Origin: Ignavibacteriales bacterium
GTDB taxonomy: Bacteria; Bacteroidota; Ignavibacteria; UBA10030; UBA8401
DNA length: 37,465 nucleotides
Direction: 5' to 3'
NCBI GenBank assembly: GCA_026390635.1
Contig: JAPLFO010000162.1
Coordinates: 1 to 37,465, forward strand
Each line of letters begins with the position of its first letter. Positions within the stretch are counted from its first letter, which is position 1. The notes beneath the pieces are model-generated. The model was not told the DNA's origin. It was given only the letters and a program-made list of their open reading frames with translations, and did no database searches. The position numbers and the translations under genes were made by a program. Positions 1-37,465 of this stretch are shown here, piece by piece.

Positions 1-1203
1 TTTCCATCCAAACACTGAACGCATTTTGAGAACGAACGCACCAAGAACAGACGGAGAAGGATCATTTGTGCCGAACCTCTCCGCATAGTCATTCATCGCC
101 TGAATCATACCAACGTCCTCTCCCCGCTTCTCACTCAGAAAGTACTTGTTGGTCATAATCTCTATGTACAATTCCGCAGCTGTCTTCCCGGGGAAAAAGT
201 CCAACATCCCTTCCGCGCGAAGGATCCGGCAGGTGGGAACAAAAACGGCTGAGTACCAATCTGCAGTTGCCTCTTTCAGCGTTAATGGTTTCTGCGCATG
301 CTCGCTCAGATACCACTTATGTTCTTCGATATGCTTCAGGAAGAGATCGACATAGGAGGGATCGGGAATACGTCCGAGGTATTTGTCGATGCTGAAGGAT
401 GTATCGATTTCAAATTCTCTCTTCCGATCCTCCACGGCCATGAGACGCTCATACTGCTGCCGCAGATAGCTACCGTCTTCTTCGCTCGCAAGGTCGTCCC
501 GCATGATACCGCTGCTGCGCAGATCTTCATTGATCCACTGCATCGATTCGAAAAAGAAAGTCAGATCTGCTTCACGCAATGCCGGGGACACCTCCGGCTG
601 AATCTCCACTGTCTCGGCGTCGGCAAGATACGCTTGCAGCACAGTCGTCTTTCCGATCTGTGGCACTGTCTCCTTGTCAAAACGGACAAGCGTATTTGCC
701 AGCGATGCGTCACCCCAGTACACGCCGTTGATATGGAGCTCGACAAAGAGCGCCGCGATGGCATCCCAGATGCGCTTCCGGTTGGCAAATGAAAATGCAC
801 GGCGATACAATTCGGAATCCGGGATGACCCGTTCGACCAGGAGCGTAATGGTATGGGAATAGTTGTTCTCTTCGAACTGCGGCCCGATGGGGGTCTGCAC
901 AACGATCGGCGGCTCTTCGCGCACCACATAGCCGACAGGAACCAGTGTGTGAATGCCGCGCAGCAGTAATTGCTCGTAGCGGTGAATTTCTTTTTTGGAG
1001 ATGACTTCGCTTATTTCCTTAATGCCGAAGGAGAATCTTCCCGCCCGGACAAAAATCACGGTATGGCGCGACGTTCCCCGTTTGATCGCCAGTGTGGTAA
1101 TGCCATTGTCCTGCCATTCTGCGATCGGGAGATGCCAGGGAAGTTTTTCCACTTCAGCACGAAAGAGCGGATCAACATGGTAGCGAATACGACGATTGGA
1201 CAT
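1..1203 (-). CDS. DUF4032 family kinase-like protein (3' end outside window)
   Basis: The ATG at 1201-1203 opens a frame that stays open for 401 codons to the left edge, so the C-terminus is missing. Residues 162-170 (YWGDASLAN) resemble the catalytic loop of lipopolysaccharide-kinase and RIO-like folds, with D165 and N170 as candidate catalytic and metal-binding residues. Further on, HKWYLSEHA (295-303) and the tryptophan-rich stretch after it match what I recall of DUF4032, which is best known in Actinobacteria. The substrate is unknown. No signal peptide or membrane segment is visible, so a cytoplasmic enzyme is likely. The 297 bases upstream hold only a repeat. Family assignment is from memory of the motifs; an LPS-kinase-like or aminoglycoside-phosphotransferase-like protein is the alternative. 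Confidence 0.75.
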   Translation of the reverse strand, partial: MSNRRIRYHVDPLFRAEVEKLPWHLPIAEWQDNGITTLAIKRGTSRHTVIFVRAGRFSFGIKEISEVISKKEIHRYEQLLLRGIHTLVPVGYVVREEPPIVVQTPIGPQFEENNYSHTITLLVERVIPDSELYRRAFSFANRKRIWDAIAALFVELHINGVYWGDASLANTLVRFDKETVPQIGKTTVLQAYLADAETVEIQPEVSPALREADLTFFFESMQWINEDLRSSGIMRDDLASEEDGSYLRQQYERLMAVEDRKREFEIDTSFSIDKYLGRIPDPSYVDLFLKHIEEHKWYLSEHAQKPLTLKEATADWYSAVFVPTCRILRAEGMLDFFPGKTAAELYIEIMTNKYFLSEKRGEDVGMIQAMNDYAERFGTNDPSPSVLGAFVLKMRSVFGWK

Positions 1204-1500
1204 AGACAGGACTGCAAGAATCACGAAGCGAAAAAGGAACAATAGAAAAAGGGTCTGGAAGCCATCTCAAAAAACGTTTACGTTGAAAACCCTTCACCCC
1301 GAGTCCAAAGGATCCCGTTTCGGGGCAAGCGAATTCTCTGATTTAGGGAATGAGCGCGTCGAGGAGCAATATCCCTCGACTCACTTCGTTCGCTCGGGAT
1401 GACGGCTACAGCGATTGAACACTTACGTTCACCATGACAACTATGCATTTTTGAGACCGCTTCCAGCAATCATCATGACGCCGAGCTCGCGCTCGGAAGT
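1204..1500. other. Intergenic region carrying a dispersed repeat
   Basis: No credible gene is seen between the DUF4032 gene and the DedA gene. Positions about 1295-1407 carry a repeat unit that begins CACCCCGAGTCC, continues AGGATCCCGTTTCGGG and ends in the inverted CTCGACTCACTTCG...CGGGATGACG half. Related copies lie at about 5228-5297 and 28530-28680. Short open frames here merely translate the repeat. Confidence 0.6.
1295..1407. repeat. Dispersed palindromic repeat, CCCTCGACTC family, copy 1
   Basis: The left part (CCCCGAGTCCAAAGGATCCCG) is shared in inverted orientation with 5228-5297. The right part (CCCTCGACTC then CGCTCGGGATGACGG) is shared in inverted orientation with 28630-28680. 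It lies wholly between genes. The function is unknown; it behaves like a REP-type or MITE-like genomic repeat. Confidence 0.65.
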
Positions 1501-2133
1501 CTACTGTGCCTTCCGGGCTGCCCATTTCACTTGAAGATATTTGAAAATACCGGGAAGAAGGGAAACAAAAACAACCAGCACGATGACGTAGTGAATATTT
1601 TTGTCAATATTGGGGATGGTCGAACCGAGAAAGTAGCCGATCAACACCATGCTGGTGATCCAACTGATTGCGCCGATAACATTATACGAGGCGAACTTCA
1701 CATATTTCATTTCGGCAATGCCTGCAACGACCGGTGCGAACGTCCGGGCGAACGGCATAAATTGCGCCATCACGATTGTCATCGGACCGTACTGTTCATA
1801 GAATTCCTTCGTTTTGAGCAGATGCTGCTTCTTGAAAAAACGTGAATCTTTGCGTGCGTACAACGCTTGTCCACCTTTTTTTCCGATAAAATATCCGGTT
1901 GCATTCCCGCAGACGGCACAAAGAATCAGCAACGGTATCAACAACCCCACATTGAAAAATCCGGCAGCCGCAAACAATCCGGCTGTCACTAAAAGAGAAT
2001 CGCCTGGCAGGAAAAATCCGACAAGCAATCCTGTTTCGGAAAAAACAATCATCGCCAGTCCGGGATATCCCGCCCACGTGACCAATTCATGTATGTTCGT
2101 AAGACGGGAGAAGAATTCTCGAATAACATCCAT
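1501..2133 (-). CDS. DedA family membrane protein (candidate lipid-carrier flippase)
   Basis: A 210-residue polytopic inner-membrane protein, the usual DedA length. Conserved features are visible: the re-entrant-type segment ETGLLVGFFLPGDS with E33 and D45, and the signature FMPFARTFAP at 125-134 with R130. Hydrophobic segments lie at about 24-72, 130-165 and 178-200. DedA proteins such as UptA are known to return undecaprenyl phosphate across the membrane, while others act on phosphatidylethanolamine or support proton homeostasis. The start is supported by an AGGA 8 bases before the ATG. The gene follows uppP by 56 bases on the same strand, which favours the undecaprenyl-phosphate role by context. 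The exact substrate cannot be read from the sequence. Confidence 0.9.
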   Translation of the reverse strand: MDVIREFFSRLTNIHELVTWAGYPGLAMIVFSETGLLVGFFLPGDSLLVTAGLFAAAGFFNVGLLIPLLILCAVCGNATGYFIGKKGGQALYARKDSRFFKKQHLLKTKEFYEQYGPMTIVMAQFMPFARTFAPVVAGIAEMKYVKFASYNVIGAISWITSMVLIGYFLGSTIPNIDKNIHYVIVLVVFVSLLPGIFKYLQVKWAARKAQ

Positions 2134-2189
2134 AATGCAAATCCTAAAAATGAATGACTATGTTGTACGACGACTTCGAATCAAAGAGG

Positions 2190-3035
2190 CTACGCAATAG
2201 TGCCGCGGAGAAGAAAGAAAAGCAGGGCAGCTCCGACGATGAGTCGATAGAAAATAAATAGATATGTCGTGTGTTTCTTTAAATACCCCAGCAAAAATTC
2301 TATAGCTAGATAGCCGACGATGCCGGAAACGATGGTTGCAGCAGCCAGATTCAGCAGACCGACATCTGCAGACAATAATTCATGCCGCTGCTTGATAAGT
2401 TCGAAGATGCCGGCAGCCAGCACCGACGGAAGCGACAGCAGAAAGGAAAAGCGTGCAGCCGTTTCTCTCGTCAATCCCACAAATAAGCCGCCGGTAATCG
2501 TAACCCCGGAGCGTGATGATCCGGGAATCAGTGCAACGGCCTGGGAGCAGCCGATGACAAGAGCATCGCGCCACGTCACCTTGTCCATCGATTTCAATTG
2601 CACTCCTTGGGTGATGCGCCTTTTTTCAAGTAACTCCGCCAGCAAAAGCACGAGTGCAAGCCCGATCATGCTCGCAGCAATCACATACAGCGATCGAAGA
2701 GTGGTTTCAATGTCTTTCTTGAAGAGGAGGCCGAGCACGACGATCGGGACCGTTCCGGCCGCAATCATCCACCCCATGACCGCTTCCGGAGAATGCAGCA
2801 GATTTCTCTTTATGATGCCGTCAATGACACCGCGCAGGATTGCGATAATATCCTTCGCAAAATAGATGAAGACTGCGACGAGAGTCCCAAATTGAATCAC
2901 GGCCGTAAACGCCGCTCCCGGATCGCTCCAACCGGCCAGAGCGGGAATAATGCGCAGATGTGCCGTACTGCTGATCGGCAGGAATTCCGTTAATCCCTGA
3001 ATAATGCCATACACGATTGCCTGAAACAGCGTCAT
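2190..3035 (-). CDS. uppP: Undecaprenyl-diphosphatase (BacA/UppP)
   Basis: An integral membrane enzyme that dephosphorylates undecaprenyl diphosphate, giving the carrier lipid used for peptidoglycan and O-antigen export; its overexpression gives bacitracin resistance. Both family motifs are present: QGLTEFLPISSTAH (13-26, catalytic E17 and H26 region) and PGSSRSGVT (171-179, R175). I chose the ATG at 3035, giving 281 residues, because CAGGAG sits 7 bases upstream. An earlier TTG-type start at 3074 would add 13 residues with no homology. The DedA gene lies 56 bases downstream on the same strand, so the two are probably co-transcribed. Confidence 0.96.
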   Translation of the reverse strand: MTLFQAIVYGIIQGLTEFLPISSTAHLRIIPALAGWSDPGAAFTAVIQFGTLVAVFIYFAKDIIAILRGVIDGIIKRNLLHSPEAVMGWMIAAGTVPIVVLGLLFKKDIETTLRSLYVIAASMIGLALVLLLAELLEKRRITQGVQLKSMDKVTWRDALVIGCSQAVALIPGSSRSGVTITGGLFVGLTRETAARFSFLLSLPSVLAAGIFELIKQRHELLSADVGLLNLAAATIVSGIVGYLAIEFLLGYLKKHTTYLFIFYRLIVGAALLFFLLRGTIA

Positions 3036-3150
3036 CAATTGCTCCTGAGTGTACGCGAATCGACTCCACAACACCGGTCTACGCAGAGCGTCCCAATCCC
3101 GTGGAGTCGTCTGATAAATAATTGACTCATGTTACGCAAAGCATGAAAGA

Positions 3151-3232
3151 TATTGCCACGAAGGCGCCAAGGCACAAAATTTTCCAAAAACGAGGTCTCT
3201 TTTCTTCGCGACTTTGTGCCTTTGTGGCAATA
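3151..3232. repeat. Inverted repeat (TATTGCCAC...GTGGCAATA)
   Basis: An 82-base imperfect palindrome. The left arm TATTGCCACGAAGGCGCC pairs with the right arm read in reverse complement (TATTGCCACAAAGGCACA), and about 35 bases separate the arms. It lies in the divergent space between uppP and tmk and belongs to the class of palindromes rich in GCCACA...TGTGGC seen elsewhere in this window. Confidence 0.65.
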
Positions 3233-3318
3233 CAATCGCCATTTTCTTAACCGACCAATGATAATGTATTAAAATCAGCCTTGAAAAACCAGACAAAAAA
3301 CCGTACCATGTTGCCACT

Positions 3319-3936
3319 ATGTTCATTTCATTCGAAGGTTTGGACGGTTCCGGCAAGACGACGCAGGCCCAATTGCTTGCAGAGACATTGCGCTCGCACG
3401 GGAGGGACGTGCTTTTTCTTCGCGAACCCGGCGGAACTGAAATTTCAGAACGCATCCGTGAGATTCTGCTCGACAAGAAGCATCTCCACATGACGCAGAT
3501 ATCCGAAATTCTGCTCTTCTCTGCGGCGCGGGCACAATTGATCAGCGAAGTCATTCGCCCGGCACTCGAGAAGAACTGTTTTGTCATCTGCGATCGCTAT
3601 GCCGATTCAACAACCGCCTACCAGGGATTTGGCCGGGGATTGAATCTCGAGACAGTCAGAGCCATCAATGCTGCCGCGACCGGCGGACTGTGGCCCGAGA
3701 AAACGATTTTTCTGGATGTTCCGATCAGCGAGCTGATTTCACGGCGTGAAAAGAGCGGACTGCCGCTCGACAGAATGGAAAGCGGCGGGCTGGAGTTTTT
3801 TGAACGGATTCGGCAGGGATATTTGCACTTGTGTAAGGAAGAGCCCCGGCGTATTGTTCGCATCGATGGCATGCGATCTGTTGATGCACTGCGGCAGGAA
3901 ATTTGGAGTGTCCTCGCCTCGACTTTCACTTCCTGA
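3319..3936 (+). CDS. tmk: Thymidylate kinase
   Basis: Phosphorylates dTMP to dTDP with ATP in dTTP synthesis. The 205-residue length is normal. The P-loop GLDGSGKTT spans 7-15, the nucleoside-binding DRY motif is D92-R93-Y94 (CDRYADSTTAYQG) and the lid REKSGLPLDR spans 143-152. There is no arginine in the P-loop, which fits the bacterial type that carries the basic residues in the lid. No clear Shine-Dalgarno precedes the ATG. The start is chosen because FISFEGLDG begins the fold, as in homologues. It is convergent with the M14 gene, whose stop lies 8 bases past the tmk stop. Confidence 0.96.
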   Translation: MFISFEGLDGSGKTTQAQLLAETLRSHGRDVLFLREPGGTEISERIREILLDKKHLHMTQISEILLFSAARAQLISEVIRPALEKNCFVICDRYADSTTAYQGFGRGLNLETVRAINAAATGGLWPEKTIFLDVPISELISRREKSGLPLDRMESGGLEFFERIRQGYLHLCKEEPRRIVRIDGMRSVDALRQEIWSVLASTFTS

Positions 3937-3944
3937 TACGTTTT

Positions 3945-5201
3945 CTACCGAAGCTTCTTCGCGATACTGTCAACCTCAATGTTTTTTCCCAAGCGGAATG
4001 CTTCCATACTAAGCTTCTTTCCTTCCGCGTTCCACCGCTCGAGCGTCGGACTTGTGGACAAATCTCCGACGTCGCTCACCTGCAGCAATGTGCGGGAATC
4101 GCTGGAGCGACCGCGGGCTCTCCCCTGCACGAAGCCAATATCAACCGTCGCAGACGGCAGCGTGTCAGAAGAAACGAGGGTCACTCCGCTGACGATAAGA
4201 TCGAATATCTTTTTTCCGCTTTCCGGGAGAGTCTCATATTTGGAAATGTCCGCCTTCTCATACGTCTTGCCGGCGATAGCGGTGATGGCAGAAAGGAGAG
4301 TTACATAATTGAGCTTCCGAAGAAAAAGTTTATCAGGATCATCCTTCCATCCGCCAGACTCGATAAGGACTGTGCTGGTCCCCCACTTCTGGATGTTGTC
4401 TCCAAAGGCACGTCGCTCGTAGCTGTCGTCGTATCGGACAATATGGCCCGGGATATACCGGCTGAGAACTTCCGTGATTAGTGCTGCGACTTTTTTCGCT
4501 TTCACCCGAACGGGAGTGTCCGTATTGGCGCTGTCAATTGCGGGGGCCAACAGGGCAATCGCGGCGAGCTTGCCGGTGGTTGCAACGGGAAGCCTGGCAT
4601 CCATATCGTGAAGATTGAAGCCGAATTCCGGTATATGTTGATCCCGGACCTTTTTCAAAATGCGGGCCTCCGGAGATTGAAGGCGCAACGCATCCCGATT
4701 GATGTCAATTCCCTGAGCATTCCAGCGTTGAAAATGCTCTGCCCCGTCGGGGTTGAGCATGGGAATAATCAACAGTGTCGTTTCTTTCAGCAGCCGTTGC
4801 ACATCCGGTGAGCCGAGGTTTTTGCCGACATACGACACGATATCCAGAAGCGCCATCGTGGCCGTGGGTTCGTCGCCATGCATCTGCGACCAAAAAAGAA
4901 TTTTCTTTTTCCCTGTCCCAAGCGTCAGCAGGTTGATGGTCCGACCTTCGGCCGAACGTCCGACGACTTCGATCGACATCACGCCCTTCATCTCATGCTG
5001 CAGTTTTTCCAGGTGCTGGATCAACTCCGCATGTTTCATCCGCGGGCCGGAGACATCCGCCAGACGGTACGTGTCATACGAATCATAGAGAGAACGCGGA
5101 TCCATCGATCCGGCAAGTGCGGGAAATGAAGACATGGCAGAAACCAATACGATTATGAAAATGGATTTCAGAATGAATCTATCCCGGAAGAAATGTGACA
5201 T
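3945..5201 (-). CDS. Secreted M14 family zinc carboxypeptidase
   Basis: A 418-residue protein. A basic N-terminus and hydrophobic stretch (11-30, ending PALAG) form a signal peptide, so it should act in the periplasm or outside the cell. The M14 zinc site is visible as H108-x-x-E111 (MHGDE) and H198 (NLHDMD). Substrate-binding elements are NPDG (150-153) and GIDINRD with N168-R169. The catalytic glutamate is E281 in VLIESGGW. These point to a functional metallopeptidase that removes C-terminal residues from peptides or trims murein peptides. The last 90 or so residues lie outside the catalytic core and look like a small accessory domain. The ATG has no Shine-Dalgarno. A repeat fills the space upstream. 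Confidence 0.9.
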   Translation of the reverse strand: MSHFFRDRFILKSIFIIVLVSAMSSFPALAGSMDPRSLYDSYDTYRLADVSGPRMKHAELIQHLEKLQHEMKGVMSIEVVGRSAEGRTINLLTLGTGKKKILFWSQMHGDEPTATMALLDIVSYVGKNLGSPDVQRLLKETTLLIIPMLNPDGAEHFQRWNAQGIDINRDALRLQSPEARILKKVRDQHIPEFGFNLHDMDARLPVATTGKLAAIALLAPAIDSANTDTPVRVKAKKVAALITEVLSRYIPGHIVRYDDSYERRAFGDNIQKWGTSTVLIESGGWKDDPDKLFLRKLNYVTLLSAITAIAGKTYEKADISKYETLPESGKKIFDLIVSGVTLVSSDTLPSATVDIGFVQGRARGRSSDSRTLLQVSDVGDLSTSPTLERWNAEGKKLSMEAFRLGKNIEVDSIAKKLR

Positions 5202-5227
5202 AGACGCAAGTCCAAGAAAATGAGTAA

Positions 5228-5297
5228 CTACATCCCCCTCGACTCGCTCCGCTTGTCCCGGAACGGGATCCTCTGGACTCGGGGTGACGCAGTGGTT
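5228..5297. repeat. Dispersed palindromic repeat, CCCTCGACTC family, copy 2
   Basis: Contains CCCCTCGACTCGCTCCGC, then CCGGAACGGGATCCTCTGGACTCGGGGTGACGCAG and a TTTTCTAAAA tail. The same modules occur at 1295-1407 (inverted) and at 28560-28680. It lies between the PEBP gene and the M14 gene. Confidence 0.65.
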
Positions 5298-5317
5298 TTC
5301 TAAAAAAATCTACAACA

Positions 5318-5785
5318 CTAATGTTTTTTGTACGTTCCAACCACTTCAGCCTTTGCAAGGATATGTCCATGCATTGCCTTCTCCACTGCAGATTTGGTTG
5401 GATGCTGCAGATTTGGAAGAATGATATCCAGAGCGTAGAGCTTGAAAAAATAGCGGTGGCGTCCTACAGGAGGACATGGCCCGCCGTATCCGGTCCGTTT
5501 CCAGTCGTTGAGCCCGGACATCGTGCCAGCCGGCAACGCTTTTTCTGCCACGCCTTCTTCCAATGATGCAACCTGCGGCGGAATACCATAGAGAACCCAA
5601 TGGACCCATGTCATTTTTGGTGCAGCCGGATCCGGGGCATCGGGATCATCGACGATAAGAGCAAAACTTTTCGTGTCGGCCGGAGCGCCGATCCAGGAAA
5701 GTGCAGGAGAAATATCATTACCCTGACATGTATATCTGGCTGGAATACTTCCATCTTTCCCCAACGCCGCAATCGTGAGACGCAT
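5318..5785 (-). CDS. YbhB/YbcL-type PEBP family protein
   Basis: Member of the phosphatidylethanolamine-binding / Raf-kinase-inhibitor-like family. Its cellular role in bacteria is poorly known. The 155-residue form matches the length of E. coli YbhB. Family motifs are DDPDAP (46-51), WVHWVLYGIP (60-69), GYGGPCPPVGRHRY and the C-terminal strand of the ligand pocket. The ATG at 5785 has a perfect AAAGGAGGT 6 bases upstream. The frame also stays open to an ATG at 5899 that overlaps the TPR stop (ATGA). That longer 193-residue form would add a hydrophobic, signal-like segment. I favour the short form because of the ribosome site, but an exported form cannot be excluded. Confidence 0.88.
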   Translation of the reverse strand: MRLTIAALGKDGSIPARYTCQGNDISPALSWIGAPADTKSFALIVDDPDAPDPAAPKMTWVHWVLYGIPPQVASLEEGVAEKALPAGTMSGLNDWKRTGYGGPCPPVGRHRYFFKLYALDIILPNLQHPTKSAVEKAMHGHILAKAEVVGTYKKH

Positions 5786-5895
5786 CGCAGCACCTCCTTT
5801 CGAAACGGTCTGACCACGGGAAGAATAAACTGCAATGATTATCGAGAAGGACAAAACACAGACGGACGCTCGCACGACAGTCATCATTCGGTCAT

Positions 5896-7008
5896 TCATG
5901 ATGCTTGAGGCGACTCCGCAGTTGTGCCATATTTTTTTAGAAGATACGTCGCTTCGACAACACCAAACTCTATCGCTTTCCGCCAATCCTCACATGCTCC
6001 AGCGGTATCACCGAGATTATTGCGCACAATACCGCGATTGTAGTATGCATCTGCGAACCGGGGATTTGCTTCAATGGCCCGGGTGTAGTCTTGGACAGCC
6101 ACCGTGCGCTCCTGCAGCTTCGTACGGACGATGCCACGTTGATAGAAGGCTTCAGCATATGCCGGATCGACTTCGGCAGCTTTGGAAAAATCGCCAACCG
6201 CCTCGCGCAGCTTGTTCATTTTCACTTTCACGAGTCCACGGTGAAAATATGCTTCCGAAAATTTTGGGTCGAGGGAAATTGCCTTGCTGTGATCCTGCAG
6301 AGCTCCCTGGAAATCGGGAAGAAAGCGTTTGGCGATTCCTCTGTTGTTATATGCGGCGGCAAGACGATCATCGGCGCGAATCGCGCGCGAAAAATCCGAT
6401 ATCGCCCCCTGATAGTCTTTGAGGAGTAATTTCACATGACCGCGATTGTTCAGAGCTGAAGAGTTATTCGGATCGAGTAAGATTGCCTGCGAATAATCCT
6501 TCACCGCTCCTTCGTAATCCTTCAGTTTGAACTTGGCATTGCCGCGATTATTGTATGCCGCAGCATTCTTTCCATCCAGCTGGATAACATAATTGAGATC
6601 TTCCACGGCACCGGGATAGTCGCCAATTTTATACCGCACGGTCGAACGGCTATAGTAGGCTGCGCCATAGTCACGGTTTGCCTCAATGGCCTTCGTATAG
6701 TCTGCGGCGGCATCATCGTAGCGGTCGAGCAGGAAAAGCGTCATCCCGCGTCCGGCATACGCTTCGGCGTAGTTCGGTTTCAGCGTGATGGCTTTTGTGT
6801 AGTCCGCTATAGCCGCTCCGTAATCTTTGAATGCATCGGCGCGCAATGCACCACGAACGGCATAGGCCACTTCGTTCCGCGGATTCAGGTCGATCGCCTT
6901 GGTAATGTGCATCAACGCATTACCGCGATCGCCCTGCTTCGCTGCTGCGATACCGCGCTGAAGATAGTCAGCCGCGCTGCCACTTTCAATTTTCTGCTGT
7001 CCGTTCAC
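5896..7008 (-). CDS. TPR-repeat protein (ten tandem repeats)
   Basis: A 370-residue protein made almost wholly of ten 34-residue tetratricopeptide repeats, from about residue 12 to 350, with the typical A-Y-x-x-R-G and D-Y-x-x-A-I pattern (for example AAYNNRGNAKFKLKDYEGA). Such arrays form a superhelical scaffold for protein binding. No enzyme domain, signal peptide or membrane segment is evident. The start is a GTG at 7008, 19 bases after the histidine kinase stop, so it is probably translated from the same transcript. Its stop overlaps a possible upstream start of the PEBP gene. A role linked to the kinase output is plausible from position only. Confidence 0.9.
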   Translation of the reverse strand: MNGQQKIESGSAADYLQRGIAAAKQGDRGNALMHITKAIDLNPRNEVAYAVRGALRADAFKDYGAAIADYTKAITLKPNYAEAYAGRGMTLFLLDRYDDAAADYTKAIEANRDYGAAYYSRSTVRYKIGDYPGAVEDLNYVIQLDGKNAAAYNNRGNAKFKLKDYEGAVKDYSQAILLDPNNSSALNNRGHVKLLLKDYQGAISDFSRAIRADDRLAAAYNNRGIAKRFLPDFQGALQDHSKAISLDPKFSEAYFHRGLVKVKMNKLREAVGDFSKAAEVDPAYAEAFYQRGIVRTKLQERTVAVQDYTRAIEANPRFADAYYNRGIVRNNLGDTAGACEDWRKAIEFGVVEATYLLKKYGTTAESPQAS

Positions 7009-7027
7009 GAGCGCTCTGGTCCCAGAT

Positions 7028-9430
7028 TCATCCGCGTTCCTTCTTGCCTTCCAGCGATGAAATTTCCTGGAGCAAATCCTTTTTGGTAAATCCGGTTTTC
7101 CGCATCAGGCTGACGACGAATCCTTCGAGCTGGTGACGTGTTTCGTCGTCCAATTCCATGCTCGTCATAACCATCACCGGAATTGCCTGCGTCTTCGGAT
7201 TGTGCTTCAGCTGATACGCAACGTCAAAGCCCGAAATCTGTGGCATGACGAGATCCAGAATAATGAGATCCGGCTGCGCTGATTCTGCGATGTCCAGTCC
7301 TTCGAGCGCGCTGTGTGCTTTCAGCACTGTGCATCCTTCCGATTCCAGAATCACCTGGATAAGATCGGTCACGGAGCGATCATCGTCAATCACAAGAATC
7401 TTCGCAGTCCGCTGCAGCACTGCATTTCGGTTGATAACCTTTGCGACCGCTTCGGTCAGCACTTCTTTCTGCACCGGCTTGACAAAATACTCGGCCGCAC
7501 CAAGGCCGAATCCGACGTTTCGTTCATCCACCATGGAGATGATAATCACCGGAATGTTCTTACAGAGAGGATGCGCTTTCAACTCACGCAGCACCTGCCA
7601 GCCATCTTTCATCGGCAGCAGAATATCCAGCGTAATGGCGTCCGGCTTCCAGGTTTTTGCCTTCTCGAGCGCCTCAATTCCATTGATGGCAAAATCGACG
7701 ATGTATCCGGCTTCTGTCAGGTACGTCTGCAAAATCTGACGAGCATGCGGTTTGTCTTCCACCACGAGTACACGTTGCGGAGCATTTGACTTATGGAGCA
7801 CGGCTGCCATCTGCTCCACCACCTCGGTACCTTCTTCTCCGGAGCGCACCATCATCGGCATGCGGACAATAAACGTGCTTCCCTTCTCCCATTCACTGAC
7901 AACACTGACGGAACCTCCATGCAGCTCAATCAACTTCTTCGTAATCGAAAGACCGAGTCCGGTCCCTTCGCTCTTCTTCGCCCCGCCGAGGGTCTGCTGG
8001 AAAGGCTTGAAGAGTTTCTCTATTTCCTCGGAGGGAATGCCGACACCAAAATCCTGCACGGCAAATTCAACATTCGTACCGATGCGCGCCACACGGACAA
8101 TAATAATTCCCTTTGAATGGCTGAACTTGATTGCATTGGTGATAAGATTCAACAGGATCTGCTTTAGCCGCATGTCATCGGCGACGATATCATCCAGTTC
8201 ATCGGTTAACTGAAGCTGTAAGTCGAGTTGCTTTTGATCCAACTGGGGCTGGAGCGACGCTTTCAGCCCGCCCAGAAAATGCCGGATGGGGATATTGGTA
8301 TAGTGCAGTTCGAGCTTGCCGGCTTCCAGCTTCGAGAGATCGAGAATGTCGTTGATGAGGCGGAGCAAATGCGTGCCACTGGAGTGTATGGAAGTGACAT
8401 ATTCTTTAACAGTCTTTTCATCCAGGGCCGGGAACTCTGATGTAATCAGATCGGAGAAACCGATAATTGAGTTGAGCGGCGATCGGAGTTCATGGCTGAA
8501 GAAAGCAAGGAAGCGCTTTAAGGTTGCGTGGGCTTCCAGCGTTTGCGTGCGCTGAATTTCCAGATCGACATTTTTCACGCGCAGCTGATCGACCAACCCG
8601 CGGCGGCTGATGCCCACCGCCACTTCACCGGCTACCAGTGAAAGAAATGGAAGCTCCATCTCCGCCAGAGACTCGGAGCGATGGAACAGTATTTCCATCA
8701 CACCCACCAGTTCGTCTTCCACCACCAGCGGAATAAGAGCCAGCGTACGGTCTTCCGATGAAAGAACCTCTTCGGGACGGAACGCATAGTACGAACTGCG
8801 CGTCACATCGGAAGTAATAATGGGCTGGCGCCGCCGGGCTGATTCCAGAAGAGCGGCGGGCTGATCGTCCGCCAAAGAGGCAACCAGCAAACGCTTTTCC
8901 CACTCCACCGAAGGAAGTTCGGGCGCTGCCAGGATAAGTTGATCCGTGTGAGTCCGCAACAGGTAGAGCAGAATATGATGCCCCGGCATTTGATACCGTT
9001 CTGCAACGATTTGTACAATCTGTGCAGAAAGATCGTCCACTTGATTTGACGTATTGATGGCGTGGGATATCTTGAAAGATGCCTCCCGATCGAGTTCCCG
9101 GCGCCTCTCCTCTGTAATATTCTGAAGAAATACCGACAGACCGTCCTCATTCGGGTACATCCGGAAGTCATACCATCTCTCATTTCCCGAGTCAATAAAG
9201 CGTCTTTCATGCGATTGAAAAACCTTTTGCTCCATCGCGCATTTGTACTTCTCCCCCAGTTCGTCCCCTTCGGCATTTGGAAAAATGTCGAAGATATGTT
9301 TTCCGATCACTTCTGACCGCTTCCATCCGGAACCTTCTTCCGCACCGCGATTCCAATACGTGACATGGTAGTTCACGTCCAGCGCAAAGAAGCCGTCGCT
9401 GATGCTTTCGAGAATTTGTTCTAGTTGCAA
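7028..9430 (-). CDS. Hybrid histidine kinase PAS-GAF-HisKA-HATPase-REC-REC
   Basis: A soluble sensor kinase with no membrane segment. Numbered from the upstream GTG at 9457 the domains are: PAS at about 10-118; GAF-like at about 128-290; HisKA with phospho-acceptor H322 in FFSHELRSP; ATPase with N-box N441, DFGVGIP 469-475 and GTGLGL 498-503; receiver 1 with D568, acceptor D611 and K660; receiver 2 with DDD 691-693 and acceptor D735. Receiver 2 has RKTGF where the conserved lysine-proline loop is expected, so it may be atypical. I place the start at the TTG at 9430, with AAAGGA 8 bases upstream; the GTG at 9457 has no ribosome site. No DNA-binding output domain is present, so the output is a partner protein. 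TPR and PEBP genes follow closely. Confidence 0.93.
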   Translation of the reverse strand: MQLEQILESISDGFFALDVNYHVTYWNRGAEEGSGWKRSEVIGKHIFDIFPNAEGDELGEKYKCAMEQKVFQSHERRFIDSGNERWYDFRMYPNEDGLSVFLQNITEERRRELDREASFKISHAINTSNQVDDLSAQIVQIVAERYQMPGHHILLYLLRTHTDQLILAAPELPSVEWEKRLLVASLADDQPAALLESARRRQPIITSDVTRSSYYAFRPEEVLSSEDRTLALIPLVVEDELVGVMEILFHRSESLAEMELPFLSLVAGEVAVGISRRGLVDQLRVKNVDLEIQRTQTLEAHATLKRFLAFFSHELRSPLNSIIGFSDLITSEFPALDEKTVKEYVTSIHSSGTHLLRLINDILDLSKLEAGKLELHYTNIPIRHFLGGLKASLQPQLDQKQLDLQLQLTDELDDIVADDMRLKQILLNLITNAIKFSHSKGIIIVRVARIGTNVEFAVQDFGVGIPSEEIEKLFKPFQQTLGGAKKSEGTGLGLSITKKLIELHGGSVSVVSEWEKGSTFIVRMPMMVRSGEEGTEVVEQMAAVLHKSNAPQRVLVVEDKPHARQILQTYLTEAGYIVDFAINGIEALEKAKTWKPDAITLDILLPMKDGWQVLRELKAHPLCKNIPVIIISMVDERNVGFGLGAAEYFVKPVQKEVLTEAVAKVINRNAVLQRTAKILVIDDDRSVTDLIQVILESEGCTVLKAHSALEGLDIAESAQPDLIILDLVMPQISGFDVAYQLKHNPKTQAIPVMVMTSMELDDETRHQLEGFVVSLMRKTGFTKKDLLQEISSLEGKKERG

Positions 9431-9490
9431 GAGTCTTCCTTTCAGAATGTACAGCACAACGGTGCAGCAGCACCGAACGGACCGATGCGT

Positions 9491-9880
9491 CTATTCTATC
9501 CCTATCTCCGGGAATGAACTTCGCCGGATCAACATTAGGATTGCAGATTGCTGGATGATGAGGTAGTGTTCACCCTCATAGTCGATCTCAACGGCAGAAT
9601 CCCGGAGAAATAATGCGTAGTCTCCTTCTTCAGCCTGCAGCGGCATATATTTGACCGGATCTTTCGGCGATGTTGACCACGGTTCCTGATCTACAAAGTT
9701 CGGATTGACAACAGGAAATCCGGGGCCGACAGCAACAATATAACCGCTCTGCACTTTGTCTTTTTCCTTGACGCCGGGAGGCAGATACAATCCGTGGGAT
9801 GTTCGCTCCTGATCTTTTTCCGCAGAAATAAGTACGCGATCCCCCACCAGGATCATTTTCTTCTTGACATTTTTTTGCAT
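9491..9880 (-). CDS. GroES-like co-chaperonin paralogue
   Basis: A 129-residue protein with the Cpn10 fold signature. VGDRVLI (12-18) opens the barrel, a mobile-loop-like segment at about 22-34 ends in GLYLPPG, QSGYIVAVGPG (44-54) follows, and EGDYALFLRDSAVEIDYEGEHYLII closes the core. It is longer than canonical GroES (about 95-100 residues) because of an insert at about 55-82 (PVVNPN to VKYMP). No GroEL gene is nearby. Binding to GroEL is possible but unproven, because the mobile loop lacks the usual aliphatic tripeptide arrangement. The ATG at 9880 has no Shine-Dalgarno; an in-frame ATG at 9856 is an alternative. Confidence 0.85.
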   Translation of the reverse strand: MQKNVKKKMILVGDRVLISAEKDQERTSHGLYLPPGVKEKDKVQSGYIVAVGPGFPVVNPNFVDQEPWSTSPKDPVKYMPLQAEEGDYALFLRDSAVEIDYEGEHYLIIQQSAILMLIRRSSFPEIGIE

Positions 9881-9921
9881 AGATGTGGAAAATATACAAA
9901 ATATTGAGTAGAGAACAAAAA

Positions 9922-10095
9922 TTATCGGTACTCGTCAGGGGAGAATGGCGTGCAATAGTCTGCGTCAAGCATGCTCAGGAGGTAGACGACCAACGATGCA
10001 TTCTGCGCAGCCGGTTCGGATGAGGCGCGTCTTTCTGAATTCGCTCCTTCTGAGACACCTCTCCGGGCACGCACCAAAGCAAAGAGAAAGTCCAT
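9922..10095 (-). CDS. Small hypothetical ORF (57 residues)
   Basis: An open frame from ATG 10095 to TAA 9922, in the 243-base space between the HEAT-repeat gene and the GroES-like gene, on the same strand. It starts MDFLFALVRARRG and ends SPDEYR, with one short hydrophobic stretch (SLVVYLLSML). It resembles no family I know. There is no Shine-Dalgarno. Support is only its position, orientation and a coding-like, somewhat GC-rich third position, so it may be spurious. Confidence 0.3.
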   Translation of the reverse strand: MDFLFALVRARRGVSEGANSERRASSEPAAQNASLVVYLLSMLDADYCTPFSPDEYR

Positions 10096-10123
10096 AATTC
10101 AACGGGTGTGAAACAGCGGCTCG

Positions 10124-10666
10124 TCAGAGAGAAGACTCTCTCATCTCATAGGGTGGAAGATTCTTCAGGATTTTCTTCGCGCACGAATAGAATGCGGCGG
10201 TCCCATAGGGCAGCAATTGGCGAACGATAACCTCGAGTTCCCGCCGGAGATCCGGTTCTTTTTTGGCCAGTTGAGTAAGAATAGTCATCGAAAGCGCCCT
10301 GACGGCGATCGGTTCATCCATCGAAGAAAGATAGTCAAAGCAGAGAGTAGCAAGTCTTCCCTGCAATCCTCTCGGTATATCAGCAAATTGAAGCGCACGC
10401 AGTGTATTGCGCCGCACCGCGGGATGAATGCCTTTCTCACTCATCTTCCTGATCAGATCTTTGAGATAGGGTCGTACCAATTCCGGTGCGGTCTCTCCGA
10501 TATGCCCCACAATCCATGACGAGAGCTGCGCGATCCGGACATCACCCTTGAGCAGCAATTGCATAAGCTCCCGGAATCGCACTGGATCCCGCCCGATCCA
10601 GCGAATTATTTTATGCACCTGCACTTTGGAGCGAAGTGCGCGTATGTCCTCTTCCAGCTCTTTCAT
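10124..10666 (-). CDS. HEAT-repeat-like helical protein
   Basis: A 180-residue all-helical protein with several HEAT/ARM-type helix pairs, for example FRELMQLLLKGDVRIAQLSS, RPYLKDLIRKM, AVRRNTLRALQ and AIAVRALSMTILTQLA. I recall closely similar uncharacterised proteins, ending LLPYGSAGxxSRGKKxLK, as common in Bacteroidota. The role is unknown; the fold suggests protein or nucleic acid binding. Its ATG overlaps the stop codon of the preceding 46-residue membrane protein (ATGA), so the two are translationally coupled. No signal peptide is seen. Confidence 0.8.
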   Translation of the reverse strand: MKELEEDIRALRSKVQVHKIIRWIGRDPVRFRELMQLLLKGDVRIAQLSSWIVGHIGETAPELVRPYLKDLIRKMSEKGIHPAVRRNTLRALQFADIPRGLQGRLATLCFDYLSSMDEPIAVRALSMTILTQLAKKEPDLRRELEVIVRQLLPYGTAAFYSCAKKILKNLPPYEMRESSL

Positions 10667-10803
10667 CGGACAAAGAAATACCAGACTGCGGCGAGAGCGA
10701 CCAATAAGAACGCAATCTTGAAGAAGATTTTAATAGCGGTCTTCAGCACAAAGAAACCGATGATGACCACTGCGGCAAGAATTGCTATTTGTGTTATATC
10801 CAT
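10663..10803 (-). CDS. Small membrane protein (46 residues)
   Basis: ATG at 10803, stop at 10663. The product begins MDITQIAILAAVVIIGFF and ends AAVWYFFVR. Two hydrophobic helices flank a short basic loop (LKTAIKIFFK), forming a helical hairpin in the membrane. The stop overlaps the ATG of the HEAT-repeat gene by four bases, which strongly supports that both are translated. No known family is recognised. Context suggests a membrane anchor or partner for the HEAT-repeat protein, but this is inference. No Shine-Dalgarno precedes the start. Confidence 0.65.
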   Translation of the reverse strand: MDITQIAILAAVVIIGFFVLKTAIKIFFKIAFLLVALAAVWYFFVR

Positions 10804-10819
10804 ATGATGAAAGTTCGTA

Positions 10820-10920
10820 ATTAGTCACTGATGTTACGCACAAGGAAAAAACAAATAGTGTCGCCCCTCCGGGGCTTGACGGTGGATGCTTATGCGTTGC
10901 TACAAAGATGTCGCACAGTC
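10820..10920. repeat. Intergenic repeat with GCCCC-TCC-GGGGC hairpin
   Basis: The space between the AI-2E-type gene and the small membrane protein holds ACTGATGTTACGCACAAGG (a related CATGTTACGCAAAG is at 3129-3142), then GTCGCCCCTCCGGGGCTTGACGG with a GCCCC/GGGGC stem, then GCTACAAAGATGTCGC. The hairpin is too short and lacks a T-run, so a simple terminator is unlikely. It resembles a dispersed genomic repeat. Confidence 0.4.
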
Positions 10921-10923
10921 CAT

Positions 10924-12003
10924 TCATCTCTGCGGGAGAGAGACTTCCCGGGTAATGCGGTACCGGGTGAATCCACGGTAGCATTCTTTTCCAATCACGG
11001 TAACGATGATATACACCGGAATTGCGAAGAACATTCCGATCATGCCTAACATGCCTCTGCCCAGCAACAGGACAATACCAACTGTTATGGGATGAATGTC
11101 CATCGCCCTGCCGAAGAGAAGCGGCCGCAGAAAGAGGTCGTCCGTCAACTGAACGATAGCGATCACCGCCAGAATTGCCAGCAGCAGATGAAAATCGCCG
11201 AACTGCAGAAGCGAAACGAAGAGCGCCGCGAGGGTCCCGATGATCACGCCGAAGTACGGAATGAAATTGCAGCATCCCGCGACCAACCCAATCAGAATCG
11301 CATGCCGGATTCCGATGACCGAACAGCCGATCGCCATCATGATGCCGACAGAGAGTGATTCAAGCAGCAGTCCGCGAAAATACCCGGCAAGCTTATTGGA
11401 AATAATTTCGACAATATTCAACGTCATTTCAAAGTACCTGTTGGGAACCATCTCGATGGCTTTTTTGAATCCGCGATCTCCTTCCGCAAGAAAGAAATAG
11501 AGAACAAAGGGAACGATCACAAGATTCCCGATCATCCCGGGAATATATCCGATGATACCTTTCAGTGAGTTTCCCTCGGCGGCCATCAGCCCGTGCGCCC
11601 GCTCCAGGAGCTTGCGTTCATCGATAATCCGAAATGTCCGGGCCAAGTCCGACAACACCGCATCGAGCTTCACCTCCAACGGGAACATGCTCATTTGATC
11701 GTACAAAGATTTGCCAAAGGAAAATAACATTGGAACGCCGTAGTAGAGAGTCACGAACAACATGATCGAAAACATAGCAAGGACGATTCCCACAGCAAAC
11801 CCGCGGCTAATTTCAAAGTGCTGCTCCATTAGCTTTACCACCGGCCAGAGCAGAAACTTCAACACCGCCGAAATGATGAGAATGGTAACAACGTCTCCCA
11901 GCAGAGTAAGCAAATAGAAAAGAAAGCCAATGACGAGAAGAATGGCAACAACTTTTGCCAGCGGGCTTCCGGCCTTTTTTAATTTTGGCAGTGATGTAGT
12001 CAT
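10924..12003 (-). CDS. AI-2E family (PF01594-type) membrane transporter
   Basis: A roughly 359-residue inner-membrane protein of the TqsA/PerM/AI-2E family. A pair of N-terminal membrane segments is followed by a soluble, mainly helical stretch, then a C-terminal membrane half with IPYFGVIIGTLAALFVSLLQFG and the conserved block LTDDLFLRPLLFGRAMDIHP ahead of a glycine-rich helix pair. Members export varied small molecules or act as Na+(Li+)/H+ antiporters; the name does not prove AI-2 export. I prefer the ATG at 12003 (MTTSLPKLKK). An upstream ATG at 12057 would add 18 residues with no homology. Neither has a good ribosome site. Confidence 0.9.
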   Translation of the reverse strand: MTTSLPKLKKAGSPLAKVVAILLVIGFLFYLLTLLGDVVTILIISAVLKFLLWPVVKLMEQHFEISRGFAVGIVLAMFSIMLFVTLYYGVPMLFSFGKSLYDQMSMFPLEVKLDAVLSDLARTFRIIDERKLLERAHGLMAAEGNSLKGIIGYIPGMIGNLVIVPFVLYFFLAEGDRGFKKAIEMVPNRYFEMTLNIVEIISNKLAGYFRGLLLESLSVGIMMAIGCSVIGIRHAILIGLVAGCCNFIPYFGVIIGTLAALFVSLLQFGDFHLLLAILAVIAIVQLTDDLFLRPLLFGRAMDIHPITVGIVLLLGRGMLGMIGMFFAIPVYIIVTVIGKECYRGFTRYRITREVSLPQR

Positions 12004-12040
12004 GGAGCGTTGAGCGATCGTGAAGCAGCCACCAATAATA

Positions 12041-12261
12041 TCATGGGCAAATCGCATCCCGAAAAAACATCGTGGGGCGATGCCTTTCTGTTTACTATTA
12101 ATGAATACGAAATAGTTGGACGGGATTCAAGCCCCAAACGATCTCTTGAGAACCAGCATCCTACCCGTCCGCGGATCGAAACGGGCATTCTCTTTCTGCA
12201 CGGAAACCGGGGTTCCCTTGGCCGGCCTTCCGTGCTTGCCTTTGCCTCCCCTTTTCAATAA
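12041..12261 (+). other. Intergenic region with two competing small ORFs
   Basis: Between the divergent AI-2E-type and class V enzyme genes a plus-strand frame (ATG 12041, 73 codons, starting MGKSHPEKTSWGDAF) overlaps a minus-strand frame of about 43 codons that would start at a TTG near 12258 (LKRGGKGKHGRPAKG) and end SFGA. Neither has a convincing start or known homologue. Both have partly coding-like composition. At most one is real. Confidence 0.25.
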
Positions 12262-12269
12262 TTTGAACT

Positions 12270-13739
12270 ATGGAAACATTGGAACAATATTTTGCGCTGT
12301 TCCGGGAACAGACGATCGGCTGGGACCAGCTTATTAAAACTCCCTATGGCGAACAGCGGCTCGTGTATGCCGACTGGACCGCGTCCGGGCGACTCTATTC
12401 CCCTATTGAATACCGATTGATCGAAGAAATCGGCCCGTTCGTCGGCAATACACATTCGGAATCGAATCTGACGGGGATGCTGATGACACAGGCATACCAC
12501 GCCGCCAGCCACATCATCAAGCAGCATGTGAATGCCGCAAAGGATGATGCGCTCCTGAATATCGGATTCGGCATGACTGCCGGCATAAACAAACTGCAGA
12601 GGATTCTTGGACTCAAAGCGCCCGAACAGCTGCGCAAATATCTGTCCGTTCCCGACGAACTTCGTCCCGTGGTTTTCCTGACGCACATGGAGCATCATTC
12701 CAATCAGACCACATGGTACGAAACCATCGCCGATGTCGAAGTTATTCCGCCAACCGTTGAAGGGCTCGTTGATTTGACGGCCTTCGCGCTCTTGCTTGAA
12801 AAGCATAAGAACAGAAAGATCAAGTACGGATCTTTCACGTCGTGCTCTAACGTCACAGGAATTCAGACGCCATATCATGCGATGGCGAAACTGATGCATA
12901 CACACGGCGGCGTCTGTTTCATCGACTTCGCCGCATCAGCACCCTACGTTCCGATGGATATGCATCCTGAAGATCCCGAAGAGCGACTCGACGCGATCAT
13001 GTTTTCGCCGCACAAATTTCTCGGTGGGCCGGGATCGGCAGGTGTTCTTATCTTCAGCTCATCGCTCTACACGCTGCGCGCTCCCGATCAACCGGGCGGC
13101 GGCACGGTGCTGTGGACGAATCCATGGGGACAGTACGCATACATTCCCGACATTGAATTGCGGGAAGACGGCGGCACGCCGGGATTCCTCCAGACGATCC
13201 GCGCCGCTCTCGCCATTCAATTGAAGGAAACAATGGGAACAGAGAACATGCGCCGGCGGGAAGAGGAACTTGTCGCGAAGGCATTCGCTGGATTGCGGAC
13301 GATTCCTAATCTGGTGATTCTTGCGGACTCGCATGAGCACCGGCTTGGCATGATCTCTTTCTATATCGAAAATCTGCATTACAACCTCGTCGTCAGACTG
13401 CTCAACGATCGATTCGGGATCCAGATGCGTGGGGGATGTTCCTGTGCCGGAACGTACGGGCATTATCTGTTGCACGTTGATCCGTCCATCTCGAAGCAAA
13501 TCACGGATAAGATTGATGGCGGCGATCTTTCAGCGAAACCGGGATGGGTGCGCTTGTCTGTTCATCCGACGATGACGGACACAGAACTGGAGTTCATTGT
13601 TCATGCCCTTCGCGAAATCCGCCTTCATGCAGAGGAATGGAAAGACGACTATACGTACAACAACCACACGAATGAATTTCTGCATCAATCCGATCTCGGC
13701 AAGCTCAATCCGCTTGTTGATAAATGGTTTGAAAAGTAG
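12270..13739 (+). CDS. Class V aminotransferase / cysteine desulfurase-like PLP enzyme
   Basis: A 489-residue fold type I PLP enzyme of the NifS/SufS class V group. K249 in SPHKFLGGPGSAG is the Schiff-base lysine, D219 in FIDFAASAP should bind the pyridine nitrogen, and H139/H142 lie in the cofactor pocket. RGGCSCAGTYGHYLL carries C390 and C392 where desulfurases have their catalytic cysteine; the C-x-C form recalls Moco sulfurase and CsdA-like enzymes. At 489 residues it is longer than SufS (about 406), with an extended C-terminus rich in acidic and aromatic residues. It stands alone on the plus strand. Desulfurase activity is likely but not certain; the group also includes lyases and epimerases. 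Confidence 0.88.
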   Translation: METLEQYFALFREQTIGWDQLIKTPYGEQRLVYADWTASGRLYSPIEYRLIEEIGPFVGNTHSESNLTGMLMTQAYHAASHIIKQHVNAAKDDALLNIGFGMTAGINKLQRILGLKAPEQLRKYLSVPDELRPVVFLTHMEHHSNQTTWYETIADVEVIPPTVEGLVDLTAFALLLEKHKNRKIKYGSFTSCSNVTGIQTPYHAMAKLMHTHGGVCFIDFAASAPYVPMDMHPEDPEERLDAIMFSPHKFLGGPGSAGVLIFSSSLYTLRAPDQPGGGTVLWTNPWGQYAYIPDIELREDGGTPGFLQTIRAALAIQLKETMGTENMRRREEELVAKAFAGLRTIPNLVILADSHEHRLGMISFYIENLHYNLVVRLLNDRFGIQMRGGCSCAGTYGHYLLHVDPSISKQITDKIDGGDLSAKPGWVRLSVHPTMTDTELEFIVHALREIRLHAEEWKDDYTYNNHTNEFLHQSDLGKLNPLVDKWFEK

Positions 13740-14057
13740 AACTGCATGAAATAGCGATCGTGTATCGCAATCCCGCCCGCTTTGTGATCTTTGTAGAGAA
13801 CGTGTCTCGAATTTCTATGCATATCCTCGATCGTACACACGCACCGGAACACCCGACCTTTCACATAAGAATTCGATGTCTGGTTTTCGGTGGCGCAACA
13901 GATTTGCCGGTTGTATGTTATCTCAGTTCTTCACATTAGGATGGGCTGCAACAAGAAAAGACAATCATTTTCGGCAGATTCCACGCCATTTCTTGCTGAG
14001 AATCGGCCGCATACTCCCTCGCGGCGCATTATGGAGCGAGTATCCCGGCAAAAAAAG
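13740..14057. other. Intergenic region (318 bases), no gene recognised
   Basis: Space between two convergent genes. A 62-codon plus-strand frame from 13876 (MSGFRWRNRF) has no ribosome site and no recognisable family. No clear terminator with a T-run is visible. ACTCCCTCG...GGAGCGAGT at about 14016-14043 forms a weak imperfect inverted repeat. Confidence 0.5.
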
Positions 14058-14549
14058 CTATTGAATTTTAATCCCCACTTCAACTTCTTCACAGCGCAGC
14101 AACTCTTTGAGAAGGCCCGGTGCAATCTGCACCAGAAATCCGCGCTTCCCCCCATTGATATAGATCTGCGGAAGGTTGAATATTGTTTTCTCGGCATAGA
14201 CCGGAAGTTTTTGCCGTGTCCCGAATGGACTCGTCCCTCCAAATTGATAGCCGGTCACGCGCATTCCTGTTTGTTCTGAACATGGCGTTATTTGTTTGAC
14301 ATTCAGCAGCCGTGCCAGCGTTTTCGTCGAGACTTCCCGATCGCCATGCATCAGCACAATGAGTTGATGCTTCGGATCGCTTTCCATCACCAGCGTCTTG
14401 ATAATGCAGTGTTCATCAACGCCCAGTTCCTCGGCGGACTTGCGTGTGCCGCCGTGTTCTTCGTACTCGTACAACTGCGGCGTGAATTGGACACTGTGCT
14501 CACGCAGGAAACGAATGGCGGGTGTCACCGGAAATTCGGGTTTGTTCAT
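14058..14549 (-). CDS. ybaK: YbaK/EbsC family Cys-tRNA(Pro) deacylase
   Basis: A 163-residue editing enzyme that hydrolyses Cys mischarged on tRNA(Pro) by prolyl-tRNA synthetase. The conserved lysine is K51 (CIIKTLVM), corresponding to the essential lysine of E. coli YbaK. The ligand-loop motif GGTSPFGTRQKLPVYAEKTIF and the closing YINGGKRGFLVQIAP strand are both intact. The gene follows proA on the same strand with 210 bases between them, most of it an inverted-repeat element. Placement after proB and proA, which make the cognate amino acid, suggests a proline-linked group, though co-transcription is unproven. A second deacylase of this superfamily lies at 19293. Confidence 0.93.
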   Translation of the reverse strand: MNKPEFPVTPAIRFLREHSVQFTPQLYEYEEHGGTRKSAEELGVDEHCIIKTLVMESDPKHQLIVLMHGDREVSTKTLARLLNVKQITPCSEQTGMRVTGYQFGGTSPFGTRQKLPVYAEKTIFNLPQIYINGGKRGFLVQIAPGLLKELLRCEEVEVGIKIQ

Positions 14550-14603
14550 AGGACTATCTCGTATAGTCAGTCACAATTTAATGAAGAAAGAGCAAAAGCC
14601 TTT

Positions 14604-14740
14604 GCCACAGTCCCGAGGATCTCGACTGATGCCGCAGGCATCAGTCGGAAGAACACAGAGAAACAAAGGCAAAAGTAAAAAGAAAAAAGTACTCAGATTA
14701 GCCTCTGTGTTCTCAGTTCTTTCTCTGTGTTCTCTGTGGC
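14604..14740. repeat. Inverted-repeat element, copy 1 (GCCACAG...CTGTGGC)
   Basis: A 137-base element with terminal GCCACAG and CTGTGGC. Near its left end is the perfect palindrome ACTGATGCC-GCA-GGCATCAGT (14625-14645), followed by CGGAAGAACACAGAGAAA. The right arm is TTTCTCTGTGTTCTCTGTGGC. The same palindrome module recurs at 16042-16108 in the same orientation and at 19182-19235 in inverted orientation. It carries no gene and fits a MITE-like or REP-type non-autonomous repeat. Confidence 0.75.
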
Positions 14741-14759
14741 TGCTTTTTTCTTTGGGTCT

Positions 14760-16013
14760 TCACTTTCGCACTTGCCCCTTCCCTCTCACGATAAATTTTG
14801 TGCTCGTCAATTCTATCAATCCCATGGGTCCGCGTGCATGCAGCTTCTGTGTGCTGATGCCGATCTCCGCTCCCAATCCGAATTCATATCCGTCCGTAAA
14901 CCGCGTCGATGCGTTAACATAGACCGCCGCGGAATCGACCTCGCGCAGAAATCGATCGCCATGTGCCTTTGTCTTCGTTACGATCGCATCCGAGTGATGC
15001 GACCCATAATGATTGATATGCCGAATCGCATCATCCACATTGTTCACAATTTTAATGGCGATGATCAAATCCAGATACTCCCGGCGCCAATCGTCTTCAG
15101 TCGTGAGAATGATTTGCCTGCTGATTGACTGTGCCCGCTTGTCCCCACGGATTTCAACGCCGGCCTTCGACAATTTCTCTACAAGTATCGGAATAAAAAC
15201 AGACGCCATTTTTTCATGAACAAGGCACTTTTCAGCGGCATTGCAGACAGACGGACGCTGCGTTTTTGCATTCACGACAATTTCCACTCCCATGGCAGGA
15301 TCCGCCGGATGGTCGATATACACATGACAATTCCCTTCGCCGTGTGCAATAACCGGTACGGAGGAATTCTCGCGGATGAAGCGGATCAGCTGCTGGCTAC
15401 CGCGCGGGATAATGACGTCCAGAGATTGCTCCTGCTGCAGCATTTCCGTGACGGCGGCGCGGTCGGCCGTATCAATAAACTCCACACATCCATCCGGAAG
15501 TCCGCAATCCTTCAGAGCTGATTTGAGTACGCGGACAAGCTCCCCATTCGTCCGCAGCGCCTCCGATCCGCCTTTCAACAGCACAGCATTGCCGGCTTTC
15601 AAGCATAGTGCCGCCGCGTCGATCGTGACATTCGGCCTCGCTTCGTAAATGATGCCGACAGCACCCAGCGGCACACGCATCTTCTCGACGATGAGTCCGT
15701 TCGGACGTCGGATTTTTCCAAACACCTCTCCCACCGGATCGGGCAGCGCACGAACGTCCCGAATGCCGGCGATCATTTGATTGATCCGCGGCTCATTCAA
15801 CATCAGCCGGTCGAGCATGGCGCCGGACATTCCCGTGCGCTTCGCCGCTGCCAGATCTTTTCTGTTCGCCGCAAGAATTGATGAGGTTTGGATCTGAACA
15901 TGCTGCCCGATGGCTTTCAACAGCGTGTTCTTCTGTGCTGTTGATGCCTTGTAGAGTACGTTGCTTGCTGCCCGCACCGATGCAGCTTTTTGAGTCACAG
16001 TTCCACGCTTCAC
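14760..16013 (-). CDS. proA: Gamma-glutamyl phosphate reductase
   Basis: Second enzyme of proline synthesis: reduces L-glutamyl 5-phosphate with NADPH to glutamate 5-semialdehyde. The 417-residue length matches E. coli ProA. Strongly conserved blocks include VPLGAVGIIYEARPNVT, the active-site cysteine segment NAKTQRPSVCNAAEKCL, DSAAVYVNASTRFTDG and GAEIGISTQKLHARGP. I chose the GTG at 16013 because AAAGGAG lies 7 bases before it. The longer frame to 16094 only translates the dispersed repeat between proB and proA. It is bracketed by direct copies of that repeat. proB ends 104 bases upstream on the same strand. Confidence 0.96.
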   Translation of the reverse strand: MKRGTVTQKAASVRAASNVLYKASTAQKNTLLKAIGQHVQIQTSSILAANRKDLAAAKRTGMSGAMLDRLMLNEPRINQMIAGIRDVRALPDPVGEVFGKIRRPNGLIVEKMRVPLGAVGIIYEARPNVTIDAAALCLKAGNAVLLKGGSEALRTNGELVRVLKSALKDCGLPDGCVEFIDTADRAAVTEMLQQEQSLDVIIPRGSQQLIRFIRENSSVPVIAHGEGNCHVYIDHPADPAMGVEIVVNAKTQRPSVCNAAEKCLVHEKMASVFIPILVEKLSKAGVEIRGDKRAQSISRQIILTTEDDWRREYLDLIIAIKIVNNVDDAIRHINHYGSHHSDAIVTKTKAHGDRFLREVDSAAVYVNASTRFTDGYEFGLGAEIGISTQKLHARGPMGLIELTSTKFIVRGKGQVRK

Positions 16014-16041
16014 CAGACGTCTCCTTTTGATGAACAGACCG

Positions 16042-16108
16042 GTCACAGTCCAGAAGATCTCGAATGATGCCGCAGGCATCATTCGGAAGAACACAAAGTC
16101 CTCTGTGG
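16042..16108. repeat. Inverted-repeat element, copy 2 (palindrome module)
   Basis: GTCACAGTCCAGAAGATCTCG, then AATGATGCC-GCA-GGCATCATT (16063-16083), then CGGAAGAACACAAAGTCCTCTGTGG. It is a shortened version of the element at 14604-14740, in the same orientation, and occupies most of the proB-proA gap. Confidence 0.75.
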
Positions 16109-16117
16109 AAATACCTC

Positions 16118-17248
16118 TTACTCTATCACCGCCAAATCATCTCTCCGTATCACTTCTTCACACGTCTTGCACCCGAGAATCTTTGCCGCTTCGTGGCTCT
16201 TCTTTCCTTTGATTCTCGCAAGATCTCCGTGAGAGTAACGGACGACTCCCTTTGCAATATTATTCCCCGCCGCGTCGCACACGAGCACCGTATCGCCTTT
16301 GTCAAATTCTCCGCGCACGGTCATGATACCCGAGGCGAGCAGGCTTTTCTTTTTTACGACAAGGGCATTTTTCGCTCCGTCGTCCACAACGATGACGCCT
16401 TCAGCATGAGAGACAAATCCGATCCATTTTTTCTTTCTGTTCAGCCCCCTCCCGTCCGGCAGGAAAATCGTACCGACGTAGGTCCCGGAGACAATATCGT
16501 CTATGATTTCCGGATTGTTACCATTGGCAATGATCATAGCCGCCCCGGAGGAGACACAGCGCTTTGCAGCCTGGATTTTTGTAATCATGCCGCCGGTGCT
16601 TAACTCCGGGTTGCTGCTTCTGGCGAGCCGTTCAATTTGCGGTGTGATCTTTTCGACAACAGGAATCAACGTGGCCTTGCTGTGCCGCGCCGGATCGTCC
16701 GAGTAGAGGCCGTCGATATCGCTGAGCAGGATCAGCAGATCGGCTCCGATGAGATTCACTACGAACGCGGAGAGATTGTCGTTGTCACCAAGTTTGATTT
16801 CCTCGACTGCGACGGTGTCGTTCTCGTTGACGATCGGAACAACGCCCTGCTCGAACAACGCCGCAAACGTATTGCGTGCGTTGACAAAACGCCTCCGATC
16901 GATAAAATCTTCCTTCGTCAGAAGGATTTGCCCGATCATACAACGGTGCTTGCGGAATGCGTGCTCGTATGCTTCCATCAGAAGCGGCTGGCCGATGGCA
17001 GCGGCCGCCTGTTTTTTGGCAAGCGTTCTGGGACGCGTTTTCAATTGCAGAGCCGCAACGCCCGCACCGATAGCTCCCGAACTCACCAGTGCTACCTGCT
17101 TTCCCCGGGACTGGAGCTGCGCAACACTCCGTGCAATCGACTCCAGCCGCTCCGTGTTGACTCCGGTCATCTTGTCGGCCAGCAGATTCGTGCCGATTTT
17201 GATGACGATTTTCCTGCTCGATTGGAGGTATGACTTCTGTTTGACCAT
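16118..17248 (-). CDS. proB: Glutamate 5-kinase with C-terminal PUA domain
   Basis: First, usually proline-inhibited, enzyme of proline synthesis: ATP-dependent phosphorylation of glutamate. The 376-residue form has the amino acid kinase domain (about 10-260; IKIGTNLL, SSGAIGAG, VPIVNENDTVA, GDNDNLSA, TGGMITKIQAA) and a PUA domain (about 280-365). It is followed by proA. No Shine-Dalgarno precedes the ATG. A TTGAAA/TATTAT promoter candidate would place transcription start about at the ATG, so the mRNA could be leaderless. The PUA domain is typical of proteobacterial and many other ProB enzymes. Confidence 0.96.
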   Translation of the reverse strand: MVKQKSYLQSSRKIVIKIGTNLLADKMTGVNTERLESIARSVAQLQSRGKQVALVSSGAIGAGVAALQLKTRPRTLAKKQAAAAIGQPLLMEAYEHAFRKHRCMIGQILLTKEDFIDRRRFVNARNTFAALFEQGVVPIVNENDTVAVEEIKLGDNDNLSAFVVNLIGADLLILLSDIDGLYSDDPARHSKATLIPVVEKITPQIERLARSSNPELSTGGMITKIQAAKRCVSSGAAMIIANGNNPEIIDDIVSGTYVGTIFLPDGRGLNRKKKWIGFVSHAEGVIVVDDGAKNALVVKKKSLLASGIMTVRGEFDKGDTVLVCDAAGNNIAKGVVRYSHGDLARIKGKKSHEAAKILGCKTCEEVIRRDDLAVIE

Positions 17249-17255
17249 ACATTTA

Positions 17256-17283
17256 TAATAACAATTACAGCCGGTATTTCAAG
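17256..17283 (-). promoter_or_regulatory. Candidate sigma70-type promoter of proB
   Basis: On the minus strand TTGAAA (17283-17278) and TATTAT (17261-17256) are 16 bases apart. The -10 box ends 7 bases before the proB ATG, which itself lacks a ribosome site. This pattern fits a leaderless transcript, but it was found by eye and the region is AT-rich. Confidence 0.4.
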
Positions 17284-17497
17284 CCTTATTCGATTGAATT
17301 TGAACAACTTCGACGCGTTGAACTTCTGCCCCAATTGCCGTATCTTCATCGCAATGGACAACACTCATTGCCTCCAATCGGCGGCAAACGGCTGCATATC
17401 ACAATTGTTGCGGGAATCGATGGTGCATCTCAAAAGACCGGGACATACCGGCACACGACCGCACAGCGGACAAAAACCAGAAAGGAGACCTTGAACA

Positions 17498-18106
17498 ATG
17501 AAATATTTGATGGCTGTCTTGCTTTGGGCAGGATACTGTGCATTCCATAGCTACTTGATCAGTATCAGGATTACCGATCTGATGACTCGCATCCTCAAGA
17601 ACTATTTTGCCTTCTACAGGCTTTTCTACATAGTAATTTCCTTCGTTCTGATTGTTCCATTAATCAACTACACGGCACAAATAGAGAGCAACATCATTAT
17701 AGTGTACACGCCCCCCTGGTCCGTTGTCCGCCTTCTTGTGACGTGGGGTTCATTGCTGATATTCGCCTGGGCATTTTTCTTCAACTACGATTCCTTATCG
17801 TTTTTTGGAATTCGTCAGATACTGAGTTTTGGGAAGCCAAAGAAAACAGATCGTTCGAGTGAGATTAAGCGAAACGGATTATTGGGAATTGTGCGACATC
17901 CGATGTATTTCGCACTCATACTCTATCTCTGGTCTCAGACCTTCCGGGTGATGGATGTCGTCACAAACACGGTCTTGACGATCTACGTTCTTATCGGAAC
18001 AAAGCTTGAAGAAGATAAACTCATTCTCGAATTCGGCGATACCTACGTCAAGTATCAGCGGGAAGTACCCATGCTCATTCCGTTTACAAAAACAAAAACC
18101 GGCTAA
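17498..18106 (+). CDS. Integral membrane methyltransferase-like protein (NnrU/MddA/ICMT superfamily)
   Basis: A 202-residue polytopic protein with about five membrane helices. The C-terminal half has the superfamily signature RHPMYFALIL, followed by EEDKLILEFGDTYVKYQREVPMLIP, the E-E...FG..Y..Y..-V-P block that forms the S-adenosylmethionine site in isoprenylcysteine and methanethiol S-methyltransferases. The loop FNYDSLSFFGIRQI is typical of the MddA/NnrU branch. Substrate is unknown; methanethiol or another small thiol is possible. AAGGAG lies 10 bases before the ATG. A related but distinct protein is encoded 129 bases downstream on the same strand. Confidence 0.8.
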   Translation: MKYLMAVLLWAGYCAFHSYLISIRITDLMTRILKNYFAFYRLFYIVISFVLIVPLINYTAQIESNIIIVYTPPWSVVRLLVTWGSLLIFAWAFFFNYDSLSFFGIRQILSFGKPKKTDRSSEIKRNGLLGIVRHPMYFALILYLWSQTFRVMDVVTNTVLTIYVLIGTKLEEDKLILEFGDTYVKYQREVPMLIPFTKTKTG

Positions 18107-18235
18107 TTCCTTTTGTCGCATTTACATCAATAGAGAGGCTCTGTTGTTTCGAGTTTCATTGCAGGTGCGTAGCAACATTAAGCACCCGTACGGACTAATT
18201 TGTTCGGCCACATTTCACACTTGACGAGTGGGTCT

Positions 18236-18757
18236 ATGGACAGAAACATGTTCTTCAATTTAGTAATCGCATGTGTAACCACGCACATTGTCAGATCCGT
18301 TTATGAAATACTCAAACATAAGAAGGTCGTAAAACCTACCAAACTGTCTTTTGTGATCATATTTGCAGATATGGCGCTGCTATGGACGTCATGGTTCGTC
18401 CTCTGCGGCCTTGATATATATAGAATTGACCTGCCGGCCATCATCCGGTATGCGGGAATTGCATTCTCTGGCGCAGGTGGGATCGTTTTTGCTATTGCAC
18501 TCTTTACGATCAAGAGTCTGGAAAACCATGAAGGAGATCTCATCACTAATGGAATCTATTCAAGGATAAGACATCCGATGTATCTGGGATTCATATTGTG
18601 GCTCATCGGTTTTCCGATTTTTTATGGAGCTCTTTCTTCATTTGTTCTTTCGTTCTTCTTTATTGCAAATGTGCTGTTATGGAGATCTTTGGAAGAGAAA
18701 GAGCTGGTAGAAAGATTTTCAGCCTATAGGGCCTATAGAAAGACTACAATATTTTAA
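18236..18757 (+). CDS. Second membrane methyltransferase-like protein (ICMT/PEMT-type)
   Basis: A 173-residue protein with four to five hydrophobic helices. The signature IYSRIRHPMYLGFILWLIG and the closing block LLWRSLEEKELVERFSAYRAYRK match the isoprenylcysteine carboxyl methyltransferase / phospholipid methyltransferase superfamily. The ATG at 18236 is preferred; a TTG at 18200 would add 12 residues without support. The ribosome site is weak. The two tandem genes share only the generic R-H-P-M-Y and E-E motifs, so they look like separate subfamilies rather than a recent duplication. Substrate unknown. Confidence 0.8.
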   Translation: MDRNMFFNLVIACVTTHIVRSVYEILKHKKVVKPTKLSFVIIFADMALLWTSWFVLCGLDIYRIDLPAIIRYAGIAFSGAGGIVFAIALFTIKSLENHEGDLITNGIYSRIRHPMYLGFILWLIGFPIFYGALSSFVLSFFFIANVLLWRSLEEKELVERFSAYRAYRKTTIF

Positions 18758-18965
18758 GCAGCGATACACGAATACCGCTTCAAAGAAGTGAGGCTTCATT
18801 TCCTCCGTCAGAGGATGGGCCGGATCATTTTTCAATAATTCGATGCTTTTCACCAATATTGACGCCCTTGCTATTTGCCGTGGAGGGTATTACTATTGTA
18901 GTGTAGTCAGCTGTACTAAATGATCGGAGAAGGCTTATGAAGACGCTCTCACGATTATTTGAAAG

Positions 18966-19012
18966 ACCTCTTGAATTCCTTTCGAAGGGATGAAAGAGGT
19001 TTTTGTGTTTTT
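18966..19012 (+). terminator. Candidate intrinsic terminator
   Basis: ACCTCTT (18966-18972) pairs perfectly with AAGAGGT (18994-19000), with a CC/GG pair inside the loop (TTCCTTTCGAAGGGA). TTTTGTGTTTTT follows at once. It lies 208 bases after the second methyltransferase-like gene. Confidence 0.5.
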
Positions 19013-19022
19013 GGCGGGTTGG

Positions 19023-19235
19023 TGGCGCAACAGAGAAAGAAGAGAACAGAGAAGAAAGCAAAGTTCCAGAGAGAAACAGGGTTTTCTTTTCGACACTGAG
19101 GCATGTGAGCAAGACTTTGTAAATAATCTGCACTCTCTCTTTGTGCCCCGTCTTTTTCTCAAGAGGGAATAGCCTTGAGATCTGTGTTCTTCCGAATGAT
19201 GCTTGCGGCATCATTCGAGATCTTCTGGACTGCGG
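19023..19235. repeat. Inverted-repeat element, copy 3 (inverted)
   Basis: The palindrome module is present in reverse: TGTGTTCTTCCG, then AATGATGC-TTGC-GGCATCATT (19195-19215), then CGAGATCTTCTGGACTGCGGC. The far arm GGCGCAACAGAGAAAGAAGAGAACAGAG lies at 19024-19051. The element is diverged and carries about 130 extra bases compared with copy 1. Confidence 0.6.
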
Positions 19236-19292
19236 CTGTTCTGATCCCGCCCGCCGGGCAATCACACTCTCACCAATAACGAGGAGGCTCGT

Positions 19293-19796
19293 ATGATACT
19301 CCAACGGTTGAAGGTATTTCTCGACAGCCATCAGATAAAGTATATCGTCATCATGCATTCGCCGGCGTATACGTCGCTGGAAATTGCAGCCCTGGCGCAC
19401 ATTCCGGGAAAGGAAGTTGCCAAATCCGTGATCGTCAATGCGGACGGAAAGATGTTGATGGTGGTTCTGCCAGCGTCCCATATGGTCGATTTCAATCTGC
19501 TCAGCGTTTTTACCGGAGCGAAGAACGTTGAGCTTGCAGGCGAGCAGGAATTCAAACATCTCTTTCCCGAATGCGAGCTCGGTGCTATGCCGCCGTTCGG
19601 TAATCTCTTCACTATGGACGTCCTCGTTTCCGAAACGCTTGCTGAGGATGAAATGATTGCATTCAATGCCGGCACTCACAAAGAACTTGTAAAAATGACG
19701 TACAGAGATTTTGTGCAGCTGGTGCAGCCAAAAGTCGGGAAGCTGTCGTTCCCAAAGCGATATTACATTCCAAGCGAATCGTGGGAGATGCCCTGA
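19293..19796 (+). CDS. YbaK/ProXp-type aminoacyl-tRNA deacylase
   Basis: A 167-residue member of the YbaK/EbsC superfamily but of a different branch from ybaK at 14058. The conserved lysine is K44 (EVAKSVIV). GAMPPFGNLFTMDVLV and AFNAGTHKELVKMTYRDF match stand-alone deacylases that clear mischarged tRNA, such as Ala-tRNA(Pro), or similar trans-editing factors. Specificity cannot be settled by reading. GAGGAGG sits 6 bases before the ATG, so the start is secure. It stands alone on the plus strand, with a strong hairpin 37 bases after its stop. Confidence 0.88.
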   Translation: MILQRLKVFLDSHQIKYIVIMHSPAYTSLEIAALAHIPGKEVAKSVIVNADGKMLMVVLPASHMVDFNLLSVFTGAKNVELAGEQEFKHLFPECELGAMPPFGNLFTMDVLVSETLAEDEMIAFNAGTHKELVKMTYRDFVQLVQPKVGKLSFPKRYYIPSESWEMP

Positions 19797-20165
19797 CGGG
19801 CAAAACGTATTGTCGTGGTGAATAGCAAGAAGTTATCCCCTCCTCTTTGGGAGGAGGGGATAGCAGGGGGAAACTTCCAGCGCACAAGTCCTCTGCTCTC
19901 AACTTATCACTGATATCACGAAAGATATTTTTATTCCCTGCGCGGCATCATTGTATCAAAGGAAGGGATTACTCGCCTCGCGGAGTTCGGGTCTATGACC
20001 TCGTAGAGGCGAAGCGGGCAGATTACGCAGATTCCTGGATTGCGCAGACGTTTCTATCAACAATAGGACGAATTTTCTGCTGAGTACGGATTGTTTGCGT
20101 TGGTGGAAGTGCCGATGGCTGTCTGATGCTTCGCTCTATCCGGGAAATAATTTTTCGGGACTTTT
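19797..20165. other. Intergenic region (369 bases) between convergent genes
   Basis: Apart from the hairpin at 19834-19862, it holds a CTCGCCTC...GAGGCGAAG inverted repeat (about 19972-20012) and GCAGATTACGCAGATTC (20018-20034), which resembles another short dispersed repeat. No gene is seen. Confidence 0.45.
19834..19862 (+). terminator. Strong GC-rich hairpin after the deacylase gene
   Basis: TATCCCCTCCTC (19834-19845) and GAGGAGGGGATA (19851-19862) form a perfect 12-bp stem with a 5-base loop. No T-run follows (GCAGGGGG), so it may be a terminator of the type lacking a U-tract or a dispersed palindromic repeat. Confidence 0.45.
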
Positions 20166-20696
20166 TTATGTCCCAAACTCCGCCGGGTACTCCACAACTC
20201 CGCTGACGGATGACAGTGCACCCGGCACAAGTTCCAGTGCCATAAAACATTCGTCCGGAACGTCGAATGAGCTTGTGATCCCCCAGGTGCTCGCCGGTCG
20301 ATAGCCGAATCTTGGATAATACTCCGCATGCCCCACCAGAATAATGGAATCGCAGCCGAGTTGGCGTGCAACCGCGTGTCCCGCTCCGATCAGCTTCCCG
20401 CCGATGCCGGTGCGCTGAAGATCTGGTAGTACCGACACCGGCGCCAACGCCAGCGATTCGTGCACAATATTCCCGGACCGAATTGTGATCGTGGAAAAGA
20501 GTATGTGCCCGACGCATCGGCCGTCAACCTCTGCCACCAGGGAGAGCGCCGGAATGAAATGCTTCGATTTTCGCAACCGCTCAACCAGCAGATGTTCTGT
20601 TCCGTCCGCATGGGGGGCAGCAAGGAATGCGAGCCGCACGATTTCCTGCACGGCTTCGTAGTCTGCCGGCGCCTCCTGTCTGATGGTGACATTCAT
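20166..20696 (-). CDS. GNAT family N-acetyltransferase (YhbS-like)
   Basis: A 176-residue acetyl-CoA-dependent N-acetyltransferase. Motif A is at about 87-105 (LAPVSVLPDLQRTGIGGKL), with the pyrophosphate-binding Q-R-x-G-I-G at 94-99. Motif B, HAEYYPRFGYRPA, includes the Y-Y-x-R-F-G-Y stretch typical of the YhbS subgroup. The N-terminal IRQEAPADYEAVQEIV is the usual first strand and helix. Substrate is unknown; protein, tRNA-linked or small-molecule amines are all possible. No operon partner: it is convergent with the deacylase gene and separated by 165 bases from tolC downstream of the efflux operon. Confidence 0.88.
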   Translation of the reverse strand: MNVTIRQEAPADYEAVQEIVRLAFLAAPHADGTEHLLVERLRKSKHFIPALSLVAEVDGRCVGHILFSTITIRSGNIVHESLALAPVSVLPDLQRTGIGGKLIGAGHAVARQLGCDSIILVGHAEYYPRFGYRPASTWGITSSFDVPDECFMALELVPGALSSVSGVVEYPAEFGT

Positions 20697-20861
20697 GTCC
20701 GAATTTCGAATCCAGTGGATATCTTTACCGTGCCCTTCACCATTCTCCGTGTCTCCTGCGAAGCATCCTCCGGAGTGGTTTCTTTTACCACTGAGGCACG
20801 GAGGGACTGAGTATATTTCTCCGTATTTCTGTGTCTGTTTTTTGGTGGAGCTCGGCGTCCG

Positions 20862-22328
20862 CTATGGTTGTACTACCAGCGGGCGGCGAGCTTCGTAATC
20901 AAACAGGGTCAGCCGCCGGACGCGGAAGTACGTGGACCAGTAATTCCAGAGCGTTTGAATGCGTGAACGCCGCGCGCTATCCTTCTCGCTTTGTGCCAAA
21001 AATAGATTCGGAATATCGATCTTTCCGATCATATACCGGTCTTTTGCGACATCAAACCGGCGCTGCGCCACGGAATCGGCGCGGGCCGTGACCGCTACCT
21101 GCGTCCTCAAGAGATTCAGTCGCGCCACCTGATAGAGTACTTCCTGCTCAAAGGCAAGACGCTGCTGATCGACAGACGTCGAGGCCCGCTGCTCTTCCGC
21201 GATGGCAGCATCGATCGCCGCACTCTTTGCTCCCCAGAGAAAAATCGGCATACTGAACTCCAGGCTGAACTGCCGTTGATCCAGCAGATCCCTGTACGAG
21301 TCCTCGAGCTGCGTTGCGCGCTGATTGTAGCCAAGATTTGCGGAAAGCGTTGCAGTAAATCCGTTGGTCGACCGCGCCTGCGCGACTCCCCGCTCAGCGT
21401 TCAATTTCTGCAGTTCAAAATTCAAAACGTCGCTCCGGTAACTGCGCGCATTTGCAAGCGCTTCTTTGGAATCCACACTCCCGAGAATGGTGGCTTCCGG
21501 TTCTCTCACCGCCACCGGCCGGTCTGCCGGAAAGTTCAGAACCGCGCAGAGTGTCCGGCGTACATTGTCGAGAGCGATACGCGCGTTTTCCAGTTCGGTC
21601 TGCGCGTTGAGACATGCGAGTTCACTTTGCAGCAAATCATTCTCGCTGATCTTGCCGACACCAAATCTACCTTTCGATATCCGGTAGAGTGTGTCGTTGT
21701 TGGCCAGATTCAATGCGGCATTGTCGTACGTCATCGATGCCAGCAGATAGTCGAAATACTTGTTCGTCACATCGACGGCACAATCTTCCATTGCTTCGGC
21801 AAGTTCCCTGGTGGACATTTGATAGCGGAGATGCTGCTCATCAAGATTCCAGCGCAGAGTATTCATCTGAAAGATCGGTTGGCGAAAACTGACATTCAGC
21901 GGATTGGAACGATAGTACTGGCTTTTCGTATCCAGCAGATCGATGCGATTGATGCCGGACGACACCGAAAATTGACCGCCTGTAAACGGAATAGCCTGCG
22001 ACAGAGAAATACTGGCCGCGGAGGTCGCCTGACTCTGTGGAGCGAACACGGTGCTGCCGTCCGGCAGTGTGATTGAGTTGATGGAATGATAGTATCCCGG
22101 CACATCCCCCTGCATACTCAACTGCGGGTAGAGTGTTGCCATAAAGGATTCGTAACCGAATTGCCTCGACTCGTAAGATCGGCGGGCGATGTTTCCGAGC
22201 GGTCCGGATTCCTGCGCGGTGCGGATGCAATCGAAGAGCGACAGAGTGCTGTCCAATCTACTTTGAGGAAAAACCGATACAAAGAGACCAGGACCAAGAA
22301 TTGCGAGAAGAAGAGTTCGAATATTCAT
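20862..22328 (-). CDS. TolC-family outer membrane efflux protein
   Basis: A 488-residue outer-membrane channel component. An N-terminal signal peptide (MNIRTLLLAILGPGLFVSVF) is followed by two outer-membrane-efflux repeats with long amphipathic helices, for example SENDLLQSELACLNAQTELE in the first half and the matching IDIPNLFLAQSEKDSARR near the end. It should form the trimeric exit duct for the adaptor and permease encoded upstream. The ATG at 22328 is chosen; the longer frame to 22397 only translates a repeat (PQRTQRAQR) and lacks a signal peptide at its start. It is separated from the upstream permease by two repeat copies and a gene remnant. Confidence 0.92.
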   Translation of the reverse strand: MNIRTLLLAILGPGLFVSVFPQSRLDSTLSLFDCIRTAQESGPLGNIARRSYESRQFGYESFMATLYPQLSMQGDVPGYYHSINSITLPDGSTVFAPQSQATSAASISLSQAIPFTGGQFSVSSGINRIDLLDTKSQYYRSNPLNVSFRQPIFQMNTLRWNLDEQHLRYQMSTRELAEAMEDCAVDVTNKYFDYLLASMTYDNAALNLANNDTLYRISKGRFGVGKISENDLLQSELACLNAQTELENARIALDNVRRTLCAVLNFPADRPVAVREPEATILGSVDSKEALANARSYRSDVLNFELQKLNAERGVAQARSTNGFTATLSANLGYNQRATQLEDSYRDLLDQRQFSLEFSMPIFLWGAKSAAIDAAIAEEQRASTSVDQQRLAFEQEVLYQVARLNLLRTQVAVTARADSVAQRRFDVAKDRYMIGKIDIPNLFLAQSEKDSARRSRIQTLWNYWSTYFRVRRLTLFDYEARRPLVVQP

Positions 22329-22343
22329 TGAAAAGTTTTTTGT

Positions 22344-22396
22344 CCCAGAGAACTCAGAGGAATTTTTCCTCTGTGCTCTCTGTGTCCTCTGTGGCA
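22344..22396. repeat. Palindromic repeat, CACAGAG family (left flank of permease remnant)
   Basis: CCAGAGAACTCAGAGGAATTT pairs with the inverted TTCCTCTGTG...CTCTGTGG arm, forming a 53-base palindrome. A second copy lies at 22534-22612. The pair encloses the fragment of a permease gene. Confidence 0.75.
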
Positions 22397-22405
22397 AATG
22401 TTTTT

Positions 22406-22533
22406 CTATTCATAACGCAACGAAACCACCGGATCCTGTTTTGCCGCGTTCATTGCTGGAAAGATTCCGAACGCAATGCCGAACACAATCAGAACTATGG
22501 AGAAGAGCGCAATCATCATGGACGAGATTGCTC
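22406..22533 (-). pseudogene. C-terminal remnant of a second ABC permease
   Basis: The minus strand reads an in-frame tail of 37 residues from the double ATG at 22519, or about 41 from the edge of the repeat, ending FPAMNAAKQDPVVSLRYE and a TAG stop. That end is identical at protein level to the last 25 or so residues of the intact permease (22621-23973). Over 82 bases (22409-22490 against 22624-22705) I count six mismatches. Further upstream the two diverge (MMIALFSIVLIVFG against VSFTISIAIG), so this is the end of a paralogous permease, not a simple copy of the neighbour. The rest of the gene is absent: a repeat begins directly at 22534. It was probably left by a deletion between repeats. 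Confidence 0.85.
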
Positions 22534-22612
22534 TGCCACAGAGATCACAGAGAGCACAGAGGAATTTGTCCTCGATCCCATTTTCTCTGTATCCTCTGCG
22601 ATCAGTGCGGCA
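22534..22612. repeat. Palindromic repeat, CACAGAG family (right flank of permease remnant)
   Basis: TGCCACAGAGATCACAGAG is matched in inverted orientation by CTCTGTATCCTCTGCGATCAGTGCGGCA. Arms of about 28 bases and a spacer of about 22 bases. Its outer end, GCGGCAAATGTTTTTTATTCATAACG, matches the outer end of the first copy (GTGGCAAATG...ATTCATAACG), so the repeat and the gene ends were duplicated as one block or converged by conversion. Confidence 0.75.
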
Positions 22613-22620
22613 AATGTTTT

Positions 22621-23973
22621 TTATTCATAACGCAGCGAAACCACCGGATCCTGTTTTGCCGCGTTCATAGCCGGAAAGATTCCGAATGCAATGCCGATCG
22701 CAATCGAAATGGTAAATGATACAATCACCGACACACCGCTCACAATTGTATTGATCCCGGCAAACCTTTCGATTGCGCTGCTCAGCAGAAGACCGAGCGC
22801 GATACCGATCAATCCGCCGGTCACACTGATCATCACCGCTTCACTCAGAAACTGAAAGATCACATGTCGCCGCGTTGCGCCGATGGCACGGCGTATGCCG
22901 ACTTCTTTCGTCCGTTCCAGCACAGAGGCAAGCATGATATTCATAATCCCTATGCCGCCGACAACGAGGGATATCGAGGCGATGGCACCCAGGACAATAT
23001 TGAAGATTTCTTTTGTGCGCTGTTCCTGCTTGAGCAATTGCTCGGGAACCGTCACCTGAAAATCCACAACTCCGTTATGGCGCCGCTCGAGCATGCGACT
23101 GATGATTTCAGCAAGCCCGCCCATTTTAGCCGATTCTGCAACCCTCACCACCAGGCGATCCAGTTGGTGATAATTCACCGCTTTTTTGTCCGATTCATCG
23201 GAGGCATCGTTCCCTGAGGAGCGCGCTGCCTTTTGAATATCTGTGCGTGTTACCATTGTCCGGTTCTTGTACCGCAGCAGCAACGTGCTGATGGGGACAT
23301 AGACGTCGAAGTTGAAATCCCGCAAGCCGAGATGTTGCATCGACCCTTTCGACATTTTACGTTCCTGCAGTACACCGATCACCGTCAGCCAGAGGCTGCC
23401 GCATTTAACGGTCCTGCCGATAGGATTCTCGGTGGCGAAGAACTTTGTTTTAATGCCGTAGCCGATCACCGCCACCGGCGCAGCCAGATCCGCCTGTACG
23501 TCTGTAAATATCTTCCCTTCTGTCAGTTCGAAATCGGTTGCGTGAAAGTACGTGGAATCGATACCGACAATCTTTGCACTTCGTTTCATCCCTTCACGAA
23601 TCACAACCGTCTCGACCACTACCTCCGGGCTGATAAAATCCACAAACGGCAATGTTTTCTGGATGCTCCGGCCGTCTTGCAGCGTCAAACCCGGACTGAA
23701 TTTTTTCTTTTCCTTTTTCTTCGATGCATCTTCATCTGTGACTTTGCCCTCTTCCTGCTCCACCACCGGTGTGATGATAATATTATTGGCACCGAGGAGC
23801 TTCATCTGCTCGAGAATTTCCTGTTCCGCTCCGGTGCCGACGGCAAGCATGGAGATGACGGAACCGACACCAAAGACGATGCCGAGCGATGTCAGGATAG
23901 CGCGGAGCTTGTTGTGCGTGATTGCTTCAACCGCGATGCTCAGACTCTGGACAAAAAGCGGATAGATGCTCAC
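22621..23973 (-). CDS. MacB/FtsX-like ABC transporter permease
   Basis: A 450-residue permease. The N-terminal membrane helix (about 22-45, AILTSLGIVFGVGSVISML) is followed by a large periplasmic MacB_PCD domain (about 50-300) and a C-terminal FtsX domain with three helices (about 330-352, 375-400, 410-435). Typical elements are GANNIIITP near the start of the periplasmic part, LERTKEVGIRRAIGATRRHV and the closing FPAMNAAKQDPVVSLRYE. A lysine- and glutamate-rich insert sits near 72-91. No nucleotide-binding domain is fused. The GTG start at 23973 overlaps the adaptor stop (GTGA). It needs a separate ATPase, which is not encoded anywhere in this window. Confidence 0.92.
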   Translation of the reverse strand: MSIYPLFVQSLSIAVEAITHNKLRAILTSLGIVFGVGSVISMLAVGTGAEQEILEQMKLLGANNIIITPVVEQEEGKVTDEDASKKKEKKKFSPGLTLQDGRSIQKTLPFVDFISPEVVVETVVIREGMKRSAKIVGIDSTYFHATDFELTEGKIFTDVQADLAAPVAVIGYGIKTKFFATENPIGRTVKCGSLWLTVIGVLQERKMSKGSMQHLGLRDFNFDVYVPISTLLLRYKNRTMVTRTDIQKAARSSGNDASDESDKKAVNYHQLDRLVVRVAESAKMGGLAEIISRMLERRHNGVVDFQVTVPEQLLKQEQRTKEIFNIVLGAIASISLVVGGIGIMNIMLASVLERTKEVGIRRAIGATRRHVIFQFLSEAVMISVTGGLIGIALGLLLSSAIERFAGINTIVSGVSVIVSFTISIAIGIAFGIFPAMNAAKQDPVVSLRYE

Positions 23974-25196
23974 TTCTTTGCCTCAAAGGGAGTCGTGAGA
24001 TATATCCTGTCTTTTTCAGTAAGCCCTTCAAGCACAATGGCTTCGTTGTCGTTCATGAGTCCGAGTTTGATGGGCTGTTTCATCGGAGCGCCGCGATCCT
24101 GTTTGTAGACAAACGTCCGTCCGCTATCGGCGTGGAGACATTCAAGTGGAATCGAGAGGGCATTTTTCTGTTCCGCCACAAGAATCTCGTTCGAAGTTGT
24201 CATGGACGGCCGCAAGGTGCTGTCCGATTCCTGGACATGGATGTGCACTTCAAACACTTTTGAATCCGAGTTTGGACGCTGTTCGCCGATATTGGCAACG
24301 CTGATGATGCTGCCGGTGAGCACTTTTTTGGGGTCCGCATCCAACTTGATGCGTATCGACTGACCGACAGCAATTTTCTGGATATCGATTTCGCTGACAT
24401 AGGTGATCGATTCCATGTCCCGCAGATCCGGCAGTGTCGCTACAGTCGGTTCCCACGCGTTGATGGTGGAACCGACGACTTTCTTTTTGCCGTTCCATTC
24501 GCGGGCATAGATAACCATGCCATCCGCCGGAGCCTTGACGGTAAAATCTCCAACCGTGCGCTGGAACAACTCTGAACGCTGACGTTCCTTCTTCAAATCC
24601 GCTTCAACAGTGACAATCTTTGCGATGGCCTGCTGTTTTTTCGTTACATAATTTTTTTCCGCCTGAGTGAAATTGCGCTGTGCCCGTTCGTAGTCTATTT
24701 CCGCCTGGCGCTGCATAGCGGGCGCTTCGTACTTCGACTGCTCCAGATAGATCTGCTTTTCTTCTCTAGCGTAGCGAAGGTTGACCAGTTCATCCCGCGC
24801 CTGAGCGAGCGTGAGTGTGCTGTCCAGCGTAGTTTGCAAATACTGAGCATCCAATTTCTGGACAGTGAGAAGAGATTCTTTGTATTTATCGGTGATTTCA
24901 GACTTGTCAAGATCTGCGACAAAATCCCCTTTCTTCACGACCGTTCCTTCGGGCACGAGGGTGCTGATTTTCATCTGCCAGATGTAGACAGCGCGAGCAT
25001 TTTCCGGACCCATGACCTGGATGGAATTCTTTGCCTGCAATTCTCCGGTGGTGGTAACGAGTACCCTGAACTCTCCCCGTCGCGGAGAGGTGGTGACATC
25101 CTGTTTCCCTCCGGATTCTTTTCCGGAGATGAACCAGAATACTGCTACCAACAAGAGTATTACAACTGCGGAAATGATAATGATGCGGCGTTTCAT
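23970..25196 (-). CDS. HlyD/MacA-type periplasmic adaptor
   Basis: A 408-residue membrane fusion protein: N-terminal anchor helix at about 5-23 (IIISAVVILLLVAVFW), first half of a barrel-sandwich hybrid domain, a long helical hairpin (about 105-215, rich in Q, E and K), the second half of the barrel (FTVKAPADGMVIYAREW), a beta-barrel domain (ITYVSEIDIQKIAVGQSIRIKL region) and a membrane-proximal end. It would link the inner-membrane permease to the TolC-like channel. First gene of the efflux group. An operator-like palindrome lies 34 bases upstream of its ATG. The ribosome site is weak. Confidence 0.92.
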   Translation of the reverse strand: MKRRIIIISAVVILLLVAVFWFISGKESGGKQDVTTSPRRGEFRVLVTTTGELQAKNSIQVMGPENARAVYIWQMKISTLVPEGTVVKKGDFVADLDKSEITDKYKESLLTVQKLDAQYLQTTLDSTLTLAQARDELVNLRYAREEKQIYLEQSKYEAPAMQRQAEIDYERAQRNFTQAEKNYVTKKQQAIAKIVTVEADLKKERQRSELFQRTVGDFTVKAPADGMVIYAREWNGKKKVVGSTINAWEPTVATLPDLRDMESITYVSEIDIQKIAVGQSIRIKLDADPKKVLTGSIISVANIGEQRPNSDSKVFEVHIHVQESDSTLRPSMTTSNEILVAEQKNALSIPLECLHADSGRTFVYKQDRGAPMKQPIKLGLMNDNEAIVLEGLTEKDRIYLTTPFEAKK

Positions 25197-25509
25197 TCAT
25201 CACTCTGAATTTGATTGGAGGTGCGCCATCGGACGTGTACAGTGTACAAGTCCATAGGAAACCGACGCATCAATGTACGGGAAGGAAAGCGAAATATCCA
25301 GAAATATATATTACCGGATGGCCTGGTAATGCTGCCAATCGTTTCCGAAAATGCATTCATGAACATACAGCTACGCTATTCAGAAATATAATTCGTCGCA
25401 ATCGCGCGGCATTTGACTGCCCTGCACGCCGGCAGCGACGGCATGCATTCGGCACGCAATGCAACGAGTCTCTGGCTGTAGAGTAGTGCTGACGATGTGC
25501 TGACACACG
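25197..25509. other. Intergenic region (313 bases) upstream of the efflux operon
   Basis: Apart from the palindrome at 25231-25253, an AT-rich stretch (about 25300-25315, AGAAATATATATTACC) could hold promoter elements. No gene is evident; short frames on both strands lack ribosome sites. Confidence 0.5.
25231..25253. promoter_or_regulatory. Operator-like palindrome before the efflux operon
   Basis: GGAC-N-TGTACA-N-TGTACA-N-GTCC: 10 of 11 base pairs of a 23-base palindrome match (the exception is 25235/25249). It is centred at 25242, 34 bases upstream of the adaptor start. The symmetry and place fit a binding site for a dimeric repressor such as a TetR, MarR or GntR protein. No regulator gene is adjacent. 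Confidence 0.65.
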
Positions 25510-26661
25510 TCACGTGTTCGGGCGCTCTCCAAATCGCTTCGCTGCATAGAACACAATGCAACCAAGGACGAGGGCAACGGCAAATCCCTGCGGAACAGTA
25601 AACGCAATGAGGCCGGTCAGAAGCGCGATGAGAAGATTGCGCGAAGAGGAGCTTTGATCCCGGATGAAGGACAACAGCGTCAGTGCTTCGAAGAGAAGCA
25701 CAACACCCAAAATCGGTCGGGGAAAAATTTTCAGCAGCTCATACAATGGGCCACTGAAAAAGAGTCCTGTTAGCAAATAAAAAGTGCCATAGATAATCAC
25801 CGCACCGCCTGTCCGGGCGCCAAAGGTGTAGTGCCCCGCCAACCCGCCGCAACCATGGCAGACTGGAATCCCACCGAAGAACGGTGCGATGAGATTGACG
25901 ATCGAGTACGTCAGCCCGATCTGGCCCGCCTTCACGGAACGCTCCGGAAAGAGATCATGGATCGTTTTCTCCGTCGCAATCACAGAATTGGAAATGGAGA
26001 GCGGAATCTGGGGCAGTGCCAACAGCATTGTACCGGTAAGGATGTCATCCCAACCGGGTACGCGAAATTGCGGCAACGCGAGGCGCACATCTCCCAGAAT
26101 TGCGTCCATATGCAATCCGACAACAAGAGCGTACAGCACTCCTATGCCGATCACCAGCAGTCCCGGTGGAATGCGCCGGTTTCCCCACAGAAGGATCATG
26201 AGAAACATCCCGGCCAGCGCCAGGCCGTAACCGGGCAATCCCATTGAAGGCACGTAGTCTTTCAGTGCAAGCGACGCAAGTGAAAGGCCAAGCCCGAATT
26301 GGATTCCCCGTACCACGGCGGGGGGAATCCAGCGGATGAGCAACGTCAACCCGCCTGTTATCGTGAGAAAGAGCATTATGATGCCCACCGAAATGCCGGC
26401 GCCAAAGAGAACGGGACCGGCAATTTTCTGCGTGATGACTAACACTGCCATCGCTTTGAGCGGCTGCATCGGCATCGGAATGCCGTAGACGATGCCGGTA
26501 AGAATCTGCATCAATCCAAACATGATAAAGACGCTCGCACTGTCAAGTCCCGCGGCAAGGATAATGCCGACAATAAGGGGCAGATCCGTGCCGATATCTC
26601 CAAAACTGCCGGCAAGTTCGTTTCGATCGAAGCGGATGCGATTCCGGGTGAAAGCTTTCAT
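25510..26661 (-). CDS. MOT1-type molybdate/sulfate transporter
   Basis: A 383-residue polytopic protein with ten or more hydrophobic helices, of the SulP-related MOT1 family (MFS_MOT1). Signature blocks are NELAGSFGDIGTDLPLIVG (residues 14-32), PMPMQPLKAMAVLVITQ and PVCHGCGGLAGHYTFGARTG. MOT1 proteins are high-affinity molybdate carriers in plants and algae, and bacterial homologues are commonly labelled putative sulfate transporters. Its ATG overlaps the mobA stop (ATGA), inside a molybdopterin cluster, which argues strongly for molybdate as substrate. No ModABC genes are in the window, so this may be the route of molybdate entry. Confidence 0.88.
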   Translation of the reverse strand: MKAFTRNRIRFDRNELAGSFGDIGTDLPLIVGIILAAGLDSASVFIMFGLMQILTGIVYGIPMPMQPLKAMAVLVITQKIAGPVLFGAGISVGIIMLFLTITGGLTLLIRWIPPAVVRGIQFGLGLSLASLALKDYVPSMGLPGYGLALAGMFLMILLWGNRRIPPGLLVIGIGVLYALVVGLHMDAILGDVRLALPQFRVPGWDDILTGTMLLALPQIPLSISNSVIATEKTIHDLFPERSVKAGQIGLTYSIVNLIAPFFGGIPVCHGCGGLAGHYTFGARTGGAVIIYGTFYLLTGLFFSGPLYELLKIFPRPILGVVLLFEALTLLSFIRDQSSSSRNLLIALLTGLIAFTVPQGFAVALVLGCIVFYAAKRFGERPNT

Positions 26662-27281
26662 GCGATCGCCTCCCGTCCGAGAGCGGCCAATCGCTCAACA
26701 TCGTCGGGATTGTTTACATTGATGAAAGATCCGGCTCTATAGCCGTTGTAGTGTGATTCTATGTCGATGATCTCACCCTCCGCCTTCCGGACAAGTTCGA
26801 GCACGGGACACATTTTTTCTTTCTGCACGGATTGCTTTCTTGCCGCGATGATTTCCTGCACTAACGGAAGGATGCTTTTGGAATAGATGCCGCACAATTG
26901 CTGAACAAAACCATCTGCCCGCGCCACAACGATCGGTCGTGCCGTCGGATAGCTGATGATAAATTCGATGATGTCCGGAGTAATCATCGGCATATCACAA
27001 CTCAGGACAAATATTCTTTCCGTCGCCGCTGTGGTAAGGCCTGCATGAATGCCGGCGAGAGGTCCCCGATGATCGATCAGATCAGGAACGGTACGAAGTG
27101 AAAGCATTGCGTATTCTTCCGGGGTGTTCGTGCTCAGCAGAACTTCAGAGAAAAGCGACACCATGCGTTTGGCAACAGACTCAATCATTGTCGCATTGCC
27201 AAAGGGCAGCAGAGCTTTGTTCGTTCCCATGCGTGTGCTCCTGCCGCCGGCGAGGATGATGCCGGTTATATCGGAATGCAT
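26658..27281 (-). CDS. mobA: Molybdenum cofactor guanylyltransferase
   Basis: A 207-residue nucleotidyltransferase that attaches GMP to molybdenum cofactor to give the MGD form used by DMSO-reductase-family enzymes. The GTP-binding loop ITGIILAGGRSTRMGTNKA lies at 5-23 and the catalytic segment is LSCDMPM. The ATG at 27281 has GGAGG 4 bases upstream and overlaps the moeA end by 16 bases. A longer frame to 27398 runs through moeA and is rejected. A related possibility, the cytidylyltransferase MocA, cannot be fully excluded; the LAGGRSTRMG loop and protein length fit MobA better. Confidence 0.88.
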   Translation of the reverse strand: MHSDITGIILAGGRSTRMGTNKALLPFGNATMIESVAKRMVSLFSEVLLSTNTPEEYAMLSLRTVPDLIDHRGPLAGIHAGLTTAATERIFVLSCDMPMITPDIIEFIISYPTARPIVVARADGFVQQLCGIYSKSILPLVQEIIAARKQSVQKEKMCPVLELVRKAEGEIIDIESHYNGYRAGSFINVNNPDDVERLAALGREAIA

Positions 27282-28480
27282 TCCACCTCCGCACCGGCCG
27301 GCAATGACTGAACGCTTTCCGGAACAATAACAAGGCAATTTGCATCGCTGAGTGTCTTCATATCTCCCGACGATCGGGCAGCAAGAACGGCAGCACAATT
27401 CTTCCCTGAAACCGCATCATAGCGAATCACCCCGCGCATGAAATGACGCATCGTGTCCTTTTTTGAGATCGGATTTTCCAGCGATGCACGAAGTTGAGGC
27501 AGTGCGTGCTGGTGATAAACAGTTTCAAGAAACGGCTTGACAAAAAGCGAAAAGCCGACGAAAGCGGAAACGGGATTGCCGGGGAGCCCGAAGACCGGGA
27601 TTGCTTTCTCCCCTTTCTGCAGCATCCCGAAGAGAACAGGTTTGCCGGGACGGATTTTCACCCGCCAGAAGATGGTCCTCATCCCAACCGACTCCAGCAC
27701 TTCCTTGACATAATCGTGTGCGCCGACAGAAACACCGCCGGTTGTTATCAGAAGATCCAGATTCTGTTCCTCCAGAGCATTCCCGATCGTTGCACGCAGC
27801 TGCTCCTTTGAGTCAGCGACGACACCAAGATCAACGGGAATCAACTGCATCGACTCGGCAGAAGAAATTAGCATCGAAGGATTTGTTGCGCGAATTTTGT
27901 CGTCCCGCGGGGTGGATTCAATTGGAATCAGCTCATCACCTGACGATAGAATGCCCGCTCTCAGTTTTTGAAACACCAATGGATGATGACATCCGCATGC
28001 GGCGAGAAGGGAAACAGTTTGCGGCTTGATGAATGAGAACCCCGGAACTGCAAGAGAGTTGCACTTGAGGTCTTCACCCTTCCTTCGAATATTCTTCCCC
28101 CGAAGAATGGCGGCATCGTCGCGAAGACGGATACGATCGCTATCAACAAGAACATCCTCAATCGGAATAATGGCATCGGCACCATCAGGCAACGATGCGC
28201 CCGTCATAATAGCAACGGCAGATTCTTCATTCAGTTTGAATCCGGCAGAATGTCCCGCATGGGAAGTAGCAATGATCTTCCACTCTGTTGTCCCGGGCTG
28301 CAAGCGCACAGCATATCCATCTACGGTGGAATTGTCGAACGGAGGAAGATCGGTATCTGCGACGACGTTTTCTGCCAGAATGCGGCCAGATGTCTGCAGA
28401 AGCGTGAGCGTCTCTGTTCGCAATGAAAGAGATGCGCCGTGACTGCACACAATACGAAGAGCGTCAGCGTATGAAATCAT
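27266..28480 (-). CDS. moeA: Molybdopterin molybdenumtransferase
   Basis: Inserts molybdate into adenylylated molybdopterin. The 404-residue length is typical. DLPPFDNSTVDGYAVR is at 44-59, MTGASLPDGADAIIPIED lies in the domain that closes over the active site, and ILSSGDEL, TTGGVSVGAHDY and VFGLPGNPVSAF mark the MogA-like domain III. The ATG at 28480 is preferred; a TTG at 28498 would add six residues. No Shine-Dalgarno is visible for either. The 3' end overlaps mobA. A dispersed repeat separates it from the MOSC gene. Confidence 0.95.
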   Translation of the reverse strand: MISYADALRIVCSHGASLSLRTETLTLLQTSGRILAENVVADTDLPPFDNSTVDGYAVRLQPGTTEWKIIATSHAGHSAGFKLNEESAVAIMTGASLPDGADAIIPIEDVLVDSDRIRLRDDAAILRGKNIRRKGEDLKCNSLAVPGFSFIKPQTVSLLAACGCHHPLVFQKLRAGILSSGDELIPIESTPRDDKIRATNPSMLISSAESMQLIPVDLGVVADSKEQLRATIGNALEEQNLDLLITTGGVSVGAHDYVKEVLESVGMRTIFWRVKIRPGKPVLFGMLQKGEKAIPVFGLPGNPVSAFVGFSLFVKPFLETVYHQHALPQLRASLENPISKKDTMRHFMRGVIRYDAVSGKNCAAVLAARSSGDMKTLSDANCLVIVPESVQSLPAGAEVECIPI

Positions 28481-28529
28481 TGTGAGAGGAGACCACAAAA
28501 TAATTGATGGCTATCCAACGTTGTTCGTC

Positions 28530-28680
28530 ATCCGGAGCAAACGCTCTCTGCCAAAGGCATTCCTTTGGAAGACTCGCTCGGGGTAACGCAGCAGCCTTCT
28601 AAAAACGCCTGCGTTATACGATTTCATATGCCGTCATCCCGAGCGAGTCCCGCCATAGCGGGACGAGTCGAGGGAAGTGT
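28530..28680. repeat. Dispersed palindromic repeat, CCCTCGACTC family, copy 3
   Basis: GTAACGCAG...CTGCGTTA (about 28584-28617) forms an 8-bp stem, then CGTCATCCCGAGCGAGTCCCGC-CATA-GCGGGACGAGTCGAGGG includes a perfect GTCCCGC/GCGGGAC hairpin. The modules match those at 1295-1407 and 5228-5297. It fills most of the gap between the MOSC gene and moeA. Confidence 0.65.
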
Positions 28681-28687
28681 GACAAAA

Positions 28688-29167
28688 TTATGATGACGCC
28701 ATGAAATCACGTTTCATCTTTTGTGGAGATGACGACACCGTTATCATATCGCCGGGCATTATCGTGCCGCCGCGAATCACGCGCGCGAAGATACCCTCCC
28801 GCGGCATCACACAGTCTCCGACAGTTGCATAGATCGCGCAACGTGAGTGGCATTCTTTTCCGATCTGTGTCACTTCCAACTCGGCTTCATCACCAAGTTT
28901 CAATCGAGTACCCAGCGGAAATGCCGGCAGCTCTATAAACTCCGTGGTGATATTTTCAGCAAACGCTCCCGGCTGCAAATCCGGCAATCCCTTCGCCCGC
29001 ATTTCATCGATCCGTTCCAGCGCAAGGAGGCTCACCTGACGATGCCAGTCGCCTCCATGAATATCCCCTTCAAGCCCGAAGCCTTCGATGAGGCGAATCC
29101 GGGAAACATTCGACTTGGGAACGCCTTTCTTCTTGCTTATCGATATTGCGACGATTTTGCCGGTCAT
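28688..29167 (-). CDS. MOSC domain protein
   Basis: A 159-residue stand-alone MOSC (Moco sulfurase C-terminal) domain. EGFGLEGDIHGGDWHRQVSLL (residues 28-48) is the typical glycine-rich entry, and KECHSRCAIYATVGDCVMPREGIFARV carries the conserved cysteines near the predicted pterin site (about residues 103-130). MOSC domains bind molybdenum cofactor or transfer sulfur or oxygen functions to it. The gene starts 10 bases after moaC on the same strand, so it is part of the cofactor operon. The role in this cluster is inferred, not known. Confidence 0.9.
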   Translation of the reverse strand: MTGKIVAISISKKKGVPKSNVSRIRLIEGFGLEGDIHGGDWHRQVSLLALERIDEMRAKGLPDLQPGAFAENITTEFIELPAFPLGTRLKLGDEAELEVTQIGKECHSRCAIYATVGDCVMPREGIFARVIRGGTIMPGDMITVSSSPQKMKRDFMASS

Positions 29168-29177
29168 ACTCTGCTGA

Positions 29178-29660
29178 TTATTTTTCGTCTTCCGCCTGAA
29201 ACGGGCCGCTCTTCCCGCCGCTTTTCGATACCAAATGGATATCTGCTATCCGGATTGCTTTGTTGACCGCCTTGCACATGTCATAGACCGTCAGCGCAGC
29301 GACCGTGACAGCAGAGAGCGCTTCCATCTCGACGCCCGTGGTACCGATTGTTTTTACAAGAGAAGTAATCGCGATGCTTGTGCTGTTACTTTTCAATTGA
29401 AATTGGATATCGACAAACGACAACGCCAGCGGATGACACAACGGTATCAACTCCGCTGTCTTTTTCGCAGCCTGTATTCCGGCGATGCGCGCAACCGCCA
29501 GCACATCACCCTTTGCGATCTCATGCCGCTCCACTGCTGCATATGCATCCGCTCCCAGAATAACCTCGGCCGATGCCTGCGCCGTTCGCAGCGTTGCAGC
29601 TTTCGCCGATACATCGACCATGCGGGCATTTCCCTGCGCATCCAGATGAGAGAGTTCCAC
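29178..29660 (-). CDS. moaC: Cyclic pyranopterin monophosphate synthase
   Basis: Acts after MoaA: converts 3',8-cyclo-7,8-dihydro-GTP to cyclic pyranopterin monophosphate. A 160-residue protein of normal length. PLCHPLALS contains the conserved cysteine-histidine, GVEMEALSAVTVAALTVYDMCK the substrate-binding glutamate region, and the following lysine in AVNKA corresponds to the essential lysine of E. coli MoaC. KSGGKSGPF closes the fold. The start is a GTG at 29660, 3 bases after the moaA stop, indicating coupled translation. Confidence 0.95.
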   Translation of the reverse strand: MELSHLDAQGNARMVDVSAKAATLRTAQASAEVILGADAYAAVERHEIAKGDVLAVARIAGIQAAKKTAELIPLCHPLALSFVDIQFQLKSNSTSIAITSLVKTIGTTGVEMEALSAVTVAALTVYDMCKAVNKAIRIADIHLVSKSGGKSGPFQAEDEK

Positions 29661-29663
29661 GCG

Positions 29664-30665
29664 TTACCCTCCGATTCCGGTCATTGTTGATCTGCCGCCT
29701 GCGGCCAGCTGTTCTGCCGGCGGATGAACTTTCCACTTCATTCCAAGCGCTGCGAGAATGCCGGCATGGATTTCTTTTTCGGTCCCGCCGCCTCGCAACA
29801 GCGGCGCGACGTCGAATTCCTGCTCCGGCAGAGAGAAGAGACATGCTTTAATCCGTCCGGAAGCGGTGAGCCGAAGCCGGTTGCAGGAGCCGCAAAAATG
29901 TTCAGAAACCGGAGTGATAAATCCTATGATGCCTTTCTGCCCGCCGATCAGGTATTCCTTTCCGACGGCATGGACGTCGGATATTTTCGGTATCAATTCG
30001 TACTTCTCCTGAATCCGGCGTTTCATATCGCGCCAGCTCATAAATGACTGCCTGTCCCACGCATTATTGGGAAACGGCATGTATTCGATGAAACGGACGT
30101 GCAGATTCTTCTCCGCGGCAAATGCCGCGAACTCGGCGAGTTCGTCATCGTTGACGCCGCGCATCACGACGGTGTTGATCTTGATGGATTCAAATTCCGC
30201 AGATTGCACAACACTGATCGCCTCCAACACTTCTTTCAATCCATCCTGTCCGGTGATTTTTTCATAGCGATCCTCCCGCAGGGAATCAACACTGATGTTG
30301 ACGGCATCCACACCGGATGATTTCAAGACAGCACAGTGCTGACGGAGCAGCGTTCCGTTGGTTGTCACTCCGAGCATGAAGGGATGGTCGCGTTTGAATT
30401 CACCGAGTGTCTTCAAAAAACCGGTGATGCCCTTGCGTACAAAAAGTTCGCCGCCGGTCAACCGGATCTTTGTCACGCCGCATTCGAGAATAAAAAATCG
30501 AATAAGCCGAAGCACTTCGTCGAAAGAGAGAGAGTCCTTCCGGCGAGATCCGACAGTATTCGGCAACAGCGGATTGCAGTACAGACAATGGAGATTGCAG
30601 TGATCAGTCAGAGAAATGCGCAGGTAGGTATGCGTACGCCCATGTCTGTCTATTAGTTCATTCAT
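29664..30665 (-). CDS. moaA: GTP 3',8-cyclase (radical SAM)
   Basis: First step of molybdopterin synthesis. A 333-residue protein. The N-terminal cluster is C23-x3-C27-x2-C30 (DHCNLHCLYC), the C-terminal GTP-binding cluster C258-x2-C261-x13-C275 (CGSCNRLRL to KAC), and the protein ends in GG, as required of MoaA activity. The radical SAM GGEP motif reads GGEL at 71-74 here. I chose the ATG at 30665 because NELIDRHGRTHTYLRIS is the family start; the upstream frame to 30749 has no homology. No Shine-Dalgarno. XdhC lies 101 bases upstream. Confidence 0.95.
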   Translation of the reverse strand: MNELIDRHGRTHTYLRISLTDHCNLHCLYCNPLLPNTVGSRRKDSLSFDEVLRLIRFFILECGVTKIRLTGGELFVRKGITGFLKTLGEFKRDHPFMLGVTTNGTLLRQHCAVLKSSGVDAVNISVDSLREDRYEKITGQDGLKEVLEAISVVQSAEFESIKINTVVMRGVNDDELAEFAAFAAEKNLHVRFIEYMPFPNNAWDRQSFMSWRDMKRRIQEKYELIPKISDVHAVGKEYLIGGQKGIIGFITPVSEHFCGSCNRLRLTASGRIKACLFSLPEQEFDVAPLLRGGGTEKEIHAGILAALGMKWKVHPPAEQLAAGGRSTMTGIGG

Positions 30666-30766
30666 TGAAAATATCTCAAACCCATTGGGAACTTTGTTTA
30701 CTTCAATTGAGCAGACACTTTGACATTGCCGCCGCAGAATTTGACGCACGCCATCTTTCTGTCATC

Positions 30767-31582
30767 TTACGCCGACAGAGGATTCATCCTGAACGGGATT
30801 TCGGTCTTCCCGTATTTGATCGCAATCATTTGCGCAAGAATGCTCACCGCAATCTCATCCGGCGTATGTGAGCCGATATCAAATCCCACCGGTGCCGTCA
30901 CGGTCCGCAGTACAGATTCATCATATCCATCTGCACTGAGGCGATCGAATACCTGCCGCACTTTCTTACCGGACCCAAGCAGGCCCAGGAATTTGTATGG
31001 CCTGCCAAGACAATGGCGTACCGCCATCTCGTCGTATTTGTGTCCATGCGTCATAACGACAATAAATGTATCCTGATCGAACCGGAGCAAATCCGATGCC
31101 TGCCCGAAAGGAGCACAGACAATCTGCGCAGCGCAGGGATGACGCTGTGCATTGGCCCATTCGGGCCGGTCATCAAACACTGTCACCAGGAAGCCCGCAC
31201 GGGATGCCATTTCCGACAAGGCAATGCCGCAATGCCCTGCCCCGAATATTGTTAACGGCGAACCGGAGAACAATGGTTCCACCAGGATTTCCTGAAATCC
31301 GCCGCAGACCATGCCCGTCGGCAGTGCATCCAAGTGTTGCATTCCAAGATCGTACTTCCATCGGGCCATCACGCATGGCTTTTCCTGCAGAATGCGATCG
31401 ATCACCCGGCGTTCAATTTCGCCTCCGCCGATTGTACCGTCGATACTTCCGTCGGGAAAAACGGACATCTTCATTCCCGGCTCCACCGGTGTTGACCCTT
31501 CGACGGCTATTACCGTCGCAAGCCACACCGGCGACCGATGCTCTTCAGCATCTGCCAGACTTCTATAGAAGGTTCTGCTCAC
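30767..31582 (-). CDS. XdhC/CoxI family Moco maturation factor
   Basis: A 271-residue protein that in known cases binds Moco, protects it, and assists sulfuration and insertion into xanthine dehydrogenase or CO dehydrogenase type enzymes. The XdhC domain is N-terminal (VEGSTPVEPGMKMSVFPDG and GTIGGGEIE, about 27-57), followed by a Rossmann domain (TIFGAGHCGIALSEMA, about 109-124; FVKLxGxxGSGKK-like LGLLGSGKKVRQVF). Start is a GTG at 31582. No molybdenum hydroxylase is encoded nearby, so its client lies outside the window. First gene of the molybdenum cluster, divergent from the lactate permease. Confidence 0.92.
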   Translation of the reverse strand: MSRTFYRSLADAEEHRSPVWLATVIAVEGSTPVEPGMKMSVFPDGSIDGTIGGGEIERRVIDRILQEKPCVMARWKYDLGMQHLDALPTGMVCGGFQEILVEPLFSGSPLTIFGAGHCGIALSEMASRAGFLVTVFDDRPEWANAQRHPCAAQIVCAPFGQASDLLRFDQDTFIVVMTHGHKYDEMAVRHCLGRPYKFLGLLGSGKKVRQVFDRLSADGYDESVLRTVTAPVGFDIGSHTPDEIAVSILAQMIAIKYGKTEIPFRMNPLSA

Positions 31583-31729
31583 GCGATTTCCGGATGACTG
31601 TGAATGATCTTTCTGTAAGGTAGCAAATCCCCGACACTATTGAAAATCCACCGGGGAAATAAGTGCCGATACCTGCTTCCTGACAATTCCTCTATGAAAT
31701 GAACTCCATTCTTTCTATTATTGGTAGTG

Positions 31730-31767
31730 GTCCGGAAAGATTTTCTTGCCGGACAGGCACCTTTTTT
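31730..31767 (+). promoter_or_regulatory. Hairpin and T-run in the leader of the lactate permease gene
   Basis: GTCCGGAAAGA (31730-31740) and TCTTGCCGGAC (31744-31754) form a hairpin with 10 of 11 pairs and a 3-base loop. Seven bases later comes TTTTTT (31762-31767), and the ATG at 31792 follows. It could be an attenuator; the gap before the T-run makes it non-canonical. Confidence 0.35.
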
Positions 31768-31791
31768 CGGATCATTGTCGATACATCTCCC

Positions 31792-33408
31792 ATGTGGCTC
31801 CAACACTACACTCCTGTATGGGGAAATCTGGCTCTTTCCGCTCTGGCGGCGGCTCTGCCATTGGCTCTGGTTCTCGGCCTTTTTCTCTCCCGCCGTGTCA
31901 CAGCGCACACTGCGGCACTCATTGGACTCACAGCGACTCTTGCGATTGCCTCCGGCATTTACGGCATGCCTCTGCACCTGGTGCTTTCGGCATCGGCCTT
32001 CGGATTTCTGTATGGACTTTTCCCGATCGGCTGGATTGTCATCAGCGCGCTTTTTGTGTACGATGTGGCGGTACAGACCGGTACATTCGAGACGGTGAAA
32101 CAATCCGTCAGCACAATCACAGGCGACCGGAGAATTCAGGTTCTCCTCATTGCATTTTGTTTCGGGGCATTTATTGAAGGCGCCGCGGGTTTTGGTACAC
32201 CGGTCGCCATCTCTACGGCGATGCTGATCGGATTGGGTATTCCCGCTCTCAAAGCATCGCGGTTGACATTGCTCGGGAACACAGTTCCCGTAGCATTTGC
32301 CGCGCTCGGCACACCGGTTGTTGCGCTTGCGTCTGTCACCGGACTTTCAATTCTCAGCTTGAGCGCAACGATCGGTCGTGAACTCTTTCTCTTTGCAATC
32401 GTGATTCCATTTTTTCTTCTCTGGACGCTGGCCGGTTGGAAACAGATGCTGGAAGTCTGGCCTGCATGCCTGACCGCCGGCGGCAGTTTTGCGCTTACCC
32501 AGTTGCTCATCAGCAACATAAGCGGACCATGGATTGTGGGATTGGCAAGCGGCATCGTTTCACTGCTGTCGGTTCTCTACTTGCTGCGATTCTGGACACC
32601 GGTGCATTCACCATCGTCACCGTCACTCCATCTTTCTCTCTCAAAGCAATTGCGTGCCTGGTTGCCGTGGGCACTGTTGTCGCTCTTTGTTTTTCTTTGG
32701 GGAATTCCTCAAGTGAAAATGCTTCTTGAAACCTTCGAAGGAAAGCGCTTCGTCTCTCTGCCGATTCCGTGGCTCCATCAAGGCGTGCTGAGAAATGTTC
32801 CGCTTGTGGCCGCTCCGCGGCCGGAGAATGCACTCTTTCTATTGAACTGGCTCTCTTCAGCAGGAACTTCGTTGTTTTTTTCCGGGATCGCGAGCGGACT
32901 CCTGCTGGGCGTACGGCCGCGAACACTTCTGAAAATTTTTGCAGGCACCTTCCGACGTATCTATCGCTCGCTCCTTGCCATCGCGCTGATGCTCGCCTTT
33001 GCTTTCACCATCCGGTATGCCGGCATGGATGCAACCCTCGGTCTCGTGTTTGCGGGAACGGGAATGTTCTTTCCCTTCTTTTCGCCGCTGCTTGGATGGC
33101 TGGGTGTCGCCATCACCGGAAGCGACACGACATCCAACGTACTTTTTGGCAATATGCAGCAAGTCACAGCACAAGCGCTCGGCATTTCACCGCTGCTCGC
33201 CGCCGCATCACATAGTGCTGGAGGTGTCATCGGTAAGATGGTGTCGACACAGAGCATCGTGGTGGCCTGCGCCGCAACCAATTCGCAGGGAGAAGAAGGA
33301 CGCATTCTGCGCTCCGTACTTCTGCCCAGCATTTTGCTCGTGGTTGTTATGGGGATTTTGGTGATGCTCCTTGCATATGCAGTGCCGTGGATGATTCCTC
33401 AAAACTAG
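31792..33408 (+). CDS. lctP: L-lactate permease family transporter
   Basis: A 538-residue protein with about 12-14 membrane helices of the LctP family, which carries L- and D-lactate and glycolate with protons. Clear family blocks are FGFLYGLFPIGWIVISALFVYDVAVQ, IAFCFGAFIEGAAGFGTPVAI, NTVPVAFAALGTPVVALASVTG, GVAITGSDTTSNVLFGNMQ and SAGGVIGKMVSTQSIVVAC. I chose the ATG at 31792 because WLQHYTPVWGNLALSALAAALP aligns with the E. coli LldP start. An upstream ATG at 31699 adds residues without homology and crosses the hairpin. No regulator or lactate dehydrogenase is adjacent. Confidence 0.93.
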   Translation: MWLQHYTPVWGNLALSALAAALPLALVLGLFLSRRVTAHTAALIGLTATLAIASGIYGMPLHLVLSASAFGFLYGLFPIGWIVISALFVYDVAVQTGTFETVKQSVSTITGDRRIQVLLIAFCFGAFIEGAAGFGTPVAISTAMLIGLGIPALKASRLTLLGNTVPVAFAALGTPVVALASVTGLSILSLSATIGRELFLFAIVIPFFLLWTLAGWKQMLEVWPACLTAGGSFALTQLLISNISGPWIVGLASGIVSLLSVLYLLRFWTPVHSPSSPSLHLSLSKQLRAWLPWALLSLFVFLWGIPQVKMLLETFEGKRFVSLPIPWLHQGVLRNVPLVAAPRPENALFLLNWLSSAGTSLFFSGIASGLLLGVRPRTLLKIFAGTFRRIYRSLLAIALMLAFAFTIRYAGMDATLGLVFAGTGMFFPFFSPLLGWLGVAITGSDTTSNVLFGNMQQVTAQALGISPLLAAASHSAGGVIGKMVSTQSIVVACAATNSQGEEGRILRSVLLPSILLVVVMGILVMLLAYAVPWMIPQN

Positions 33409-33433
33409 GGGACACTGGGCACGGCCGAGGTGT

Positions 33434-33486
33434 CTGCGCAATTCCAACCTCAATGCAGGCCGCCTGCGCAGTTCATCATTCTTTTT
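33434..33486 (+). terminator. Weak terminator-like hairpin after lctP
   Basis: CTGCGCA (33434-33440) pairs with TGCGCAG (33465-33471) with a 24-base loop. A CTTTTT run follows 10 bases later (33481-33486). Spacing is loose, so confidence is low. Confidence 0.3.
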
Positions 33487-33583
33487 CACACATAATTTGG
33501 AGAGCCGCGCTTGCTTCTTTTGAAAGATCTTATGGGGTTCACAACATGCTATTTGTAACTGTCACTTTTAAGGGGGAAATAAC

Positions 33584-34126
33584 ATGCCACGGAAAAAAGA
33601 AAATGCTGTCTTATCGATGCGTATTGAAACGGTAATACGCACTATTCGGGGAGAGCGGGTGATTTTGGATACCGACCTGGCGAGGATTTTTGGTATGCCG
33701 ACGTATCGGTTGAACGAAGCAGTGAAGCGTAATCGAGCTCGTTTTCCCGATGATTTTATGTTCCAACTCAACAAAGAAGAACAGATTTCTTTGACATCGC
33801 AATTTGCGATGTCAAAAAGTATCCGCGGTGGAAGGAGAACCTTTCAATACGCGTTCACTGAGCACGGCGTGGTTATGGCCGCGAATATCCTGAATAGTTC
33901 CCGTGCCGTGCAAATGAGTATTTTTGTGGTGCGGGCATTCATCAAGATGCGCGAGGCATTGGCAACCAGCAAAGCACTTGTGGAAAAACTGCGGGACTTG
34001 GAAGAGCGGCTGACTCAGAAATTGGATACACACGAGAAAGCAATTGTGTATGTACTGGGAGAACTAAGAAGATTAATGGAGCCACCTCATATACCGGAGC
34101 CCAAGAAGCGCCCCATTGGATTTTGA
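33584..34126 (+). CDS. ORF6N domain protein
   Basis: A 180-residue protein. The N-terminal ORF6N domain (about 10-95) includes RIETVIRTIRGERVILDTDLARIFG, VKRNRARFPDDFMFQL and QYAFTEHGVVMAANILNS, followed by a helical tail likely to be a coiled coil (about 118-160). ORF6N domains are presumed DNA-binding modules spread by phages and mobile elements, but many occur as single chromosomal genes, as here. AAGGGGGA is 6 bases before the ATG. The protein ends KKRPIGF at a TTTTGA; skipping one T would extend it by 44 codons. No phage genes lie nearby. Confidence 0.88.
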   Translation: MPRKKENAVLSMRIETVIRTIRGERVILDTDLARIFGMPTYRLNEAVKRNRARFPDDFMFQLNKEEQISLTSQFAMSKSIRGGRRTFQYAFTEHGVVMAANILNSSRAVQMSIFVVRAFIKMREALATSKALVEKLRDLEERLTQKLDTHEKAIVYVLGELRRLMEPPHIPEPKKRPIGF

Positions 34127-34257
34127 CGCCAAGAAGAATGATATCATCTCCTCGACGCTGGTCGGGAACCGTGGTCCGGCCGGACTGACCATGACACTCG
34201 AGATATCCAAGGAGTCCCGCCTGAAATATCTCAGAGGGCTTTTCTTCTTGAATTGAC
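34125..34257 (+). other. Coding-like tail fragment downstream of the ORF6N gene
   Basis: In the frame shifted by one base from the ORF6N gene, 43 codons from GAC 34125 (DAKKNDIISSTLVGNRG) to the TGA at 34255-34257 have a GC-rich third position. The fragment has no start codon with a ribosome site. It may be a frameshifted C-terminal extension of ORF6N or a decayed gene end. Confidence 0.3.
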
Positions 34258-34276
34258 TCCGCAATCAAGCTATATT
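34248..34276 (+). promoter_or_regulatory. Candidate sigma70-type promoter of the S41 peptidase gene
   Basis: TTGAAT (34248-34253) and TATATT (34271-34276) are 17 bases apart, followed 54 bases later by the ATG at 34330 with GGAG in front. The match is good, but it is judged by eye and without a start-site map. Confidence 0.4.
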
Positions 34277-34329
34277 AGCGGCAGAAATCCATGCATTTCT
34301 GAGGCTCTTTCATTTCCAGCGGAGAATAG

Positions 34330-36619
34330 ATGAATCGTCCCATCAAAGTGATCCTGCTTCTTTGCTGCCTTGTTCCTATCAACGTGACGAATGCTTCCGC
34401 ACAAGAGAACTCAATTCCCGAATCTCAACAACGCCTGTCATCTCTCTGCAGGTTGTGGGGGACGCTTAAATATTTTCACCCCTATCTCGCCTATCGCAAC
34501 ATTGATTGGGACAGTGCCTTTGTGGCTGCAGTTCCACTTGTTTGTTCTGCTGCAAGCTCCAGTGAATATATGCGAGCGCTGAGGGCAATGACGGACGTAC
34601 TCGGAGATCCTGTCACACGAGTGTTCTCGGAGGGTCCGACGATGGCAAATCCATATTTCAAAAAATCATTCTATTATGAACTCTCGGCCGACAGCATTCT
34701 CATTTTCCACATTCACAACTATTCCTACCTCACGAACTCCTTTTATGCACAAAGAGTGTTCCGTGCGGCAGCAAGTCAATTACCGAAAGCCCTTGGCGTT
34801 GTATTTGATCTGCGTTCTCCGGTTCCCTTGACCAGATCAGAACATGGCTCGTTGAATGACGTATTTAGTTCCTCCGGAATGGAGAACAAACTTGCTGCCG
34901 GTCCTGTATCATCTCCGGGCGAACGACGGCGGCTCTATTCCGGATTTCCAAACAAGACCGGATCTTCCTCTGGAGGCTACTGGTCTTCTTTCGTTATGAC
35001 GGATGGACAGCCGATTGTACCTGATGGATCAGGATTCAAACATCCGGTTGTATTTGTTGTGAACCAGTTTGCCGAGATTCCCAAAATCGCTTTGGCGCTC
35101 CGGTCTTCGAACCAGGCAACGATCATTTCAGAAGGAACCGCCTCAGATGCATCAGTCGTAACCACACACAGATTCGATGCAGGCGAAGGAATCAATGTAG
35201 AATTCAGACTTGGAGAAATAGTCTCCGGCGATGGTTCGATTGGACCACAGGTACACAGAGTTCCAGCTCCCGACTCGGGATTGGGAGAAGAAGCACTGCG
35301 GGTTTCTCTTGCCATGGCCAGAGGGACAAATTTGCATGAGCCCGATACTCAGAGGACTTCAGTGGTTGCTGTAACCCCAAGAAACAATGCCTATCCTGCG
35401 ATGCGGTATCCGACAGTTACGTACCGTCTGCTCGCCGCTGCAAGGATATGGTCGGTCTTCAACCACTTCTTCCCGTACAGCCATCTCATGGAAACAACGT
35501 GGGATTCCATTCTCTCAGCCTCTCTTCCGGACTTTGTATCGGCTCGCGATTCTCTCGAATATGGGTTGGCGATCGCCAAAATGATCGCCCGTTCTCATGA
35601 TACCCATGTGCGCGCAATGAACAGTCCCCACGTATATCTTTGGGGAGTCGGTTCGCCTCCGTTTCTCGTGCAGTTTATCGAACAGAAAGCCGTCATCACT
35701 CATCTCCTCGATAGCACAAGCTCCCTGGCAGCCGGCATTCGGATTGGAGATATAGTCACAAGTGTGGATGGCGAAGATGTCGGCACGAGGCTGCGGCGTT
35801 TTACCCTATGTTTCAGCGTCAACGCCGCAATCGCTTTTGAGTTCTCTTGCCGGATTTATTATCCGTGGTCCCGATAGCAGCATTGGTACGTATGGACTGC
35901 AGGAAGCGAATGGAAAAACGAAGACGATACATGTTCTTCGAAGGGCTGGTAACAGAAGTCTGTTGAAAAGCTGGCGCTCTGGGGAGATCTTCAAAGTATT
36001 GCCGGGAAACATAGGGTATGTAGATCTTGAACGGTTGTCCGTAAGTCTCGTTGATAGTATGTTTTCAGCCTTTAGGAATACAAAGGCCATCATTTTTGAC
36101 GACAGAGGATATCCGATGGGCACGGCGTGGCAAATAGCTCCGCGACTATCGGAGCAGTCAGAGCCTATAGCGGCTTTGTTCTCCCGGCCCGTGGTAGCAT
36201 ATCCGGGCGGACGAAGCGGGCAACGTGCCGAGCAGACGGAAGTCTATTCTTTCAAGCAGTCAATTCCCGCGACAGACAAATGGCGCTTTAAGGGTTCTAC
36301 CGTGTTGTTAATCGATGAACGAGCCATCAGTCAAGCAGAACACACCGGGCTCTTTCTCAAGGCTGCAACTGCTATTACTTTTGTCGGGAGCGGTACGACC
36401 GGAGCAAACGGAGATGTGACTGAGTTTATTCTTCCCGGCGGAATCACTGTTCGGATGACCGGGCAGAATGTCCGATTTCCTGATGGAAGGCAACTGCAGC
36501 GTATCGGCCTTATTCCCGACATTGAAGTCCGGCCAACCATCAGAGGTTTTCTTGCCGGTCGCGACGAAATTCTTGAGAAAGCAATCGCCTACTTGAATAA
36601 GAAGCTCTCAAAGAAATAG
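34330..36619 (+). pseudogene. S41 family peptidase gene with one frameshift
   Basis: Read with one correction the gene encodes about 762 residues: signal peptide (first 24, MNRPIKVILLLCCLVPINVTNASA), an N-terminal domain starting LWGTLKYFHPYL, a second copy-like start VFNHFFPYSHLMETTWDS, a PDZ-like segment (AAGIRIGDIVTSVDGEDV) and an S41 catalytic domain. The presumed catalytic serine is in RAISQAEHTGLFLK (about residue 658), followed by GSGTTGANGDVT. The first frame stops at 35877; the second continues PYVSASTPQSLL from about 35803 to 36619. The break lies at a run of four T (35799-35802); three T would restore the frame. GGAG precedes the ATG. Either the gene is broken or one base is an assembly error. 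Confidence 0.85.
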
Positions 36620-36644
36620 TTGCCCGGTGAGCATATCTTCGGGC
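36620..36644 (+). terminator. Hairpin after the S41 peptidase gene
   Basis: TGCCCG (36620-36625) and CGGGCA (36639-36644) form a 6-bp stem with a 13-base loop directly after the stop codon. No T-run follows, so a terminator role is uncertain. Confidence 0.3.
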
Positions 36645-36733
36645 ATCAGCAAATCCTGCGTCGTTGACTCCTTTGAGATTGTGAAAATCCAACGACATAG
36701 AATACGACAATATCATACCGGACGGACAAATTG

Positions 36734-37156
36734 ATGGAATCTTCTCCGCTTACTGATAAAAACATCTTCCCCTCGCAGGAAGTCATCTTCTCCCATATCG
36801 GAAAATCCAAGGCACTCTGGCTTTCCTTTTTTGAACAAATGCATAAAGATCATCCGGATTTTGCCGAAGAATGGAGATACTACAACGACGGCAAACGCTG
36901 GCTCATGAAAATGACAAGGAAAAAGAAAACTGTGTTTTGGCTCTCCATTATTCCAAAAGGGTTTAGAATTACTTTTTACTTCAATGAGAAAGCAAAAGGA
37001 AGAATTCTGGAGAGCCCGATTCCAGATGAATTGAAGGATCAATACATCAACGGGAAACTGTACAAAAAAATCCGGGGCCTGACAGTTCATTGTGGGAAGA
37101 AGAGCGACCTCGCCTCAGCGGCGGCCCTGATCGAGATCAAGATCGCATTGAAATAA
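36734..37156 (+). CDS. DUF3788 family protein
   Basis: A 140-residue cytoplasmic protein. The block SHIGKSKALWLSFFEQ followed by AEEWRYYNDGKRWLMKM and KKKTVFWLSIIPKGFRITFYF matches the DUF3788 family, which is widespread in Bacteroidota and Firmicutes and has no known function. The usual closing region IRGLTVHCGKKSDLASAAALIEIK is intact. A TTG three bases upstream could serve as start; the ATG at 36734 is preferred. The ribosome site is weak (GGACGGA). It is downstream of the S41 gene on the same strand, 114 bases after it, with no evident functional link. Confidence 0.88.
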   Translation: MESSPLTDKNIFPSQEVIFSHIGKSKALWLSFFEQMHKDHPDFAEEWRYYNDGKRWLMKMTRKKKTVFWLSIIPKGFRITFYFNEKAKGRILESPIPDELKDQYINGKLYKKIRGLTVHCGKKSDLASAAALIEIKIALK

Positions 37157-37275
37157 GGTCCGCTGGAAATACAAGCAAGAAGATTTGTCTCAGAAAGCAC
37201 GTAGAAAAAGAAGAATCTCGCCATACGATGGTATCACGGCCTATGATTTCACATCCTGTGCACTGAGGTGTAATT

Positions 37276-37465
37276 GTGAACAGATCTGCTATTCTCCTGA
37301 TCGTTCTGTTTTGCGCTGCAGCACTTTACTCTAATCTGCTCGCCCAATGGACGCGGCAGAACAGCGGCACCACACAAACACTCACCGATGTGGTGATGCT
37401 CGATTCCGTAACTGCCGTCGTCTCGGGAAGAAATCGTTCCGTGCTGCGCACGACAAACTCCGGCA
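37276..37465 (+). CDS. Secreted Ycf48/BNR-like beta-propeller protein (5' part only)
   Basis: A GTG at 37276, with GAGGTG 5 bases upstream, opens a frame running off the right edge (63 codons). The first 24 or so residues form a signal peptide (NRSAILLIVLFCAAALYSNLLA). The mature part begins QWTRQNSGTTQTLTDVVM and continues SVTAVVSGRNRSVLRTTNSG. This W-x-x-Q-x-S-G-T, D-V-x-x-x-D and V-x-x-x-G-x-x-x-x-x-x-R-T-T-x-x-G pattern is typical of Ycf48-like and BNR-type propeller repeats of secreted proteins in Ignavibacteria and Bacteroidota. A C-terminal type IX secretion signal cannot be checked here. Confidence 0.7.
   Translation, partial: MNRSAILLIVLFCAAALYSNLLAQWTRQNSGTTQTLTDVVMLDSVTAVVSGRNRSVLRTTNSG

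Follow-up and report, generated by a model that had tools for sequence, protein, structure and literature searches.

The stretch of DNA analysed here (the window; 37,465 nucleotides, contig JAPLFO010000162.1 of Ignavibacteriales bacterium assembly GCA_026390635.1) carries a three-gene operon for a MacAB-TolC-like tripartite exporter whose own ATPase gene is missing, both in this genome and across dozens of related species. Given the sequence comparisons described below, we judge it probable (roughly 60%) that the pump is powered in trans by a shared, or 'multitask', MacB-type ATPase, most likely one of the C134 type. The genes are arranged on the minus strand in the order adaptor, permease and channel, and the features relevant to our argument are as follows.

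23970-25196, minus strand: first gene, MacA-like periplasmic adaptor (membrane fusion protein), 408 amino acids
22621-23973, minus strand: MacB/FtsX-type permease without an NBD, 450 amino acids
22864-22917, minus strand: codons for the major coupling helix region, permease residues 353-370 (ERTKEVGIRRAIGATRRH), corresponding to the NBD contact of MacB
22624-22674, minus strand: codons of permease residues 434-450, the region of the minor coupling helix at the C terminus
22402-22490, minus strand: second copy of the end of the permease gene rather than a gene in its own right, 92% identical to 22617-22705 at a spacing of 215
22343-22621, no strand assigned: CACAGAG-type interspersed repeats in the permease-channel gap
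20862-22397, minus strand: TolC-like outer-membrane channel

The adaptor matches the HlyD_D23/HlyD_3 families of Pfam, and its NCBIfam scores for RND_mfp (90 bits) and MacA (77 bits) both fall below the cut-offs. An orthologue occupies the same position in the operons of relatives, and in the window the adaptor gene overlaps that of the permease by 4 nucleotides. The permease matches both MacB_PCD (PF12704, 123 bits with a cut-off of 27) and FtsX (PF02687, 78 bits with a cut-off of 25.5), as well as MacB entries in the PDB. The channel is recognized by the Pfam OEP family (128 bits) and scores 98 bits against the NCBIfam TolC family, which is below the curated cut-off. Because the 5′ end of its ORF, which opens with a TTG codon at position 22397, only translates CACAGAG repeats, the true start is probably the ATG near position 22328. 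All three frames are open and are conserved in relatives, and thus ORF analysis and Pfam matches confirm a first-pass annotation of this DNA, which had described the three genes as intact and ordered. That annotation had also reported no ABC ATPase in the operon or elsewhere in the window, and this observation was borne out by a genome-wide search for PF00005, wherein none of the 40 matches resides on the contig of the window (C79). The operon is flanked on one side by a gene for a GNAT acetyltransferase and on the other by a molybdenum-cofactor cluster (window positions 25510-31582) encoding a MOT1-type molybdate transporter, MobA-like, MoeA, MOSC, MoaC, MoaA and XdhC proteins.

With its MacB periplasmic core and FtsX C-terminal domains, the permease is a member of the MacB/FtsX (type VII) family. 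By both sequence and fold, the best PDB matches are to MacAB-TolC, a type VII ABC tripartite efflux pump (PDB 5NIK, 5GKO and 5LIL), with which this system has in common an adaptor, a four-TM FtsX-type permease carrying a MacB periplasmic domain, and a TolC-like channel. However, the ATPase of MacB is an N-terminal fusion, whereas the operon described here encodes none, fused or separate, and therefore does not qualify as a self-contained MacAB-TolC system. The same permease fold is found in Spr0694-0695 (PDB 5XU1), in DevBCA and in the operons designated C64 and C134, where ATPase and permease are separate polypeptides. Each of these operons encodes an ATPase, but those of the present permease clade do not.

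Full-length orthologues of the permease are present in 15 others among 60 relatives (65-78% identity) and, wherever the contig allows an assessment, adaptor, permease and channel genes occur in the same order without an ATPase gene. Another 13 genomes of the same class agree, and the same arrangement is evident in named genomes of Bacteroidota, Chlorobiota, Kapaibacterium, Neomarinimicrobiota and Zixibacteria. A second paralogous group (41-46% identity), one member of which is encoded on C53 of the host genome, is likewise ATPase-less, and operons for more distant permeases (mostly below 40% identity) often include an ATPase gene. In a FastTree tree, the window permease belongs to a clade of 51 and the second ATPase-less clade has seven members; none of the operons examined from either clade has a MacB-type ATPase. 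The sole ATPase-flagged member of the larger clade (L169) proved to have a 572-amino-acid exporter of another type located behind the channel gene. When both groups are restricted to operons with at least 3 kb of flank on each side, 0 of 33 have a MacB-type ATPase inside the operon, and four of the 33 have some ABC ATPase farther away or on the opposite strand. Because the same operon starts with a MacB-like ATPase gene in the near sister L174, one ancient loss of the ATPase at the base of the clade is plausible. The operon therefore exhibits the conserved absence of an ATPase gene expected of an ABC system that depends on a multitask ATPase. Separately, four acidobacterial operons (L182, L186, L188 and L191) encode three adaptors, a permease and a channel, with no ATPase gene in the flank examined.

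These observations bear directly on the explanation initially favoured for this locus, namely that the ATPase, along with most of a second permease, had been deleted between repeats, perhaps leaving a dead operon. It had been acknowledged at the outset that relatives lacking the ATPase over long evolutionary time would speak against this idea, an expectation largely borne out by orthologous operons in many families and several phyla. The repeats between permease and channel are real: the motif CTCTGTGNNCTCTGNG matches seven times in the window versus 0.03 expected, with six of the seven matches at this gap. What was taken for a fragment of a second permease is also real as sequence, but its identity was misjudged, being a copy of the last 89 nucleotides of the permease gene itself (22617-22705), with weaker similarity reaching back to cover permease residues 412-450 (67%). 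In relatives the gap measures 12 (L083) or 115 nucleotides (L084) and holds no second permease. The simplest reading of these sequences is that the tail copy arose by local duplication in this genome alone, perhaps with homogenization later, and is not what remains of a lost gene. Recent deletion by way of the repeats is rejected, given that relatives lack the ATPase and second permease alike. The chance that the operon is dead is almost negligible: the repeats and tail copy do sit where such an event would leave them, between permease and channel, but relatives without the duplication have the identical gene set, the frames are intact, and dN/dS is low. Specifically, comparison of the permease with that of L084 yields a dN of 0.15 at a near-saturated dS of 2.4, and a closer pair from genus g3 yields a dN/dS of 0.046 at a dS of 1.0. 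The permease is thus under strong purifying selection.

Two other repetitive features were noted in the window. An interspersed repeat of 55-64 nucleotides is present in three copies (14604-14660, 16032-16098 and 19181-19246; 89-91% alike), two direct and one inverted. In addition, two adjacent genes at 17498-18757 encode small membrane proteins with a common stretch (GACATCCGATGTAT..., 77%), the second being a PEMT/ICMT-type methyltransferase and the first having no Pfam match; these are perhaps tandem duplicates.

Published evidence indicates that MacB touches its NBD through a major coupling helix between TM2 and TM3 and through a C-terminal minor helix (PMC5985334). An AlphaFold model of the permease (pLDDT 85) presents an N-terminal amphipathic helix, TM1, the periplasmic domain and TM2-4, with residues 355-364 of the major and 443-448 of the minor coupling helix forming helices, and Foldseek returns MacB (5gko) as its best PDB match (E 1.9e-27, TMq 0.75). 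The four-TM fold with both coupling helices is therefore present. Residues E353, R354, E357, G359, G365 and A366 of the major helix, and P434, A435 and A438 of the minor helix region, show no variation in any of the 58 ATPase-less permeases, and conservation of the coupling-helix core is much the same in permeases that have an ATPase (75 of 75). An E. coli MacB sequence aligned for comparison, on which no conclusion depends, agrees with PDB 5nik in its coupling region. When compared with all remaining permease positions, the coupling helices have entropies of 0.86 versus 1.50 in the ATPase-less clade and 0.58 versus 1.37 in C134-type permeases. Because the helices of the ATPase-less proteins are less extremely conserved relative to the rest, the NBD contact appears to be kept but perhaps under looser constraint, a point that counts against ATPase sharing. 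Given the strong purifying selection and the invariance of NBD-contact residues, an ATPase is probably still used and encoded elsewhere, an option that had been offered in the first-pass annotation and that gains support from the conserved operon as well.

The host genome encodes five NBDs of the MacB/LolD/FtsE type (C64, C134, C182, the LolD protein C200 and the FtsE protein C93), of which C64, C134, C182 and C200 each adjoin their own permease. Two of the ATPases are of the MacB type, each with its own permease beside it, and there are three ATPase-less MacB-type permease operons, located on C79 (the present operon), C53 and C31. The last of these (C31:71973-74470; L105:4809-8474) encodes an adaptor followed by two MacB-type permeases. 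An orphan MacB-type ATPase was sought in the ATPase inventory of the host, and no spare gene of this kind was found there or in the near-complete relatives examined. The C134-type operon (OMF-adaptor-ATPase-permease-permease) is nearly universal, with its ATPase present in nearly all of the 60 relatives, and a C134-like ATPase also occurs in every one of the 19 outside genomes with an ATPase-less operon, at 61-73% identity in 18 of them and at 55% in the other. The first-pass annotation had envisaged conservation of an ATPase elsewhere in the genome; a MacB-type gene of this kind exists nearly everywhere, but it is not an orphan. Because this ATPase is so widespread, co-occurrence cannot discriminate among partners, and the balance of ATPases and ATPase-less operons is consistent with sharing rather than proof of it.

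The C64-type operon provides a natural experiment. Genera g2, g4 and g6, along with members of two further families, have it as adaptor, ATPase and permease genes; in the host genome (g1), the contig begins just before the ATPase gene. In nine g3/g5 genomes and in G043, only the adaptor and permease genes remain (in a tenth g3/g5 genome, G012, the contig stops short of the adaptor). A C64-type ATPase is absent from all ten g3/g5 genomes. Its gene is cleanly missing from their loci (L117-L126, as compared with L127-L136), and no significant remnant of it was found there. Since the ATPase-less C64-type permeases nest among ATPase-bearing ones in the tree, the direction of change is likely to be ATPase loss. 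The g3/g5 permeases are full length with a dN/dS of about 0.04, and among ATPase-less C64-type pairs with measurable dS, six of seven have values of 0.03-0.06 and one of 0.23. The maintenance of this permease by selection after the loss of its ATPase implies that it is served by a different one. Twelve residues are fixed differently between C64-type permeases with and without an ATPase, and two of them, an R-to-K and an R-to-T change, map to the coupling helix. Both changes are to the residue commonly seen in C134-type and ATPase-less permeases, which is suggestive only. Covariation at the coupling helix was rejected as proof of a partner switch, in that two of 12 columns is not significant and the ATPase-less group is one clade.

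It is possible, but unlikely, that the pump is driven in trans by some other type VII ATPase, namely LolD, FtsE or a C64- or C182-type protein. All of these candidates are present in the host genome. In two distant genomes, a LolD-like gene is located at a distance of 2-4 kb from the operon (L177:13431-14093 and L249:10862-11581), which could be chance or a hint that LolD serves the operon. Moreover, some members of the class (G240, G277 and G180) each have one LolD/MacB-type ATPase without an FtsX neighbour, although we presume that these represent scattered lolCDE genes. A C64-type ATPase was rejected as a universal partner because it is absent from g3/g5 genomes that retain the operon. The case for LolD must contend with LolCE permeases that differ strongly from this permease (30 bits for NCBIfam lolCE versus a cut-off of 362) and with a coupling-helix motif that is common to MacB-type permeases.

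A private ATPase could simply be missing from the assembly, which is 96.2% complete and spread over 202 contigs, and thus a dedicated orphan might be encoded in the unassembled 4%. We regard this as improbable, given that carriers rated 100% complete (G010, G012 and G096) have the same imbalance of ATPases and permeases and likewise lack an unpartnered MacB-type ATPase. It seems quite improbable that the complex operates without ATP hydrolysis, for example as a passive or sensing conduit whose NBD surface is a relic. Such a role would accord with an operon that has lacked an ATPase gene over long evolutionary time, yet a relic surface should decay and the core contacts are fully invariant; furthermore, characterized MacB-type pumps are ATP-driven (PMC5985334).

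The reading we prefer, sharing of a MacB-type ATPase, draws on the operon itself, its deep conservation, purifying selection, the retained NBD-contact residues and the lack of a spare MacB-type ATPase; from these we infer the sharing, the identity of the partner and the mechanism. The operon would encode a working tripartite exporter with a permease that lacks both an ATPase domain and an ATPase gene of its own. A MacB-type ATPase from elsewhere, most likely that of the C134 operon, would dock on the conserved coupling helices, and ATP-driven closing of the permease dimer would then push periplasmic substrate via the adaptor into the channel by mechanotransmission.

The closest parallel is found among sugar importers, where one multitask ATPase such as MsmX or MsmK energizes ABC operons that lack their own (PMC7658222). 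In both cases, an incomplete ABC operon would be served by an ATPase encoded elsewhere. However, MsmX and MsmK are orphan genes that serve type I importers, and sharing has been demonstrated experimentally for those importers only, whereas the present system is a type VII exporter and its candidate ATPase has an operon of its own. ATPase sharing among ABC systems has been described as uncommon, with documentation for sugar importers (PMC7658222), and within the open-access literature we found no reports of ATPase-less MacB tripartite operons or of motor sharing in this pump family. With these distinctions in mind, we lean slightly toward the broader proposal that, in bacteria of the Bacteroidota/Chlorobiota type, one ATPase acts as a hub for several tripartite MacB-type exporters whose private ATPases have been repeatedly lost. 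If true, the energy supply to several exporters of the envelope would be set by one ATPase, and many seemingly incomplete or broken operons would be functional. The C64-type operon, whose ATPase is present in some genera and absent from others close to them, would then offer a natural test of the specificity between NBDs and permeases.
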